Shown piece by piece: positions 1 to 64,000 of a DNA stretch of 64,000 bases; position 1 is the stretch's first letter; each line of letters opens with the position of its first letter. Below the pieces are notes generated by a model. The model did no database searches. It was not told the DNA's origin and saw only the letters and a list, made by a program, of their open reading frames with translations. The position numbers were made by a program, and so were the translations under genes. Origin of the DNA: Natronomonas aquatica (GTDB lineage Archaea; Halobacteriota; Halobacteria; Halobacteriales; Haloarculaceae); assembly GCF_024449025.1 (NCBI RefSeq), contig NZ_JAHLKM010000001.1, positions 124,001-188,000 of the forward strand, written 5' to 3'.

Positions 1-414
1 CCCCCGTCTTGCGGTAAAGAGATCCGCGACCGTCGCCATGCTCGTCGGCTCGTAGAGGCCGATCCCGACGCCGATGAGCGAAAGCGCCAGCATGAACGTC
101 GGGAAGTTCGGCGCCAGGGCGGCGAGACAGAGCCCGACCGACGCCACGAGGAGGGCGACCACCAGCACGGGCCGCCGGCCGAGCGTATCCGAGAGCCGCC
201 CGCCCGGATACATCGAGAGGGCCCCGCAGGCCCACATCGCGGTCAGCGCCGCGCCGGCCGTCCCGGAGGTGATTCCGAACGTCTCGGTTATCGTCGGCAG
301 AAGCGGCGAGACGACGAGCTGTCCGGCCAACAGCGCGACCGTCCCGAACGCGAGCGTCCCCAGCGCCCGCCCTCGACGTTCCTCCGTCCCCTGCTCGGCG
401 TGGGTTCCGGACAC
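1..414 (-). CDS. MFS transporter, partial (N-terminal part)
   Basis: The first 138 codons of a major facilitator superfamily permease; the gene runs off the left edge. The translation shows hydrophobic helices and, between helices 2 and 3, the MFS signature loop GRLSDTLGRRPVLV (motif A). A GTG at 412-414 is chosen as the start because a TATA-like AAAATACTAC lies at 441-450, about 28 bp upstream, the usual haloarchaeal leaderless spacing. The substrate cannot be told. It lies 72 bp downstream of the phosphatase/sulfatase-like gene on the same strand and may be transcribed with it or from its own promoter. Confidence 0.8.
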   Translation of the reverse strand, partial: MSGTHAEQGTEERRGRALGTLAFGTVALLAGQLVVSPLLPTITETFGITSGTAGAALTAMWACGALSMYPGGRLSDTLGRRPVLVVALLVASVGLCLAALAPNFPTFMLALSLIGVGIGLYEPTSMATVADLFTARRG

Positions 415-486
415 GGACGGCGGTACGACGACCCCGCTTAGTAGTATTTTGATGTCCCTCGGCACCGATATCGGATCCGTCCCGGG

Positions 487-1983
487 TCAGCGGTACCCGA
501 GATCGCGGAGCCGCCGTCGCGTCGCCGCGTCCATCCTGGCAACCGTCGTTTCGGCGTCGGTACCGTCGGTGCTCCCGTCGTCGTCCATACACGTCGATCC
601 GACGCGTGCGCCGAATCGATCGAGTTCGGCCGACAGCGCCGCGGCCACCGGTCCCTCGGGATCGATCGGCGTCCCCTCGATCGGGCCGTCGTCGAGCCGG
701 TAGGCCTCGTCCGGGAACCGCTCGTTTCGGATGTACTTCGCGTCCGGTCCCCGGACGGCCCACATCCGCGAGTCGAACCGCGGGTCCTCGAGGCCGATCC
801 CGGCCCGTTCGGCCTTCGTCTCCAGCTGTCGGCGCTCGATGACGGGCCGGTGGTATTCGAGGAAGGCGTACTCCCCGCCCGGGATCGCCCGGCCCTCCGA
901 CATGAGCGACCGTTCGGGCTCGAACGGCCGGCCGCCGACGACTCCGGGGGCGTCGGTCGCGGCGGCGCTCTCGAGGACCGTATCGTAGAGGTCGAGACAC
1001 TCGACCGTCTCGCCGGTCCGTCCGGGCGGCAGATCGGGGTGTTTGACGAGGAGCGGCACGTTGACAAGCGGGTCGTAGACCGCGAACTCGTGGCCGTAGC
1101 GGCCGAACTCGCCGTGGAGTTCCCCGTGATCGGCACAGACGATCACGACGGTGTCAGCCCACCGGCCGGTTCGTTTCAGCCACCCGAAGAGCCGGCCGAG
1201 TTGGGCGTCCATGTGCCGGATCTCGGCGTCATAGAGCCGGCGGATCGCGTCGAACTCGGCGTCAGAAACGGTCCGGACGCCCGCGTTGTGGACCTTCGAG
1301 TTCTGACAGACGGCCGTCGGGTCGACGTCCGGGGCGAACTCGGCGCGGTGTTCCGTCGGCGGGACGTACGGCAGGTGGGCGTCCATCAGGTTGATGAAGG
1401 TAAACCATCGCCCGTCGGCGGTCTCGATGAACGACCGGGCGCGATCGACGACCGCGGGCGTCTTCGAGTCGGCCCCGCGGGCGGCGAGCCGTTCGTGGAG
1501 CGCGTTGCCGAGTTCGACGAGCCGATCCGCGAGCGGGCGGAGCCGACCGTCGACGAGCCGACGCCAGAGGGTGGCCGCCGCCGACGGGACGGCCCCGCCG
1601 GGCAGCGCGCCGAAGAAGCTATCGTGGGCCTCGAAGCCGGCCGTCAGGCGGGTGTACGGCGTTATCCAGGCGTTCGAGGAGAAACAGCCGGTCCGATACC
1701 CCGAGGCCGACAGCGCCTCGGCGAGCGTCCCGACCCCCTCGGGGAGGTACGGCGACTCCTGGGTCGCCCCGTGTTCGGAGGGATACCGGCCGGTGAACAT
1801 CGACGCGTGGGCGGGCAGCGTCCACGGGGCCTGGGCGATCGCCTCCTCGTAGACGAGTGCCTCATCGGCGAAACGTTCGAGTACCGGCGTCGTCGGGCGG
1901 TCGTACCCGTACGGCGTCAGGTGGTCCTTCCGGACGGTATCGAGGACGACGAACAGGACGTTCCGGCCGTCGGTGGGCGCCAT
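487..1983 (-). CDS. Alkaline phosphatase superfamily (sulfatase-like) hydrolase
   Basis: A 498-residue metal-dependent hydrolase of the sulfatase/phosphoglycerol-transferase branch. A metal-binding Asp lies in VVLDTVRKDHL (about residues 12-22), a second metal motif CADHGELHGEFG in the middle, and WTLPAHASMFTGRYPSEHG around 54-72. Type I sulfatases carry Cys or Ser in C/S-x-P-x-R at the nucleophile position, to be converted to formylglycine. Here the position is Thr55, as in phosphatase/phosphotransferase-type relatives, so true sulfatase activity is doubtful. No signal peptide is visible. The ATG at 1983 is used because upstream codons are basic and unlike the family. Confidence 0.82.
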   Translation of the reverse strand: MAPTDGRNVLFVVLDTVRKDHLTPYGYDRPTTPVLERFADEALVYEEAIAQAPWTLPAHASMFTGRYPSEHGATQESPYLPEGVGTLAEALSASGYRTGCFSSNAWITPYTRLTAGFEAHDSFFGALPGGAVPSAAATLWRRLVDGRLRPLADRLVELGNALHERLAARGADSKTPAVVDRARSFIETADGRWFTFINLMDAHLPYVPPTEHRAEFAPDVDPTAVCQNSKVHNAGVRTVSDAEFDAIRRLYDAEIRHMDAQLGRLFGWLKRTGRWADTVVIVCADHGELHGEFGRYGHEFAVYDPLVNVPLLVKHPDLPPGRTGETVECLDLYDTVLESAAATDAPGVVGGRPFEPERSLMSEGRAIPGGEYAFLEYHRPVIERRQLETKAERAGIGLEDPRFDSRMWAVRGPDAKYIRNERFPDEAYRLDDGPIEGTPIDPEGPVAAALSAELDRFGARVGSTCMDDDGSTDGTDAETTVARMDAATRRRLRDLGYR

Positions 1984-2035
1984 CGTCCGGCTGGTTCGAC
2001 CGGCGACGACAAGAAACGGCGGGTCGCCGTCGGAT

Positions 2036-2995
2036 TCAACGGGTTCGCTCGCGGACGCCCGACTGGAACGCCTCAACGGTCTCATAGAGCGCCCTCCGGC
2101 GGCGTTCGAGATGCACGAAGTGGGTGCCGCCGTCGATCTCGGCGTAGACGGCCTCGTCGTCCGAAACGGCGAGCCGGTCGTAGACGGAGAGTGCGTCCGC
2201 CCGCGTCGCGGTCGGATCGAGCGATCCCCGGACGACGAGCGTCGGAACGTCGATCGCCCCGGGGTCGTACGGCGGGTCGCCGGCGCTGCCGTCGGCCAGG
2301 TCCGCGAGCGTCCCGTTCGGCGCGACGATCGCGTCCCGTCCCTCGACCCCCTGCCCGGAGGCGGCGAGCGACGCCCAGAAGGCCTCGAAGACCGGATCCG
2401 AGTCCGCGGTGCCGCCCCTGATCGCCGCCGGGGGGTCCGTGTGGACCTGCTCGTTCCACCGCGATCGGGCCTCCGTTCGGGACACCGTCCGTGTCGGCGG
2501 CGGGTCCGTGCGCATCCCCTCGAGCAGCGACGGGTCCGGCTCGAAAACCGGCGCGTACAGCGTTACCGAGGCGACCTCGGGCGCGTCGGCGGCCGTAAGG
2601 AGCCGCCCGGCGATCATCGTCCCCCAGGAAGTCCCCACCAGATGGACGGGGCAGCCGAACCGCTCGCGGACAGCCTCGATGGCGACCGCGACGTCGGCCG
2701 CCGCCTCCGGAGCGCGTGCCGGCGGCGCCTGCCCGTCGTCCTCGGCGTCCATCGCGGGCGGGCGGTCGCTGTCGCCGTAGCCGCGGATATCGACGGCGAA
2801 CGCCGCCCGCCCGGCGTCGGCCGACCACACCAGCCAGGAGTGTTCCGGGGCACCCCGGGGGTCGAAGACGGCGCGGCCGGCGTAGGTCGCCCCGTGGACG
2901 AACACGACGGCAGAGTCGGGGTCGGTCGGCGACCGCTCCCGGAGGCTGATCGTGATTCCGTCCGTCGATTGGATCCGGTGTGTGTCGGTCTGCAT
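2036..2995 (-). CDS. Alpha/beta hydrolase
   Basis: A 319-residue alpha/beta-hydrolase-fold protein. It has the oxyanion-hole segment FVHGATYAG near residue 33, the DIRGYGDSDRP turn near 70, the nucleophile elbow VGTSWGTMIAG near residue 120 (Ser in G-x-S-x-G), an acid in VRGSLDPTATRADAL and the catalytic His in GGTHFVHLE. The pattern suits small-molecule esterases, haloalkane-type hydrolases or prolyl aminopeptidase-like enzymes. The substrate cannot be deduced. It reads toward the sulfatase-like gene, 52 bp away, and begins 4 bp after the stop of the MBL gene, so three leftward genes may form one transcript. Confidence 0.85.
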   Translation of the reverse strand: MQTDTHRIQSTDGITISLRERSPTDPDSAVVFVHGATYAGRAVFDPRGAPEHSWLVWSADAGRAAFAVDIRGYGDSDRPPAMDAEDDGQAPPARAPEAAADVAVAIEAVRERFGCPVHLVGTSWGTMIAGRLLTAADAPEVASVTLYAPVFEPDPSLLEGMRTDPPPTRTVSRTEARSRWNEQVHTDPPAAIRGGTADSDPVFEAFWASLAASGQGVEGRDAIVAPNGTLADLADGSAGDPPYDPGAIDVPTLVVRGSLDPTATRADALSVYDRLAVSDDEAVYAEIDGGTHFVHLERRRRALYETVEAFQSGVRERTR

Positions 2996-2999
2996 GGTC

Positions 3000-3839
3000 T
3001 CAGATATCCGTCGTCGTGAGTACCTCCGAGTCGCCGACCCAATAGGAGTGAGCAGGGCCCCAGTCGGTGTCGACGGGCTCGGGGGTGCGCTTTCCGGCCC
3101 GGATCTCCTCGAGTCCCGCCAGGAGGTCGTCGATCAACGAGAGGTCCCCGCCCGACAGTGGCTCGTTGTGGCTGGTGGCAAGCGTCTCGAAGGCCGCCTC
3201 GTCCCGAAGCTCCCGGAGCCGACGGAGCGATTCGACGTAGGCGTCGAGGTCACAGTCCTCGAAGTGGATGTAGAGTCCGTACTCGCGGTGGACCACGTCC
3301 CCGCCGTAGAGCGTCGCCGTCGCCGGATCGAGGAGGCCGACGTGGCCGGGGGAGTGCCCCGGTAGCGGGACGACCTCCAGGGTCCGATCGCCGAGATCGA
3401 TCGACCCGTCGGCCGGCAGCGCGGTCGCGTCGGCTGGCTCGATCGCGTACTCGTCGTGATCGACGCCGTCGGGGAAATCGTTGCCGGCGTCGAGCCAGCG
3501 CTCGGTGAACTGGGCGGGCCGTTCGGTGAACTCCTCGCTCAGGCTGTCGATCGCGACCCGGCCGTCGGCCGGCAACTCGGCGGGGCTGACGCGTACGTCC
3601 TCGAAGCCGGCCGCTGCGCCGATGTGATCCCAGTGGGTGTGGGAAAGAACGAGCGTGACCGGCGTCCCGACGAGCCCCGAGACGACATCGGGGAGGTCCC
3701 CGACACCGATCCCGGCGTCGACGAGGACGGAACGCTCCGTTCCCTCGATCAGGAAGGCGCCGTACGCTTCGGCCTCCGTGATCCGGTAGCTCCGGTCGGT
3801 GAGCCGCGTCACGTCGTACCATCCCTCGGCGGCGTCCAT
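3000..3839 (-). CDS. Metallo-beta-lactamase fold hydrolase
   Basis: A 279-residue MBL-fold protein. The zinc signature is LSHTHWDHIGAA, with further metal ligands in GHSPGHVG and GGDVVH, the set found in glyoxalase II-like and related hydrolases. The ATG at 3837-3839 gives an N-terminus that begins directly in the MBL fold; longer in-frame starts would run into the divergent promoter shared with the aldehyde oxidoreductase. The substrate is unknown. The 3' end lies 4 bp before the alpha/beta hydrolase start, so the two are probably co-transcribed. Confidence 0.87.
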   Translation of the reverse strand: MDAAEGWYDVTRLTDRSYRITEAEAYGAFLIEGTERSVLVDAGIGVGDLPDVVSGLVGTPVTLVLSHTHWDHIGAAAGFEDVRVSPAELPADGRVAIDSLSEEFTERPAQFTERWLDAGNDFPDGVDHDEYAIEPADATALPADGSIDLGDRTLEVVPLPGHSPGHVGLLDPATATLYGGDVVHREYGLYIHFEDCDLDAYVESLRRLRELRDEAAFETLATSHNEPLSGGDLSLIDDLLAGLEEIRAGKRTPEPVDTDWGPAHSYWVGDSEVLTTTDI

Positions 3840-3931
3840 ACGGGTCGGTGCGCCGCCGGGTACAAAAACTGTGCGTCGGTCGCGGTCCGTCCGATGAACA
3901 TTTATGCCCGTCGGCGGACAGAGTATTAGAC
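3840..3931. promoter_or_regulatory. Divergent promoter region, MBL gene / aldehyde oxidoreductase
   Basis: A 92-bp divergent intergenic region. ACATTTATGC at about 3898-3907 sits near 28 bp before the rightward ATG at 3932 and is the likely TATA box for the oxidoreductase. The leftward MBL gene probably uses an A/T-rich TACAAAAACT element at about 3860-3870. Both assignments rest on spacing alone. Confidence 0.45.
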
Positions 3932-5608
3932 ATGTTACACAGCGAGGGCCCGCTTTTGACGATCGATCTCGACGGGAAGACGACGACCGAAACCGACATC
4001 GGACCGATACAGGAGCGGTACATCGGAGGACGCGGCCTCGGGACGAAGCTCGCACACGATCGGATCCCGTTCGACGCCGATCCGCTCGGCCCCGAGAACC
4101 GGCTGTTTTTCACCACGGGGCCGATGCAGGCCTCCCAGATGAGCTTCACCGGCCGGATGAACTGTACCGGCGTCTCGCCGCTGACCGGCGGCCTGCTCTC
4201 CTCGAACGCCGGCGGGTTCATGTCGCGGCACTTCGCCGACACGGGATACGGCGCCCTTGAGGTGGCGGGCGCGGCCGAGGAGCTCACGATCGTCCACGTC
4301 ACCGACGAGGGCGTCGAGTTCGAGGCCGTCCCGGAACTGGAGGAGGCGACCGTGCCGGAGACGACCGCCTACATCGAGTCCGAACACGGCCTCGAGAGCG
4401 ACCACACGGCCGTCATCGGCCCGGCTGGCGAGAACGGGGTCCGGTTCGCCTCGATCATGACGACCGAGGAACGGGCGTTCGGCCGCGGCGGCCTCGGCGC
4501 CGTGTTGGGCTCGAAGAACGTCAAGGCGATGACGTTCGAGGGCGACTCGGCGGCGGAGATCGAGATCCCGGCGACCCAGGCCGAAATCCACCGCGAGGCC
4601 GCCACCGACGACCACATCATGAAACGCCAGGGGACGGTCGCGGTGATGGATCTGGCCAACGAGGTCGACGGGCTCCCCTCCTATTATTTCTCCGAGCAGT
4701 CCTTCGAGGGCGTCGAGGGGATCAACGGCGCCGCCGTCGAGGAGAAAAAGTACAAGAAGGGCACCTGCTCGGCCTGTGCCTTCGCGTGTAAGCTCCCGAC
4801 GAAGGACGGGGAAGCCGGCGTCGAAACCGAAGGGCCGGAGTTCGAGGTCGCGATGGCGTTCGGCTCGAACTCCGGTATCGATGACATCGTCGAGGTGATG
4901 AAGTCCAACGAGCTGTGTGACAACTACGGGCTCGACGCGATCTCGGCGGGCAACACCGTCGCGGCGTATCTCGCCAGCGAGGACGAGTTCGGGAACGCCG
5001 AGTTGACCCACGAGCTGGTCGAGAAGATCGCCTACCGGGAAGGGGTCGGCGACACCCTCGCGGAGGGTATCGACCGCGCCCACGACGAGCTGGGCGTCGA
5101 GAACTGGTCCGTCAAGGGGATGGACTTCGCCGCCCACGAGGGCCGCGTCCTCCACGGGCAGGGCCTTTCGTATGCCGTCGCCAACCGCGGCGCCGACCAC
5201 ATGTACGCCACCTTCTACTCGGTCGAGTACCCCCTCGTCCCCGAGGAGGACGCGGTGGATCCCGAGGGCGCGACCGGGAAGGCCGACGTACTCGTCGAGC
5301 GGGAGAACCTGATGGCGCTGGCCGACAGCGGCGTCGTCTGTAAGTTCTCGAGAGACTACATGTCGCCCGAGCGCTACGAGGCGCTCTTCGGGGCGGACTT
5401 CCAGGAACTTCTGGACGTCGGCGCCCGAACGGTCACGCTCGAACGGCACTTCAACAACGAGCGCGGCTTCGACGCCGAGGACGACGACCTCCCGTACGAC
5501 GTGCCCGGCCTTGAGGACGGCATCCGGGAGTACTACGACGCCCGCGGCTGGAAGGAAGGCGTCGTCCCCGAGACGGCGCTGCCCGAGGACGTCGCCAGCG
5601 CGGCCTGA
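3932..5608 (+). CDS. Aldehyde:ferredoxin oxidoreductase family protein
   Basis: A 558-residue member of the AOR family, tungsto- or molybdo-bis-pterin enzymes that oxidise aldehydes to acids with ferredoxin. The N-terminal region has the family pattern YIGGRGLGTKL and SPLTGGLLSSNAGG that cradles the pterin. The [4Fe-4S] ligands are CSACAFAC (Cys279, Cys282, Cys286) and a distant Cys at about residue 470 (GVVCKFSRDY), the same arrangement as Pyrococcus AOR. It is slightly shorter than the usual 600 or so residues. The start at 3932 fits the TATA element 28 bp upstream. The neighbouring MaoC hydratase and liv transporter suggest an organic or amino-acid-derived aldehyde, but the substrate is not known. 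Confidence 0.92.
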   Translation: MLHSEGPLLTIDLDGKTTTETDIGPIQERYIGGRGLGTKLAHDRIPFDADPLGPENRLFFTTGPMQASQMSFTGRMNCTGVSPLTGGLLSSNAGGFMSRHFADTGYGALEVAGAAEELTIVHVTDEGVEFEAVPELEEATVPETTAYIESEHGLESDHTAVIGPAGENGVRFASIMTTEERAFGRGGLGAVLGSKNVKAMTFEGDSAAEIEIPATQAEIHREAATDDHIMKRQGTVAVMDLANEVDGLPSYYFSEQSFEGVEGINGAAVEEKKYKKGTCSACAFACKLPTKDGEAGVETEGPEFEVAMAFGSNSGIDDIVEVMKSNELCDNYGLDAISAGNTVAAYLASEDEFGNAELTHELVEKIAYREGVGDTLAEGIDRAHDELGVENWSVKGMDFAAHEGRVLHGQGLSYAVANRGADHMYATFYSVEYPLVPEEDAVDPEGATGKADVLVERENLMALADSGVVCKFSRDYMSPERYEALFGADFQELLDVGARTVTLERHFNNERGFDAEDDDLPYDVPGLEDGIREYYDARGWKEGVVPETALPEDVASAA

Positions 5609-5626
5609 TCGATCGGCCGGTCGCCG

Positions 5627-6082
5627 TCAGCGGTCGGCGTCCCGCCGCCGGACGATGTTGTGCGACCGCATCGACAGCACCTTTTCGTCGGTGTAGGTGG
5701 ACCGTTCGAACTCGACGTACCCCCGGTCGTCGCGGCTCTCGGAGGGCGTCCTGTCGGCGACCTCGATCTCGATTTCGAGCGTCTCGCCCGGACGCACCGG
5801 TGCGTGCCACCGGAGTTCGTCCATGCCGATCCCGCCCATGTTCTGGAGGCCGTCCTCGGGGGAGACGAACTCGGTGACGAACAGCCGAACCGACAGACAG
5901 AGCGTATGGAGCCCGCTGGCGACGAGTTCGCCGAACATCGAGTCCTTGGCCGCTTCCTCGTCGACGTGGAACGGCTGGGGGTCGAACTGCTCGGCGAAAG
6001 AGACGATCTCGTCTTTCTCGATGGTGTAGGCGCCGGCCTCGTACCGGTCGCCGACCGTCAGGTCCTCGAAGTACAGCGACAT
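5627..6082 (-). CDS. MaoC-like (R)-hydratase/dehydratase domain protein
   Basis: A 151-residue single hot-dog-fold protein of the MaoC family, typically enoyl-CoA hydratases. The hydratase-2 signature is FDPQPFHVDEEAA at about residues 33-45, with the Asp/His pair, followed by SGLHT. The length matches stand-alone haloarchaeal MaoC proteins. It is convergent with the aldehyde oxidoreductase, leaving 18 bp between stops. It could hydrate acyl-CoAs for beta-oxidation or polyhydroxyalkanoate precursor supply; the context does not decide this. Confidence 0.85.
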   Translation of the reverse strand: MSLYFEDLTVGDRYEAGAYTIEKDEIVSFAEQFDPQPFHVDEEAAKDSMFGELVASGLHTLCLSVRLFVTEFVSPEDGLQNMGGIGMDELRWHAPVRPGETLEIEIEVADRTPSESRDDRGYVEFERSTYTDEKVLSMRSHNIVRRRDADR

Positions 6083-6226
6083 ACAGGGGGTGTTTTCCCG
6101 TACCGACTTGTGTCTTTGCCCGCGATGACCGCCGCCGTTCGGGTGTGGTCGGTCGATGGAATCGTCCGAGCCTCTCCACCGTTGATCGGCCGAACGGACC
6201 AGAAAGAAGCGAGCCGCCGAGGAAAG

Positions 6227-7408
6227 CTACCTGGCGAGCTTTTCCCCGGCCAGCGAGAGATAATGCGTCACGGTCTCGCGGGTGAACGCCACGACACCGC
6301 CGGCGCCGTCGTCCGCATAGCGGGTCGAGGCGACACCCAGCCACGCGCGGAAGCGGTTGATCCCGCCGGCGACACCGTTGTCGAGGAACAGCACGACGAT
6401 CAAAAGCAGAACGCCGAAGCTGAACTGCCAGTATTCCTCCAGCAACGGGAACTGCCGGATGATCCAGCGCAGGTACTCGTGGGCGAACGCGCCGAACACC
6501 GGCCCGAGGAACGAGTAGGGACCGCCGATGACGGTCATGAGGACCGGGACCGCCGAGAAGGACCAGTGGGCGTGGGCTTCGGGGTTGACCTGTCCGGACA
6601 GCGAGACGAGCAGGCCGCCGGCGAGCCCGGAGAACATCCCCGAGATGATGAACGTCATCCACTGGTGGTAGGTGACGTTGATCCCGAGCGCCCTCGCTCG
6701 ATCCGGGTTCTCCCGGATGGCCTGACAGATCATCCCGAACGGCGACCGGACGATCCGCCACAGCGCGTACAGCCCGAGCGTCACGATGAAAAGCGCCAGG
6801 AAGTAATAGTGGAACGGATCGACGAGGCTCACCAGGCGGAACTCGGAGCCGAACAACTGGACCTCGCCCATGCGGAAGGTGAGACCGTCGGAGCCGTTAC
6901 TCCAGGTGCCGTCGCCGAGCCCGAAGGAGTGGAGCAGTTCGCCGATGGTGTCCTGCAGGAACACCACGAAGATGGCCATGCTGAACGCGAGCGTGATAAG
7001 CGCGAAGTAGATCTCCTCTAACTGGACCGAGAGGTACCCGATGGTCACGGCGACGATCGTCGCGACAACGACCGACAGTGCCAGTATCAGTATCCAGGTG
7101 ACGACCGGCGCGATGCCGCCGAACAGCTCGCCGAACCCGAGCGCGGGCGCGATGACTGTCGCCGTCTTCGCGGTAGTGTATCCGGCGACGGAGACGAACA
7201 TCGCGTGTCCGAACGAGAGCAGGCCCGTGTACCCGTACAGCAGGTTGAACGCCACGGCGAACAGGGCGAAGATGAGCGTCCGGGTCAAAAGCGAGGTCTG
7301 GAACCCGCCGAGGAAGAAGGGCGCCGCGAGCAACAGGGCAGCGACGGCTACCGCTAGCCACGTCGTGTTGTCCGCTGTCGCTAGCCGATCTCTGAATGCG
7401 TAGCTCAT
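6227..7408 (-). CDS. livM: Branched-chain amino acid-type ABC transporter permease LivM
   Basis: A 393-residue LivM-type inner-membrane permease with about nine to ten hydrophobic helices. The family stretch AFNLLYGYTGLLSFGHAMFV lies near residues 53-72, and the C-terminal half shows AIRENPDRARALGI, the EAA-like loop that contacts the ATPases. It starts 12 bp after the livK stop, so livK and livM are one transcript. The partner permease livH and the ATPases livG and livF are on the opposite strand across a 143-bp promoter region. The substrate could be a branched-chain amino acid, an amide or another small carboxylate. Confidence 0.93.
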   Translation of the reverse strand: MSYAFRDRLATADNTTWLAVAVAALLLAAPFFLGGFQTSLLTRTLIFALFAVAFNLLYGYTGLLSFGHAMFVSVAGYTTAKTATVIAPALGFGELFGGIAPVVTWILILALSVVVATIVAVTIGYLSVQLEEIYFALITLAFSMAIFVVFLQDTIGELLHSFGLGDGTWSNGSDGLTFRMGEVQLFGSEFRLVSLVDPFHYYFLALFIVTLGLYALWRIVRSPFGMICQAIRENPDRARALGINVTYHQWMTFIISGMFSGLAGGLLVSLSGQVNPEAHAHWSFSAVPVLMTVIGGPYSFLGPVFGAFAHEYLRWIIRQFPLLEEYWQFSFGVLLLIVVLFLDNGVAGGINRFRAWLGVASTRYADDGAGGVVAFTRETVTHYLSLAGEKLAR

Positions 7409-7420
7409 TGTTGCCCCGAG

Positions 7421-8776
7421 TTACATTCCCGGCGGCAGGTCGCTACCTTCGAGCAGATCGAGCGCCTCCTCGCGTTCGATCTCGTAGGTCTCGATGTTCA
7501 CCTGGCCGGCCCCGTCGTAGGGGACGTCGGCGTCGAAGGACGACTCGCCGATCACACAGGACGCGTTCGCCTGGTGGTGAGTGGAATCGAGGGTGATGGA
7601 GCCGCGCGGGTCGTCGTCGTAGGTGTACCCCTCCATGACGTCGATGAGGTCGTCGGGATTCGTCCCGCCGGCTTCCTCGATAGCGTCGGCGTAGATCTGG
7701 ACCGCCGCCCACGTGCTCCCGCCGGTGAACGTGGGATACTCGGTGATGGAGTCGTCATCCGCGTAGGTTTCCTGGTACCGGTCGACGAACGCCTGATCCG
7801 CGTCGGTGTCGTAAGAGCCCGGCCAGTACCAACCCGAGTAGTGGACGCCCTCCGGCATCGTGTCGCCGAGCGCCTCGAAGTTGTCCGGGGAGGCCCCGAT
7901 GGTGTCGAGGACGTCGACGACCTCATCGAACAGCCCAGCCTCGGCCGCCTGGTCCGTGAAGGTGACCGTATCGCTCGCCCAGAAACTCGTAAAGACGAGT
8001 TCGGGATCGGCGTTCATCACGTTCGTGATCTGCGGCGTCATGTCGCCCGATCCCAGTTCGGGGAACTGGGATTCGACGACCTCGTAGTCGAATCCGAGGC
8101 CGTCCAGATACGCCTGATAGTACTCCCAGGTCTGTTCGCCGTAGGCGTAGTCGGGGCCCATGTTCGCGATGCGGGTGATATCCGGGTAGTTGTCGACGGT
8201 GAACTGCGCCATCGCGTACGTCATGTGGGCCGTATGGGAGTTCGTCCGGAACAGGTTCGGGATCCCCGCGGCGGTGCCGTCCTCCTCGTAGTAGCTGCCG
8301 TAGGTCTCGGTGTCGTGCTCCGTTATCCACGGCGTCCCGATGTCGGTAAGCGTGATCGGGACACCGAGCTGTTCCCAGGTCGGGCCGGTGTTCAGCGTGA
8401 CGCCCGAGGAGGTCATCCCGAGCAGCACGTCCGCTTCGAACTCCTGGACCAGGCTCCGGACCTGCGCCTGCGGGTCGTCGCCGTGGTCGCGGACCTCCAG
8501 TTCGATCTCGCGTCCGTCGATACCGCCGTCCTCGTTGATGGCGTCGACCGCGACCTGGGCGGCCGCTTCGGAGCCGGCCCCCAGCGCCTCGGCGAGCCCC
8601 GAGAGGAGATACGTCCCACCGATCCGGATCGGCCCCTCACCGTCGCCGTTCCCGCTACATCCGGCGAGAGTGACGGCAGCCCCGGATCCGGCGGCTGCGA
8701 GAAATCCTCGTCGGCTGAATCGACCCGACAGGTTGCTGTCGGACGTTGCGTGAGGTCTATCACCATGTCGAGACAT
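7421..8776 (-). CDS. livK: ABC transporter substrate-binding lipoprotein LivK-type
   Basis: A 451-residue type I periplasmic-binding protein (Leu/Ile/Val-binding family). The N-terminus has a twin-arginine signal (SRRGFLAAAG, residues 21-30) and a lipobox ending LAGC with Cys40, so it is a Tat-exported, lipid-anchored protein as usual in haloarchaea. It continues with IRIGGTYLLSGLAEALG. The ATG at 8774-8776 is preferred: the TATA-like TTGTATAATA lies about 25 bp upstream, and a longer frame would need a TTG inside that element. It precedes livM by 12 bp. Confidence 0.93.
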   Translation of the reverse strand: MSRHGDRPHATSDSNLSGRFSRRGFLAAAGSGAAVTLAGCSGNGDGEGPIRIGGTYLLSGLAEALGAGSEAAAQVAVDAINEDGGIDGREIELEVRDHGDDPQAQVRSLVQEFEADVLLGMTSSGVTLNTGPTWEQLGVPITLTDIGTPWITEHDTETYGSYYEEDGTAAGIPNLFRTNSHTAHMTYAMAQFTVDNYPDITRIANMGPDYAYGEQTWEYYQAYLDGLGFDYEVVESQFPELGSGDMTPQITNVMNADPELVFTSFWASDTVTFTDQAAEAGLFDEVVDVLDTIGASPDNFEALGDTMPEGVHYSGWYWPGSYDTDADQAFVDRYQETYADDDSITEYPTFTGGSTWAAVQIYADAIEEAGGTNPDDLIDVMEGYTYDDDPRGSITLDSTHHQANASCVIGESSFDADVPYDGAGQVNIETYEIEREEALDLLEGSDLPPGM

Positions 8777-8919
8777 GTCTATCGGTTGTTCACGGATATT
8801 ATACAAATAAGTATTGGTTACAATACGGACATTCTGGATGGGGGCTATCGAAAAAGCGGAAGAAGATGGCCGTTAACACAGCGAAAATTTTAACCCGCAA
8901 CTGACAGAGAGGTACTATA
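8777..8919. promoter_or_regulatory. Divergent promoter region livK-livM / livH-livG-livF
   Basis: A 143-bp A/T-rich divergent region. The leftward TATA is TTGTATAATA (minus strand, about 8797-8806), 25 bp before the livK ATG. The rightward TATA is AAAATTTTAA at about 8883-8892, 27 bp before the livH ATG. Both imply leaderless messages. No clear operator palindrome is seen. Confidence 0.6.
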
Positions 8920-9801
8920 ATGGTAAATGCTGGAATAGTACTCGACCAGATCCTCACCGGACTCAGCATCGGAAGCTGGCTGTTTCTGGTGTCGATCGGG
9001 TTGAGCCTGGTGTTCGGCGTGCTCGGCGTGTTGAACTTCGCCCACGGCGTCCTGTTCGCGATGGGCGCGTACGTGACCGTGTCAGCTGTTTCGAGCTCCA
9101 TCGGGAACTTCTGGATCGGCGTCGTCGCAGCCGGGGTAGTCGTCGGGGTCCTCGGTATCATCATCGAGATGGGGTTCATCAGGCGGCTGTACGGACGCGC
9201 CGAGGAGGAACTCGAACAGCTGCTTTTGACCTTCGCGTTCGTCCTCATCCTCGAGGACGGTATCAGAATGGTGTTCGGCTCCGGGACCCGGCAAATAGAC
9301 CCGCCGTCCGCCTTCGGCTTCGACATCGTGGTGGCCGGGTACTCGATGTCCTCCTACCGGGTGTTCGTCATCCTCGTCTCCTTTGCGGTGATGGGGGGGA
9401 TCCTGCTCACGCTCAAGACGACGAACTTCGGTCGGCTCGTCCGGGCGACCTCAAGCGACCGCGATATGGCATCGCTGCTCGGTGTCAACGTCCCCCGGCT
9501 CTATACGATGGTGTTCTTCATCGGGGCCGCCCTGGCCGGTATCGGCGGGGCCTTCGCCGCGCCGCTGCAGTCGGTGACGCCCGCCCTCGGTGAAACCGTC
9601 ATCATCGAAGCGTTCATCATCGTCGTCATCGGCGGCCTCGGCTCGTTCGTCGGCACCTTCTTCGGTGCCTACCTCGTCGGGATCATGATCGCGGTCGGGA
9701 GCATCTTCGCGGCCGGCGCGGGACAGCTGTTCCCCTTTATCGCGCTCATCCTCGTGTTGCTTCTCAAGCCGGAGGGGCTCACGGGAGGTGCCAACACGTG
9801 A
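8920..9801 (+). CDS. livH: Branched-chain amino acid-type ABC transporter permease LivH
   Basis: A 293-residue LivH-type permease with about eight transmembrane helices. It has the family stretch GVLNFAHGVLFAMGAYV near residues 36-52 and the ATPase-contacting loop RATSSDRDMASLLGVN near 180. The C-terminal end LKPEGL is typical of LivH/LivM permeases. The stop overlaps the livG GTG start by 4 bp (GTGA), indicating translational coupling. The start at 8920 lies 27 bp downstream of a TATA element. Confidence 0.94.
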   Translation: MVNAGIVLDQILTGLSIGSWLFLVSIGLSLVFGVLGVLNFAHGVLFAMGAYVTVSAVSSSIGNFWIGVVAAGVVVGVLGIIIEMGFIRRLYGRAEEELEQLLLTFAFVLILEDGIRMVFGSGTRQIDPPSAFGFDIVVAGYSMSSYRVFVILVSFAVMGGILLTLKTTNFGRLVRATSSDRDMASLLGVNVPRLYTMVFFIGAALAGIGGAFAAPLQSVTPALGETVIIEAFIIVVIGGLGSFVGTFFGAYLVGIMIAVGSIFAAGAGQLFPFIALILVLLLKPEGLTGGANT

Positions 9802-10568
9802 CGACGGTACTGGAAACCGAAGGGCTCGAACGCCGCTTCGGGAAGCTTCTGGCGGTCGACGACGTGACCGTCTCGATCGACAGCGACGACGTCACGAGTA
9901 TCATCGGCCCGAACGGGGCCGGCAAGACGACGTTCTACAACCTCCTTTCGGGACGGCTCAAGCCGACCGGCGGGACGGTGCACCTCCGGGCCCACGACGG
10001 GACGGACCTCGTCGAGATCACGGGTATGGAGCCGTTCGAGATCAACCGGAAGGGGCTGTCGCGGGCGTTCCAGATCAACAACATCTTCGAGGGATTGAGC
10101 GTTTCTGACAACGTCCGTATCGCCCGCATCAGCCGTAACGACCGAACACTCGACGTCCGCTCGGTCGCACGGGACGACGAGGAGTTGACCGCGGAGGCCC
10201 GGGAAGTCATCGAGATGGTCGGCCTCGAGGAGGTCGCGGAGACCAAATGTGCGAACCTCTCGCACGGCGACAAGCGAAAAGTGGAGATCGCGCTCTCTTT
10301 GGGGACCGACCCCTCGGTCGTGTTGCTCGACGAGCCGACCGCCGGGATGAACGCGACCGAGACCGAGAAGATGGTCGATCTCATTCGCGACCTCAACGAG
10401 CAGACCGACACGACGTTCGTGCTCACCGAACACGACATGGGGGTCGTGTTGGGTATCTCCGATCGTATCCTGGTTCTGGACGGCGGGGAACTCATCGCCG
10501 ACGGGACGCCGGAGGAAGTGATGCAAAACCAGCAGGTTCGTGAGGCCTACCTCGGGGGTGAAGCATGA
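9798..10568 (+). CDS. livG: ABC transporter ATPase LivG
   Basis: A 256-residue ATP-binding subunit. Walker A is GPNGAGKTT near residue 36, the signature is the weak form NLSHGDKRKVEIALSL, and Walker B is VVLLDEPTAGM with the switch His in LTEHDM. LSHGD in place of LSGGQ and TAGM after Walker B are usual for LivG. The GTG start overlaps the end of livH; the stop overlaps the livF ATG. It acts with LivF on the cytoplasmic side of LivH and LivM. Confidence 0.94.
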   Translation: MTTVLETEGLERRFGKLLAVDDVTVSIDSDDVTSIIGPNGAGKTTFYNLLSGRLKPTGGTVHLRAHDGTDLVEITGMEPFEINRKGLSRAFQINNIFEGLSVSDNVRIARISRNDRTLDVRSVARDDEELTAEAREVIEMVGLEEVAETKCANLSHGDKRKVEIALSLGTDPSVVLLDEPTAGMNATETEKMVDLIRDLNEQTDTTFVLTEHDMGVVLGISDRILVLDGGELIADGTPEEVMQNQQVREAYLGGEA

Positions 10569-11278
10569 GCGCGCTCGAACTCGAGGACGTCAACGCCTAC
10601 TACGGGAACAGCCACATCCTGTACGATCTCGATTTGCACGTCGATCAAAACGAGGTCGTCGCGCTCCTGGGGCGGAACGGCGCCGGCAAGACGACGACGC
10701 TTCGGTCGATCACCGGGACGATCCCCCGCCGGGAGGGACGGATCGACTTCCGGGACGAGAGCATCGTCGACGACTCGGTAGACGCGATCAGCAACAAGGG
10801 GATCAAGCTCGTCCCCGAGGAACGGCGCATCTTCCCGACGCTCACCGTCCAGGAGAACCTCATGCTTTCGCGTGACTCGTGTAAGGGCGAGAGCCGTCCG
10901 ATCGAGGAGATGTACGATATCTTCCCGATTCTGGACGACCTCCGGGGGAACAACGGCCAGAACCTCAGCGGCGGGGAACAGCAGATGCTCTCGGTCGCGA
11001 GGGCGCTGGTCCAGAGCCCCGATCTACTGTTGCTCGACGAACCGACCGAGGGGCTGGCCCCGGTCATCGTCGAGGACCTAGAGGAGATCCTCAAGGACAT
11101 CGTCAGCGAGGACGTGACGGTCCTCATCACCGAACAGAACGTCGAGTTCGCGCTCGAACTCTCCGAGCGCGCCTATATCATCGAGAGCGGCGAGAACGCC
11201 TGGGACGGGACCATCGAGGAGCTTCGCGACCGCGAGGACCTCCTCGAGAAGTACCTCTCTGTCGGCGTCGAGGAGTAG
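10565..11278 (+). CDS. livF: ABC transporter ATPase LivF
   Basis: A 237-residue ATP-binding subunit, shorter than LivG as usual. It shows Walker A GRNGAGKTT near residue 37, the signature NLSGGEQQMLSVARAL, Walker B LLLLDEPTEGLAP and the switch TEQNVEFAL, where Gln-Asn replaces the switch His region as in other LivF proteins. Its ATG overlaps the livG stop (ATGA). It is the last gene of the rightward unit and is followed at 38 bp by a convergent MBL gene. Confidence 0.94.
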   Translation: MSALELEDVNAYYGNSHILYDLDLHVDQNEVVALLGRNGAGKTTTLRSITGTIPRREGRIDFRDESIVDDSVDAISNKGIKLVPEERRIFPTLTVQENLMLSRDSCKGESRPIEEMYDIFPILDDLRGNNGQNLSGGEQQMLSVARALVQSPDLLLLDEPTEGLAPVIVEDLEEILKDIVSEDVTVLITEQNVEFALELSERAYIIESGENAWDGTIEELRDREDLLEKYLSVGVEE

Positions 11279-11315
11279 CGCCGACGCTTTCTCCCGACCG
11301 GTTCATCGCGATCGA

Positions 11316-12212
11316 TCAGACCTCGACTCCGTGGTATTTCAGGTAGCCGTCGGTGAGAAGCGTCGAGTAGAACGACTCGATCCGCCCGTCGTACGGCGGG
11401 GCGATATCGAGCAGTTCGTCGGCGACTGCCCGGCGTGTCGCCTCGATCGAGCCCGTCGCGTCGTACAGTTCCATGACGCGCTCGTCGAAGCGATACAGCG
11501 TCTCGCGGGCGGTCTCGAAGGCCGCCGCCGGCTCGCCCGACCAGACGCCGAAGTGCGGGAAGACGATCCGGTCGGGATCGAGTGCCTCGAGCCGGTCGAT
11601 CGCCACCGCCGAGTCCTCGACGTCGAAGTTCGGCAGCGTCGAGGGCGGGGTCCAGCGGTCGGCCTCGGCGAGATACCCCCCGAGGCATTCGGCGGCGAAA
11701 CACAGCCCGCGCTCGGGGTTCCAGACGGCGAAATGGTCGGGCGAGTGGCCGGGCGCATAGACGAGTTCGAGGGTGTTCGAGCCGATATCGACCGTTGTGC
11801 CCGCCTCGGGGACCGGAACGATGTTTCCCTCGGGGACGGGGCGCTGTTCGCCCATCGCCTCGAACTGTTCGCCCATCGCCTGCCGGCTGCTCTCGATCAG
11901 CTCCGAGGGGTCCGACAGGTGCGGTGCGGTCATCTCGTGGATGTAGACGTCGGCTCCGGGAGCGTACTCGAGGAGATCGCCCGCGCCGCCGGAGTGATCC
12001 GAGTGGACGTGCGAGAGAACGACGTTCGCGAGGTCCTCGGGCGGCACGCCGACCGCGTTCAGTCCCTCGAGGACAGCATCGACCGTCGCCGCCGCGCCGC
12101 TGTCGACGAGCGTCGGCTCGGCGTCGTCGAAGAGATACACCGAGGTGAACGAACTGTCGAACAGTCCGGTGTCGATCCCGTAGACGCCGTCGGTCACCTG
12201 AAACGTGTCCAT
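11316..12212 (-). CDS. Metallo-beta-lactamase fold hydrolase
   Basis: A 298-residue MBL-fold protein with the zinc motif LSHVHSDHSGGAGDL, a second metal site in APGHSPDHFA, and the late His in FPHFGVWSGEP. The C-terminal helical tail resembles haloarchaeal glyoxalase II-like/RNase Z-like hydrolases of unknown substrate. TTTACAAC on the minus strand (about 12235-12242) is spaced about 27 bp from the ATG at 12212 and is the likely TATA element. It diverges from thioredoxin. It is not closely similar to the MBL protein at 3000-3839. Confidence 0.86.
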   Translation of the reverse strand: MDTFQVTDGVYGIDTGLFDSSFTSVYLFDDAEPTLVDSGAAATVDAVLEGLNAVGVPPEDLANVVLSHVHSDHSGGAGDLLEYAPGADVYIHEMTAPHLSDPSELIESSRQAMGEQFEAMGEQRPVPEGNIVPVPEAGTTVDIGSNTLELVYAPGHSPDHFAVWNPERGLCFAAECLGGYLAEADRWTPPSTLPNFDVEDSAVAIDRLEALDPDRIVFPHFGVWSGEPAAAFETARETLYRFDERVMELYDATGSIEATRRAVADELLDIAPPYDGRIESFYSTLLTDGYLKYHGVEV

Positions 12213-12456
12213 GCGGGCGGTAGCCGGCGTCAGTTGTAAAGTCGTTCGGTGCGGGCTCCGGCCGGACCGTTACCGGCTACCGTACAGTTTTTATAATATT
12301 GTACAATATAAACATAATACATGGCCGGCGTTTGTCGAATAAATACTATATTGAACCTCTTTCGGACTCGAAAGCCACAGTCGCGAACGGTATCCACAGT
12401 TAATATTGTATTATTAACCCAAAACTATTAACCGACAGGGACCGTAGAAAGGGCCG
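12213..12456. promoter_or_regulatory. A/T-rich divergent region upstream of thioredoxin
   Basis: A 244-bp region that is strikingly A/T-rich against its surroundings. It holds a perfect 14-bp palindrome ATATTGTACAATAT at 12296-12309, and the motif TAATATTGT at 12294-12302 and again at 12401-12409. AAAACTATTAACC (12420-12432) is the probable TATA for thioredoxin, whose ATG is at 12457. A 36-codon ORF begins at 12321 but has no support as a gene. Confidence 0.5.
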
Positions 12457-12801
12457 ATGAGTTCAGAGATCGAGCCGATCCCGTCCGAACCGATACAGCT
12501 GACCGACGAAAGCGACCTCGAGAGCGCGGTTTCGACACACGAGGTCGTCCTCGTCGATTTCTACGCCGACTGGTGTGGCCCCTGTCGGATGATGGAGCCG
12601 ACGATCGAGGCGTTGGCGGCCGAAACCGACGCCGCCGTCCTCAAAGTCGATGTCGATCGGTTTCAGGGGCTCGCCGGCCAGTACGGGGTTCAGGGCATCC
12701 CGGCGCTTTTGCTCTTTGCGGACGGTGACCTCGTCGAGCGCTTCGTGGGTGTCCAGCAGGCGGACGATCTTAAACAAGCGATCGTCCAGCAGACGGGATA
12801 G
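12457..12801 (+). CDS. Thioredoxin
   Basis: A 114-residue thioredoxin with the redox centre WCGPC (Cys40 and Cys43), VDFYADWCGPCRMMEP leading into helix 2, and the cis-Pro segment QGIPALLLF. It reduces protein disulphides in the cytoplasm; there is no signal peptide. It is followed directly (TAG then ATG) by a small conserved gene and faces a cysteine-containing TrmB-type regulator 313 bp downstream. That neighbourhood suggests redox-stress control. Confidence 0.95.
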   Translation: MSSEIEPIPSEPIQLTDESDLESAVSTHEVVLVDFYADWCGPCRMMEPTIEALAAETDAAVLKVDVDRFQGLAGQYGVQGIPALLLFADGDLVERFVGVQQADDLKQAIVQQTG

Positions 12802-13077
12802 ATGCCCGAGACGACCCGCGTGTGGCTCGTCGAGCGGACCTACTCCGACGACGAACAGAACCTCATTATCCTCACGTACGCGACGCCCGACGGTCACCGG
12901 GATTTCCGGAAGGAGCGTGCGCTGACGAGCTTTACCGGCGCTTCGAGACGAACCCCGGTCAGCCTCGAGGTCGAGGAGACGAACCTCGGCGTCGTGGCGG
13001 ATCCGGAAACGAGATCGCGGTACGCCGACGAGGTATCCCGGATGGCGGCGAAACACGACCCCGACGCCGCGTTGTAG
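12802..13077 (+). CDS. Small conserved haloarchaeal protein co-transcribed with thioredoxin
   Basis: A 91-residue soluble protein starting at the base after the thioredoxin stop. It begins TTRVWLVERTYSDDEQNLI and ends in a helical segment RYADEVSRMAAKHDPDAAL. It is acidic, with no cysteines, membrane segments or known catalytic motif. The zero spacing to thioredoxin indicates one transcript. The function is not recognised; it may be a partner or modulator of the redox protein, but that is only inference. Confidence 0.75.
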   Translation: MPETTRVWLVERTYSDDEQNLIILTYATPDGHRDFRKERALTSFTGASRRTPVSLEVEETNLGVVADPETRSRYADEVSRMAAKHDPDAAL

Positions 13078-13113
13078 CGGAGGGCTCCAGACGGGCCGAC
13101 GGGACGGGCGCAG

Positions 13114-13515
13114 TCAGTTCTCGACGGCGGCACGGTCCCCCGCCTGATCGTACTTTTCGCGGAACTCGCTGATGAGCTGTCCCATCTTCGCGTACCAGTC
13201 GTTGAGCATCCGCTGCATGTCGTCGGCGACCTCGTCGGCGTCGGTGGGGCGGAAGACGTGGTAGTAGCCGCCCTGCTCGTAGTTGACCTGCTCTTTTTGA
13301 ACGAATCCGCTCTGTACGAGCCGCTGTATCGACCGGTAGGCCGTCGAGCGTTCGCGGTCGACCGCCTCGGCGACCTCGTCGACGGTCAGCGGTTCGGACC
13401 GTTCGGTCAATACCTGGAAGATCTCCATGTCGAGTTCCTTCAGTCCATGAACACACTCGAGCAAGCTCTCACACTGCATATCCTGCTTGAGGTATTCGCT
13501 CATTGCGTCGGCCAT
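13114..13515 (-). CDS. TrmB-family winged-helix regulator with N-terminal cysteines (OxsR-like)
   Basis: A 133-residue DNA-binding protein. The N-terminal segment QDMQCESLLECVHGLKELD has Cys15 and Cys21. It is followed by a winged helix-turn-helix (LTVDEVAEAVDRERSTAYRS) and a wing QGGYYHVFRP, then a helical tail for dimerisation. The small TrmB-type architecture with a near-N-terminal Cys recalls OxsR, the thiol-based oxidative-stress regulator of Haloferax volcanii; orthology is inferred, not proven. The ATG at 13515 is chosen; a longer start at 13560 would add 15 Thr-rich residues. Being next to thioredoxin fits a redox role. Confidence 0.83.
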   Translation of the reverse strand: MADAMSEYLKQDMQCESLLECVHGLKELDMEIFQVLTERSEPLTVDEVAEAVDRERSTAYRSIQRLVQSGFVQKEQVNYEQGGYYHVFRPTDADEVADDMQRMLNDWYAKMGQLISEFREKYDQAGDRAAVEN

Positions 13516-13588
13516 GATACCTGTGGTAGTGGTCGTTTCCTCATAAGTGTTTGCACACATAGCACAATATTAAACCGCGGGCGGAACG
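13516..13588. promoter_or_regulatory. Divergent promoter region, TrmB-type regulator / OYE-like gene
   Basis: A short divergent region with ACAATATTA at 13564-13572, the reverse complement of the TAATATTGT motif found twice upstream of thioredoxin. It also holds an imperfect inverted repeat GTGTTTGCACAC at about 13546-13557. The A/T block can serve as TATA for the rightward gene. The shared motif makes this a candidate operator for the adjacent regulator. Confidence 0.4.
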
Positions 13589-14971
13589 ATGAAGCCGAAC
13601 GCGTCCGTAATCCTGTCTATGCTCGGACCGCAGCTGGAATCGTCCGTCACCGTCGGCGGCCGACCGATCCGGAACCGGCTGTACCGCGCGCCGCTTTTGG
13701 AGTGTGCGGGTAACGGGCCGGAGGCGGTCGAGACGCTGATCGACGAGCTCGAACCCGCCGCGGCATCGGGAGCCGGACTGATCCATCAGGGCGCGACGAT
13801 CGTCCGCGAGGCCGGCGGCTGTGCCGCCCCGGGGATGACCCGCGTCGCCGATTCCGGCTTCGTCGAACGGCTCGAGGAGCTGACCGAGGCGGTCCACGCC
13901 CACGGGAGTGCGATCGCGATCCAGCTGGAGTACGGCGGACTCCGGAGTATGGAGGTCTGGCACGCCGGCTACCGGCGATCGAACCCCGGCCTCGAACAGC
14001 TCGTCGTCTCGAGACCGCCGTGGATACTCCGGTCGCTGGATCGGGTCGGCTTTCTGGACCTGAATCCGAGGGTGATGGACACCGACGAGGTAGAGGCGCT
14101 GGCGGCGGATTTCGGTCGCGCCGCCGCCCGGGCGGTCGAGGCCGGCTACGATATGATCCATCTGGCGGGCGCGAACATGGGGATCATCCAGCAGTTTCTC
14201 TCGCCGTTCTACAACCGCCGCGAGGACGAGTTCGGGATCGACCCCGAGGTCGGGTCCGGCGTCCGGTTTCTCGAACGCGTCCACGAGGAGATCCGCGATC
14301 GGGCCGGCGACGTGCCGCTGATCACGAAAGTTCCTTCGGAGGCGGCCGCCCCGGCCCCGCTCCAGCCCCGGCTCTCGGATGCGGACGCCATCCGGACGGC
14401 CGCCCGTCTGGACTCGATCGGCTACGACGGGGTCGTCCCGGTCCGCTGTTCGGTCTTCTGGGATATGAGCATCGTCCGGGGGGCGTTCCCGGCCCGAGCC
14501 TGGCGCGACCCGACACTCAAGGAGGGCTATCGCGAGGCGTTCGGGAGTCGAACGCGAGCGACGGCGGTCGCGGCCGGCAACTGGCTCCAGTCGCGCCGGT
14601 ACGACCGGGAACCGGGGTGGAACGCGGATCTCGCCCGGCGGGTCCGGTCGCGGGTCGATATCCCGGTCTTCCTCGAGGGGGGTCTCCGAGAGCGAGCGGA
14701 ACTCGACAGCTACCTCGGCGACGCGGCCGACCTCGTCGGGATGGGACGGCCCTTCTACGCCGAGCCCCGGCTCCCGGCCAGACTGCTGGACGGGCCGGCC
14801 GATACCCGGGCCGTCTGTGAGGACTGCAACAACTGTGCGGTCGCACAGGCGGCGGGCGCGAGTGGGAACTGCCGGACGCCGTCGGTACTCGAGGAGGCGG
14901 GAGCGCTCCGAAAGCGGGGCGCATACGACCGGACCGGTAACGAAAGGGACGACGGCGATCCCACTGAATGA
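13589..14971 (+). CDS. Old yellow enzyme-type flavin oxidoreductase, divergent
   Basis: A 460-residue FMN-binding TIM-barrel of the OYE/2,4-dienoyl-CoA reductase group. QFLSPFYNRREDEFG near residue 203 and the phosphate-binding VGMGRPFYAEPRL near the C-terminus are family hallmarks. After the barrel come Cys410, Cys413, Cys416 and Cys428, spaced like the [4Fe-4S] site of dienoyl-CoA reductases. The C-terminal flavodoxin/NAD(P)H domains of that enzyme are absent. The usual H-x-A-H-x-Y active-site motif reads A193-G-A-N196-M-G198, so substrate chemistry may differ. ATG 13589 is used; 13619 is also possible. It overlaps a long in-frame extension of the next gene by 4 bp. Confidence 0.82.
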   Translation: MKPNASVILSMLGPQLESSVTVGGRPIRNRLYRAPLLECAGNGPEAVETLIDELEPAAASGAGLIHQGATIVREAGGCAAPGMTRVADSGFVERLEELTEAVHAHGSAIAIQLEYGGLRSMEVWHAGYRRSNPGLEQLVVSRPPWILRSLDRVGFLDLNPRVMDTDEVEALAADFGRAAARAVEAGYDMIHLAGANMGIIQQFLSPFYNRREDEFGIDPEVGSGVRFLERVHEEIRDRAGDVPLITKVPSEAAAPAPLQPRLSDADAIRTAARLDSIGYDGVVPVRCSVFWDMSIVRGAFPARAWRDPTLKEGYREAFGSRTRATAVAAGNWLQSRRYDREPGWNADLARRVRSRVDIPVFLEGGLRERAELDSYLGDAADLVGMGRPFYAEPRLPARLLDGPADTRAVCEDCNNCAVAQAAGASGNCRTPSVLEEAGALRKRGAYDRTGNERDDGDPTE

Positions 14972-15030
14972 GAATCCGCCAGCCGTTCACGTACAGCCGA
15001 TCCATAGAAAACATACGACCGGATTACACC

Positions 15031-15540
15031 ATGACAGACACCAGAGGCCGCGTACGGTCCCACGTCGAGACCAACCCGGGGGTGCATTTCAACGCCGTGA
15101 GCCGGAACCTCGACATCGCGACCGGACAGACCCAGTATCACCTCCGGCGGCTCCTCCGGGCGGAAACCCTCCACAGCGAGGAGATCTGCGGCCGGACCCA
15201 CTACTTCCCGGACGGGTACTCCGAACGGGAGCGGGCCGCGATCGCGCTGTTGCGCCGCGAAACGACACGGGAGCTCGTCATGCTGTTGCTCGACGGCGGG
15301 GAGACGACGCCATCGACCCTCGCCGAGGAGCTGGACGTCGCCCGCAGCACCGTCGAGTGGCACCTCTCGAACCTCCTCGAGTACGACCTCGTCGAGAAGG
15401 AATACGAGGGGCGAACCGTCTCGGTTCGACCGACGCGACCGGAACTGCTCAGGGAGACGCTCGTCGAGATCGATCCGACTCTACCGGACCGGCTCGTCGA
15501 TCGGTTCTCGCGGCTCGTCGACTCGCTTCTCGAACAGTAG
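15031..15540 (+). CDS. Two-winged-helix transcriptional regulator (ArsR/IclR-like)
   Basis: A 169-residue regulator with two winged-helix domains in tandem. The first (about residues 5-60) contains HFNAVSRNLDIATGQTQYHL; the second (about 75-135) contains TPSTLAEELDVARSTVEWHL. This double arrangement is common in haloarchaeal one-component regulators. The ATG at 15031 follows an A/T element ATAGAAAACATA (about 15004-15015) at leaderless spacing. A longer frame from 14968 overlaps the OYE stop but adds 21 atypical residues. Its position before nosL suggests control of the nos accessory genes. Confidence 0.85.
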   Translation: MTDTRGRVRSHVETNPGVHFNAVSRNLDIATGQTQYHLRRLLRAETLHSEEICGRTHYFPDGYSERERAAIALLRRETTRELVMLLLDGGETTPSTLAEELDVARSTVEWHLSNLLEYDLVEKEYEGRTVSVRPTRPELLRETLVEIDPTLPDRLVDRFSRLVDSLLEQ

Positions 15541-15618
15541 CGGCGGATCGACCGTTCCGGGTCCTCTTTTCATACACATACCAGACAACATATACTTTTG
15601 CCGTCCGTTATTCCACGT

Positions 15619-16218
15619 ATGGACAGCAAGCTTCTCGACACGGCCGATCGGACTCGACGGACGATCCTGACGACGGTCGCGGTCGGCGGGATCGGGATGC
15701 TCGCCGGCTGTCTGGGCGGCGATGGGGAGGGCCCCGACCCCGTCTCTCTCGATCAGGGACAGTCGTGTGATTACTGCAACATGCGGATCGAGATGCACCC
15801 CGGGCCGGTCGGGGAGGCCTTCTACGGTGGCGACGCCCCGCCGTCGCTCCCCGAGGACCGCGAGAACGGTATCGCCCGGTTCTGTAGCTCGAGCTGTACG
15901 TACAACTACCTCCTCGAAAACGAAGAGCAGGGTCACGAACCACAGATCGCCTACGGAACCGACTACTCGAGCGTCGATTACGAACTCACCGACGACAGCG
16001 GGACCACCGTCATCAGCGCCCACCTGAGCGCCGAGGCGTTCGCGGAGCTCCAGGATCTCAACTTCGTCACCAACAGCGACGTCGAAGGCGCAATGGGGAG
16101 TTCGCTCATCGGGTTCACCGACGCCGACGACGCCGCCGCCTTCGCCGACGAGCACGGCGGCGAGATCCTCACACACGACGACATCACCCGTGAAGTGTTG
16201 TCCGGGCTCAGTGCGTAG
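15619..16218 (+). CDS. nosL: NosL-family copper-binding lipoprotein
   Basis: A 199-residue exported lipoprotein. It has a Tat-like TRRTILTTV N-terminus and lipobox LAGC (Cys31), then the NosL copper motif CDYCNM at residues 50-55, an FCSSSC segment and the C-terminal GFTDADDAAAFADEHGGEI. NosL delivers copper for assembly of the Cu sites of nitrous-oxide reductase. The ATG at 15619 lies about 25 bp after the TATA-like ACATATACT. It is convergent with nosY-nosF-nosD, and no nosZ is in the window, so the copper client is not shown. Confidence 0.92.
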   Translation: MDSKLLDTADRTRRTILTTVAVGGIGMLAGCLGGDGEGPDPVSLDQGQSCDYCNMRIEMHPGPVGEAFYGGDAPPSLPEDRENGIARFCSSSCTYNYLLENEEQGHEPQIAYGTDYSSVDYELTDDSGTTVISAHLSAEAFAELQDLNFVTNSDVEGAMGSSLIGFTDADDAAAFADEHGGEILTHDDITREVLSGLSA

Positions 16219-16334
16219 CCCGACCGACGAAAACGGGACTATACTTCGTTACCGGCGGATCGCGACGGCCGCGACGGCAAGCGAGCCCGCCCACCAGACG
16301 CAGAGTCCGAGGACGCTCGCGGGCGGAGAGGCCG

Positions 16335-17204
16335 TCAGCGGGGTACCGTATCTTTTAGCCGTTCGAATCCGATCCGGAATCTGCTCCGAATCTTCGACAC
16401 AGTCCGGCGCCCGAGGCCGGCGATGACGGCCAGGCTCACCGCCGTCCAGCCGGCGAGCCCGGCGACGGCGACCGGGACGTCGATCGTGCCGCCCTGATCC
16501 GTCGCGACGCCGACGACCGACTCGAGGACCAGCCCGCGGTAGGCGGCGTTGGGACTGACGGCCAGCGCCGTCCCGAGCAGGTCGTCCTCGATGACGCCGG
16601 CGGTGAGCCCGATCAACGCCAGCAGATCCCCGCCAGCGACGACGACCACGAGGACGGCCAGGGCGGCCGCAAGCGTCGCCCGTCCCGTCCGGACGAGGAC
16701 CGACGCCGCCATCGTCATCGCGAGCACGGCGGCGCCGAAACAGATCGTCAGCGCGATGAACCGGACGAAAAGCACCGGCGAGTCGACGCCCTGGTGGGTG
16801 GCAAAGACCGACGAGGAGGGGCCGCCGATCCTCGAGACGGCGAGGCCGACGACCGCAAGCGGTGTGCCGACGATCGCGGCGAGACCGACGAACCGACCGG
16901 CGAAGACGCCGACGGCCAGCGATCGATCGGAGACCGGATAGGTCCGCAGCACCGACCGGTCGTCGTTGTCGCCGCTGAAGGCGCGGTAGCCGAGCGCGAC
17001 GGCGACGAGGGGGACGAGCAACTCCAGCGGCAACAGGAGATCGACGGCCGTCGGGACGTAGCCACCTCGGATCCCGCCGCCACCCCGGAGGACACCGAGG
17101 AAAACGACGAGGAGTCCGAACGACAAAAGGAGGTAGCCGCGCGTCCGGACGACCGTCGATATCTCCCGCCAGGCGATCGGACCGACGCCCCGGAGACGGC
17201 TCAT
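16335..17204 (-). CDS. nosY: ABC-2 type permease, NosY-like
   Basis: A 289-residue membrane protein with about six hydrophobic helices. The cytoplasmic amphipathic start PIAWREISTVVRTRGYLLL and the SGDNDDRSVLRTYPVSDRS loop after helix 2 are typical of ABC-2 permeases of the NosY type. Its start overlaps the nosF stop by 4 bp (ATGA). With NosF and NosD it forms the NosDFY complex used in maturation of nitrous-oxide reductase copper sites. It is the last gene of the leftward unit. Confidence 0.88.
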   Translation of the reverse strand: MSRLRGVGPIAWREISTVVRTRGYLLLSFGLLVVFLGVLRGGGGIRGGYVPTAVDLLLPLELLVPLVAVALGYRAFSGDNDDRSVLRTYPVSDRSLAVGVFAGRFVGLAAIVGTPLAVVGLAVSRIGGPSSSVFATHQGVDSPVLFVRFIALTICFGAAVLAMTMAASVLVRTGRATLAAALAVLVVVVAGGDLLALIGLTAGVIEDDLLGTALAVSPNAAYRGLVLESVVGVATDQGGTIDVPVAVAGLAGWTAVSLAVIAGLGRRTVSKIRSRFRIGFERLKDTVPR

Positions 17205-17926
17205 CGGTCACCCCCCACGACGGCGACCTGTTCGGTGTCTTCGACGACGGCGTTCAACACGCCGCGCAGCGAGTCGGCGTCGAACGCCGCGCGGAGTTCC
17301 TCGACCGTCCCCGCTGCTGGGACCGTCCCGCGGGCGAGAACGAGCACCGAATCGGCGGTCTCCTCGACGAGCGTCATGTCGTGGGAGCTGAGAAGCACTG
17401 TCGTCCCCGCACCGGCCATCTCCGCGGCCGTTTCGAAGACGTTCGCGCTCATGTTGGGGTCCAGTCCGCTCGCGGGTTCGTCGAGGACGACCAGCGGCGG
17501 ATCGCCGACCGTCGCCTGTGCGATCCCGAGAAGCTGTCGCATGCCGCCCGACAGCGCCTCGACGTTCCGGTCGGCCGCCGCCCCCAGCCCGACCCGATCG
17601 AGCAGCGGTTCCGGCCCGGAACCGTCGACGAGCGACGAGTAAAAAGAGAGGGTCTCGGCGGCGGTAAAGCCCGGGCGGAATGTCGGATCCTGGGGGAGAT
17701 AGCCGATCGGTCTGTCGGCGTCGGGACCCTCATAGGAGACGGCCCCGGACGTCGCGGCGAGATCGCCGACGAGGATCCGGATCAATGTCGTCTTCCCGGA
17801 ACCGTTCGGTCCGATCACCGCGACGACCGAACCCGAGGGGATCGCCGCCGACACTTCCGACAGCGCCCGGACAGTCCCGAAAGATTTCGAGACACCGTCG
17901 AACCGGAGCACCGGGTCGTCGGTCAC
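17201..17926 (-). CDS. nosF: ABC transporter ATPase, NosF-like
   Basis: A 241-residue ATP-binding protein. Walker A is GPNGSGKTT near residue 36, the Q-loop YLPQDPTF, the signature LSGGMRQLLGIAQA, Walker B VVLDEPASGLDP and the switch His in SSHDM. The GTG start at 17924-17926 overlaps the nosD stop (GTGA), so translation is coupled. It energises NosY; in nitrous-oxide-reducing bacteria NosF is required for copper loading. Confidence 0.92.
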   Translation of the reverse strand: MTDDPVLRFDGVSKSFGTVRALSEVSAAIPSGSVVAVIGPNGSGKTTLIRILVGDLAATSGAVSYEGPDADRPIGYLPQDPTFRPGFTAAETLSFYSSLVDGSGPEPLLDRVGLGAAADRNVEALSGGMRQLLGIAQATVGDPPLVVLDEPASGLDPNMSANVFETAAEMAGAGTTVLLSSHDMTLVEETADSVLVLARGTVPAAGTVEELRAAFDADSLRGVLNAVVEDTEQVAVVGGDR

Positions 17927-19809
17927 GCGGCGCACACCTCTCCGGGATCCGCACTGCCGTCGGCGATCCGTCGGGCAGTCTCGAGTCGGTCCGGGTGTAC
18001 CGGCGTGTCGCGGGGAGCAGCGTCGATGACGCTCTCGCCGCGCATCCCGGGGACGGATCCACGGAGCGTCCGGAGGCCACGGACGATCGGGGCCGCCGCG
18101 AGCGTCCGGGCCGCCTCGGTCCGGTGGAGCCGTCCGTCGACCGGATCGGTCGGGCTGTACCGCCTGTCGAGTCCCTCCGCGCCCTCCCAGTAGTTGCCCT
18201 CCTCGCCCTCGCTCCAGACCCGAAGCGGGCCGCTCGTGGCCCGAACGTGTCGGTCGTTGTCGGCGACGTCGTTGCGGACGACGACGCTCGTCGGGAAGAC
18301 CGAGGAGGCACGGAAGCCGACCGCGTTGCCGACCACGGTGTTGTCGGCGTACAGCGAGTTCCGTGCGCTCGTCCGGATCGCCTGGTCGGTGTCGACGACG
18401 ACGTTTCCTCCGATGTACGAATCCGATCCGCTCGTCGAGATCCCCTGTTCGGTGTCCGTGATGACGTTGTCCGCGATCGCGTTCCCCGCCGGACTCGTCA
18501 TGATGGTAATCCCCGACAGCGCCTGTTCGCTCGCACAGTTCCCCGAGAAGAGTCCGTCGGAGGTGTACATGAAGTGTGTGCCGAACCGGCCGTCCACGAA
18601 CCGGTTGTTCCGGATCACGATCCCGTCGGACCGGTGCGTGTAGACCCCGTCGCGCCCGCCGTCGAACGTCGAACGCTGTATCACGGCGGGCGAGCGGATC
18701 GTGACGACACCCATGAACCCATCGCGCCACTCGTCGGTCCCGTTGACCCGAACACCGTCGACAACGGCGCCTTGCGTATCGCGGAGGATAATTCCAGACG
18801 CCGGGGTGTCCATCGCGGCGCCGGTGACGAGCAGTCTATCGACGCCGTCGGCGGTGATCGCGGCGTCGGAGTACCCGTAGGCCGCCTCTGTCTGACGGTC
18901 CCAGTCGGAGCGATCCTCGTCCGGGATGTCCTCCGGCTGGAGCGATTCCCCGACACCGGCGATCGAGACGCCCGAGATAGCGACATCGTCGGCCGAGACG
19001 GTGACGACGGTCCCGTTGCCGTCACCGACGATCACTGCGTCCTCGCCGGAAAGCGTCACCGAACGGTCGATCTCGACCGGACCCCGGTAGGTACCGGGGG
19101 GAAGCCGGACGACGGTGCCAGCCTCGGCGTTTTCGAGCGCGGCCGAAAGCGTCGGCGCGTCCTCGCCGACGACCGTTCCGGTCGGTCGATCGAGGAGTTC
19201 GAAGGCCGAATCGACGGTTTCGTTCGCCGCAGCGTGTTGGGCGTCGATCCGATCGCGTGCGTCCGATCCGTCCGAAGGCGGCGCCTCGAACCGGCCGCGC
19301 TCCTCCCAGCCGACGACCTCGCCGCCGTGGGTCGACGCGAAGGCGGCCGCCCGATCCTCCTCGTTGAAGGCGACCGGCGTCGGCCCCGAGGGGATCCTGG
19401 CGGCGCTGTCTATCACGAAGACTGCCTCGGCGGCCGGGATCCACTCGCCCGTGTACTCCCCGACGAGGAATCCGGAGTCGTCGAGGGAGACGTCAGGGGG
19501 GGCCGTCTCGACGTAGACGACCTGTGGGTAGCCGAACTGCTGGCTGACGAGCGGGTCGTCGACCGCGGCGGCCGCGAGCCCGATACCGCGATAGCCGACG
19601 AGGTAGGGATACTGCGAGTACGCGATCTGTGCCCTGGGTACGACCCGTTCCCCGAGGGTCCGCTGTTCTTCGAGTGTCAACCCCATCGCGACGGTTCGAT
19701 CGAACTCGGCGGGGTCGGGGTCCGAAGCTCCCGGGGCGACCAGAAACGACACAGCACCGACCGAGGCGAGGAGACAACAGACGACCAGGACTGCGACTCG
19801 GATCGCCAT
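17923..19809 (-). CDS. nosD: NosD-like periplasmic beta-helix protein with an N-terminal NosL-like domain
   Basis: A 628-residue exported protein. Residues 1-25 form a hydrophobic signal. About 35-175 resemble NosL (for example FNEEDRAAAFASTHGGEVVGWEE in two blocks) but without the CxxC-Met copper motif. About 195-560 are right-handed parallel beta-helix (CASH/NosD) repeats, such as GTVVRLPPGTYRGPVEIDRS and HRSDGIVIRNNRF, followed by a C-terminal tail. NosD is the extracytoplasmic partner of NosF and NosY. ATG 19809 is chosen for the clean signal peptide; a GTG at 19863 overlaps the histidine-kinase stop and would add 18 residues. Confidence 0.9.
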   Translation of the reverse strand: MAIRVAVLVVCCLLASVGAVSFLVAPGASDPDPAEFDRTVAMGLTLEEQRTLGERVVPRAQIAYSQYPYLVGYRGIGLAAAAVDDPLVSQQFGYPQVVYVETAPPDVSLDDSGFLVGEYTGEWIPAAEAVFVIDSAARIPSGPTPVAFNEEDRAAAFASTHGGEVVGWEERGRFEAPPSDGSDARDRIDAQHAAANETVDSAFELLDRPTGTVVGEDAPTLSAALENAEAGTVVRLPPGTYRGPVEIDRSVTLSGEDAVIVGDGNGTVVTVSADDVAISGVSIAGVGESLQPEDIPDEDRSDWDRQTEAAYGYSDAAITADGVDRLLVTGAAMDTPASGIILRDTQGAVVDGVRVNGTDEWRDGFMGVVTIRSPAVIQRSTFDGGRDGVYTHRSDGIVIRNNRFVDGRFGTHFMYTSDGLFSGNCASEQALSGITIMTSPAGNAIADNVITDTEQGISTSGSDSYIGGNVVVDTDQAIRTSARNSLYADNTVVGNAVGFRASSVFPTSVVVRNDVADNDRHVRATSGPLRVWSEGEEGNYWEGAEGLDRRYSPTDPVDGRLHRTEAARTLAAAPIVRGLRTLRGSVPGMRGESVIDAAPRDTPVHPDRLETARRIADGSADPGEVCAA

Positions 19810-19859
19810 AGCGAACCGAGACCTTCGAGACGAATAGGCGGTTTGGTTCGACGGTCGAA

Positions 19860-21893
19860 TCACGGCTCCGAAAGTCTAAACTCGAACCGCGCACCGCCGG
19901 GTTCGGATTCGCCGACCGAGACGGCCCACCCGTGTGCCTCGGCGATCTCGCGGACGATCATCAACCCGAGACCGGTCCCTTCCTCGTCGGTCGTGTACCC
20001 GCGTTCGAACACCTTCTCGCGTTCCGGTTCGGGGATCCCCGCCCCGTCGTCCTCGACGGCGAACCCCTCCGGGAACCGTGTGACTCGGACGGTGATGCCC
20101 GTATCGTCGTCGGTCTCCGCCTCCGGCCGATCGCTCGTGGAGCCGTGCTCGACGCTGTCATCGGCCTGCAGCCGATTGCTCGTCGAACCGTGTTCGACGC
20201 TGTCGTCGGACTGTGTCCGACTGCCCGTGGAGCCATGCTCCACGCTGTTCCGAAACAGGTTCTCCAGGAGCTGTCGGAGCCGATCGGGGTCGGCCCGGAC
20301 GGTGGCGTCGGCTCCGTTCCCGACGTCGATCTCGAGGGTCCCCTTGTCGGTCTCGACGGTACTCCAGGCGGACCTCGCGACGTCGTCGAGCGAAACCGCC
20401 TCGAGGTCACCGATCGACTCGCCGGACCGGGCGAGCGCGAGCAGCGTATCGATGAGCCGATCCATCCGATCGAGCGCGTCCGCGGCCCGATCGAGCGCGT
20501 CCGGTTCGCCCTCCCGGGCCAACTCGAGGAAGCCACGGGCGACCCCGAGCGGGTTCCGGAGGTCGTGGCTGACGACGCTGGCGAAGGTCTCGAGGCGTTC
20601 GTTCTGTGCCTCGAGTTCCTGTCTGCGGTCGGCCCGGTCCATCGCGGCCTCGACGTTCGCCGCCAGCGTCCGCGAAAGCGAGAGATCAGAGTCGTCGAAG
20701 GCATCGGCCGACTCCGAGCCGATCACCAGCACCCCCCACTCGCCGATCGGGAGGAGCAGCTCGCTACGGATCGGGGAGTCGCCTCTGTGGACATCGGATC
20801 GGGTGTCCGAGCGGGCGTGAACGTCGCGGACGAACTCCGGTTCGCCCGTCTCGAAGACGCTCCAGACGACCGTCTCCCCTCGCTCGAGGGGCGCCGCGTC
20901 CCCGAGGATCTCGCCGGCCCGTTCGGTTCGGGCCGCGGGTTCGAGACGATCGGTCGAGGGCTCATAACGGAAGATTCGGGCGGTCCGGAACCCGAGCACG
21001 TCGTCGACCGAACGGACGGCCCGTTCGGTGATCCCGTCTGGCGAACCCACCTCCATCAGCTCTCTCGTCGCGTCGTGAAGCGCCGCCAGCCGGGATTCGT
21101 ACCGGTGCTGTCCGGTGATGTCGGTGTATACGGCGTAGCCGTCGATGGCCGCTGCCGGGGTCTCGAGGGGGATAGCCTGCATCCGGAAGGCCCGTTTCTC
21201 GCCCGAGGCCGTCAGCCGAAGCACCTCCTCTTCGACGTGGCGGCCCCGGCTGGCCCGCTCGCTTATCGTCTCGGCCCGGTCGTTTCGCTCCGGCGGAACG
21301 ATGACGTCGTCGATCACTTCGCCGACGATGTCCTCGTCGTCGATCTCGAACGTCCGACGGAAGGCGTCGTTGATCCGCCTGACGACCGGCCGCCCGTCGA
21401 CGAACTCGACGGCGGCGATACAATCGGAGCTGTTCTCGAAGAGCGTGGAGGTCCGGTCGCGCTCGACCCTGAGTTCTGTCTCCCGTTCGAGCCGGCTGCC
21501 GTCGTAGACGCCGATCAAAAGCCCCGCGAGCGCGCCCATCGCGACGACGTGGCTGAAGACGACCAGCGGTTTGAGATCGCCCTGGAGGATCTGGAAGTAG
21601 TAGACCCAGCCGGTGATCGCGAAAAGCGCCGCGCCGCCGAAGAGACACCAGCCGGCGATCCGCAGGGCGAACCCGGCGTAGGGCATCCGCCCGATGACGA
21701 GAAGCGACCCGACGACGATCAAGGCGAGATCGACCCCGATCGGGACTACGTTCTCCAGGAGGGTCAGATAGAGCGGATCGCCCTGAAGAACGGCGTCTTC
21801 GTAGATATCGAAGACCGTCACGACGGATAGCACGGCACCGAGTGCGGCAACGATGATCCCGCCGAGGAACCGCTCGGAAACGTCGCTATCCAT
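19860..21893 (-). CDS. Membrane sensor histidine kinase (TM-PAS-GAF-HisKA-HATPase)
   Basis: A 677-residue kinase with four transmembrane segments (about 10-130), PAS (145-260), GAF (275-420), HisKA with VVSHDLRNPLG (phospho-acceptor His443) and HATPase with the N-box LLENLFRNSVEHG, DDGAGIP and GTGLGLMIV. A 15-residue unit starting SVEHGST is repeated three times (550-594) inside the ATPase domain. The ATG at 21893 is 25-30 bp from the TATA TTTTTATACG on the minus strand; an upstream GTG is less likely. It heads the nosD-nosF-nosY unit; no response regulator is adjacent. Confidence 0.93.
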   Translation of the reverse strand: MDSDVSERFLGGIIVAALGAVLSVVTVFDIYEDAVLQGDPLYLTLLENVVPIGVDLALIVVGSLLVIGRMPYAGFALRIAGWCLFGGAALFAITGWVYYFQILQGDLKPLVVFSHVVAMGALAGLLIGVYDGSRLERETELRVERDRTSTLFENSSDCIAAVEFVDGRPVVRRINDAFRRTFEIDDEDIVGEVIDDVIVPPERNDRAETISERASRGRHVEEEVLRLTASGEKRAFRMQAIPLETPAAAIDGYAVYTDITGQHRYESRLAALHDATRELMEVGSPDGITERAVRSVDDVLGFRTARIFRYEPSTDRLEPAARTERAGEILGDAAPLERGETVVWSVFETGEPEFVRDVHARSDTRSDVHRGDSPIRSELLLPIGEWGVLVIGSESADAFDDSDLSLSRTLAANVEAAMDRADRRQELEAQNERLETFASVVSHDLRNPLGVARGFLELAREGEPDALDRAADALDRMDRLIDTLLALARSGESIGDLEAVSLDDVARSAWSTVETDKGTLEIDVGNGADATVRADPDRLRQLLENLFRNSVEHGSTGSRTQSDDSVEHGSTSNRLQADDSVEHGSTSDRPEAETDDDTGITVRVTRFPEGFAVEDDGAGIPEPEREKVFERGYTTDEEGTGLGLMIVREIAEAHGWAVSVGESEPGGARFEFRLSEP
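20112..20246 (-). repeat. Three 45-bp tandem repeats inside the histidine-kinase gene
   Basis: Three copies of a 45-bp (15-codon) unit encoding SVEHGSTGSRTQSDD, SVEHGSTSNRLQADD and SVEHGSTSDRPEAET. The first copy includes the real N-box residues SVEHG, so the array looks like expansion of the N-box edge into a flexible loop. The frame is kept throughout. Confidence 0.85.
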
Positions 21894-21914
21894 TACGCCG
21901 GCTATGTGCACTAC

Positions 21915-21925
21915 CGTATAAAAAT
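21915..21925 (-). promoter_or_regulatory. TATA box of the histidine kinase/nos unit
   Basis: On the minus strand TTTTTATACGG lies about 27 bp before the kinase ATG at 21893, the normal spacing for a leaderless haloarchaeal transcript. The region between this and the eIF2B-like stop at 21972 holds nothing else recognised. Confidence 0.5.
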
Positions 21926-21971
21926 GTCGTGAATGGGGTGCGTGAGCGAACCGACCGCGTCTGTGGGGGGA

Positions 21972-23237
21972 TCACCCGTCCCACCGGCGGTACAACGCGT
22001 GTTCCCGCGCGATCGGCCCGATCTCGTCGGGCCCGTAGACGCCGTCCTCGGTGACGATACCCGAGACGGCCGGCGGCGGCACGCGTTCGAAGGTGGGATT
22101 GTAGACGGCGAGGTCGGCCTCGCCCCCGTAGACTGCCGCCGCCGGCCCGAACTCGGGGTCGAACTCCGTCCCCGGAACGATCTTGTCCCGCGAGCAGACG
22201 GCATAGCAGTCGATTCCGGCCGCCGTCCCGGCCCGCATCGCGGTCCGGGAGCCGACCTTGTTGATCACGCTCCCGTCCTCGAGGACGGTATCGGCGCCCA
22301 CGAGGACGGTATCGACGGTTCCGTCGGCGAGGAGACCCTCGATCGCGGCGTCGACCAGGAGGGTCACGTCGGTTCCGGTTTCGTTTCCGGTCTCAGTTTC
22401 GGTTTCGGCCTCTGTCTCGGCCAGTCGCTCGGCGATCCCGACCCCCTCGCGGGCGGGGCGCGATTCCGCGACGAACACCGCATCGGGGCCCGCGGCTTCC
22501 AGCGCCGACCGAACCGTCCCCGATCGCGACAGCGTGAACACCCGATCGCCCAGGCGGGAAGCGGCGCGTTCGGCCGCCGCCTCGTCAGCACGGACCGCCG
22601 CCGCACACGCTTTCATCGCCCGATCGCGGACCGACCCCGGGTCCGAGTCGGCCTCCGCCATGACGCGGTCGATCCGGGTCCGGACGACGCCCATGCTCGG
22701 ACGGGCACGGCACAACTCGCGGGCGGTCGTGGCGACCGAATCGTAGCCCTCGCCGGTCGCCGCCGCGGCGGCCGCCCGGTCCCGGAGCGTCTCGAGTGCC
22801 CGAAGCGAAACGTAGCTGGCCCCGTGATCGGTGTCCTCACGGACCGTCGGGATCGACGGCGCGACCGCGAGGTACGCCTCCCACAGCCCCGGAGCCGTCT
22901 CCCGGTCGAGCAGCGCTGGCGGCTGTACCCACGCGTGGGCCGCGAACGAACCGTCCGAAAAAAGCGACAACTCGCGGGTATCACACTCGAAGAGGTACGG
23001 CCGGATCGTCCGGTCGGCCGAGCCAGCGGTGGTCCCGACGTCGATCGGATCGGCGCTCCGGACGAGCGTGGCGGCGTCGGTATCATCAAGCGCCGAGACC
23101 GGCCGCCGCCGATCGCGTCCGTCGGCAGTGGATCGGACCGAAACGGCATCCCACCGTACCGGCGGCGCGTCCTCGTGACGGACGATGGGAACCTCCGTCC
23201 CGTGTCGGAAGAACCCGACGGCGATCTCGCCGTTCAT
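21972..23237 (-). CDS. eIF-2B/ribose-1,5-bisphosphate isomerase-like protein with degenerate N-terminal NUDIX-like domain
   Basis: A 421-residue protein. The C-terminal two thirds (about 150-421) are the eIF2B alpha/beta/delta, MtnA and R15P-isomerase fold, with TLLVDAAIEGLL, VLVGADTVLEDG and INKVGSRTAM. The first 130 or so residues look like a NUDIX fold start (EIAVGFFRHGTEVPIV) but no Nudix box GX5EX7REUXEEXGU is seen, so that domain is likely inactive or only regulatory. An acidic ETEAETETETGNETGT insert sits near residue 275. The substrate is unknown. TATA TATAAAC on the minus strand at about 23258-23264 fits the ATG at 23237. Confidence 0.8.
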   Translation of the reverse strand: MNGEIAVGFFRHGTEVPIVRHEDAPPVRWDAVSVRSTADGRDRRRPVSALDDTDAATLVRSADPIDVGTTAGSADRTIRPYLFECDTRELSLFSDGSFAAHAWVQPPALLDRETAPGLWEAYLAVAPSIPTVREDTDHGASYVSLRALETLRDRAAAAAATGEGYDSVATTARELCRARPSMGVVRTRIDRVMAEADSDPGSVRDRAMKACAAAVRADEAAAERAASRLGDRVFTLSRSGTVRSALEAAGPDAVFVAESRPAREGVGIAERLAETEAETETETGNETGTDVTLLVDAAIEGLLADGTVDTVLVGADTVLEDGSVINKVGSRTAMRAGTAAGIDCYAVCSRDKIVPGTEFDPEFGPAAAVYGGEADLAVYNPTFERVPPPAVSGIVTEDGVYGPDEIGPIAREHALYRRWDG

Positions 23238-23347
23238 AGCGGAGGCTCGGCTCGCGGGGGTTTATATTCCGGGTCGGGAAGGCCGGCAGCTCGGAGGTGT
23301 CTCCGGTACCGGGTTCCTTTTTGTTCGTCCTCCCCCTCTATTGCGGT
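23238..23347. promoter_or_regulatory. Divergent promoter region, eIF2B-like / cofE
   Basis: A 110-bp divergent region. GAATATAAAC on the minus strand at about 23258-23267 serves the leftward gene, and CTTTTTGTT at about 23317-23325 lies near 27 bp before the cofE ATG at 23348. Each spacing suits a leaderless message. Confidence 0.5.
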
Positions 23348-24100
23348 ATGGAGACCTTCGCTATCGAGGGATTGCCGGAGATCCGGGGCGGCGACGATCT
23401 GGCCGATCTCGTCGACGCCCGGGCCGAGTTCGAGGACGGCGACGTGCTCTGTCTCGCGAGCACCGTCGTCTCGAAGGCCGAGGACCGGAAGGCCGATCTC
23501 TCGGCGTTCCCGGCCTCAGAGCGGGCGGAATCGATCGCCGGCCGCCTCGAAGCGGTGACCGGCGAACCGAAGGACCCCCGCTTCGCGCAGGCGGTCCTCG
23601 AGGAGAGCGAGGAACTGCTCACCGAAGTCCCGTTTCTCCTCGCGGTGACGCGGTTCGGCCACGTGACGGTCAACGCCGGGATCGACCGCTCGAACGTGCC
23701 CGGCGCCGAGTTACTCCTGTTGCCGGAGGACCCGTCCGCCTCGGCCGACCGTCTCGCGGCGGCCCTCGGCGTGCCGGTCGTGGTGACCGACACCTCCGGG
23801 CGGCCGTTCCGGTACGGCCAACGCGGTGTCGCGGTCGGCTGGGCGGGGCTGCCGGCGGCCCGCGATTGGCGCGGCGAGACGGATCGGGACGGCCGGGAAC
23901 TCGACGTCACTGTCCAGGCGGTCGTCGACGAACTCGCCGCGGCGGCGAACCTCCTTACGGGCGAGGGCGGCGACGGCACGCCCGCGGCCGTCGTCCGCGG
24001 TTTCGAGTTCGGCGACCACGCCGGAAGCGACGACCTGTTCCGACGCGAGAAGGACGACATCGTTCGCGAGGCGCTCCGCGAGTGGGAGTTCGGAGCATGA
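23348..24100 (+). CDS. cofE: Coenzyme F420-0:L-glutamate ligase
   Basis: A 250-residue CofE enzyme that adds glutamates to F420-0 with GTP. Family features are DVLCLASTVVSKAEDRKADL near residue 30, VTVNAGIDRSNVPG near 120 (the GIDRSN block) and DTSGRPFRYGQRGVAVG near 165. The length matches archaeal CofE without the C-terminal FbiB reductase domain. The next gene, an F420-dependent reductase, overlaps by 4 bp, so cofactor synthesis and use are coupled. Confidence 0.94.
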   Translation: METFAIEGLPEIRGGDDLADLVDARAEFEDGDVLCLASTVVSKAEDRKADLSAFPASERAESIAGRLEAVTGEPKDPRFAQAVLEESEELLTEVPFLLAVTRFGHVTVNAGIDRSNVPGAELLLLPEDPSASADRLAAALGVPVVVTDTSGRPFRYGQRGVAVGWAGLPAARDWRGETDRDGRELDVTVQAVVDELAAAANLLTGEGGDGTPAAVVRGFEFGDHAGSDDLFRREKDDIVREALREWEFGA

Positions 24101-25086
24101 TCGGGATCGAACTCACCCCCGAACATCCGGTCGACCGCATCGGCGAACTCGGTGCGGCCGCCGAAGCCAACGGCTTCGATACGGTGTTTAGCTCCTCGCA
24201 TTACAACAACCGCGACCCCTTCATCGCGCTGGATCGAGTCGCCGGGCGGACCGACGACGTCCGGCTCGGACCGGGCGTGGCCAACCCCTACGAGACCCAT
24301 CCGGTGACGCTCGCCTCCCGGGTCGCCTCCCTCGACGAGGCGTCGGGGGGGCGGGCGGTCTTCGGGATCGGCGCCGGCGATCCATCCACGCTGGAGAACC
24401 TCGGCGTCGAACACGACCGGCCGCTCCGGCGGGTACTCGAGTCGTTCAAAGTCGCCGAAGATCTCTTCGCCGGCCAGCGGGTCGATCACGACGGCACCTT
24501 CCGGGCGACCGACGCGGGGCTGAACTTCGAGCCCCCGAGCGAACGGATCCCGATCTACGTCGGCGCACAGGGGCCACACATGATCCGGATGGCCGCCAAA
24601 CACGCCGACGGCGTGCTATTGAACGGCTCACATCCGAAGGACTTCGCGTGGGCGGCCGAACAGGTCGAGGCCGGACTCCAGGAACGCCCCGAGGAACGCG
24701 GGGCGTTCGACTTCGCCGCCTACGCCTCGGTCTCGGTCGCGACCGACGGCGAGGCAGCCCGCGAGGCAGCCCGCCCGCCGGTCGCGTTCATCGCCGCCGG
24801 GGCGGCCCCGCCGGTGTTGGATCGCCACGGGATCGACGGGGAGCTGGCAGGGACGATCGGCGATCACATCTCCGCGGGCGACTTCGAGGCCGCCTTCGGG
24901 GCGGTCACCGAGGAGATGATCGACGCCTTCTGTATCGCCGGCGAACCGGCGACGATCGAAAGCCGGATCGACGCGGTACTGGAGTACGCCGACAGCTTCG
25001 TCGTCGGCTCGCCGCTGGGGCCGGATCTCGATGCGGCGGTCAGACTGGCTGGTTCGGTTCTTCCGAGCCGGCGAGACCGCGCCTGA
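24097..25086 (+). CDS. mer: 5,10-methylenetetrahydromethanopterin reductase-like F420-dependent oxidoreductase
   Basis: A 329-residue bacterial-luciferase-like TIM barrel of the Mer group. GIELTPEHPVDRIGELG opens the barrel, SSHYNNRDPF, GPGVANPYETHP and GIGAGDPSTLENLG bind F420, and PIYVGAQGPHMIRMAAKHADG follows in two blocks. Mer interconverts methylene- and methyl-tetrahydromethanopterin with F420H2; haloarchaea are thought to use it with tetrahydrofolate-type carriers in C1 metabolism. The ATG overlaps the cofE stop. The last 47 bp overlap a convergent small membrane-protein gene. Confidence 0.9.
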   Translation: MIGIELTPEHPVDRIGELGAAAEANGFDTVFSSSHYNNRDPFIALDRVAGRTDDVRLGPGVANPYETHPVTLASRVASLDEASGGRAVFGIGAGDPSTLENLGVEHDRPLRRVLESFKVAEDLFAGQRVDHDGTFRATDAGLNFEPPSERIPIYVGAQGPHMIRMAAKHADGVLLNGSHPKDFAWAAEQVEAGLQERPEERGAFDFAAYASVSVATDGEAAREAARPPVAFIAAGAAPPVLDRHGIDGELAGTIGDHISAGDFEAAFGAVTEEMIDAFCIAGEPATIESRIDAVLEYADSFVVGSPLGPDLDAAVRLAGSVLPSRRDRA

Positions 25087-25261
25087 TCGCCGTGACGATC
25101 GCCCCGAGCGTGACGATCCCGAAGACGCCGGCCGAGAAGCCGACGAGGATCGCGCCGCTGAGCAGCATGGCCGCCACGAGCGGATCGACGCTGGCGATCT
25201 CGAGGAACTGTTCGATTGCACCGACGGTGTTCTCCCGTAATCCCGTCTGAATATCAACCAT
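25040..25261 (-). CDS. Small membrane protein, conserved-looking
   Basis: A 73-residue protein starting MVDIQTGLRENTVGAIEQFL with one or two hydrophobic helices (about 26-62: LVAAMLLSGAILVGFSAG and FGIVTLGAIV), then a basic/acidic tail. The ATG at 25261 is used; it diverges from the zinc-ribbon gene at 25348 with an A/T-poor promoter. The gene end lies inside the mer coding region in antisense. The function is unknown. Confidence 0.65.
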   Translation of the reverse strand: MVDIQTGLRENTVGAIEQFLEIASVDPLVAAMLLSGAILVGFSAGVFGIVTLGAIVTAIRRGLAGSEEPNQPV

Positions 25262-25347
25262 ACCGAGTGTTGGCGGGCGCACCTACTTGTGTGTATCCGT
25301 CTCGCACGACGGAACGGTTGAAGTAGCCGCACACAGTAGACGGCAGT

Positions 25348-25662
25348 ATGCGCGAGACCTCGCTCGATGACTTTCTCGGCGGGTCGGGCGACGAAGGAGA
25401 TGCGCCGACAACGGGCGAGGACGACGGAGACAGTGAAGCGACAACGGACACCGAAAGCGGGTCGAGCCACCGCGAAGACGGAGCCGACGGGGCGAACGAT
25501 CCGAGCGGGGAAGAGACGACGGCCGAGCGATCCCCCGAGTCTGCGACGGCGACCTACGCGTGGACGTCCGTGGGGGCCACCTGTGCGGGGTGCGGGACGA
25601 CGGTCGAGCGTCGCTGGCAAGACGACGGGCGGCTCGTCTGTGCCGACTGCAAGGAATGGTGA
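25348..25662 (+). CDS. Small zinc-ribbon protein with acidic disordered N-terminus
   Basis: A 104-residue protein. The first 70 residues are low-complexity and very acidic (Asp/Glu/Ser/Thr/Gly), beginning RETSLDDFLG. The C-terminus is a compact zinc ribbon: CAGC (about residues 83-86) and CADC (99-102). This architecture is common in haloarchaea and of unknown function; DNA, RNA or protein binding are possible. It ends at the base before the convergent membrane-protein gene. Confidence 0.8.
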   Translation: MRETSLDDFLGGSGDEGDAPTTGEDDGDSEATTDTESGSSHREDGADGANDPSGEETTAERSPESATATYAWTSVGATCAGCGTTVERRWQDDGRLVCADCKEW

Positions 25663-26397
25663 TTACACCGCCGCCTCGACGTTAGCCCTGAGCCGGAGCG
25701 CGAGCGTAATCAGAAACGCCGCCGACATGACGAGAAAAACGGTGACCGCGCCGGCCACGAGCGTCGGCGGCAGCCCGACGAGCGCCCCGCCGTCGAGCGC
25801 GCCCGCCGCGCCGAGACACGTCAACACGGCGATAAACCGAACGAGCAGGCTGTCGACGACGGTGCCGCCGGCCATCGCCTCGGCCCGCGTTCCGGCGGCA
25901 AACGAGATCCCGTAGGCCGCGAAGGCGACGCTCGCGACGGCCTGGATAGCCTGGACGGCGACTGTCAGCCCGATCGAGATGACCACCACGAACTCGACGA
26001 AGACGATCCCCATAAACGCGGCTTCGAGTAGCCGCGCCCGACCGTGGGAGAGCAGCGTTGCGTTCGAATCGGCGTCCCGGTAGGGGAGCCGGTAGTAGAG
26101 CTCCCGCATCGAAAGCGAGAGCAGGATGATGAAAAACAGCTGAGAGACCTGCCGGAGTCCCGTGAGCGCGGCGTCCGAAAGGAGGGTCGACCCGAGCAGT
26201 TCGTACCCGCCGAAGACGGCATAGACCATCCCGATCCCCATCGCGACGACGACGTATCGCCAGATCTCGACCGAGAGCGTGCCGCGTCGGTCGTTCAACG
26301 CGGCGTAGACCGTGGTGACACCGCAGGCAACAAAGAGGACGACGAAGGCGAGAAACCGCGCGAGAACGCCCGACCCGACGACCGTCGGCTCAGCCAT
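25663..26397 (-). CDS. Seven-helix membrane protein of unknown function
   Basis: A 244-residue integral membrane protein with about seven hydrophobic segments, including an FLAFVVLFVACGVTTVYAAL start and a LVAGAVTVFLVMSAAFLI end. One charged loop reads LYYRLPYRDADSNATLLSHG. No transporter or rhodopsin motif is visible; there is no Schiff-base Lys in the last helix. Its start overlaps the end of the upstream pseudokinase gene by 8 bp, so the two are translated from one message and may work together. Confidence 0.75.
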   Translation of the reverse strand: MAEPTVVGSGVLARFLAFVVLFVACGVTTVYAALNDRRGTLSVEIWRYVVVAMGIGMVYAVFGGYELLGSTLLSDAALTGLRQVSQLFFIILLSLSMRELYYRLPYRDADSNATLLSHGRARLLEAAFMGIVFVEFVVVISIGLTVAVQAIQAVASVAFAAYGISFAAGTRAEAMAGGTVVDSLLVRFIAVLTCLGAAGALDGGALVGLPPTLVAGAVTVFLVMSAAFLITLALRLRANVEAAV

Positions 26398-27745
26398 CGG
26401 CGTCCTCCGTCGCGGATCTGAACGCCGTCATCATTTCCTCGACGGTCTGGAAGCGTTCCGGCTTTCGGTCGGCGAGACAGCGGCGGAGGAAGCTCTCGAT
26501 CTCGGGGAACCGCCGGTCGATGGCGGCCGGAATCGAGAGTCCGTCCTCGGAGTCCGAGTCGGGTCCGAACGGCGGCTCTCCGACCAGTGCCTCGTAGGCG
26601 ACGATCCCGAACCCGTAGACGTCCGTAACGCCGTCGACGACGCCGGGGGATCCGTGATCGACGTGTTCCGGGGCGAGATAGCGCGCCGACACCGACTCGA
26701 GCGGCGCGGTCTTCCGGAGCAGGCTCACGTATCCCCAGTCGGTCACGCGGGGAAGACGCCACGCGTTGGGCTCGGTGAAGATCGAACTCCGGACGATCGA
26801 TCCGGGTGTCAGGCCGCCGTGGATCACGCCGCGTCGGTGCGCGAAACAGAGCGATTCCGCGACGTTCGAGAGCGTCCAGACCGCGGCATCGGGCCGTCCG
26901 TTCCGGCCGAGTGTCGCGACACCGTTGACGTCCTCGTAGGCCGTCACGACCCACGGCACGGGATCGGTCCCCCAGTCGACGACCGGGAGGATCGACTCGT
27001 GGTCGTCGATCGATTGCCACATCCGGATCCGCCGATCGAACGTCGATTCGAAGTCGCCTTCCTCGGGCGGTCTGAACCGTTTGAAAATACCTGGTGCAGT
27101 ACCGCCGTCGGGTGTCCGGTAGCTGACTTTGAAACTCTCTACGGCTTCATCGCGATAGATCGTCCCGACGGGCGTATACTGATCGTAGTCGTAGTCGACC
27201 GTCGAAGGGGCGACCGGCCGTTCGGTCGGCGGCCGTCGTCGATCCGGCTCGGAGCCGGTATCGTAGACCTCGGTCCGCCTGCCGCCGCCGATCCATCCCC
27301 ACTCGTCGCTCTCGGGTCGGCCCATCGCGTCCCCGTCAGCCTTCTCGTCGTCCGTCGGTGTCCGCACGACCGTTCGCTCGGCGAGTTCACCCCAGAGGGC
27401 CGCCCGGCACCGCCGTGCCGTCTCTTCGTCCATCGATCGGAGTTCGCGCTCGATCCTCTCCGGGTCCGCATCCGCGATGTAGGCGAGCGCCCGCGTCACC
27501 TCGGACCCGATCTCCGTGTCGTCGAGTCGGTCTACTATTTTTGAGACGTACGAGAGCGCCCGGCCGGGCGTGTCGGTCGCGACAATACCAAACACCCACG
27601 CCGCGCCGATCCGGACACGTTTCGCGTCGCTCTCGAGGAGTTCGAGCGTTCGATCGAGGTCGCGATCCGGGAGCGTCCCCGGATCGTCGAGCGCCGCCGA
27701 GAGGATGCGGTTCGCATCCCGGCGATCGGCGTTTTCGATGTTCAT
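26390..27745 (-). CDS. HEAT-like repeat/protein-kinase-fold protein, predicted pseudokinase
   Basis: A 451-residue protein. Residues 10-125 are helical, HEAT-like repeats ([35 protein letters not shown]). A Ser/Thr-kinase fold spans about 190-445: a putative ATP Lys in IFKRF (Lys222), DWG at 336-338 for DFG, and an LAPEHV segment for APE. The catalytic loop reads H309-G-G-L-T-P-G-S316 where active kinases have HRDxKxxN, so the catalytic Asp, the Lys and the Asn are all missing. ATP binding may survive; phosphotransfer is unlikely. It overlaps the 7-TM gene by 8 bp. ATG 27745 is chosen because upstream codons overlap the hisG promoter. Confidence 0.85.
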
Positions 27746-27912
27746 TCTCGTTCCGGCTTGCCGGTGGGTCCCGTCCGGATACGGCGGATAGGCAGGCCGT
27801 TTTGAATACGGTTGTGGTGGATTCGAGTGCCGAACCGGAGTCCCGAGCGGAAAGCCCCGCCGGGACGGCATGGACCCGACAACGAAAAGACCCGCCCGCC
27901 CCAACTCCGGGT

Positions 27913-28758
27913 ATGCGAATCGCCGTACCCAACAAGGGGCGTCTCCACGACCCGGCGCTGGAACTCCTCGAACGCGCCGGGCTCCACGTACAGGGCGAGG
28001 CCGAGCGGAAGCTCTATGCCGACACCGTCGACCCGGAGGTCTCGATCCTCTTTGCCCGGGCGGCGGACATCCCCGAGTACGTCTCCGACGGGGCGGCGGC
28101 GCTCGGTATCACCGGCCTCGATCAGGTCAGAGAGTCCGAGTCCGACCTCGTCGATCTCCTCGATCTCGAGTTCGGGGCCTGCCGGCTCGTCCTCGCCTCG
28201 CCCGAGGACGGCGGCGTGGGATCGCCGGAGGAACTCTCCGATGGCACCGTCGCCACGGAGTTCCCGACGATTACCCACGAGTACTTCGAGACCGTCGGCG
28301 TCACGCCCGATATCGTCGAAGTCTCGGGTGCGACGGAACTGACGCCACACGTCGACATCGCCGACGCGATCGTCGACATCACCTCGACAGGGACGACGCT
28401 CCGGATGAACCGCCTTTCGGTCGTCGACGAGGTGCTCGAGTCGTCGGTCCGGCTCTTCGCCGATCCGGAACTCGCCGACGACCCCAAACTGACACAGATC
28501 AAGACAGCGCTGCGGTCGGTGCTCGACGCCGACGGCAAGCGGTACCTGATGATGAACGTTCCGGCGGACTCGCTCGAAGAGTTGAAAACGGAGATCCCGG
28601 GGATGGGCGGCCCGACGGTGATGGACGTCGCCGACGGCGAGACGGTCGCCGTCCACGTCGTCGTCGACGAGCGGGAGGTATTCGAGGTGATCCCGGACCT
28701 GAAGGCGGCAGGAGCAAGCGACATCCTCGTGACCGAAATCGAGCGGCTGATACCCTGA
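27913..28758 (+). CDS. hisG: ATP phosphoribosyltransferase (long form)
   Basis: A 281-residue HisG, first enzyme of histidine synthesis (ATP + PRPP). [19 protein letters not shown] opens the catalytic domain, [10 protein letters not shown] and the PRPP loop [15 protein letters not shown] follow, and the C-terminal regulatory HisG_C/ACT-like domain (about 205-281) includes [13 protein letters not shown]. The length indicates the long hexameric form that needs no HisZ. No other his gene is nearby, as in other haloarchaea where his genes are scattered. Confidence 0.96.
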
Positions 28759-28786
28759 ACCCGGATCGGTCCTGCCGAGGAACGGA

Positions 28787-29713
28787 TCAGACCCGCCGGA
28801 ATTTCTGGAGAGTTCGCACGCCGCGGTCGATGCCCGTGTAGGCGTACGACGTTTCGCCGACATAGAGGTCACCAACCGAGTCGACGGCGACAGCGTGGGG
28901 CGCGACGAAAAGCGGATCCTCGGGGTCGGCCTCGTTTCCCCACCGTGCCAGGAGATCTCCGTCGGTCGTGAACACGCTGACCCGTCTGCAGAGTTCGGCG
29001 ACGTAGACCGTTTCCCCGTCGATGGCCACGTCGGTCGGGCGGATCAGGTCGGTCCACTCCCCGAGGAAGCGGCCGTCGGGATCGAAGCGCTGGATCCGGG
29101 AGTTCTCCCGGTCGGTCACCCAGATCCGGCCCGCATCGTCGTGGTGGATCGAATGCGGGAGCCGGAACTCGCCCGGGCCGGCGCCCGGGGCGCCCCACGA
29201 TCGGCGCAGTTCGCCGTCGGGGCCGAAGACGTGGACGGAGGCGTTACCGTAGCCGTCGGAGACGAATATCTCCCCGGAGTCGGGCACCGTCACACCGGTC
29301 GGTCCGTTGAACGGGCCGGCCGCCCGGTCGATCGAGGCGATCCGCTCGAAGACGTCGTCGCTGTGGCGGTGGCCCGTCTCCGAGGGGTCGTTCTCCGTGC
29401 CGAGCGTCAGGCGGTGGTCCCCGTCGGGGGTGAACGTCCGGACGGTGTGGTTGCCGTCGTCCGTACAGTAGACCTCGCCCTCGGGGCCGATCCCCATCCC
29501 GTGGGGTCGACCCGAAAAGCACCCCTCGCCCCATGAGTCCAGAAACCGCCCCGCGGCGTCGAACTTCAGCACCGGGCGCTCGCTCCGGTTCAACACGAGG
29601 ATGTCGTCTTCGTCGATACAGACTCGACCGACGTCGACGAACGAATCCACGTCGGGTAACTCGGCCCACTCGTCGAGGAGTTCGTAGACGTGATCGTCGT
29701 TACCGTAGCGCAT
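28787..29713 (-). CDS. NHL-repeat six-bladed beta-propeller protein
   Basis: A 308-residue soluble NHL-repeat protein. Repeats of the form PVLKFDAAGRFLDSWGEG, RPHGMGIGPEGEVYCTD, IQRFDPDGRFLGEW and PHAVAVDSVGDLYV recur about every 45 residues. No signal peptide or fused domain is visible, so it lacks the enzyme parts of peptidyl-amidating lyases. Proteins of this kind serve as binding scaffolds or lactonase-like hydrolases. It is convergent with hisG and reads away from the methylase gene upstream. Confidence 0.82.
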   Translation of the reverse strand: MRYGNDDHVYELLDEWAELPDVDSFVDVGRVCIDEDDILVLNRSERPVLKFDAAGRFLDSWGEGCFSGRPHGMGIGPEGEVYCTDDGNHTVRTFTPDGDHRLTLGTENDPSETGHRHSDDVFERIASIDRAAGPFNGPTGVTVPDSGEIFVSDGYGNASVHVFGPDGELRRSWGAPGAGPGEFRLPHSIHHDDAGRIWVTDRENSRIQRFDPDGRFLGEWTDLIRPTDVAIDGETVYVAELCRRVSVFTTDGDLLARWGNEADPEDPLFVAPHAVAVDSVGDLYVGETSYAYTGIDRGVRTLQKFRRV

Positions 29714-29795
29714 GGGAGAGGCTCCGTCGGGGACCGACTTAACCCTATGCGGCCGTCCGATGGGGGTGGATATCGGCCGACGCCGCCACGTCGTC

Positions 29796-30863
29796 CTATG
29801 GCGTGTCAGCCCGGATACCGGCCTCCTCGAGGGGGTCATAGGAGACGCTGTATCCCCCCTCGGTTTCCCGAACCGCCGAAGCGGTGTAGAATCGGATCGC
29901 CGTCTCCTGTTTCGTGGTGACAGGGACGTCGTAGTTGTCCGCCTCGTATTCGAAGGTCTCACCCGCCGAGCGCCGTGTTTCGACGAACGCGCTGTGGTCC
30001 TCCAGCCGCCGTTTTGCGATCCGCCGGGAGTATTCGGGGACCTCGTCGACAGTTTCCTCGAACCGCCGGAGGAACGCCTCGTCGAGTTCGTATCCGACGG
30101 AGTTGCGGCCGGCGACCATCGCCGCGAGCGAGGTCGTCCCCGTCCCCCAGAACGGATCGAGGACCGTATCGCCGTAGACGGAGTACATGTTGATGAGCCG
30201 GTAGGGGATCTCGAAGGGGTAGGCCGCGGATCGGTCCCGCAGTTCGCCGTCCCCGAGCGTCTGTATCTCGCCCCTTACGTCCGTCCAGAGGTCGGAGAAC
30301 CATCGGTTCCGCTCCTCCCAGAAGTACGCCGACTCGTAGCGGCGCTCGGCGTTCGGCTCGAAGCGCCGGCTCTGTTTGCCGTTGCGGAAGACGAGGAGGT
30401 ACTCGTGTTCCAGCGTCGCGTAGGCGTTCGGCGGGAGCATTCCCGACCCCATGAACTTCGCCCCCGAATTGACGGGCTTTCGCCACAGGATCTCCGGCAG
30501 GGGCTCGAACCCCAGTCCCTCGAAGGCGTCGACGGTCCGGGAGTGGTTCTGGAAGACGCGGAAACTGCCGTCGACCGTCCGGGTCGCATCGCCGACGTTG
30601 ATACACGCGATCCCGCCGTCGACGAGCACGCGGCTGACTTCCGCCCAGACCGTCCCGAGTTCCTCGTGCATCCGATCGAAGGCGGCCCGCCCCTCGCCCG
30701 CCTCGAGGGACTCGCCGATCGCGGGATCGAGATCCGAAAAGAGCTCGTCCCACATCTCGATCATCGGATACGGCGGCGAGGTGACGACCAACTCGACGGA
30801 GTCGTCCTCGAGTTCCGAGAGCGACCGCGAATCCCCCGTCACGACGCGGTGGGTGGTTTCCAT
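29796..30863 (-). CDS. Site-specific DNA methyltransferase, m4C type, Zim/CTAG-like
   Basis: A 355-residue orphan DNA methylase. Motif IV is TSPPYPMIEMWDELF at about residues 28-42 (SPPY is typical of N4-cytosine enzymes), and the SAM-binding motif I DPFWGTGTTSLAAM comes late (about 237-250), giving the beta-class order. The TSPPYPMIEMWDELF block recalls MthZI and the conserved haloarchaeal orphan CTAG methylase Zim; specificity is inferred. No restriction endonuclease gene is nearby, so a regulatory or mismatch-related role is more likely than restriction-modification. Confidence 0.88.
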   Translation of the reverse strand: METTHRVVTGDSRSLSELEDDSVELVVTSPPYPMIEMWDELFSDLDPAIGESLEAGEGRAAFDRMHEELGTVWAEVSRVLVDGGIACINVGDATRTVDGSFRVFQNHSRTVDAFEGLGFEPLPEILWRKPVNSGAKFMGSGMLPPNAYATLEHEYLLVFRNGKQSRRFEPNAERRYESAYFWEERNRWFSDLWTDVRGEIQTLGDGELRDRSAAYPFEIPYRLINMYSVYGDTVLDPFWGTGTTSLAAMVAGRNSVGYELDEAFLRRFEETVDEVPEYSRRIAKRRLEDHSAFVETRRSAGETFEYEADNYDVPVTTKQETAIRFYTASAVRETEGGYSVSYDPLEEAGIRADTP

Positions 30864-30997
30864 CGAGTGTCGATAGCGGATAGCGGTCCCTTAACGTTTC
30901 GTCAGCGTCGGTTGGCGGGACTCCCTCGCTGAATTAGGTGGGAGTCTCACCGGAGGAAGACGGTCGGCCTCGCTTCGCTCGGCCGCTGCGACTTCCA

Positions 30998-31009
30998 GGG
31001 TTCGAATCC
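30998..31009 (+). other. tRNA T-arm-like fragment (possible att relic)
   Basis: The 12-mer GGGTTCGAATCC, the core of a tRNA T arm, occurs here without the rest of a tRNA, 35 bp from the 3' end of tRNA-Arg and after a CTCGCTTCGCTCG stretch. It may be a remnant of an integration event at a tRNA. The flanking stem does not pair, so it is not itself a tRNA. Confidence 0.25.
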
Positions 31010-31043
31010 GGTGCCGTTACTGCTCACTTCGCCCGCAGATAAC

Positions 31044-31146
31044 GGGCACGGTGGGATTCGAACCCACGGCCATCGGATGTCTCCCCACACCGGAACACCG
31101 GCGCGGTTAGAAGTCCGACGCTCTGTCCGAGCTGAGCTACGTGCCC
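31044..31146 (-). tRNA. tRNA-Arg (anticodon TCT) with a 29-nt intron
   Basis: Read on the minus strand: acceptor GGGCACG/CGTGCCC, D arm GCTC...GAGC, anticodon stem TCGGA/TCCGA with loop CTTCTAA (anticodon TCT), T arm GTGGG-TTCGAAT-CCCAC; no CCA is encoded. The mature length would be 74 nt. Between position 37 and the 3' anticodon stem lies a 29-nt insert, the canonical archaeal intron site. It can fold as a hairpin (CCGCGCCGG with CCGGTGTGG, TGTT loop), consistent with bulge-helix-bulge splicing. Confidence 0.93.
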
Positions 31147-31253
31147 TCAAGTCCCGATACTCGCGGGGCGTTCAAAAGCGATACGGGTTGGCCCGACAGG
31201 ACCGAACCGCACAACAAAGGCTTCAAACGCACGCTCGTCCTACCGGAATGCGA

Positions 31254-31787
31254 ATGCGAGTCATCGGAACTGTCGGACTGGCGGGCAGCGGGAAAGGCGA
31301 GTTCGCGGCTGTCGCCGAGCGACAGGGGGTGCCCGTCGTGACGATGGGGGACGTGATCCGCGCCGAGTGTCGCGAGCGCGGGCTCGATCCCGCCGGGCAC
31401 CACGGCGAGGTCGCCTCTACGCTCCGCGAGGAGAACGGCCCGACGGCGATCGCCGAGGCGTCGCTTCCCCACATCGAGGCGGCACTGGAGGAACACGATA
31501 CCGTCGTCGTCGACGGGATCCGTTCGGATACGGAGGTCGACATCTTCGAGGAGCACTTCGGGGAGGATTTCGACCTCGTGGGTATCGAGGCGCCCTTCGA
31601 GGTGCGCAAAGAGCGGATCACCGAGCGGGGCCGCGACGACACGGAGGACGGCGAGGGCCTGGCCGCCCGCGACGAACGCGAGTTGGGGTTCGGCCTCGGT
31701 GAGGCGTTGGGTCGGGCCGACGTGACGATCGAGAACACCGACTCGCTGGAACGGTTCCGCGAGCGCGTCAGGGAGGTCCTGGGATGA
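31254..31787 (+). CDS. P-loop nucleotide kinase-like protein (UPF0200/dephospho-CoA kinase-like)
   Basis: A 177-residue AAA/nucleoside-kinase-like protein. The P-loop TVGLAGSGKGEF sits at the very N-terminus, with VVDGIRSDTEVD as the Walker B-like stretch and a helical RxxxR lid (FEVRKERITERGRDD). Archaeal UPF0200 proteins start MRVIGTVG, which favours the ATG at 31254; 31248 adds two residues. The substrate is unknown. The stop overlaps the next ATG by 4 bp. Confidence 0.85.
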   Translation: MRVIGTVGLAGSGKGEFAAVAERQGVPVVTMGDVIRAECRERGLDPAGHHGEVASTLREENGPTAIAEASLPHIEAALEEHDTVVVDGIRSDTEVDIFEEHFGEDFDLVGIEAPFEVRKERITERGRDDTEDGEGLAARDERELGFGLGEALGRADVTIENTDSLERFRERVREVLG

Positions 31788-32188
31788 TCTACAGCGTCGA
31801 CGTCGAGATCACCGCGCCCGTCAAGCCGACCGAAGTGACCGATCGGGTCGCCGACGCGATCGGGAACCTCTTTCCGGAGGCCGAAACCGAGTCACACCCG
31901 GGCGAACTGCTGGCGAGAACGCACTCGATGGAGCACTTCTCCGAGCGGCTCCACGAGCAGGCGATCCTCGAGGCCGCCCGCGGGGCCTTCTTTTCGAACC
32001 GCGAGGGCGAGACGTTCAGCTTCGATCTCAAGAAACAGGCGGCCTTCGAGGGGAGAGTCAACTTCGCGGTCGGCGACGGGAGCGAACTCGGCGATCTACA
32101 CGTCCGGGTGACGGTCGAAGAGCCGGACATCGAGGCGTTTATCGACCACATCGCGCCGCCGACCGAAGGGGGCCGGCCGATCGAGTAG
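31784..32188 (+). CDS. UPF0201 family RNA-binding-like protein
   Basis: A 134-residue protein of the archaeal UPF0201 (DUF54) group, an alpha/beta RNA-binding-like fold related to the ribosomal L5 domain. It starts IYSVDVEITAPVKPTEVTDR and ends with VRVTVEEPDIEAFIDHIAPP. The stable coupling with the upstream P-loop gene (ATGA overlap), seen widely in archaea, suggests one RNA- or cofactor-related process that remains undefined. Confidence 0.85.
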   Translation: MIYSVDVEITAPVKPTEVTDRVADAIGNLFPEAETESHPGELLARTHSMEHFSERLHEQAILEAARGAFFSNREGETFSFDLKKQAAFEGRVNFAVGDGSELGDLHVRVTVEEPDIEAFIDHIAPPTEGGRPIE

Positions 32189-32197
32189 CCGACCCGC

Positions 32198-32419
32198 CTA
32201 GCGCTTCCAGACGTAGACGATGAGGGCGACTATCCCGCCGAGCAGCGTCAGGAGCGTCAGTATGCCGACACCCAGCCCCCACAGCAGGGCGTTGTCCTTG
32301 CCGCGTTTCTCCGCGTCGGTATACACCCAATAGGCCATCGCCGCTGCGATGACGAGGACGAAAAGTCCCATCGTGAAGAACCGGGGGCCACCGACGCCTA
32401 TAGCCTGTAGAACCATCAT
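32198..32419 (-). CDS. Small two-helix membrane protein
   Basis: A 73-residue membrane protein with two hydrophobic segments (about 15-33, FFTMGLFVLVIAAAMAYWVY; and 47-70, LGVGILTLLTLLGGIVALIV) separated by TDAEKRGKDNALLW. The form resembles small haloarchaeal phospholipase-D-nuclease-N-terminal-like proteins. Either of two adjacent ATG codons (32419 or 32416) may be used. The function is unknown. It is convergent with the UPF0201 gene. Confidence 0.75.
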   Translation of the reverse strand: MMVLQAIGVGGPRFFTMGLFVLVIAAAMAYWVYTDAEKRGKDNALLWGLGVGILTLLTLLGGIVALIVYVWKR

Positions 32420-32594
32420 TATTCCCGAGGTTGAATGTGACACTGGATAACGTCTCACTATGGTTGATCAGGCGATTAATCAGCCAGTGACGACAGCGGG
32501 GGGTTCCGGTCGCGGGGTTCAGCGGCCGGCTCTTCGGGCGTCTCCCGCATCACCGGAAAGCGAATCGGACTCTCGGCGGAACGAACACCGACCG

Positions 32595-32801
32595 CTACTC
32601 GCAGTAGGCGTTCTCCCTGTCGGTGAGGTTCCTGAGCCGCTTGCGACACGTCGGCTCGAACTGTCGCTGGGTGCGGGCAGACGGCATCCGGGGCGTCTCG
32701 TCGGGGGCCGCCCACGGGTCCGGATCGCCGCGGGCTTCGATCTCCGTCGTGGGGCTGATTGTCGGCTGCGATTCGGTCGTCGTCTTGGGGTTCGTGCTCA
32801 T
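32595..32801 (-). CDS. Hypothetical small hydrophilic protein
   Basis: A possible 68-residue protein starting STNPKTTTESQPTISPTTE, Thr/Pro-rich at first and basic later (RKRLRNLTDRENAYCE). Two cysteines lie in the last 15 residues. A TATA-like ACTTATTTTC is found about 50 bp upstream on the minus strand. There are no known motifs; it could be a real small gene or chance. The flanks 32420-32594 and 32802-33007 hold no other recognised gene. Confidence 0.35.
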   Translation of the reverse strand: MSTNPKTTTESQPTISPTTEIEARGDPDPWAAPDETPRMPSARTQRQFEPTCRKRLRNLTDRENAYCE

Positions 32802-33007
32802 TTCGGTTGGGGTTCGGGAGTAGTCGTCGGCCGTACGTTCGGAAAATAAGTCAGCGTACACGTACGCCGAGCGCGAGCAGTAACCCACGGTCGCAAGCGG
32901 TGTCTCGCATGCGGTTCGCTATATTACATGATTGTTAATAAGGATACCGATGTCGGGTCGAGAGCGGGGGTCGAGACGCCACGCCGCCGGCGGACCAGTC
33001 CCATCGC

Positions 33008-34090
33008 TCACGGCTCGTAGACGACGATCGTGGCCTCGAGTCGACCGTACGGGATCTCATAGCGGTCGGTCGGTTCGAAAGACAGCAGTTCCGGGGCGGT
33101 CGTGAGCGCGACGAACCGGTCGACGCTCCCCGCCGGGAGCCGCTCGCAGAACGCGGTATAGAGGGCCCGAAGGTCCTCGCTGACGCGGATCCCGAACGGG
33201 AGGTTGGTGACGACGCAGTCGGCGTCGATCGACGCTTCACGGGCATCGGCGGCGACGACATCGATCGCCTCCGAGAGACCGGCGGCCTCACAGTTCTCGC
33301 GTGCACACCGCCGCCACTTCTCGCGGCGGTCCCGGGCCTCGATATCGAGAGACGCCGGCTCGGGGACGTGTTCGTCCCGGAGTGCCCGAAACCGCTCGCC
33401 GTCGTAGTCCGGCAACGCCTCGAACATCGGATCGAGATCGGGCCGTGGGATGCGGTCGGCCCCGGCCAGTGCGGCCTCGATCGGGATCGTCGCCGACCCG
33501 GCCATCGGATCGACGAGCCGGTCGCCGGCGTCGTACCCGGCGATCTGTAACATTGCGTACGCGATCGTGCTCCGGAGCGGCGCGTCGTGCTCACAGATCC
33601 GGTAGGGCCGTTTGTGCAGCGAATCGCCGGTCAGATCGACCGCGAGGGTAAAACGGTCGTCGTAGAGGTACGCCTCCAGCCGGACGGTCGGATCGTCGAG
33701 ATCGACCGGGAGCCGCGTCCCGGTCGCCTCCCGATACGTGTCGATGACCGCCTGTCCGACCCGGTCGGCGACGTCCATGCTGGTGAGCTCGTGGGTTCCG
33801 TGTCGGGTCCCGACGACGCCGAAATCGGCCTCCGGCAGCCGTTCGGCGATAGCCGCCCCGGCGGTCAGCCGGTATACGTCCTCGAGGCCGTCGATCGAAC
33901 CGTCGGCTAACACCGCCATGACCCGATGGAGGCTCCGGGCCCGGTAGTGGAGCGCGTACACGTCCTCCCGGTTACCCTCGAACTCGACGACCCCGCGGTG
34001 GTGGACCGAGGCGTCGGCGCCGACAAGCTCGGCCAGTTCCTCGGCCGCGATCGCCTCCAGCCCGCCGTTCGTCGTCGCGAGCAGTCTCAC
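33008..34090 (-). CDS. THUMP-domain class I methyltransferase (tRNA guanine-N2, Trm14/TrmN-like)
   Basis: A 360-residue RNA methylase. The N-terminal THUMP half includes ATTNGGLEAIAAEELAEL and HYRARSLHRVMAVL. The Rossmann half has the SAM motif LVDPMAGSATIPIEAALAG and the catalytic VVTNLPFGIRVSED (NLPFG, the NPPYG-type motif of N2-guanine methylases). The GTG at 34088-34090 is chosen: homology begins there and a TTTTC element lies about 25 bp upstream. An ATG at 34294 would add 68 unlike residues. The target is probably tRNA, but rRNA is possible. Confidence 0.86.
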   Translation of the reverse strand: MRLLATTNGGLEAIAAEELAELVGADASVHHRGVVEFEGNREDVYALHYRARSLHRVMAVLADGSIDGLEDVYRLTAGAAIAERLPEADFGVVGTRHGTHELTSMDVADRVGQAVIDTYREATGTRLPVDLDDPTVRLEAYLYDDRFTLAVDLTGDSLHKRPYRICEHDAPLRSTIAYAMLQIAGYDAGDRLVDPMAGSATIPIEAALAGADRIPRPDLDPMFEALPDYDGERFRALRDEHVPEPASLDIEARDRREKWRRCARENCEAAGLSEAIDVVAADAREASIDADCVVTNLPFGIRVSEDLRALYTAFCERLPAGSVDRFVALTTAPELLSFEPTDRYEIPYGRLEATIVVYEP

Positions 34091-34371
34091 GGCAGTCGTA
34101 GCGACCGCCCGGTGAAAAGCGTCGCGCCGGGTCGCAGGAGAGACGGTCGAACCGTTACGGAAGTCTATCACGAACGGAATCGGTCCGGAACCAGGTCCCG
34201 GTCGGGAGACTGCACGGCGATCCGACGCTGTCACCGTCACCAGTTCAATGCCCTCCGAGAGTTCGATCCAGACGGGATCGAAACGCGGGGGCATCGAGAG
34301 GTGTAGGTTTATTTCCCCCGCCGCGTCGATATGTGGTATGAGTCGTCCGAACACAGGGGAGGCCGTCTGAC

Positions 34372-35628
34372 GTGACCCGCGAGATCGACGCCGTCGAGGC
34401 ACGGGAGATACTCGACAACCGGCTGGAACCGACACTCCGCGTGACGGTTCGAACCGAGGACGGGACGGCCGGACAGGCGGACGTCCCGCGCGGTCGTTCC
34501 CGCGGCGTTCACGAAGCCGTCGATCTGCGGGACGGCGGGGATCGCTACCGGGGAAAGGGGGTCAAAACCGCGGTCAGAAACGTCGAAGAGCGGATCGAAC
34601 CGGCACTCGTCGGCCACAGCGTGACCGATCAGGCCGGGATCGACGCGCTGCTTCGGGAACTCGACGGCACCCCCGACGGATCGAACCTGGGCGGAAACAG
34701 CTTGACCGGCGTGTCGCTCGCGGCGCTGAAGGCGGGAGCGAAATCCCACGACCTCCCGCTGTACCGGTATCTCGGCGGGCCAGCCGCGACGACGATCCCG
34801 ATCCCGCTCGTCGATCTGATCGAGGGGGGCGAACTCGGAGCCAGCGGCCTTCCGTTCCAGGAACACCAGATCGTCCCGACCGGGGCCGACAGCTTCGGGG
34901 ATGCGATACGGATGTGCGCGGAGGTCTACTACGAACTCGGCGACGAACTCGCCGAAAGCCACGGCGAAAGCGCACTGAGCGTCGGCGACGAGGGGGGATA
35001 CACGCCCGCGACGATGACCGATCCCCGCGACGCCTTCGACAGCATTCTCGACGCGGTTCGGGCGTGCGGCTACGAGGACGTCTTCGAGTTGGGGATCGAT
35101 GCGGCCGCGACGCATTTCCACGATCCCGACGACGGGACGTACCGGCTCGCCGACGGGACCTACACGCGCGGCGAATTACTCGAGTTCTACGCCGAACTCG
35201 AGGAGACGTATCCGCTGGTCTCGATCGAAGACCCCCTCGAGGAGGACGATTTCGAGGGGTTCGCGACGCTTTCCGATCGACTCGATGCCCAGATCGTCGG
35301 CGACGACCTCTTCGTGACGAACGACGAGCGGCTGCGGAAGGGGATCGACATCGGTGCCGGCGACGCGCTGTTGTGCAAAATAAATCAGGTCGGGACGGTG
35401 AGCGAAGCGATCGAGGCGGTCGAAACCGCACGGGAAAACGGGTACGCGATCCAGGTCTCCGAGCGATCCGGCCAGACGGCCGACACCTGGCTCGCGGAAG
35501 TCGCGGTCGGACTCCGCGCGGCCCAGATCAAAACAGGGACGACCCGGAGCGAGCGGACCGAACAGTACAACCGCCTGCTCGAAATCGAAGCGGAGTGTGA
35601 CGGCGGGTACGCGGCGTGGCCACGATGA
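34372..35628 (+). CDS. Enolase-superfamily enolase paralogue with altered active-site histidines
   Basis: A 418-residue full-length enolase fold, closer to bacterial/eukaryotic enolases (GVHEAVDLRDG, VSIEDPLEEDD, RSERTEQYNRLLEIE) than to the usual haloarchaeal type. Compared with yeast enolase it keeps Ser43 (Ser39), Glu164 (Glu168), Glu207 (Glu211), the metal ligands Asp243, Glu286 and Asp311, Lys336 (Lys345) and Lys387 (Lys396). The loop His159 is Leu155, and His373 in SHRSGET is Glu364 (VSERSGQTAD). SGAST in the substrate lid reads RGRSR. So metal binding and the base remain but 2-phosphoglycerate recognition is changed. GTG start; the stop overlaps the kinase-like gene by 4 bp. Confidence 0.85.
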   Translation: MTREIDAVEAREILDNRLEPTLRVTVRTEDGTAGQADVPRGRSRGVHEAVDLRDGGDRYRGKGVKTAVRNVEERIEPALVGHSVTDQAGIDALLRELDGTPDGSNLGGNSLTGVSLAALKAGAKSHDLPLYRYLGGPAATTIPIPLVDLIEGGELGASGLPFQEHQIVPTGADSFGDAIRMCAEVYYELGDELAESHGESALSVGDEGGYTPATMTDPRDAFDSILDAVRACGYEDVFELGIDAAATHFHDPDDGTYRLADGTYTRGELLEFYAELEETYPLVSIEDPLEEDDFEGFATLSDRLDAQIVGDDLFVTNDERLRKGIDIGAGDALLCKINQVGTVSEAIEAVETARENGYAIQVSERSGQTADTWLAEVAVGLRAAQIKTGTTRSERTEQYNRLLEIEAECDGGYAAWPR

Positions 35629-36986
35629 GTTCCGGCGACCGGGACCGGTTCGTCCAAAACAGCGCCCGGCTGCTCGGCCACGGCGACCGGGCCGGCCGGC
35701 GCGTGGTGCTCGATATCCTCGAAGACACACTCGAGGCGCTTCGCCCGGCACGGCTGATAGATGACACCGTAAGCCTGGAGGGGGACGACCTCTCGATCGA
35801 CGGCACGGATTACGATCTCGATGGATTCGAGAGCCGGTATCTCCTCGCGGCCGGCAAGGGTGCGACGGCGTTCGCCCGGCCGCTGTCCGAATCCCTCGAG
35901 GATCGGCTGACGGACGGGATCGCCGTCGACAAACGAGACCAGACGAGCGAGATCGCCGGCGTCGACGTGCTCGAAGCCGACCATCCGATCCCCTCGACGG
36001 AAAGCGAGCGGGCGGGCGAAGCCGTCCTCTCGATGGCCGATACGGCCGGGACCGACGACCTCGTCCTCGTCGTCGTTACCGGCGGGGCGTCGGCGTTGCT
36101 CTCGACTCCGCCACCGGGGGTGACGGTAGCCGAACAGGCGACTGTCACCGAAACGCTCCTGCGGGCGGGCGCCCCGATCGAGGACATCAACGCCGTTCGG
36201 AAACACGTGAGCCGGATCAAGGGCGGACGGCTGACCGAGCGGCTCCGGCCGGCGACGGTCGTTACCCTCGTCGTGATCGACGAGGTCGCGGGCGAGCCGT
36301 GGGGACCGACCGTCCCCGATCGGACGACGCCGTCGGACGCGATCGCGGCGCTGAAACGCCACGGCTGCTGGAACGAAGCGCCGAGGGCCGTTCGGGAACA
36401 CCTCCGCGATGGCGACCGACGCGGGACGCCGGCGTCGTTTCACGAGCCGGCGGCGGTAGCCGTCCTCGCGGACGGTGCCGACGCCTGCGACGCGGCCAAA
36501 GAGAGCGCGCGGTCGAGGGGGCTTGAGGCCGCGATCCTCTCGACATCGATCGAGGGCGAGAGCCGAACCGTCGGGCGGACGATCTCGAGTATCGCGGCGG
36601 AAATCGCCGAAGCGGGCCGGCCGTTCGAGCCGCCCTGCGTACTCGTCTCCGGCGGCGAAACGACCGTGACGGTTCCCGACGACGCCGGGACCGGCGGCCC
36701 GAACCAGGAGTTCGCGCTCGCGTGTGCCGATCGGATCGATGGGCTCGCGGTTACCGTCGTCGCGGTCGACACCGACGGCACCGACGGTCCGACGGAACGC
36801 GCCGGCGGGATCGTCGACGGGGACACCGCGAGACGGGCGGCCGACGCCGGCGTCGATATCGATGCGGCGCTCCGTGCTCACGACACCACGACCGCGCTCG
36901 CCGAAATCGGAGACGACGTGTACACCCGTCCCGGAACGAACGTCAACGATCTCCGGCTCGTCTACGTCGCCGACCGCTCCGAGTAG
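35625..36986 (+). CDS. Glycerate 2-kinase-like protein (MOFRL family), divergent
   Basis: A 453-residue two-domain glycerate kinase homologue. Conserved blocks are VVVTGGASALLSTP, RKHVSRIKGGRL, SGGETTVTV with GTGGPNQEFAL, and the C-terminal MOFRL end GTNVNDLRLVY. The segment that in normal members reads SDVxGDxxxxIASGPTVP is remodelled and shortened to IDEVAGEPWGPTVP, so the active site differs from that of the other kinase in this window (50987-52297). It overlaps the enolase-like gene (ATGA), implying consecutive reactions: phosphorylation of a glycerate-like acid, then elimination by the enolase-like partner. Confidence 0.83.
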   Translation: MSSGDRDRFVQNSARLLGHGDRAGRRVVLDILEDTLEALRPARLIDDTVSLEGDDLSIDGTDYDLDGFESRYLLAAGKGATAFARPLSESLEDRLTDGIAVDKRDQTSEIAGVDVLEADHPIPSTESERAGEAVLSMADTAGTDDLVLVVVTGGASALLSTPPPGVTVAEQATVTETLLRAGAPIEDINAVRKHVSRIKGGRLTERLRPATVVTLVVIDEVAGEPWGPTVPDRTTPSDAIAALKRHGCWNEAPRAVREHLRDGDRRGTPASFHEPAAVAVLADGADACDAAKESARSRGLEAAILSTSIEGESRTVGRTISSIAAEIAEAGRPFEPPCVLVSGGETTVTVPDDAGTGGPNQEFALACADRIDGLAVTVVAVDTDGTDGPTERAGGIVDGDTARRAADAGVDIDAALRAHDTTTALAEIGDDVYTRPGTNVNDLRLVYVADRSE

Positions 36987-37026
36987 TTCCCGGCGGACGA
37001 AACCGGACCGTCGGTCGTCGCCGCGG

Positions 37027-38010
37027 CTACAGCGCCAAAAGCCCCGCCAGTGCGATCGAGATCCAGAGCACCTTCAGCGACGTGTTGACGACGATCACCT
37101 TCGTGCCGAACTCGGCCCCCCAGATGCCGTACTGGAACGGGATCGAACGTTTGAACGTCGAGACGGTAAAGGAGACGATCCCGCCGATGAGCATCGTCGC
37201 GACTGCGGCCCTGGCGGTGAAGGTGCCGTCCTGAACGAGCGGGGCGATCGTCACCGCGCCGCTGGTGGTGTCGAACGCGTAGATGACGATGACGGGGACG
37301 GCGGCGCTCGGCAGCCCCGTCACCGAAGCGAGTGGATCGGCCGCGCCGCCGGTCACCGCTTCCAGATCGTACGTCGCCGTTATCAGTACGACGAGCGTGT
37401 AGACGACGACCAGCCGCGGCAGGATCTCCCGGGTCTTCTCGAGGCCGCCGCGGCCGGCCTCGCGCAGTTTCTCGGAAGTGGTCCGGTCGTCGCCGCCGTC
37501 GGCACGGGGCCGTCCCTCGACGTCGGCCATCGCGTCGGGGTTTACGTTCCGCTCGGAGAGCAGGAACGCCCCGGCGACGACGCCGGTGGCCGTGATCGCA
37601 AGCGAGATTCCGGCCCGCGTCCCGACGTACAGGAGGCCGACCCTCAGCCCGAGGATCGGGATCAACACCGGTGCATAGAAGGTGAAGATGTGCTGGACGA
37701 ACCCGAAGAAGGTGTTGATCGTGACCGCCACGAGCGTCGCCCGGTCGTCGAGCAGCCCCGAGTCGCGGTACTCCGCGAGCATCCCGTAACCCGCCGTCGT
37801 GGAGGCGGCGGTCGTCAGGATCGCGCTGCCGACCTCCTCGGGGAGGTTCGCGGGGCCGGTCAGCGGCTTCGACAGCGCCGCGATGTACTGGATCGCACCG
37901 AAGGAAACGAGGACGTTCGCGAAGGCGACCCCGCCGGCGATCGCGACCGCGATGGTCAGCACTCGCGGTAACACTTCGCCCACGATGAGCGAGCCGATGG
38001 CGGGATCCAT
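37027..38010 (-). CDS. Nucleoside-recognition (Gate) domain membrane protein
   Basis: A 327-residue membrane protein with about eight helices in two inverted Gate-domain halves (for example AILTTAASTTAGYGMLAEY and IVIYAFDTTSGAVTIAPLV), separated by a charged central loop of about 45 residues (VNPDAMADVEGRPRADGG onward). Gate-domain proteins are associated with nucleoside transport or spore/amino-acid export; the substrate is not known here. It is convergent with the glycerate-kinase-like gene. The 289 bp before the start, toward proC, hold no recognised gene. Confidence 0.78.
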   Translation of the reverse strand: MDPAIGSLIVGEVLPRVLTIAVAIAGGVAFANVLVSFGAIQYIAALSKPLTGPANLPEEVGSAILTTAASTTAGYGMLAEYRDSGLLDDRATLVAVTINTFFGFVQHIFTFYAPVLIPILGLRVGLLYVGTRAGISLAITATGVVAGAFLLSERNVNPDAMADVEGRPRADGGDDRTTSEKLREAGRGGLEKTREILPRLVVVYTLVVLITATYDLEAVTGGAADPLASVTGLPSAAVPVIVIYAFDTTSGAVTIAPLVQDGTFTARAAVATMLIGGIVSFTVSTFKRSIPFQYGIWGAEFGTKVIVVNTSLKVLWISIALAGLLAL

Positions 38011-38299
38011 GTGATCGGGAGAACGGACGGCGGGACCGAAACCGTTGTGCTTCGTCGGTTATCCTCCCTCGAACGCCCCGCGACCGGTATCGAGGCCGGT
38101 CTGTGAGAGTTTCGCCGGGAGACAGCAGTCGATCCCGGCGTCGTCGATGTCACGGACGGGACTCCCGATAGGCCGGGCGTCGGTGTCCGCCGGGGTGCGG
38201 CTGTCGTAGTGTTCGCCGATCGTCGTTAATCCCGCCCCTCGCGTTCCGACGACGGAAACCGCAGTTGGTATAGCGTTCGGTCCACTCGGTACGGCCAAG

Positions 38300-39076
38300 A
38301 TGACACGAGTGAGCGTTATCGGTTGCGGGAACATGGGCGGGGCCTTCCTGAAGGGGCTGGCCCGGACCGGATCGCACCACCTGACGGCGATCGACCTCGA
38401 TCCCGAGGCACTCGCGGGTGTCGAGGCGGACGCGTCGGAGACGACCGACGACATCGACGCGGCGAAGGACGCCGACATCGTCGTGCTCGCGGTGAAGCCG
38501 GATATTGCCGAGGCGGTGCTGGAGGACCTCGATCTCTCCGCCGATCAGACGCTCGTCACCCTCGCGGCGGGCGTCTCCCGGGCGTTCGTCGCGGATCGCA
38601 CCGACGCCTCCGTCGTCCGGATCATGCCGAACCTCGCCGCCGAGACAGGGAACATGGCGGCCGCGGCGGCCGATGAGAACCTCACCGACGAGGTCCGGGG
38701 ATTGCTCGATGACCTCGGCGAGTTCGTCGAGATCGACGAAGGACTGATGGACATCACGACGGCGGTCAACGGGAGCGGTCCCGCCTTCGTCTTCTATCTG
38801 ATCGACGCGATGAAGCAGGCCGGCGTCGACGGCGGCCTCGAGCCCGACCAGGCCGAAACGCTCGCCGCCCAGACGTTCAAGGGGGCCGCCGAGACCGTCC
38901 TCCGGGACGACCGAAGCGTCGACGAACTCATCGACGCGGTCTGTTCGCCGAACGGGACGACGATCGAGGGGATGGAGGTGCTGTGGGACAGCGACGCCGA
39001 CGAGGCGGTGATCGACGCCGTCGCTGCGGCCGAGGAACGCTCCCAGGAACTGGCCGAGGCCTTCGACGATGAGTGA
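38300..39076 (+). CDS. proC: Pyrroline-5-carboxylate reductase
   Basis: A 258-residue ProC that reduces P5C to proline with NAD(P)H. The Rossmann start [45 protein letters not shown] and the C-terminal [15 protein letters not shown] / TTIEGMEVL blocks are family features. A TATA-like GGTATAGC (about 38268-38275) is near 27 bp upstream. It overlaps proB by 8 bp; the three pro genes form one operon in the order C-B-A. Confidence 0.95.
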
Positions 39077-39917
39077 GACAGCTGCGATCGAGCCGGTGGA
39101 CGCCGAAACGGTCGATCGCGTCCGGAACCGGGCGGCTGCGGCCGAGCTGGTCGTCGTCAAGGCGGGGACGAACTCGCTGACCGACGATGACTCACAGCTC
39201 GACCGCGTGAAACTCGACAAACTGGTCGCCGACATCATGGACCTGCGCGACCGGGGCAAGGACGTGATCTTGATCTCCTCGGGCGCAGTCGGCGCCGGGC
39301 GCGGTCGGGTCGATCAGGAGACCGAGATGGTCGCGGAGAACCAGGCGCTGTCGACGGTCGGCCAGAGCCTGCTGATGCGACACTACACCCAGAGCTTCGA
39401 TCGCTACGACCAGACGGTCGCCCAGATCCTGTTGACCGGCAAGGACTTCGAGACGCCCGAGCGGTTCCAGAACTTCAAAAACACCGTCGAGACGCTTCTG
39501 GAGTGGGGCGTCATCCCGGTCATCAACGAGAACGACGCCGTGGCGACCGAGGAGCTACAGATCGGCGACAACGACATGCTCTCGGCGTCGGTCGCGATCG
39601 GGATCGAGGCCGATCTCTTGGTGACGCTGACCGATGTCGATGGCGTGTACACGGGCAACCCCAAGGAGGACCCGGACGCCGAACTGATTGAAGCCGTCGG
39701 GGCGAACTACGACGCGGTCCAACGGATCGTCAACGGGAGCCCGGCCGCGAGCTTCGGCGGCATCCGAACGAAGGTCGAGAGCGCCCGCGACGTCAGCGAA
39801 CACGGGGTCCCGGCGATCATCGCCGGATCGGCCGAACGCGACGTCCTGGCGCGGATCGCCGGGGCTAAACCGACGGGGACGCTATTCGTCCCGACGGACG
39901 GGGAGACCGATGAGTGA
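39069..39917 (+). CDS. proB: Glutamate 5-kinase
   Basis: A 282-residue amino-acid-kinase-fold ProB that phosphorylates glutamate at the gamma carboxyl. It shows [14 protein letters not shown] near the N-terminus, [35 protein letters not shown] and [11 protein letters not shown]. It lacks the C-terminal PUA domain, the archaeal short form, which may alter proline feedback. The start overlaps proC and the end overlaps proA. Confidence 0.95.
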
Positions 39918-41265
39918 ACACGATCACGATCACGACTACGATCACGAGACCGACAGGCAGGTCACGGAGGCACAGCGTGCGGCGCTGAAACTCGCGAACG
40001 TCGACGAAAGCGAGCGCAACGCGGCGCTGAACTCGATCGCCGACGCGATCCGCGAACGCGAAGACGAGATCCTCGCGGCCAACGCCGAGGACGTCGAGGC
40101 GGCCGAAGGGATGCTCGAACGCGGCGAGTACACCCAGGCGCTCGTCGACCGGCTGAAGCTCGACGAGGCGAAACTCGAGGATATCGCCGGGATGGTCGAG
40201 TCAGTCGCCGAACAGGACGATCCCCTCGGGGCGACGCTGGAGGCGCGGGAACTCGACGCGGACCTGGAACTGTACCGGGTCGCCGTCCCGATCGGCGTAA
40301 TCGCGACGGTGTTCGAGTCCCGCCCGGACGCCCTGGTCCAGATCGCCGCCCTCGCGCTGAAATCCGGCAACGCCGTCATCCTCAAGGGCGGCAGCGAGGC
40401 CAGCGAGTCCAACCGGATCCTCTATGAGATCATCCGGGAGGCGACCGCCGACCTGCCGGCCGGGTGGGCGCAGTTGATCGAGGCCCACGAGGAGGTCGAC
40501 CGGTTGCTCGAACTCGACGACAAGGTCGATCTCGTGATGCCGAGAGGCTCCTCGGATTTCGTCTCCTACATCCAGGACAACACCCAGATCCCCGTGTTGG
40601 GCCACACCGAGGGCGTCTGTCACGTCTACGTCGACAGCGAGGCGGATCTGGAGATGGCCGAAGACATCGCCTTCGACGCGAAGGTCCAGTACCCGGCGGT
40701 CTGTAACGCCGTCGAGACGCTCCTCGTCGACGAGGCGGTCGCCGCCGACTTCCTGCCCGGTCTCGTCGAGCGCTACGAGAAAGCGGGCGTCGAACTCAGA
40801 GGCGACGAGACGACCCGGGAGATCGTCGACGTGGGCGCGGCGACCGACGGGGACTGGCGGACCGAGTACGGCGATCTGGAACTCTCGATCAAGGTCGTCG
40901 GAGACGTCTACGGGGCGGTCGAACACGTAAACGAGAACGGCTCGAAGCACACCGAATCGATCGTCACCGAGGATACCGACGCCGCCGAGACGTTCATGAC
41001 CGGGATCGACGCCGCCTCGGTCTTCCACAACGCCTCGACGCGGTTCGCGGACGGTTACCGCTACGGGCTCGGTGCGGAGGTCGGGATCTCGACCGGCAAG
41101 ATCCACGCCCGCGGCCCCGTCGGCCTGGAGGGACTGACGACCTACAAGTACTACCTCGAGGGCGAGGGCCACCTCGTCGCCAGTTACTCGGGCGAGGACG
41201 CCTTCCCCTTCTCCCACCGGGAACTCGACGCCGAGTGGACGCCCGGAGAGCGCTCGGGCGAGTAG
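39910..41265 (+). CDS. proA: Gamma-glutamyl phosphate reductase
   Basis: A 451-residue ProA of the aldehyde-dehydrogenase superfamily. The catalytic Cys is in [15 protein letters not shown], the cofactor loop in [15 protein letters not shown], and GRAT-like [10 protein letters not shown] is present. The first ten residues, [11 protein letters not shown], form a His/Asp-rich tag-like stretch not normal for ProA. The start at 39910 overlaps proB by 8 bp. ProB and ProA are expected to act as a complex because the glutamyl-phosphate intermediate is labile. Confidence 0.95.
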
Positions 41266-41344
41266 TGGATCCGGCGTTTGACGGCTGCTGTCTCGGTTGA
41301 ACGCCCGAACGGTTTTGCGTCTGGGGGACGGGAGATCAGTACCG

Positions 41345-41737
41345 ATGTTTCCCAGACGCCTCGTTTCGTTCGGTGTCGGCGGGACAGTCTTCCTCGTCGC
41401 CGGCGTCCTCGGGTTCGAGGTGTTCGGCAGCGACTTCCCGTCGGTGTTCTACGTGCTTCCGATCGCGCTCCTCGCCGGGATCGGCGGCGCGATCGGGGTG
41501 TATTACATGCTCGGATCCCGGCCGGGGCGGGGCGTTCGGAGCGCTCTGACGGGGATAGCCGCGATCAGTTACGTGCTCTTTTTCCTCTGGTTCGTCAGGT
41601 ATTCGATCGCCTCGACGAGGGCCGTGCTGTCGTTCGATCGGGTCGCCGTCCTCAGTGTGGCTCTCGGGGCAGCGGTCGCCGCGTTCGTCTGGATCGCTCG
41701 AGCCGGATCGGAGGCCGAGAAAGCACGACTGAAGTGA
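41345..41737 (+). CDS. Four-helix membrane protein of unknown function
   Basis: A 130-residue protein with four hydrophobic helices (about 9-28, 34-55, 65-88, 98-118) and charged ends. The ATG at 41345 is used. No family motif is recognised. It lies 79 bp downstream of proA, possibly on the same transcript, and is convergent with nuoCD. Confidence 0.68.
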   Translation: MFPRRLVSFGVGGTVFLVAGVLGFEVFGSDFPSVFYVLPIALLAGIGGAIGVYYMLGSRPGRGVRSALTGIAAISYVLFFLWFVRYSIASTRAVLSFDRVAVLSVALGAAVAAFVWIARAGSEAEKARLK

Positions 41738-41792
41738 CGTGCGTGTCCGTGACACCGCAAGTCGCGGGCGGAGGCGGGAACGGATCGCCCCC

Positions 41793-43442
41793 TCACCGGT
41801 CGACCTCGCCCATGATCGTATCGAGACTGCCGATCGTGGCGATCAGGTCGGGCACGTACTCGCCTTCGGCCATCGTCGACAGCGCCTGCAGGTTCGAAAA
41901 CGAAGGGCCGCGGATCTTGAACCGCGCGGGTGTGTCGGTGCCGTCAGAGCGCAGGTAGATACCGAGTTCGCCCTTGGCGGCCTCGACGGCACGATACGTC
42001 TCGGCGTCGGCGTCGGGTTTCAGCGTCCGGGGAACGTTCGATTGGATCTCCCGGTCCTCGTCCGGCCAGTCCTCCAGTAAATTCACGCACTGTTCGACGA
42101 CCTTCGCCGACTCCTCGAGTTCTCGGAGCCGGACGAGCAGCCGGGCGTAGTTGTCACAGCCGTCCTCGGTGACGACGTCCCAGTCGAGTCGTTCGTAGTA
42201 GCCGTAGGGATCGTCCCGCCGCAGATCGAAGTCGATCCCCGACCCGCGAGCGACCGGACCGGTACAGCCGTAGTCTTTGGCGGTTTCGGGCGGCAGTTCC
42301 CCGACACCGGCCGTCCGCCGCTGGAGGATTTCGTTCGAGGTGAGGAGGTCGTGATACTCGGCGAGTTTCCCGGGAAGCCCGTCGAGGAACGCCCGGACCA
42401 TCTCGAAGAATTCCTCGCGGGGCACGGGGAGGTCCCAGGCGACGCCACCGAGTCGGAAGTAGTTGAACATCAGTCGCTGTCCCGTCAACTCCTCTAAGAT
42501 GTCCTGAACGAGTTCCCGATCACGGATCGCATACTGGAAGACGGCAGTGAACTCCCCGACCACGTCGAGCGCGTAGGTGCCGACAGCGAGAAAATGCGAG
42601 AGGATCCGGCTCAACTCGGCTGACATCGTCCGGATGACCTGTGCGTACTCGGGGACGTCGATGTCGGCCAGGTCCTCGGCCGCCCGCGCGTAGGCCCACT
42701 CGTTCAACAGTCCGCCGCCGCCCCAGTCCCAGCGGTCGGGGTAGGGCATGATCTGGTGTCGATAGGTCCCCTGTTGACACATCTGCTCTTCACACCGGTG
42801 GATGTAGCCGATGTCGGGTTCGACGTCCGCCACCTGCTCGCCGTCCAGCGTGACCTGGAGATGGAGGACACCGTGGGTCGCCGGATGGTGCGGCCCGACG
42901 TTGACGAGCATGGTGTCGGCGTCCGTTCGCTCGTCCTCCGCGAGGGGGTTTTGATGTTCGCGGAAGGGGACGACCTGCGGTTTTTCGGGGTTGTACTCGC
43001 GGGAGAGGGGATGGCCCTGCCAGGTCTCGGGCAACAGGATCCGCCGTAGATCCGGGTGGTCCTCGTAGGCGAGCCCCACCAGATCGTACGCCTCACGCTC
43101 GTGCCACTCCGCCGTCGGGTAGACGGAGGACCCGGACTCGCTCGCGGGCGAATCCGGCGGGGTCGGCACGACGACCGAGAGTTCGCGGGTCCGGTCGTCG
43201 TAGCTCGTCAGGTGATAGATCGTCTCGTAGCGGTCCGGGTACTGCTGGGCGGTCACACACGAGCAGTGATCGAGGCCGGCTTCCTCGCACAGCGTCGTGA
43301 GGGCGTCGACGACCCGATCAGCCCGAACGACCACCGCGGGCGCGTTACTGTGGGTCCCCGTTCCGAAGGCGGCGTCGCCGAGCAGTGCGTCGAACGCTTC
43401 GGAAGATCGCGGCTCCGACCGGTGACGGCTCTGCTGTCGCAT
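41793..43442 (-). CDS. nuoCD: NADH dehydrogenase-like complex subunit NuoCD (orphan copy)
   Basis: A 549-residue fusion of NuoC (about 1-160, with REAYDLVGLAYEDHPDLRRI) and NuoD (about 178-549, with NVGPHHPATHGVLHLQV and the C-terminal SLDTIMGEVDR). NuoD sits at the quinone-binding end of complex I. The His of HPATHG is kept, but the conserved quinone-binding Tyr (Tyr87 of Thermus Nqo4, in MDYLHS) is Trp240, followed by four glycines (DRWDWGGGG). No other nuo gene lies in the window, whereas haloarchaeal nuo genes normally form one operon. This looks like a divergent extra copy. Confidence 0.88.
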   Translation of the reverse strand: MRQQSRHRSEPRSSEAFDALLGDAAFGTGTHSNAPAVVVRADRVVDALTTLCEEAGLDHCSCVTAQQYPDRYETIYHLTSYDDRTRELSVVVPTPPDSPASESGSSVYPTAEWHEREAYDLVGLAYEDHPDLRRILLPETWQGHPLSREYNPEKPQVVPFREHQNPLAEDERTDADTMLVNVGPHHPATHGVLHLQVTLDGEQVADVEPDIGYIHRCEEQMCQQGTYRHQIMPYPDRWDWGGGGLLNEWAYARAAEDLADIDVPEYAQVIRTMSAELSRILSHFLAVGTYALDVVGEFTAVFQYAIRDRELVQDILEELTGQRLMFNYFRLGGVAWDLPVPREEFFEMVRAFLDGLPGKLAEYHDLLTSNEILQRRTAGVGELPPETAKDYGCTGPVARGSGIDFDLRRDDPYGYYERLDWDVVTEDGCDNYARLLVRLRELEESAKVVEQCVNLLEDWPDEDREIQSNVPRTLKPDADAETYRAVEAAKGELGIYLRSDGTDTPARFKIRGPSFSNLQALSTMAEGEYVPDLIATIGSLDTIMGEVDR

Positions 43443-43536
43443 CGTTCGATCGTGACGGGGTTTTCTCGGGACCGAAGTTGATCGCTTTGCCTCATCAGTG
43501 AGGATATTTTAAGTGTATCTCGGCGCATCCCGGCGT

Positions 43537-44202
43537 ATGAAGTACGCGACGCTATCGCTCACACAGGAGCGGTCGGACCGACACCCGATGCACCGGTTCC
43601 TCGCGGAGACCGACGGCTACGGGGCCGCACGGCTGCTCGGATCGACGCTCGGCGACGGGATCCACACGGCGCTGTTTCACGTCGATGGATGGCCGCCGGA
43701 TCCCTACGGAGAACGGCTGTGTGGGGTGCCGTCGGTGCAAGAGTACGCGCTTTCGACGCAGTCTGACGGGACGTTCTCGGTGTACGTCCGCGAGGAACTC
43801 GACGAACACGATCGGGGAATCACGGGCGCGTTCCGGCGGGCCGGGCTCGTGATCGTCCTGCCGGTCGTCTATCGCCCGAACGGCGAGATAACGGTGACGC
43901 TCGTCGGCCCCACGACGACGCTGCAGACGGCGATCGAGGCGATCCCGGCGGAGATCGCGGTCGATCTCCGTGATATCGGCGGCTACGATGCCCGACGGAT
44001 CGAAAACCGGCGCGATCTGACCGCACGGCAGGCCGAAGCTGTCACGGCAGCCGTCGAGTGTGGCTACTACGAGGAGCCCCGGGAGGGAAGCGTGGCCGAC
44101 GTCGCCGAGGCGATCGGGTGTGCGCCGGGCACCGCCGCCGAGCACCTCCGGCGGGCCGAACGAACGGCGATGCGGACCTACGCCGCGACGACACCCTCAT
44201 GA
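43537..44202 (+). CDS. HTH-10 (bacterio-opsin-activator-type) transcriptional regulator
   Basis: A 221-residue one-component regulator. The C-terminal HTH-10 domain has LTARQAEAVTAAVECGYYEEPREGSVADVAEAIG (in two blocks) and the recognition region APGTAAEHLRRAERT. The N-terminal about 150 residues are the Bat/HTH-10-associated sensor region. The TATA-like GATATTTTAAG (43503-43513) is 26 bp from the ATG at 43537, giving a leaderless message. It diverges from nuoCD, so control of that gene is possible. Confidence 0.86.
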   Translation: MKYATLSLTQERSDRHPMHRFLAETDGYGAARLLGSTLGDGIHTALFHVDGWPPDPYGERLCGVPSVQEYALSTQSDGTFSVYVREELDEHDRGITGAFRRAGLVIVLPVVYRPNGEITVTLVGPTTTLQTAIEAIPAEIAVDLRDIGGYDARRIENRRDLTARQAEAVTAAVECGYYEEPREGSVADVAEAIGCAPGTAAEHLRRAERTAMRTYAATTPS

Positions 44203-44314
44203 GAATACCGAGACGGGACACGAACGCGATTTCGGGACATAAAAGAGCCCCGTTACTGAAACTCCTGTTTAACTCTACGGGCCGTTTTTTACTTCGATAC
44301 TCCATGTAACGGAT

Positions 44315-44716
44315 ATGCAGCAGCAATACGCCGACACCACTGCATCGAACGCGACCAGGCTGGATACCGGAACGGTGCGGACCCGGTGTGAGCAACTCCA
44401 CTTCCGGAACTACGACGAACACCGGCGGTGGCGGTTGACCGTCTCGGTGTCGCGGCCGGGCGAACCCCCCGAACACGAGGGGACCTACGAACTCGGCCCG
44501 GACGACGTCGAGAGCGAACTGGAGATCGTCCCACCGGGCCGATACGAGGTGCGGGTTTCGGCGTCCTTCCGGTCGGTCCAGGAGGGCCGTTCCGACGGTA
44601 CCGTCGAGACCGACGAGGTGACGGCGAACTGTAACGTCGGCGATCGTCCCCCACAGACGGTCGTCGTCGAGTGCGGTAACGGGGTCGTGGCGGTTTCGGA
44701 GGGACTGTCGGACTGA
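44315..44716 (+). CDS. Hypothetical beta-rich soluble protein
   Basis: A 133-residue protein, acidic, with no signal or membrane segment. It contains LTVSVSRPGEPPEHEGTYEL and VPPGRYEVRVSASF, a pattern of beta strands reminiscent of an immunoglobulin-like or fibronectin-like sandwich, and three cysteines. A T-rich TTTTTTACTT element lies about 28 bp before the ATG. The function is not recognised. It is convergent with the FtsJ gene. Confidence 0.65.
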   Translation: MQQQYADTTASNATRLDTGTVRTRCEQLHFRNYDEHRRWRLTVSVSRPGEPPEHEGTYELGPDDVESELEIVPPGRYEVRVSASFRSVQEGRSDGTVETDEVTANCNVGDRPPQTVVVECGNGVVAVSEGLSD

Positions 44717-44726
44717 CCCGTCGAGC

Positions 44727-45485
44727 CTACTCGATCCGTTCGGCGAACCCGAACCGCGGCTTGACGTCCGTCACCTCGATCTCGACGGTATCGCCCGGCT
44801 CAGTGTCGGCAACGAAGAGCGTGTATCCCTCGACTTTCCCGATCCCGTCACCCTCGCTGCCGACGTCCTCGATCTCGATCTCGAGTCGATCGCCCTCCCG
44901 GACGGGCGCAGTGAGCCGCCCCTTGGCGACCATATACAGTTCCGAGGAGGAATCCCGTGAGGCGTTCGGGTGAATCGTCCGGACGTACTCGAACTCCTCG
45001 TCGATGTCCGCCCGGAGGTCGTTCGTATCGGGACCCTCGAAGACCTTGGCGACGAAATCGCCGCCGGGCGCGAGGAGCTCGAGCGCCGTCTCGAAGGCGG
45101 TCCGGGCCAGATACACCGACCGGGCGTGATCCAGCGAGTACTCGCCGGTCATGTTCGGGGCCATATCGGAGACGACGACGTCGGCCTCGCCGACCCGGTC
45201 GGTGATGCGTTCCCGGGTCTCCTTGTCGGTCATGTCGCCGCGGATCGTCTCGACGCCGTCGACCGGATCGATCCGCTGGAGGTCGACGCCGACGACGGTG
45301 CCGCCCTCGCCGGCCAGCTCCGTCGCGACCTGGAGCCACCCGCCCGGGGCGGCCCCCAGATCGACGACCGTATCGCCCCCGTTTATCAGCTCCGCCTCCC
45401 CGTCGAGCTGTTTGAGCTTGTAGGCGGCCCGCGAGCGGTAGCCCTCCTGTTTGGCCCGGTTGTAGTACTCGTCTTTTCCCGTCAT
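44727..45485 (-). CDS. rlmE: 23S rRNA (uridine-2'-O) methyltransferase RlmE/FtsJ with C-terminal TRAM domain
   Basis: A 252-residue enzyme. The RrmJ catalytic fold has YRSRAAYKLKQLD, the SAM motif VVDLGAAPGGWLQVA, VVSDMAPNMTG and a catalytic Lys in FVAKVFEG, matching the K-D-K-E tetrad. The last 65 residues form a TRAM RNA-binding domain (IEDVGSEGDGIGKVEGYTLF), an archaeal addition. It 2'-O-methylates a uridine of the A-loop of 23S rRNA. The ATG at 45485 is chosen as homology begins there. Confidence 0.94.
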   Translation of the reverse strand: MTGKDEYYNRAKQEGYRSRAAYKLKQLDGEAELINGGDTVVDLGAAPGGWLQVATELAGEGGTVVGVDLQRIDPVDGVETIRGDMTDKETRERITDRVGEADVVVSDMAPNMTGEYSLDHARSVYLARTAFETALELLAPGGDFVAKVFEGPDTNDLRADIDEEFEYVRTIHPNASRDSSSELYMVAKGRLTAPVREGDRLEIEIEDVGSEGDGIGKVEGYTLFVADTEPGDTVEIEVTDVKPRFGFAERIE

Positions 45486-45691
45486 GGGTGGCTCACCGAA
45501 ATCCTCGGGAGCCGCTGGGCAGGGTCGGCGGGCGAAACGGATTTCATACCAGTACGCACGCGGTCGATCCGGAAAGGCACATCGGATGGCGCGCCGGAAG
45601 CGTCGCTGAGATTCCGGTTCGGATCGCCCGAGGCCGACACCTGCCCCAGCGTGAATTTTATTACGGAGACGAAAGCGTGATTCGAACAGGG

Positions 45692-46477
45692 ATGTCCACG
45701 ACAACGACATCGACAACGACAGCGACATCGGTCCGCGGGACGGTCGGCGGTATGGCACGAGCGGCGAACCCCGCCTTCGCCGTCGCCGTCGTCTTCCTCC
45801 CGCTGGCCGTCTTCGGTTACGTACAGACAGCGGGGACGACCACACAACACACGTTCGTCCACGTGATGGCCGGCGTGCTGTGGACGGGCATCGATATTTT
45901 CATGGGGCTGGTCGTCGGGCCGGTTATCGGCGGACTCGACGAGGAGTCGGCCTCGGAGTTCTTCCGGCGGTTCACCCCCAAGTCGGCGTTTCTCCTGCCG
46001 ACGATCGCAGTCGTCGCGATCTTCTCCGGGATCACGCTCGCGATCCGAACGGAGCTGTTGCCGAGCCCGGACGCGTGGCTGGCGCTGTTTACGCTGGTCA
46101 ACCTCCCGGGTGCCCTGCTTTTGATCGGCTGGCAGTTCGACGCCTGGCGCGATCCGCGGTGGGTGGCACCGTTCGCGGTGAGTCTCCTCGGGTCGGCCGC
46201 GTGGGTCGCCGTGACCGTCGGTGGGCTCAGAATCCCCGGCCCGGCGATCCTCGCCGCCTTGGTCATCGTGACCGTTCTCAACCTCGAGGGGTTCGGGCTG
46301 ATCCTTCCGGGCGAGATCCGGGTCTACCGGGAGATGAACGCGGCCGAGCCGGACGCCGGGCTCATCCAGCGGATCGGTCAGCGCAACGCCAAACTGGCCG
46401 GCGTACAGGGGACGTTCCAGTTTCTGATCGTCGTGGTGATGGTCTATCTCCGCTACGGCGAGTTCCCGTTCCTCTGA
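45692..46477 (+). CDS. Seven-helix membrane protein (DUF2269/CopD-like)
   Basis: A 261-residue membrane protein with about seven hydrophobic segments after a Thr-rich tail (STTTTSTTTATS). HVMAGVLWTGIDIFMGLVVG has the His plus Trp-Thr-Gly pattern of CopD/DUF2269-type putative heme or copper membrane proteins. The last third has MNAAEPDAGLIQRIGQRNAKL. A TATA-like GAATTTTATTA lies at about 45653-45663. The precise function is unknown. Confidence 0.72.
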   Translation: MSTTTTSTTTATSVRGTVGGMARAANPAFAVAVVFLPLAVFGYVQTAGTTTQHTFVHVMAGVLWTGIDIFMGLVVGPVIGGLDEESASEFFRRFTPKSAFLLPTIAVVAIFSGITLAIRTELLPSPDAWLALFTLVNLPGALLLIGWQFDAWRDPRWVAPFAVSLLGSAAWVAVTVGGLRIPGPAILAALVIVTVLNLEGFGLILPGEIRVYREMNAAEPDAGLIQRIGQRNAKLAGVQGTFQFLIVVVMVYLRYGEFPFL

Positions 46478-46551
46478 CCCGGCGTCGCGGTCGCCGTTCG
46501 GACAGTGACGTGATCCCAACGATTTTGCTCGCGGGGCGAGTAGGATCGGTA

Positions 46552-47487
46552 ATGGCGACGTGCGACGTGTGTGGTCGCGACGAGAACATGCCGTACAACT
46601 GCCGGCATTGCGGCGGAACGTACTGCAGCGAGCACCGGCTACCGGAGAACCACGAGTGTCCCGGCCTCGAAAACTGGAACGATCCCGACGGGGTCTTCGA
46701 CAGCGGGTTCGACGACACGATCGACACGGGATCCGGTGGGAGCCGAGCAACGAAGAGCGCCGGGAACCTACTCGGTCGCGTAGGGCTCGACACGGGACCC
46801 GGCGGCCCGCTTGCGTACTTCCGGAACAACCTCTCGTATCTCTTTCTCGCGGTTATGGTGGTCGTCTTCCTTGTCCAGACGATCATGCAGTTTCGGGTCG
46901 ATATCGCCACATGGCGTGGCATATTCACCCTCAGTACGGCTCACCCGGAGTACGTCTGGACGTGGATCATTTCGGTTTTCTCCCACGGCGGCTCGGCACA
47001 TCTGCTTTTTAATGCGATCGCGCTGTATTTCTTCGGGCCGCTCGTCGAGCGGCAGGTCGGCTCGCGGAAGTTCGCGATCCTGTTTCTCGGGAGCGGGATC
47101 CTCGCCGGCCTCGGACAGGTTGGGGTCGGGCTCGTGACCGGCGAGACGGTCGCCGTCCTCGGCGCGTCGGGCGCGATAATGGCGATCATGGGCGTGTTGG
47201 CGATGACCTCGCCGGAGCTGAAGGTGCTGCTTTTCTTCTTCATCCCGATGTCGATCCGGACGTTGACGGTGCTGTTTGCGGCCTTCTCGATCTTCGCGTT
47301 CGTCTCGAACGGCGGGATCCTCGGCGGCGTGGCCCACTTCGCCCACCTCGTCGGGCTGTTCGTCGGGCTGTGGTACGGCAACCGGATCAAAGACCGGATC
47401 GGGCGCGGCCCGAGACAGCTGAACCTCGGGCCCGGTCGCGGTCCCGGCGGTCCCGGCGGTCCCGGCGGCCCGGGACGGTTCCCGTAG
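46552..47487 (+). CDS. Rhomboid intramembrane protease with N-terminal AN1 zinc finger
   Basis: A 311-residue protein. Residues 4-36 form an AN1-type zinc finger (CDVCGRDENMPYNC, HCGGTYCSEHRLPENHEC). About 85-285 are six transmembrane helices of rhomboid type, with HLLFNAIALYFFGPLVE, the catalytic Ser in VLGASGAIMAIMG and the catalytic His in HFAHLVGLFVG. A tail with GGP repeats (about 295-310) follows. It cleaves membrane proteins; the zinc finger may recruit substrates or ubiquitin-like proteins. It ends at the base before endonuclease V. Confidence 0.9.
   Translation: MATCDVCGRDENMPYNCRHCGGTYCSEHRLPENHECPGLENWNDPDGVFDSGFDDTIDTGSGGSRATKSAGNLLGRVGLDTGPGGPLAYFRNNLSYLFLAVMVVVFLVQTIMQFRVDIATWRGIFTLSTAHPEYVWTWIISVFSHGGSAHLLFNAIALYFFGPLVERQVGSRKFAILFLGSGILAGLGQVGVGLVTGETVAVLGASGAIMAIMGVLAMTSPELKVLLFFFIPMSIRTLTVLFAAFSIFAFVSNGGILGGVAHFAHLVGLFVGLWYGNRIKDRIGRGPRQLNLGPGRGPGGPGGPGGPGRFP
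47447..47478 (+). repeat. Short GGTCCCGGC tandem repeat
   Basis: A 9-bp unit GGTCCCGGC, repeated with small changes, encodes GPGGPGGPGGPG in the rhomboid C-terminal tail. It is a low-complexity, in-frame expansion. Confidence 0.7.
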
Positions 47488-48231
47488 ATGGAGGTCGTCG
47501 AAGACCGGTTCCGGCCCCGGGAGGTAGACAGCGACGACCGCGACGCGATGGAGGCGATGCAACTCGAGGTCGCCGACGCGGCAGCCTTCGAGGACGCAAC
47601 CGAGGTGACCCCCGAGTCGATCCGGAGCGGCGAATCGACGGTCGCCGGCGTCGATCAGGCGTTCCCGGGGGGTCGGGCGGTATCGGCGGCGGTCGTCCTC
47701 CGCGGCGGGGAGGTGATAGAGCGGACGAGCGCCGTCCGGTCCCAGCCGATGCCGTACGTGCCCGGGCTGCTCGCGTTCCGGGAGGGGCCGCCGGTGATCG
47801 CGGCGCTCGAATCGCTCGAGGTCGAACCGGACCTTTTGATCTTCGACGGGAGCGGTCGGATCCACTACCGGGAGGCAGGGATCGCCACCCACGCCGGCGT
47901 CTGTTTCGATACCCCCTCCATCGGCGTCGCAAAGAGCCTGCTCTGTGGGCGACCGCGGGGGCCGACCGACGAACTCCCGGCCGGCGAGACCGTGTCGATC
48001 GAGGCCGACGACTCGATGAGCGCACCCGAGGGGACGGTCGTCGGCCACGCCTACCAGAGCCGGCAGTTCCCCGAATCGAAGCGGATCAACCCCCTCTACG
48101 TCTCGCCCGGCCACCGGCTGTCGGCGGCGACGGCCGTGGCGTGTCTTTCGGCCTGCGGCGGCGAGTACAAACTCCCGCGGCCGGTACGGCTGGCCGATCA
48201 GTACGCCGACGAGCTGAAATCGGAGGTGTAG
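47488..48231 (+). CDS. nfi: Endonuclease V
   Basis: A 247-residue EndoV that nicks DNA (or RNA) at deaminated adenosine (inosine). The catalytic acids align as Asp56 (AGVDQAF), Glu99 (AFREGP) and Asp120 (IFDGSGRIHYREAGIATH), with the DNA-wedge segment PMPYVPGLLAF (Tyr90) and SIGVAKSLL. It starts directly after the rhomboid stop, so the two are co-transcribed, though no functional link is known. Confidence 0.92.
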   Translation: MEVVEDRFRPREVDSDDRDAMEAMQLEVADAAAFEDATEVTPESIRSGESTVAGVDQAFPGGRAVSAAVVLRGGEVIERTSAVRSQPMPYVPGLLAFREGPPVIAALESLEVEPDLLIFDGSGRIHYREAGIATHAGVCFDTPSIGVAKSLLCGRPRGPTDELPAGETVSIEADDSMSAPEGTVVGHAYQSRQFPESKRINPLYVSPGHRLSAATAVACLSACGGEYKLPRPVRLADQYADELKSEV

Positions 48232-48402
48232 GTTGGGAGCGACCGGTAGGAACCCGGGGATTCGATCGGAGATCCGATCGCTGGAAGCTAACGTTTTTGT
48301 ACCCGTAGACAGCCGTGACCCCACAGACTATACCGATTACGCCCGTACGTCTCGATGAAAGGAGTACTCACGGCTTTCGATCGAGAGCCTGTTCCGATAT
48401 CT

Positions 48403-48927
48403 ATGACTGATGAGAACGAACCGGCGGCCCAGGAAGCGGCCTCCGTTACGCCCGACCCGGAAACGGTGAAGACCATCTCGGAGAGTTATTCGGCAGCGAT
48501 CGATCGGTTCGTCCAGGGTATCGAACTAGTTGCCGCGACGGTCTTTGCCGTGCTCTTTGCGATCGGGGTGATCGATCTGATACTACAGATCACCGTGGCC
48601 ACCCGAAGCGGTCAGATCACCGATCCGATAGTTGTCATCGGATTTATCGACACGGGACTCCTGTTGTTGATCATCGTCGAGGTGTACCAGACGGTCCTCG
48701 CGTACGTAGAGGAGACCGACACCCGACGGATCGTTCGACTGGTCATCTATACCGGCGTTATCGCGATGGTGCGGAAAGCAATCATTTTCCGGACGGGCGA
48801 ATACGCAACCGTTCAGGACGCCCTTTTCGCTGCCGGATCGTACGCGCTCATCATCTTTGCTCTGGTGAGTCTCCTCCTCGTCGAACGGGTCTACGGCGGC
48901 GACAAGCCGTTGATATCCGGTCAATAG
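48403..48927 (+). CDS. PsiE-like membrane protein
   Basis: A 174-residue protein with about four hydrophobic helices matching the PsiE (phosphate-starvation-inducible E) family: VAATVFAVLFAIGVIDLIL, VVIGFIDTGLLLLIIVEVYQ, RRIVRLVIYTGVIAMVRK and the last helix ALIIFALVSLLL. ATG 48403 is used; 48355 is an alternative, as a CTATACC element lies 26 bp before it. The biochemical role of PsiE is unknown. The window also has a PiT phosphate transporter about 9.5 kb away. Confidence 0.8.
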   Translation: MTDENEPAAQEAASVTPDPETVKTISESYSAAIDRFVQGIELVAATVFAVLFAIGVIDLILQITVATRSGQITDPIVVIGFIDTGLLLLIIVEVYQTVLAYVEETDTRRIVRLVIYTGVIAMVRKAIIFRTGEYATVQDALFAAGSYALIIFALVSLLLVERVYGGDKPLISGQ

Positions 48928-49032
48928 CACTCCACACTCGGGACCGTGGTCGTTCGGGCCGTCCGGTCCGTTGTGCGCCGGTCGGATTTCGGGACCGCTC
49001 CGAGCACGCCGAGCGAAGGGGATTCGACGATA

Positions 49033-49707
49033 TCAGTCCGCCGGCTCCAGCGTTTCGACGACGGTCCGCAGACTCTTCGCCTCCAACAGCGGGTCGGTAT
49101 CGATTTCCCGGTCGGCGTTGTGAGAGCGGCGCAGAAAGACGGTGTCGAACCCCGCCCTTTGTCCGGCGACGATGTCGCTTTCGCTGTCGCCGACGTACAG
49201 CGGGTTCGAACAGCCGAGGTCGCTCGCCGCCGCGTCGAGGTACGTCGGATCGGGCTTTTTTTCGTGTAGGCTGTCGCGTGTCGGTGGTCTGGCGTGGATC
49301 GTCCCCGCCCGCTCTATCAGTCCGTGTGTCCGCAACACGAACTCGACGATTCGTTTCTGGTTGTTGCTCACGATCCCGACCGGCGCGTCGACGTGCTCGA
49401 GGGCAGCCACGTCTTCGTACGGAACCTTCCGGCCGTCGGTCGCTTCGTCCCGGAGTGCCGCCTCGATCCGGTCCTCGCGGAACCGCCACAGCCGGTCGGG
49501 ATCGACGTCGTAGCGATCGGCGACGGCGCGCAACTCCGCCGGCGAGACTTCGATCGTGACGGCGTCGACGTCCTCCGGCAGCGGATCCGGGATACCCGCG
49601 GCGGCGAACGCCTCGACGACGGCGGCTTCCAGCACCGATCTCGGGGCGAGCGGAACGAGGACACCATCGTGGTCCAAAAGGAGTCCGTCGTACACCCCAC
49701 CTCTCAT
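49033..49707 (-). CDS. HAD-superfamily phosphatase
   Basis: A 224-residue HAD hydrolase. Motif I is LLLDHDGVLVPL (nucleophile Asp near residue 12), motif II IVSNNQ, motif III KKPDPTY and motif IV YVGDSESDIVAGQ. The helical cap between about 20 and 105 is of phosphoglycolate-phosphatase type. The substrate is probably a small phosphate ester. It is flanked by a 450-bp region with no gene on its upstream side. Confidence 0.88.
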   Translation of the reverse strand: MRGGVYDGLLLDHDGVLVPLAPRSVLEAAVVEAFAAAGIPDPLPEDVDAVTIEVSPAELRAVADRYDVDPDRLWRFREDRIEAALRDEATDGRKVPYEDVAALEHVDAPVGIVSNNQKRIVEFVLRTHGLIERAGTIHARPPTRDSLHEKKPDPTYLDAAASDLGCSNPLYVGDSESDIVAGQRAGFDTVFLRRSHNADREIDTDPLLEAKSLRTVVETLEPAD

Positions 49708-50157
49708 TACTGTTCTCTTGCGGGAAACACCTGTTGAGACTATCGATACCGGAACAGAACGGAAACGGGGACGGAGCCGTTACCTAATTCGAGGCGAAGA
49801 CCCCACCCCCGAGCAGCGCCGGGCTTCCGGCTTCGGCGTGAGCACGAGCGAGTAGAGTGGGGTAGTTCACCACCGATACCGTCTTCGAGTCGGATCGCGA
49901 CCGTGTCCTCACCGTAGGCGGGCCCCTGAAGGACCAGCTCGTCAGACGCCCCGGACAGTCCCACGACGAGTCTCCGAGCAGTTCGGACGGGAGTTTGCCG
50001 ATCATATCCCCTACCGATCGCGGCGGATCGCCCGTAGTCGTTCGTCCGCTCGCGTCGATGGGTCGGGATATCGGGTTTCGGCTCCGGGAACCCGACCGAT
50101 CGGCCCGCAGATCGTCGGATACCAACGCCTAACTACCATCCGCGCGAGCACCCGAAC
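49708..50157. other. 450-bp intergenic region; possible IS200/IS605 end relic
   Basis: No convincing gene is seen. On the minus strand GTGAACTACCCCAC at about 49861-49874 is followed by a GC-rich stem region to about 49795. The conceptual translation there contains EAGSPAL, similar to the tail of haloarchaeal TnpB transposases and to ends of IS200/IS605-type elements. It is too short and degraded to call an element. A conceptual 42-residue reading from an ATG at 50005 has no recognised homology. Confidence 0.3.
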
Positions 50158-50985
50158 ATGAGCGATCGAACGGTCGTCATCACCGGCTGTTCGTCCGGCA
50201 TCGGCCGGGCGGCGGCGTACGCGTTCTTGGACGAAGAGTGGCAGGTCTACGCGACAGCACGCAACCCCGCCGATATCGAGACGCTGGGGGAAGCAGGCTG
50301 TGAGATCGGCACGCTGAACGTTCGGGATCCCGACGACATCGAGCGTGTCGTCGATCGGATCGTCGAGGCAGAGGGGCGGCTCGACGCCGTGGTGAACAAC
50401 GCCGGCTACGGCCAGCACGGTCCCCTGGAGGACATCGACGACGAGCGCTTCGAAAAGCAGTTCGACGTCAACGTCTTCGGACCCCACCGGCTGATCCGCG
50501 AGGCGCTGCCGCACATGCGCGAACGAGGGGACGGAACGATCGTCAACGTCTCCTCGGTCGCCGGTCGGCTCGCCGCGCCGGGGATGGGAGCGTACGCGGC
50601 GTCGAAATACGCTATCGAGGGGTACAGCGACTCGTTGCGGCGCGAACTCGAGCCGTTCGGGATTTCGGTCAGCGTCGTCCAGCCCGGGCCGGTCGAGACG
50701 AACTTCCGGGACCGTGTCGGCGACGAACTCGGCCGGCTGGAACGGACCGAGGCCTACGAGGACCTCTATGAGTTCCAGGAGGACGCCACGCTCATCGGCG
50801 GGGACGGCCCGCTCGCGGTCCACCCGGCGGCGGTCGCGGAGGCGATCGTCGAGGCCGCCGTCACGCCGGATCCCGAACCGCGCTACGTCGTCGGGCGGGC
50901 CGCCCAGCTTCTGGTCTATGCGAGCTACCTCCCCGACCGCATCGAGGACCGGATCTTCGCGGCGATCCGTCGGTTCAGTTCCTGA
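50158..50985 (+). CDS. Short-chain dehydrogenase/reductase
   Basis: A 275-residue classical SDR: cofactor loop TGCSSGIGRAAA near residue 9, NNAG in VVNNAGYGQHG, catalytic Ser in NVSSVAGRL and YAASKYA (Tyr and Lys). ATARN after strand 2 suggests NADP(H) preference. The C-terminal 40 residues are like retinol-dehydrogenase-type SDRs. It is 1 bp from the next gene, a glycerate kinase, so reduction of hydroxypyruvate- or tartronate-semialdehyde-like substrates is conceivable but unproven. Confidence 0.88.
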   Translation: MSDRTVVITGCSSGIGRAAAYAFLDEEWQVYATARNPADIETLGEAGCEIGTLNVRDPDDIERVVDRIVEAEGRLDAVVNNAGYGQHGPLEDIDDERFEKQFDVNVFGPHRLIREALPHMRERGDGTIVNVSSVAGRLAAPGMGAYAASKYAIEGYSDSLRRELEPFGISVSVVQPGPVETNFRDRVGDELGRLERTEAYEDLYEFQEDATLIGGDGPLAVHPAAVAEAIVEAAVTPDPEPRYVVGRAAQLLVYASYLPDRIEDRIFAAIRRFSS

Positions 50986-50986
50986 T

Positions 50987-52297
50987 ATGTTCGAACACCG
51001 TGACCGGCTGGCGGCGACGCCGGCCCACGAACTCGCCTTGGACTGTCTGGCGGCGGGCATCGAGGCCGCCCGTCCCGACCGGGCCGTCGAGCGACACTGC
51101 TCGCTCGATGGCGATACCCTCCGGATCCGCGGGGCCGAATACGACCTCGCGGCGTACGATTCACTCCGTATCCTCGGCGGCGGGAAGGCGGCCGACGACC
51201 TCGCGGCGGCCTTCGAGGCGCTTCTCGGCGACCGCGTGGACGGCGGCGTCGTCGTGACGAACGAGCCGACGGCCGACCCCGAGCGCGTGACGGTCCGGCG
51301 GGGCGAACACCCCACACCGGGGGAGGGAAGCGTCTCGGGAGCGCGTGCCGTCCTCGACGCCGCGGCGGCGGCCGACGAGCGGACGCTCGTGATCGCGGCG
51401 ATCGCAGGGGGCGGCAGCGCTCTGCTCTGTGCGCCCGTCGCGGGACTCGCAGTCGAGGAGATGCAGGCGGCCACCGACGGCCTCCTGAACGCCGGGGCGT
51501 CGATCGACGAAATAAACGTCGTCCGGCGGGCCTGCTCGGAGATCAAGGGCGGCGGGCTGGCGGCCGCCGCGGCCCCGGCGACGGTCGTCGGCGTCCTTAT
51601 CAGCGACGTCGTCGGCGACAAACTTCCAGTCATCGCCAGCGGGCCGACGGTTCCGACGGGGACCGACCCGGCGGGCGCGCTCGAGGTGCTCGATCGGTAC
51701 GACCTCGACGTGCCGGCGGTCGGGGAGTACCTCCGGGCGGCCGACCCGGAGGCGCCCGCGGACGTCGACGTCGACAACCACGTCGTCGTCTCCGGACGCG
51801 ACGCGGTCGACGCAGCCAGAGAAATCGCGGCCGACCGGGGCTATTCGACGTGTGTCCTCTCGACGCGGATCGAGGGCGAAGCGACCGCTGCGGGGCGGAT
51901 CCACGCCGCGATCGGGGCCGAGGCGGCCGAGAGCGGCGATCCACTCGCCCCGCCCGGGGTCGTCCTCTCGGGCGGGGAGACGACGGTCCGGGTGACCGGC
52001 GACGGGACCGGCGGTCCCAACCAGGAGTTCGCTCTCGCGGCCGCGGATGGGCTCCCCGAATCGGCCATCCTCGGCGCCGTCGACACCGACGGCGAGGACG
52101 GCAGCACCGACGCCGCCGGCGCGCTCGTCGACGCGGGGACGGTCGAGGACCCGGCGGCGGCCCGCCGGGCGCTGGAGAAAAACGACAGCTACGGCTTTCT
52201 CGAGCCGAAAGGCGGGCTGCTCCGGACCGGCGCGACCGGGACGAACGTAAACGACCTCCGCGTCCTCGTCGTGCCCGAAAACGACGGAGACCGCTAG
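50987..52297 (+). CDS. Glycerate 2-kinase (MOFRL family)
   Basis: A 436-residue glycerate 2-kinase with all usual motifs: AIAGGGSALLCAP, ACSEIKGGGLAAA, ISDVVGDKLPVIASGPTVP, SGGETTVRV with GTGGPNQEFAL, and GTNVNDLRVLV. It makes 2-phosphoglycerate from D-glycerate and ATP for entry to lower glycolysis. It follows the SDR gene by 1 bp. Its stop overlaps the convergent ArsA stop inside one CTAG (52294-52297). It is a paralogue of the altered copy at 35625-36986. Confidence 0.92.
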   Translation: MFEHRDRLAATPAHELALDCLAAGIEAARPDRAVERHCSLDGDTLRIRGAEYDLAAYDSLRILGGGKAADDLAAAFEALLGDRVDGGVVVTNEPTADPERVTVRRGEHPTPGEGSVSGARAVLDAAAAADERTLVIAAIAGGGSALLCAPVAGLAVEEMQAATDGLLNAGASIDEINVVRRACSEIKGGGLAAAAAPATVVGVLISDVVGDKLPVIASGPTVPTGTDPAGALEVLDRYDLDVPAVGEYLRAADPEAPADVDVDNHVVVSGRDAVDAAREIAADRGYSTCVLSTRIEGEATAAGRIHAAIGAEAAESGDPLAPPGVVLSGGETTVRVTGDGTGGPNQEFALAAADGLPESAILGAVDTDGEDGSTDAAGALVDAGTVEDPAAARRALEKNDSYGFLEPKGGLLRTGATGTNVNDLRVLVVPENDGDR

Positions 52298-53352
52298 TCG
52301 AGACAGCTCGCGACGACGCCCAACATCGCCTCGCCGCGGACCGCCTCCGCAAACAGCGGTATCCGCTTTACCTCCCGCCCCCGGAAGAGGTCCTGGGCCC
52401 GCGAGAGAGCCTCCCGCTGGACCTCCCAGCGCCGCCGGCAGAACTCGCAGTTCTCGGTGTCGGGGGCGACGAACCACTCCTCGTCGAGCCCCGCGGCGGC
52501 GGTCAGGTCCTCGCTGACGCGGTTGACGACCACCGTTCCGACGGGGATCCCGAACCCCTCCAGCCGGTCGATAAGGCGTTCGCTCTCGGTGACGCTCATC
52601 GCCTCGGGGATCGTCACGACCCGGAAGTCGGTCCGGGAGGGATCTTCGAGGGCGGCCCGTAGCTTTTCGATCTTCGCGGAAAGTTCCTTCAGGCTCGCCG
52701 TTCCGTCCTCGACCGTGTCGTCGTCACCGAAGAACCCGCCGAGGCTCCCGGCCATCCCCGAGAGCCGCTGTTTGAACGCGAGCAGCCGACCCATCATGGA
52801 ATCCATCACCTCGGGTAACTCCAGCAGTCTGAGGGTGTGGCCGGTCGGGGCGGTATCGACGACGACGCGCTCGAACCGCGGGTCGTCGAGATACTCGATA
52901 AGTAGCTGCATGGCGGCCGCCTCGTCGGCGCCGGGCATCGCGCCGCCGAGCGGATGGCCCGTCTCGCCGCCGAGCAGTTCGCCGAGGCCGCCGAGCCCCG
53001 TCCCGTCGAACTCGGTGTCGACCGTATCGTCGGCCCCCGCCGCAAACGGGCCCTCGAACGCCGTCGATTCGGGATCGATCTCGACGGCGAAAAGCGGGCT
53101 GTACTCCCTGATTCGGGTCGGCTCCGCCGGGATGTCGGTCTCGAGGGTATCCGAAAGCGAGTGGGCCGGATCCGTCGAGACGACGAGCGTCGGCGTCCCA
53201 CCACGGGCGCTGGCCAGCGCCGTCGCGGCGGCACAGGTCGTCTTGCCGACGCCACCCTTCCCGCCGTAGAGGACGTATTCCGGCGCGTCGACGCCGGCGG
53301 GCGGGTCTGCCGTCTCGATAGACTCGACCGGCTCGACGGTGAGTTCGCTCAT
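52294..53352 (-). CDS. ArsA/Get3-type ATPase
   Basis: A 352-residue deviant-Walker-A ATPase. The P-loop is YGGKGGVGKTTCAAA near residue 30, switch I STDPAHSLSDTLE, switch II DTAPTGHTLRLLELP, and a C-terminal CEFC pair like the zinc-binding CxxC of Get3 dimers. The single-domain length is Get3/TRC40-like, for handling tail-anchored membrane proteins, rather than double-length bacterial ArsA. No arsenic genes are nearby. Confidence 0.9.
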   Translation of the reverse strand: MSELTVEPVESIETADPPAGVDAPEYVLYGGKGGVGKTTCAAATALASARGGTPTLVVSTDPAHSLSDTLETDIPAEPTRIREYSPLFAVEIDPESTAFEGPFAAGADDTVDTEFDGTGLGGLGELLGGETGHPLGGAMPGADEAAAMQLLIEYLDDPRFERVVVDTAPTGHTLRLLELPEVMDSMMGRLLAFKQRLSGMAGSLGGFFGDDDTVEDGTASLKELSAKIEKLRAALEDPSRTDFRVVTIPEAMSVTESERLIDRLEGFGIPVGTVVVNRVSEDLTAAAGLDEEWFVAPDTENCEFCRRRWEVQREALSRAQDLFRGREVKRIPLFAEAVRGEAMLGVVASCLD

Positions 53353-53446
53353 ACCGGCCGTCGGGGACGGCCGTTTGTGTACCCGTCGGTACGGAGCGTG
53401 AAAACAAGGTGAAAGTGTCGAGGGTTACGCGGTGGTTACGCGGTGG

Positions 53447-54049
53447 TTACGCCGAGGAATCGACCGCGGCGTCCTGCATGCCCTCGGTGACGTCCTCGAG
53501 CTGCTCCTGGACGGCCTCGGCCTGGGATTCGAGCTGCTCCTGCAGTTCCTCGCCGCGGGCCTCGAACTCCGTGCGGAGTTCCTCGAGCCCCTCTTCGAGG
53601 TCCTCGAGGGCCTCGACGGTCTGGCTCTCGAGGCTCTCGTGGTTCTCGAGCAGCGTGGTGACCCCTTCCTCGAGGGCCGCGAGGAACTCATCGAGGAACT
53701 CCTCGCCGGACTCGACGCCCTCTTGGAGGTTCGCCTCGAGCTGGTCGATCGCCTCGAGCTGGCTCTCCTCGAGGGTATCGAGGCCCTCGTGCATCGTCTC
53801 GCGGACGTCCTCGAGACCGCTCCCGGCGGGGACGGCGGATTCGACGGCTTCGAAGTACGACTCGACGCCGGTCCGGACGAGGTCGGTGCTCCGCTTGGAG
53901 ACGTCGCGTACCGGGCCGAAACTGTCGATGAACGTTTCGCCGACGTTCTGCTGCATCTGGAGGCTGTTCTCGATCGCTTCGTGCGTGCCCTCGATCGCGT
54001 TGCGCTGGAACTCGAACGCCATCGTGACAGGCGAGGTGTATTCGCTCAT
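53447..54049 (-). CDS. Coiled-coil, phasin/apolipoprotein-like protein
   Basis: A 200-residue, almost wholly alpha-helical acidic protein. An N-terminal 80 residues (SPVTMAFEFQRNAIEGTHEA, then MQQNVGETFIDSFGPV) resemble phasin-type surface helices. From 95 onward it is a long Glu/Leu-rich coiled coil with heptads (LEDLEEGLEELRTEFEARG). A TATA ATTTATATAC on the minus strand (about 54073-54082) is 25-30 bp before the ATG, a strong promoter. It may coat lipid or PHA granules or act as a scaffold; a phasin role is inference. Confidence 0.75.
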   Translation of the reverse strand: MSEYTSPVTMAFEFQRNAIEGTHEAIENSLQMQQNVGETFIDSFGPVRDVSKRSTDLVRTGVESYFEAVESAVPAGSGLEDVRETMHEGLDTLEESQLEAIDQLEANLQEGVESGEEFLDEFLAALEEGVTTLLENHESLESQTVEALEDLEEGLEELRTEFEARGEELQEQLESQAEAVQEQLEDVTEGMQDAAVDSSA

Positions 54050-54396
54050 TGTAACTGTAGGGAGGGGCCGCATGTATATAAATTCGTCGTTCAATACCAT
54101 CTGATACCATCAAAATACAGAAGCTACCTAGTAAGAGCATATAAACGGCGAGGAGAACCATCAGCCGGGGGCGGCTGTCGATGCTGTCGGCTGTAATTTC
54201 GTGAAGCTATTCCGCGGGGTAGGAATCCCCCCGGAATCGCTATCGCCGACAGTATGACCGCATACGGCCGCCCGATTCTCTACTAAATTGTGCTTGCGTG
54301 CGAGCACGTACACGAATGTTCGGACAGGAGGCGCGATCGAAAGAGCCCCCACAGGGCCGTATCGATACCCCCTGTTTTAACAGTCCGACCGTGGTC
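54050..54396. other. 347-bp divergent intergenic region with nested hairpin
   Basis: No gene is recognised. The region has the TATA of the coiled-coil gene at its left. At 54181-54191/54245-54255 there is an 11-bp inverted repeat (one G-T pair) that encloses a second stem at 54209-54219/54227-54237 (ATTCCGCGGGG with CCCCCCGGAAT, one mismatch). CTGTTTTAACAG at 54372-54383, an inverted repeat, lies where the TATA of the APH gene would be. Confidence 0.6.
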
Positions 54397-55425
54397 ATGG
54401 CTGACATGTCGTTTACCCTATCGCCGGACACCGCCGCGGCGTATCTCGCCGGACGCGGGGAGATAGCCGACCCGTCCGCCGTCGTCGAGGCCGCCGAACT
54501 GGGCGGCGGCGTCTCGAACCGCGTCGTGATGGTCCGAACAGGGGAGGACTGTCTCGTGCTCAAACAGCCGCGCCCGAACCTGGACGTCGAGGCCGACTGG
54601 CCCGCCGACGTCGACCGGGTCCACAACGAGGCGGCCGCCACCCGTACCTACGAGGCGCTTTTGGCGCCGACGGAGCTACCGGCGACGGTGCCGGGCGTCC
54701 GCTTCGAGGACGACGAAGACGACGTCGTCGGGTTCGAGTGTGCGCCCGACGACGCCCGGATGTGGAAGGCCGACCTCCTCGGGGGGAGCGTCGACGTCCG
54801 CGTCGCCGAGGCGGTCGGGGACGTACTGGGAACGGTCCACGAGGGGGCGGCCGACGAGCCGGAGCGGTTGGCCCCCTTCGAGAGCAAACTCCCCTTCGAT
54901 CAGCTCCGGATCGACCCCTACCACCGGACGGTCGCCCGCCGACACCCGGACGTCGCCGGGGCGGTCGAGGCGGCGACCGAACGGCTGCTCGATTCGAAAC
55001 GGACGCTCGTCCACGGCGATTACAGCCCGAAGAACGTCCTCGTCGAGGACGACGACACGTTCCGGGTCTGGATCCTCGATTTCGAGGTCGCCCACCGCGG
55101 CGATCCGACCTTCGATACGGCGTTCATGCTCAATCACCTCTTTATCAAGTCGGTCTACAACGCCGACCGGGGCGCCGAGTACCGCGAGGCGGCCAGAGCG
55201 TTCTTCGACGCCTACGATGGGCGTGTCACCTGGGATATCGAGGCCGAGACCGTCGAGGAACTGGGCGTGCTCATGCTTGCCCGGGTCGACGGCAAGTCGC
55301 CGGTCGAGTACGTCGAGCGGACGGAGACCAAAGAGACCCTGCGTCGGATCGCAAAGCGGACGCTGACCGACCCGATCCGGGATCTGGACGCCTTCGAGCG
55401 GCTCGTCCGGACAGAGACGGCCTGA
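54397..55425 (+). CDS. Aminoglycoside-phosphotransferase-family small-molecule kinase
   Basis: A 342-residue APH/choline-kinase-fold protein. The ATP Lys is in CLVLKQPRP, the catalytic loop is LVHGDYSPKNVLVE (HGDxxxxN) and the metal Asp is in ILDFEVAHRGDPTFD. The fold also covers methylthioribose kinase, fructosamine kinase and homoserine kinase II, so the substrate is probably a metabolite rather than a drug. ATG 54397 or 54406 are both near 26 bp from the TTTTAA element. It points at the sugar-acid genes downstream. Confidence 0.83.
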   Translation: MADMSFTLSPDTAAAYLAGRGEIADPSAVVEAAELGGGVSNRVVMVRTGEDCLVLKQPRPNLDVEADWPADVDRVHNEAAATRTYEALLAPTELPATVPGVRFEDDEDDVVGFECAPDDARMWKADLLGGSVDVRVAEAVGDVLGTVHEGAADEPERLAPFESKLPFDQLRIDPYHRTVARRHPDVAGAVEAATERLLDSKRTLVHGDYSPKNVLVEDDDTFRVWILDFEVAHRGDPTFDTAFMLNHLFIKSVYNADRGAEYREAARAFFDAYDGRVTWDIEAETVEELGVLMLARVDGKSPVEYVERTETKETLRRIAKRTLTDPIRDLDAFERLVRTETA

Positions 55426-55558
55426 GAGCCGCCACGCCGATCCGGACGGGACAGACCGGCACCGACGGCGGGACACCCGACTCGACCCGACTCGACCACC
55501 GGAGTAACGGATCGGCGTCCGAAGTAACGTTTATCTGTGCGAGCGGCGATCGAAAGGT

Positions 55559-56422
55559 GTGCGATATTACCGAACTGCGGCGCCCGACAGCCGCCTGATA
55601 GCCCGTGTCGACGATCAGGGATACGATCTGACCGCTGCCCGACCCGACGTCGAGTCGTTCACCGATCTGGCCGCGGCCGCGAGCATCTCGGGGGGGTCGG
55701 TGACGGAGCTCACCGAACGATTGCTAAACGAGGCGGAACCGGTCGATATGGCGACAGTCGAGGCGAATCCCGCCCGCCCGCTCGTCCCGGAGGAGGTGTG
55801 GGCGGCGGGCGTCACCTACCAGATCAGCGAGGAAGCCCGCGAGGAGGAAAGCGGGAAACCGGAGGTCTATCTGGACGTCTACGACGCCGATCGGCCCGAG
55901 GTGTTCTTCAAAGCGACGCCGAGCCGGACGGTCGGTCCCGACGACGCGATCGGCGTCCGGGCGGACTCGGCGTGGGACGTCCCGGAGCCGGAACTGGGGA
56001 TCGTCCTCCACCACGGGGAGGTCGTCGGCTACACCATCGGCAACGACGTCAGCAGCCGGACGATCGAGGGCGAGAACCCCCTCTATCTCCCCCAGGCGAA
56101 GGTCTACGACCGGTCGTGTTCGATCGGCCCGTGTGTCCTCGCGGCCGAGGGGGTCGATCCCCTCGACCGGACGATCTCTATGCGGATCGAACGCGACGGG
56201 GAGACGATGTACGACGAGTCCGCCTCGACGTCCGATCTGGTACGGACGCCCGAGGAACTGGTCGAGTACTGCACCCGCCACGACGCGGTCCCCGAATCGA
56301 TGGTGCTTCTCACCGGAACCTCGCTCGTGCCGGAGTCGGACTTCACGCTCAGTCCGGGCGACACCGTCGAGATAACGATCGACGGGATCGGAACGCTGCG
56401 AAACGACGTTACCGAGGTCTGA
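55559..56422 (+). CDS. xacE: 2-keto-3-deoxypentonate dehydratase (FAH family, KdaD/XacE type)
   Basis: A 287-residue fumarylacetoacetase-family protein matching 2-dehydro-3-deoxy-arabinonate/xylonate dehydratases block by block: PEEVWAAGVTY, FFKATPSRTVG, VPEPELGIVL with metal Glu residues, and ENPLYLPQAKVYDRSCSIG. It converts 2-keto-3-deoxypentonate to alpha-ketoglutarate semialdehyde. The GTG at 55559 is supported by a TTTAT element about 28 bp upstream. The matching semialdehyde dehydrogenase follows, after a relic, on the same strand. The other genes of the pentose pathway are not all in the window. Confidence 0.86.
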   Translation: MRYYRTAAPDSRLIARVDDQGYDLTAARPDVESFTDLAAAASISGGSVTELTERLLNEAEPVDMATVEANPARPLVPEEVWAAGVTYQISEEAREEESGKPEVYLDVYDADRPEVFFKATPSRTVGPDDAIGVRADSAWDVPEPELGIVLHHGEVVGYTIGNDVSSRTIEGENPLYLPQAKVYDRSCSIGPCVLAAEGVDPLDRTISMRIERDGETMYDESASTSDLVRTPEELVEYCTRHDAVPESMVLLTGTSLVPESDFTLSPGDTVEITIDGIGTLRNDVTEV

Positions 56423-56450
56423 AACGAGTTTTTCCGAGTTCAGGGCCGCT

Positions 56451-56630
56451 TCAGCGCGCCGCCCCCGTCGAAGAGATTGTGGCCGTCTTTCGGTTCGACG
56501 GGTCCTCGCCGATGGGGTAGTGTTTGTGCGTCCCGCCGATCCCGGATATCCCTCCGTCGGTCTCTACGCCGAAAAAACCGGCTCCGCCGGTCGGCGTCGA
56601 CGACGAAGTCTCGACATCCGTGACTTCCAT
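56451..56630 (-). pseudogene. Possible relic of a mandelate racemase/muconate-lactonizing-type N-terminus
   Basis: On the minus strand an ATG at 56630 opens 59 codons reading MEVTDVETSSSTPTGG and GFFGVETDGGISGIGG. This resembles the start of enolase-superfamily sugar-acid dehydratases (I-T-D-V-E-T ... V-E-T-D-D-G-I-T-G-W-G). It ends at a stop after unrelated-looking residues, with no barrel domain. It sits between xacE and xacF, whose pathway uses such a dehydratase (XacD). The similarity is short, so this is a tentative call. Confidence 0.35.
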
Positions 56631-56759
56631 AGCGGCTACCCGATCTATCGGCAAAGAACAGTACAGTCGCGACCCGACGCGAAAGCGGCGGGGAACGGCC
56701 ATCCAGGGGACGGTCCGTCAACGTCGGATATTAGTACGACGGAACGGAATTACTGTACG

Positions 56760-58208
56760 ATGAGCGCTGACTACCGAAACTACATCGACGGCGAGTGGGT
56801 CGAAAGCGAAAGCGACGAAACGATCGAGGTCAGAAACCCCGCCGACACGACCGAGGTCGTCGGGACCTATCAGCGATCGACCGAGGCCGACACCGAACGG
56901 GCGATCGAGGCCGCCAACGACGCCGCCGAGGGATGGGCGAAGACGCCGGGGCCGGAGCGGGGCCGGATACTCAGAGAGACCGCCGGGATCCTCGAGAGCC
57001 GCAAGGAGGAACTCGTCGAGACGCTCGTCCGCGAGGAGGGCAAGACCCGATCGGAGGCCGGGGAGGTCGGCCGGTCCATCGATCTGTTCTACTATTACGC
57101 CGAGAAGGCCAGGGACATCGGCGGCCCGAACAAACAGTCCAGCGGCGAGAAGACGGAGCTTTCGGTACGCAAGGAACCGCTCGGCGTCGCCGGGCTGATC
57201 ACGCCCTGGAACTACCCCAGCGCGATCCCGGCCTGGAAGATCGCTCCGGCGCTGGCGACCGGGAACACGGTCGCGCTCAAGCCGGCCTCGGCGGCACCGG
57301 GACCGGCCCGACAACTGGTCGAGGCGCTCGATGAGGCCGGGGTTCCGGACGGCGTCGTCAACCTCGTCACCGGCCCCGGGAGCGAGGTCGGGAACACGAT
57401 CAGTTCTCACCCCGCGGTTGACGTGGTCTCTTTCACCGGGAGTTCGGCGGTCGGCGAGCGCGTCTACGAGACCGCGTCGGGCGATCAAAAGCGCGTCCAG
57501 TGTGAGATGGGCGGGAAGAACCCGACGATCGTCATGCCCAGCGCCGACCTGGATCAGGCGACGGAGATCGTCGCGGGCGGGGCCTTCGGCGTCACCGGCC
57601 AGGCGTGTACGGCCTGCTCCCGTGCCATCGTCCACGAGGACGTCTCCGAGCAGTTCCTCGACCAGATCGTGGCGCACGCCGAGTCGATCGAGATCGGGCC
57701 GGGGCTCGAGGATCCGGACATGGGCCCCCACATCAGCGAGTCGGAGCTGGATGGGACCCTCGAGTACATCGACATCGCCAACGGGGAGGGCGCGACTCTC
57801 GAGACGGGCGGTGGCCGTCCAGAGGGATCGACCTACGAGAACGGCTACTTCGTCGAGCCGACGGTGTTCTCCGACGTCGACCCCGAAGACCGGATCGCCC
57901 AGGAGGAAGTGTTCGGCCCCGTGCTGTCGGTTATCGAGGTCGGCGGCTTCGAGGAGGCCCTCGAGGTGGCCAACGGCGTCGAGTACGGCCTCTCTTCGAG
58001 CATCGTGACCCAGGACCTCGACGAGGCCCACCGGTTCGTCGACGAGACCGAATCCGGCGTCGCGAAGGTCAACGACAAGACAACCGGCGTCGAACTCCAC
58101 GTCCCCTTCGGCGGCTACAAGCGATCTTCGACGAACACCTACCGCGAGCAGGGCGACGCCGGGATCGACTTCTACACCGCCGAGAAGACCGTCTATCTGA
58201 ACTACTGA
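56760..58208 (+). CDS. xacF: Alpha-ketoglutarate semialdehyde dehydrogenase (ALDH superfamily)
   Basis: A 482-residue ALDH. The catalytic Cys283 is in GQACTACSR, Glu249 in EMGGKNPTIV, the cofactor segments are TPWNYPSAIPAWKIAP and FTGSSAVGERV, and the C-terminal oligomer segment is VPFGGYKRSS. With the ketodeoxypentonate dehydratase 338 bp upstream, the most likely substrate is alpha-ketoglutarate semialdehyde, giving 2-oxoglutarate. A GGATATTAG element at about 56726-56734 is near 27 bp upstream of the ATG. Confidence 0.85.
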   Translation: MSADYRNYIDGEWVESESDETIEVRNPADTTEVVGTYQRSTEADTERAIEAANDAAEGWAKTPGPERGRILRETAGILESRKEELVETLVREEGKTRSEAGEVGRSIDLFYYYAEKARDIGGPNKQSSGEKTELSVRKEPLGVAGLITPWNYPSAIPAWKIAPALATGNTVALKPASAAPGPARQLVEALDEAGVPDGVVNLVTGPGSEVGNTISSHPAVDVVSFTGSSAVGERVYETASGDQKRVQCEMGGKNPTIVMPSADLDQATEIVAGGAFGVTGQACTACSRAIVHEDVSEQFLDQIVAHAESIEIGPGLEDPDMGPHISESELDGTLEYIDIANGEGATLETGGGRPEGSTYENGYFVEPTVFSDVDPEDRIAQEEVFGPVLSVIEVGGFEEALEVANGVEYGLSSSIVTQDLDEAHRFVDETESGVAKVNDKTTGVELHVPFGGYKRSSTNTYREQGDAGIDFYTAEKTVYLNY

Positions 58209-58271
58209 CTGTCGACGACGGGTCTTCGGGTGGGGTTTCGAAGCGGCCTAAAAACCACACCAACTCATAAG

Positions 58272-58329
58272 ACACCACCCCGAATGCGGGACCATGACGA
58301 TACCGCTACGGCAATGAGTGGGGTGGTGT
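58272..58329 (+). promoter_or_regulatory. 10-bp inverted repeat in the leader of the phosphate transporter gene
   Basis: ACACCACCCC at 58272-58281 and GGGGTGGTGT at 58320-58329 are perfect complements, separated by 38 nt and extendable by one G-T pair. A CTAAAAACC TATA-like element lies at about 58248-58256, so the hairpin would fall at the start of a roughly 115-nt 5' leader. It could also be a terminator of the ALDH gene. Confidence 0.45.
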
Positions 58330-58390
58330 GCTCCATCACCGCCGTCGGCTCGGTCCCCGGACCTGACGACATCGATCCCCGGACGCGGGT

Positions 58391-59608
58391 ATGGAGGGTC
58401 CGGCAGTGACTTTTGCGTTCTGGATTCTCGTCCTCTTTGCGACGCTCGCTGGCCTGTTCATGGCCTGGGCACTCGGTGCGAACAGCAACTCGCCACCGTT
58501 TGCCCCTGCGATCGGTGCGAACGCGATCTCGACGATGCGTGCGGCGTTTCTTATCGGGATTTTCGCGGCAGCGGGGGCACTGACCCAGGGAGGCGCAATC
58601 TCGGAAACGGTCGGGGCGGACCTGATCGGCGGGGTCACGATCACGCCGCTTGCGGCGAGTACCGGGCTGCTCGTGGCGGCGTCGTTTATGATCTTCGGCG
58701 TCTACACGGGCTATCCGGTTCCTGCGGCCTTTGCGACGACCGGCGCGATGGTCGGTGTCGGGCTCTCGCTCGGCGGCGATCCAGCGTTCGGAACCTACCG
58801 GCGTATCGGGACGTTCTGGTTACTCGTCCCGCCGGTATCCGGCGGACTCGCCTTCCTTACTGCGACACTTCTCAGACGCGATGAGGTGCCCGAGACGGTC
58901 GGTGTCCCGTTGCTCGCAGCGGTCGTCGGGGGCATTCTCGCGAACATCCGTCTCGGGGTGATCCCACACCCGGATCGCGCCCAGGGATCGTTTGCCGAAG
59001 CCATCGCGATAGCTGTTGGCCGCCCGACGGTTGCCGGGGTCGACGTTGTCGCCGTGATCGTTACACTGCTTGTCGCCGGAGCCGGCTTCACCTATATCCG
59101 CCGTAAGACACAGGCGTCCGTCGAGCAGGGGATCCGAACCTTCCTGCTCGTCCTCGGGAGTGTCGTCGCCTTCTCCAGCGGCGGAAGCCAGGTCGGGCTT
59201 GCGACTGGACCGCTGGAGAACCTCTATGGGGTCGAACTCGGATTGCCGGGGATCGTCCTGCTGGCTCTCGGCGCGACGGGGATTCTCGCCGGTGCGTGGA
59301 TGGGCGCACCGCGTCTCCTGCAGGCGACGTCCCGGGAGTACGCACAACTCGGTGTCCGGCGGTCGGTTGCGGCACTCGTCCCTGGGTTTATTATCGCACA
59401 GATCGCGATCGCGCTCGGTATCCCGATCTCGTTCAACAACATCATCATCTCCGGCGTGATCGGCAGCGGACTCGCGGCGGGGTCGGCTGGGGTCTCCCGA
59501 CGGAAGATCGGCGTAACCCTCGCCTTCTGGTTGATCACGCTCTCGACGTCGATCGCCATCGGTTTCGGGCTCTATCGGGCCTTCTCGGCACTTCCCGGGA
59601 TTCGGTGA
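58391..59608 (+). CDS. Inorganic phosphate transporter, PiT family
   Basis: A 405-residue PiT-type permease with about eleven helices. The two PiT signatures are present: GANSNSPPFAPAIGANAIS near residue 30 and the second half starting FSSGGSQVGLATGP near 255. It takes up phosphate using the Na+ or H+ gradient. The N-terminus begins within the first helix, and ATG 58391 gives a typical start. A UspA protein lies convergent downstream. Confidence 0.9.
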   Translation: MEGPAVTFAFWILVLFATLAGLFMAWALGANSNSPPFAPAIGANAISTMRAAFLIGIFAAAGALTQGGAISETVGADLIGGVTITPLAASTGLLVAASFMIFGVYTGYPVPAAFATTGAMVGVGLSLGGDPAFGTYRRIGTFWLLVPPVSGGLAFLTATLLRRDEVPETVGVPLLAAVVGGILANIRLGVIPHPDRAQGSFAEAIAIAVGRPTVAGVDVVAVIVTLLVAGAGFTYIRRKTQASVEQGIRTFLLVLGSVVAFSSGGSQVGLATGPLENLYGVELGLPGIVLLALGATGILAGAWMGAPRLLQATSREYAQLGVRRSVAALVPGFIIAQIAIALGIPISFNNIIISGVIGSGLAAGSAGVSRRKIGVTLAFWLITLSTSIAIGFGLYRAFSALPGIR

Positions 59609-59649
59609 AAGCCGGATCCGGGGTACGCGTGTAACGGCTACGGTGACTG

Positions 59650-60081
59650 TCACCGGACAACCGTGACGGTTACCGGTGTTTCACCGACGACGGCGGTCGC
59701 AACGGTACCGAGCAGCCGTCGTGCGATCCGTCCCCCCTCGCTGCCGTGGCCGCCCATCACGACATGGTCGATATCGTGTGCATCGACGTATGCGAGGATC
59801 GCCTCGGCCGGATCGCCGATTTCGACGGCCGTCTCGATGTCCCGGGCTACCGTCTCGGTCCGGTTGCTGGCCCGTTCGATCAGTTCCTCGCTCTGTTTCC
59901 GTGCAGTCTCGAGCCGTGTATCGTCGACGTCCAGAACGCCCCCTTCGCTCAGCGGGGAATCCAGCGGTGTGATAACGTTCAGAACCGTCAGCTTGCAGTC
60001 GAATACCGCGAGTGCGTGCTCGAAGGCCTCCTGAGCCAGCGGCGATCCGTCCATCGGCACGAGAACGTGTGACGGCTGCAT
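59650..60081 (-). CDS. Universal stress protein (UspA family)
   Basis: A 143-residue single Usp domain. It begins SHVLVPMDGSPLAQEAFEHA and ends with the ATP-binding motif G-x2-G-x9-G-(S/T) as MGGHGSEGGRIARRLLGTVAT (two blocks), with TPVTVTVVR after it. The ATG at 60081 gives the normal Usp start. Usp proteins often pair with membrane transporters in haloarchaea; here it is convergent with the PiT gene, 42 bp from its stop. Confidence 0.92.
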   Translation of the reverse strand: MQPSHVLVPMDGSPLAQEAFEHALAVFDCKLTVLNVITPLDSPLSEGGVLDVDDTRLETARKQSEELIERASNRTETVARDIETAVEIGDPAEAILAYVDAHDIDHVVMGGHGSEGGRIARRLLGTVATAVVGETPVTVTVVR

Positions 60082-60224
60082 GCGGGAAATCGACGGGGAA
60101 TGCGTATATATCTTCCAGCCGACCGGGAGGCGATTCGAGAAACACGGTTTCGGCCCGGACGGACGGTGCATACGCGCCGTCTATCACGCACGCGGGCCGT
60201 CGGTAATCAGGGTGCCGTCGGTCC

Positions 60225-60956
60225 TCAGGGCGCGCGGACGTCGTGTTCGAGGGTGCCCACGCCCTCGACCTCGACCTCGACGGTGTCGCCGTCCGAGAGG
60301 GGACCGACCCCCGCCGGCGTCCCCGTCGAGATGATATCGCCGGGTTCCAGCGTCATGTACCGGGTGATCTCCTCGATCAGCTCCGGCACCGAGAAGATGA
60401 AGTCCTCGCGGGAGGAGGACTGTTTGGTCTCGCCGTTGAGACGCAGCGAGACCGAGGCGTCCGCCGGGACCTCATCGGGCGTCGCGATCACCGGACCGAC
60501 GGGGGCGGCCCCGTCGAAGGCTTTCCCGCGGATCCAGTTCTGTTCGACCCGCTGGTCGTCGCGGTTCGAGACGTCGTCCAGACAGGTGAACCCCTCGACG
60601 ACGTCCATCGCGTCGTCGGCGTCGACGTTCCGGCACTGTTCGCCGATCACGACGGCGATTTCGGCCTCGAACTCGACGGTCTCCTTGCCGCGGGGGAGCG
60701 TGATCGTGTCGCCGTGGCCCGCGACGGCGTTCGGCGGCTTGAGGAACAAAAGCGGCCGGTCCGGGATCTCCATGCCCTCCTCTTCGGCGTGGTTGGCGTA
60801 GTTGAGCCCGACACAGACGATCTTCGAGGGATCGGTCGGCGGGAGGACGGTGACCTCCTCGGGGGCGTACGTTTCGGTGGAAAACACGATCTCGTCGCCG
60901 TCCCAACGTCCGGTCCGGACCGCCCCGGCCGGGTCTCGGAATCTGACTCGGTGCAT
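60225..60956 (-). CDS. Fumarylacetoacetate hydrolase (FAH)-family protein, acylpyruvase-like
   Basis: A 243-residue single-domain FAH protein of the FAHD1/acylpyruvase type. It has VGLNYANHAEE near residue 50, the metal-binding EFEAEIAVVIGE, FTCLDDVSNRD and GPVIATPDE, and TPAGVGPLSDGDTVEVEVEG at the end. Members split diketo acids such as 2,4-diketo-3-deoxy-sugar acids or oxaloacetate/acylpyruvates. It is the last gene of a leftward set with a hydroxyacid dehydrogenase and an aldolase-family gene, so a diketo-sugar-acid hydrolase role is plausible. Confidence 0.85.
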   Translation of the reverse strand: MHRVRFRDPAGAVRTGRWDGDEIVFSTETYAPEEVTVLPPTDPSKIVCVGLNYANHAEEEGMEIPDRPLLFLKPPNAVAGHGDTITLPRGKETVEFEAEIAVVIGEQCRNVDADDAMDVVEGFTCLDDVSNRDDQRVEQNWIRGKAFDGAAPVGPVIATPDEVPADASVSLRLNGETKQSSSREDFIFSVPELIEEITRYMTLEPGDIISTGTPAGVGPLSDGDTVEVEVEGVGTLEHDVRAP

Positions 60957-61061
60957 AATAGACCGGTCGCCGCGGGGGATGAAATCGTTTTCGAAGACCG
61001 GGCCTCGACCCGGGCGTCGGACGTGACCACTCGGCTCGCTCCGGAACGTCGGCGAAACGCG

Positions 61062-62111
61062 TCAGGGGCGGTAGGACGGCGAGAGGTGTTCATCCGGGAT
61101 AGACCGCCCGTATACCTCCGGATTGAGGACGTTGTCGGGGAGTTCACCCCGGTGGACGGCGAGGACGCATTCGGCCAGGATGTTGCCGATGCGGGTGAGC
61201 GAATCGATCGTGACGCCGCTTATGTGCGGCGTGAACAGACAGTCCTCCAGCTCGAAAAGCGGGTTTCCCCCGACGTCGGGCTCGTTTTCGAAGACGTCGA
61301 TCGCCGCGCCCGCGATCCAGCCCTCCCGGATCGCGCGTGCGAGCGTCTCGTCTTCGTACAGCCCGCCCCGCGTCGTGTTGATCAGGTAGGCGGATTCCTT
61401 CATCCGCCGGAACGAGTCGGCGGTCAACATCCCGCGGGTCTCGTCGGTGAGCGGGACGTGAAGCGTGACGAAATCGGACGAGGCGAGTAGCTCGTCGAGA
61501 TCGACGAGGGTTGTATCGGCCGGCAGTTCCGAGGCCTCGGCGTACGGGTCGTAGGCGAGGACGTCGAGATCGAACGGGCGGAGCTTCTCGCGGACTTCCC
61601 GGCCGATCCGGCCCATCCCGACGATCCCGACCGTTTTCCCTTTGAGTTCGACGCCGATATTGGCGAACCGGCCCTCGAAGCCCTGCTCGCGGACCAGCCG
61701 GTTGTACCGAACGAAGTTGTGCGCACAGGCGATGAGCATGCCGAGCGTGCCCTGGGCGACCGACTCCGTCGGTCCCTGTGGAGCGTGTGTCGCGACGACG
61801 CCGTGGTCGGTACAGGCCTCGAGATCGTAGTTGTCGAACCCCGAGCCGAGCCGACCGACGATCCGCAGCCGGCCGTCGTCTGGGATCGTCCCGTCGGTGA
61901 TGAGGTCGTTCTCCCCGACGATCGCCGCGTCGACCCCCCGGAGCCGTTCCTCGAGCGGCCCGGTCTCGTCGAACCGCACCGTCACCCCCGGAGCCTCGTA
62001 GAGCGGCTCCAGCCCCATCTCGAAGTCCTCGATTGGCAGTTGACGCCAGTCGTCGGTGACGACGACGGCGAACTCCTCTTCCTCCGTCGATCCGTTCGGG
62101 TCCGGAGTCAT
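61062..62111 (-). CDS. D-isomer-specific 2-hydroxyacid dehydrogenase
   Basis: A 349-residue enzyme of the D-2-hydroxyacid dehydrogenase family. The NAD-binding motif is VGIVGMGRIGREVREKL near residue 165, with the catalytic Arg in INTTRGGLYEDE, Glu in DVFENEPDVGG and His in FTPHISGVTIDSL. The substrate is unknown; candidates are hydroxypyruvate/glyoxylate or a sugar-acid derivative, in line with the neighbouring genes. The gap to the downstream FAH gene is 105 bp. Confidence 0.9.
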   Translation of the reverse strand: MTPDPNGSTEEEEFAVVVTDDWRQLPIEDFEMGLEPLYEAPGVTVRFDETGPLEERLRGVDAAIVGENDLITDGTIPDDGRLRIVGRLGSGFDNYDLEACTDHGVVATHAPQGPTESVAQGTLGMLIACAHNFVRYNRLVREQGFEGRFANIGVELKGKTVGIVGMGRIGREVREKLRPFDLDVLAYDPYAEASELPADTTLVDLDELLASSDFVTLHVPLTDETRGMLTADSFRRMKESAYLINTTRGGLYEDETLARAIREGWIAGAAIDVFENEPDVGGNPLFELEDCLFTPHISGVTIDSLTRIGNILAECVLAVHRGELPDNVLNPEVYGRSIPDEHLSPSYRP

Positions 62112-62189
62112 AGATACCCGTGTTCGGTCTCACAAATATACTTTGCTACGGGGGACCGAACCGGAGCAGCCGGCCCGAAAGCGGTGGGG

Positions 62190-62963
62190 CTACTCGTACT
62201 GTCGGATCCGATCGCCGAAGGCGTGCCGAACGGCGCCGAGTTCGTCGCCGACCAGGAGCATCCGGTAGCCGGCCTCGACGGCCGCTTCGATCGCGTCGGG
62301 GTCCATCCCGACGGCCCGTCCGTACGGGACGCCGGCGGCGTCGGCGGTCTCCCGGTAGGTTTCGATCGCGTCCTGAACCGCCGGATCGTCGGGCATCGCC
62401 CCCATCGACACCGACAGGTCCTGATGGCCGAGGAGGACGAACCCGAGTTCGGGAACCGAGAGGATCTCATCGAGATTCTCGATCGCGGTGTGGTTCTCGA
62501 TGTTCACGCCGACCGATACGGACCGGTCTTCCCGACGTCGGTAGTCGGCCGAGATGTCCTCGCCCCAGTAGTTGGCGCGACCGATACCCACGCCCCGTTC
62601 GCCCGGCCCGTCGTCGTAGTCGAACCGTGAGGCTTTCACCACCCGCTTGACCTCCGAGGCGGTTTCGACGCGCGGGACGACGACGTTGCGGACGCCCGCA
62701 TCGAGCACCTTCCGGACGACGGCCGGCTCGCTCGATGTGACCCGGACGACGAGTTCGGTCCCGCCGACCGCCGCCGCACGGACGAGGTCCTCCATCGCGG
62801 TGCTGTCGGTCGGGCTGATCCCGCTGTGTTCGAGATCGAGCCAGACGAAATCGAGCCCGACCCGACCGTAGGTCTCGACGATCGTCGGCGAACAGGTTAT
62901 TGCGCCCGGCCCGAGCTGGGGAACGCCGGCTTCGAGTCCGTCCTGAAACGTGTTGTCTGTCAT
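62190..62963 (-). CDS. HpcH/HpaI family aldolase
   Basis: A 257-residue class II pyruvate-dependent aldolase fold. It shows DFVWLDLEHSGIS near residue 38, VVPRVETASEVKRVVKAS, the metal Glu in VGVNIENHTAIEN, and LGHQDLSVSMGA. Homologues cleave 4-hydroxy-2-oxoheptanedioate or 2-keto-3-deoxyrhamnonate/glucarate. It is 16 bp downstream of the Gfo/Idh gene, and with its other neighbours it points to degradation of a sugar or sugar acid to pyruvate plus an aldehyde. Confidence 0.88.
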   Translation of the reverse strand: MTDNTFQDGLEAGVPQLGPGAITCSPTIVETYGRVGLDFVWLDLEHSGISPTDSTAMEDLVRAAAVGGTELVVRVTSSEPAVVRKVLDAGVRNVVVPRVETASEVKRVVKASRFDYDDGPGERGVGIGRANYWGEDISADYRRREDRSVSVGVNIENHTAIENLDEILSVPELGFVLLGHQDLSVSMGAMPDDPAVQDAIETYRETADAAGVPYGRAVGMDPDAIEAAVEAGYRMLLVGDELGAVRHAFGDRIRQYE

Positions 62964-62979
62964 GGTTTGATGAGTGTGG

Positions 62980-64000
62980 TTACCAGGATGTGATTTCGAC
63001 GTCCCGGAGGGGTCGCTCCAGTGGAACCGTCACCTGACCGGAGGTGTAATGGGAGAGATAGAACCCGACGATGATCTCCAGGGACCGCATCGCCTCCCGG
63101 CCCGTGGAGTCGTTCTCCGCCCGTCCCTCGAGGACGTCGACGATGTGCTCGGCCGCGTTCGCGAAGGCGCGCTCGTAGTCGTCGTCCCACGTCCAGGAGC
63201 CCTCGATTCCCTCCAGCGAGCGTTCGACGTGCTCGCCGTCCTCGAGCGCCCAGTAGCGCCACTCGCCGTCGTCGTTGTTCATGTAGAGTTTCCCCTCGGA
63301 GCCGATGAAGTTCAGGTTCATCGAGGAGTCCTCGCGGGGCATCGTACAGTCGACCGTCGCGAAGGTGCCGTCGTCCATGACGACGAACCCGCCGCCGCCG
63401 GAGTCGTCGACGTCGGTGTCCGCCTCCAGGGCGTCGACGGCCTCGTTCTCGCCGGTGATGTAGCCGCTGATGCGCTCGGCGCGAGCGTCGAGCAGGTACA
63501 CCAGCGTATCAAGCAGGTGCGTCGAGTTCCGGAGCAGTTCCATCCGGAACTGGGTGCTCACCGAGTGGACCTCCCCGAGGATGTTCTCCTCGTGGACCAG
63601 TTCGCGGAGCTGTCGGAGCTTGTCGGTAAAGCGGAACGAGTGGTTCACGAGCAGTTCGATCCCTTCCCGATCGCAGGTGTCGATCATCGCTTCGGCGTCG
63701 CCGACGGCCGAGGCGACCGGCTTTTCACACCAGATCAGGTCGGGGGACGACGCCGATTCCGCGGTATCGATGACGTGATCGGCGTGGAGAAAGGAGGGAG
63801 TACACACCGAGACGACGTCGAGGTCCTCCGCCGAGAGCATCGCCTCGTGGCCGACGTACTGCCGGGAGTCGGGGATTTCCCACGCCTCGCCGAAGCGGGC
63901 CAGTTTCTCCTCGTCGATGTCGGCGATCGCCACCAGTTCGATACCGTCGGCGGCGTCGTAGCCGCCGGCGTGGCTCGCCTCGATCTTCTCCGAGCCGATC
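62980..64000 (-). CDS. Gfo/Idh/MocA-family oxidoreductase, partial
   Basis: The C-terminal about 340 residues of an NAD(P)-dependent oxidoreductase; the N-terminus lies beyond the right edge. It has the strand VAIADIDEEKL of the Rossmann half, VSVCTPSFLHADHVI, WCEKPVASAVGDAEAMID (EKP motif) and VNHSFRFTDKLRQLR, then the beta-sheet domain SEGKLYMNNDDGEW. Family members oxidise or epimerise sugars (for example xylose or glucose dehydrogenase). It heads a leftward set with the aldolase (16 bp apart), the dehydrogenase and the FAH protein. Confidence 0.9.
   Translation of the reverse strand, partial: IGSEKIEASHAGGYDAADGIELVAIADIDEEKLARFGEAWEIPDSRQYVGHEAMLSAEDLDVVSVCTPSFLHADHVIDTAESASSPDLIWCEKPVASAVGDAEAMIDTCDREGIELLVNHSFRFTDKLRQLRELVHEENILGEVHSVSTQFRMELLRNSTHLLDTLVYLLDARAERISGYITGENEAVDALEADTDVDDSGGGGFVVMDDGTFATVDCTMPREDSSMNLNFIGSEGKLYMNNDDGEWRYWALEDGEHVERSLEGIEGSWTWDDDYERAFANAAEHIVDVLEGRAENDSTGREAMRSLEIIVGFYLSHYTSGQVTVPLERPLRDVEITSW

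Follow-up and report, generated by a model that had tools for sequence, protein, structure and literature searches.

A co-inherited pair of an altered enolase and an altered glycerate-2-kinase homologue in haloarchaea

In the window (the whole stretch of 64,000 nucleotides of Natronomonas aquatica DNA that was analysed), we found two overlapping genes that encode an altered enolase, here called EnoX, and an altered homologue of class II glycerate-2-kinases, here called KX. EnoX and KX are under purifying selection and have matching trees, which shows a module that is alive and inherited together. It is real, apparently functional and built from altered versions of known enzymes; that it works as a kinase followed by an enolase is very probable. 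The initial annotation had proposed that the pair acts on a different hydroxy acid. The pairing itself held up in co-occurrence, adjacency and clade structure, while the change of substrate is a reasonable reading of the altered residues that goes no further than plausible.

EnoX (34372..35628, + strand, 418 aa) begins at a GTG codon preceded by a GGAGG element and ends at TGA. The Enolase_N and Enolase_C domains (PF03952/PF00113) matched along its full length, it scored 442.8 bits against the TIGR01060 eno equivalog (cut-off 300), and the NCBI family models (NCBIfam) name it plain enolase / phosphopyruvate hydratase. Its AlphaFold2 model (pLDDT 92.5) had M. jannaschii enolase (MJ0232, PDB 2pa6) as top PDB match, with a TM of 0.93. 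EnoX therefore has the fold and length of enolase (EC 4.2.1.11), but differs from it in being genetically tied to a kinase and in being additional to a normal enolase in all nine genomes searched. The codirectional KX frame opens with an ATG that overlaps the EnoX stop codon as ATGA (35625..35628, +). KX runs to a TAG codon at 36986 (35625..36986, +, 453 aa); for its start we adopted the ATG at 35625, where the mechanical call was a 456-aa ORF from the GTG at 35616. Its DUF4147 and MOFRL domains both exceed curated cut-offs. The frames, the overlap and the domains all agree with the earlier description of a full-length enolase fold joined to a MOFRL kinase homologue. The AlphaFold2 model of KX (pLDDT 91.3) matched only 1x3l and 2b8n in the PDB, which are the sole solved relatives among class II glycerate kinases. 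The G+C content of EnoX (0.663) and KX (0.700) against that of the window (0.666) gave no clear compositional signal of horizontal transfer.

To locate the changes in EnoX we used an alignment of 13 EnoX, 10 EnoY (a second altered haloarchaeal clade, described below), 16 canonical haloarchaeal and 28 ordinary other archaeal enolases, MJ0232, M. tuberculosis enolase and two extra enolases of a related genus (L090 and L119). Positions carry yeast numbers, assigned from the family motifs. S39, Q167, E168, E211, D246, E295, D320, K345, R374, S375 and K396 are kept in 13/13 EnoX, which covers the Mg-I ligands, the Mg-II serine, both catalytic lysines, both catalytic glutamates and the phosphate-contacting Arg and Ser. 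Among these are the residues that the initial annotation had listed as kept (D243/E286/D311, E164, E207, K336 and K387 in EnoX). Four lid or substrate-contact positions are instead fixed in an altered state in every EnoX, as A38R, T40R, H159L and H373E; E377Q and a change of RGNPT to RLEPT are fixed as well. In lid loop 1 (PRGRSRG, residues 39-45; 34486..34506, +), yeast A38 and T40 correspond to R42 and R44, and S39 is retained as S43. The GRSRG lid is invariant in all 13 and occurs in 0/56 of the EnoY, canonical haloarchaeal and ordinary enolases in the table. The lid had been described as SGAST changed to RGRSR; this is what the window's protein has, except that the first Arg (yeast S36) varies among R, C, H and A across the clade, leaving A38R and T40R as the fixed change. 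Lid loop 2 (EGGELGASGLPFQE, residues 151-164; 34822..34863, +) carries L155 for H159 and keeps Q167/E168 as Q163/E164. The motif VSERSGQT (residues 362-369; 35455..35478, +), located by alignment and pattern scan, carries E364 for H373 and Q for E377 and keeps R374/S375. Both histidine replacements had been claimed from the window alone and recur in 13/13 EnoX, and Glu at the H373 position was seen in none of the 16 canonical haloarchaeal, 10 EnoY and 28 other archaeal enolases, nor in MJ0232 or the M. tuberculosis enzyme. The equivalent of H159 in M. tuberculosis enolase, His154, contacts the 2PG hydroxyl and is among only three residues that contact 2PG and PEP in every conformation (PMC10619443), so its invariant loss in EnoX alters the substrate site itself and not the periphery of the enzyme. 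Salt adaptation alone does not account for this loss, since the 16 canonical haloarchaeal and 10 EnoY enolases keep H159.

KX is altered as consistently as its partner. At 36279..36311 (+) it reads DEVAGEPWGPT in place of SDVxGDxxxxIASGPT and is four residues shorter. By alignment and motif search, the corresponding pattern [IV]DExAGxPWGPT was present in 13/13 KX and absent from the other kinases examined, while SDV[VIL]G was present in 22 of the 22 other kinases that gave a motif-search match (26 searched). The Asp of SDV (D219) and the GPT are retained with four residues between them deleted, and we therefore regard this as a rebuilt loop and not as a lost segment. The GKG, VRKH, KGG, GGETTV, DGTDGPT and GTNV motifs are retained in most or all KX. 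An earlier description of kept flanking motifs around a rewritten segment is thus right about the loop and largely right about the motifs, but has to be amended for D219 and GPT. KX also meets the class II glycerate-2-kinase consensus, D-X(0,2)-G-X(0,1)-D-[GP]-X(4)-[APS]-[ACDGST] (PMC2063504), with DGTDGPTERAG. It shares this motif, its domains and its fold with PH0495 (1x3l), TM1585 (2b8n) and T. tenax GK, and differs from them in the loop. Scores of 197 and 143 bits against equivalog models with cut-offs of 550 and 670 do not discriminate, because the ordinary haloarchaeal copy also falls below them. A second, ordinary MOFRL kinase of the same genome lies within the window, outside the pair (50981..52298, +, start approximate) and carries SDVVGDKLPVIASGPT.

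Across 392 genomes of the order, EnoX and KX were found in the same nine and neither was found elsewhere. EnoX-type enolases are 60-75% identical to the window's EnoX, followed by a gap down to 46% or less, and the nine best matches of a separate KX scan (100-47%) came from precisely the nine EnoX genomes. These are the window's own genome, one congener, four members of one genus and three genomes from two further families. When two peptide patterns taken from EnoX were run against 84,980 species genomes, six loci came back, all of them haloarchaeal (Natronomonas, Haloarculaceae, Haloplanus and Haloferacaceae records); two repeat genomes already found. Haloplanus ruber is a carrier that has been cultured. 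KX adjoins EnoX in all 13 distinct loci, with the order reversed in one (G029). Separation of the two genes in relatives, which the initial annotation had singled out as evidence against a pair, was thus seen in 0/13 loci, and neither gene occurs without the other in the 392 genomes. Each of the nine carriers also has a normal full-length enolase and a second MOFRL kinase; in the window's genome the normal enolase lies upstream of an rpsB-like gene on contig C24. EnoX as the sole or housekeeping enolase with odd residues, which had been offered as the simpler account, is thereby ruled out.

In the enolase tree, EnoX (13 sequences), EnoY and the canonical haloarchaeal enolases form separate clades, each with support of 100/100. 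KX likewise forms a clade (100/99) whose inner branching is nearly the same as that of EnoX, and the distances within the two families correlate (mirror-tree r = 0.91, Mantel p = 0.0001). The predicted co-inherited clades therefore exist for both proteins. The label of paralogue suits them in that they are homologues standing beside normal copies, but neither is a recent copy: both are only ~45% identical to the housekeeping proteins and fall in clades of their own. This separation of clades gives no support to a recent duplication within haloarchaea, although a tree in which EnoX joins the canonical haloarchaeal enolases was not rejected by an AU test (p = 0.16). Between close pairs, dN/dS was ~0.13-0.26 for EnoX and ~0.2-0.36 for KX. 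These values, well below 1 for both genes, together with the constancy of the metal and lysine residues across all 13 EnoX and the strict co-occurrence, make it very unlikely that EnoX is a decayed, regulatory or otherwise non-catalytic (moonlighting) enolase with KX as a passenger, as might be supposed from the loss of two otherwise conserved histidines and from one KX that is split over two frames. Chance or sequencing error behind the EnoX and KX changes is ruled out by their invariance in 13 independent loci and by purifying selection. The split KX is that of genome G260 (L041, ~8303-9648, -), whose first ~95 residues lie in another frame, which may reflect a frameshift or mis-sequencing. 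The same genome also holds EnoY-like fragments (C1:826979-827446); both of its extra enolase modules may be decaying, or the assembly may contain errors.

We infer that KX and EnoX act in sequence, as a two-step catabolic (or salvage) module, and that they act on a relative of glycerate modified at C3 and not on glycerate. KX would phosphorylate a small 2-hydroxy acid at its 2-hydroxyl, and EnoX would bind the resulting 2-phospho acid with two Mg ions; Lys336 would take the C2 proton, and Glu164 and Glu207 would help to expel the C3 group, leaving an enol-phosphate. We suspect a substrate other than glycerate because H159 has become Leu, the other active-site His has become Glu and the lid has gained two Arg, because a conserved kinase loop has been rebuilt in the same genomes, and because the carriers already have both normal enzymes. 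The case for a non-glycerate substrate nevertheless stands only at the balance point, as does the complete proposal of a module acting on a C3-modified glycerate relative. Candidate substrates with an extra charged or polar group at C3 would include tartrate, erythronate or threonate, sulfolactate and isoserine. The carboxylate cluster of E164, E207 and E364 could hold a cationic group and the two lid arginines an anionic one; the residues by themselves therefore do not pick among the candidates. Slightly short of an even chance is that the pair represents an undescribed route, in which a non-glycerate 2-hydroxy acid would be phosphorylated at C2 and undergo an enolase-type elimination to a new phosphoenol acid, or to PEP with something other than water leaving (e.g. 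sulfite or ammonia).

The main rival to a new substrate is that the chemistry is unchanged and only the lid has been rewired: KX would make 2-phosphoglycerate from D-glycerate and EnoX would convert it to PEP, giving a self-contained shunt that differs in kinetics, direction or salt behaviour. R42 would then supply the positive charge lost at H159, and R44 would pair with E364. We consider this possible, if somewhat doubtful. All acid-base and metal residues are kept in EnoX, the family models call EnoX an enolase and find KX glycerate-kinase-like, and the wide margin of EnoX over the enolase equivalog cut-off was itself counted against a new substrate. In addition, a branched Entner-Doudoroff pathway in which glycerate kinase takes part is presumed to operate in haloarchaea (PMC2063504). 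Such a shunt would, however, sit beside a normal enolase and another MOFRL kinase in 9/9 carriers, and it has to contend with fixed changes in both partners that always travel together and with the 26 other haloarchaeal enolases of the table that keep H159.

The extra enolases L090 and L119 bear on the same question. They come from two genomes (G518 and G596) of a genus in the same phylum that has no methyl-coenzyme M reductase (non-methanogenic), and they are sister to EnoX with support of 76/95. Like EnoX they have T40R and H373E and accompany a normal enolase, here of haloarchaeal type and elsewhere in the genome (L120, L121), but they keep H159 and have A38L. The joint presence of T40R and H373E in EnoX and in these sisters, as would be expected of a compensating pair, favours at least the R44-E364 compensation, with the caveat that the two lineages may share one event. 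The added Arg and Glu may thus compensate each other in a site rewired without any new substrate. When 393 genomes of the phylum were scanned for VSERSG[EQ]T, the matches that we read were enolases in G518, in G596 and in EnoX carriers; five more matches lie in other genomes. From these residues the G518/G596 enolase is an apparent evolutionary intermediate, and the simplest history would have T40R and H373E arise first, followed in haloarchaea by H159L, A38R and the link to the kinase. The T40R/H373E enolase of G518 is on a different contig from both MOFRL genes of that genome. A second MOFRL kinase of G518 (L127) has a shortened SDVIGDPLDYITGPT loop and GENVVE for GGETTV.

A further alternative would have EnoX transfer a proton without elimination: KX would phosphorylate lactate or another acid that lacks a C3 leaving group, and EnoX would racemise or epimerise the product, for instance to supply 2-phospho-L-lactate for coenzyme F420. 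Leu in place of the His that contacts the C3 hydroxyl would suit a substrate without that hydroxyl, and racemisation occurs elsewhere in the wider enolase superfamily. Yet F420 is general in haloarchaea while the pair occurs in only nine of the 392 genomes, and EnoX retains the two glutamates of elimination, Glu164 and Glu207, so we judge this improbable, even though the lactate kinase of F420 synthesis (CofB) is unidentified in Euryarchaeota (PMC8498797).

We compared flanks of ~9 kb on each side (up to 7 kb for four extra loci). Close relatives aside, the flanks of the 13 loci share no conserved third gene near the pair, and a larger operon is ruled out, since only the pair itself is common to them. 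With no conserved neighbour beyond the pair, we name no pathway. In two of the 13 loci, both Natronomonas-type, a D-2-hydroxyacid dehydrogenase gene lies convergent and end-to-end with KX (L053:3652-4623; L054:9606-10568, -); the L053 protein scores 250 bits against a haloarchaeal equivalog cut-off of 400. A dehydrogenase in this position fits a 2-hydroxy-acid substrate, though it is convergent, stands outside the operon and is absent from most loci. The neighbours at the G029 locus encode a sodium:solute symporter, a DUF6282 protein, a cyclase-family protein and a creatininase-family protein.

The customary view gives enolase a single function and a single substrate. The carboxyphosphonoenolpyruvate synthase of the bialaphos pathway, which belongs to bacterial secondary metabolism, is an enolase homologue whose function is new and whose substrate is a related phospho acid. 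Our search of the open-access literature found neither an enolase like EnoX nor an archaeal kinase-enolase pair. If the proposal is true, EnoX would be a true enolase-family member with re-specialised catalysis, and if the substrate differs, the module would add a step that archaeal metabolic maps do not yet show. With its re-set site and its loop-altered kinase partner, the EnoX clade also offers a ready test of how enolase specificity changes, and the change can perhaps be followed stepwise, with T40R and H373E present in the sister lineage and H159L, A38R and the kinase link confined to haloarchaea.

A parallel to EnoX and KX is found in EnoY, the other altered haloarchaeal enolase clade, which carries E168D and H373A. 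Outside the window's genome, a kinase of the APH type (PF01636) adjoins EnoY in 9/9 loci examined, several with short overlaps. EnoX and EnoY are thus alike as altered enolases beside a kinase, but they belong to different clades and their kinases to different families. Haloarchaea have thus joined a kinase to an H373-altered enolase on two occasions, which supports the kinase-then-enolase logic of both. In the window's own genome, EnoY lies outside the window (C19:205283-206506; L006:17278-18546), near two GD_AH (galactarate/altronate dehydratase) genes and an HpcH/HpaI aldolase gene. An APH-family (MtnK-like) kinase that is a 55% homologue of the EnoY-adjoining kinase elsewhere is encoded in the window at 54298-55425 (+), unlinked to EnoY, ~26 kb before it, and ~2 kb from the ordinary MOFRL kinase.
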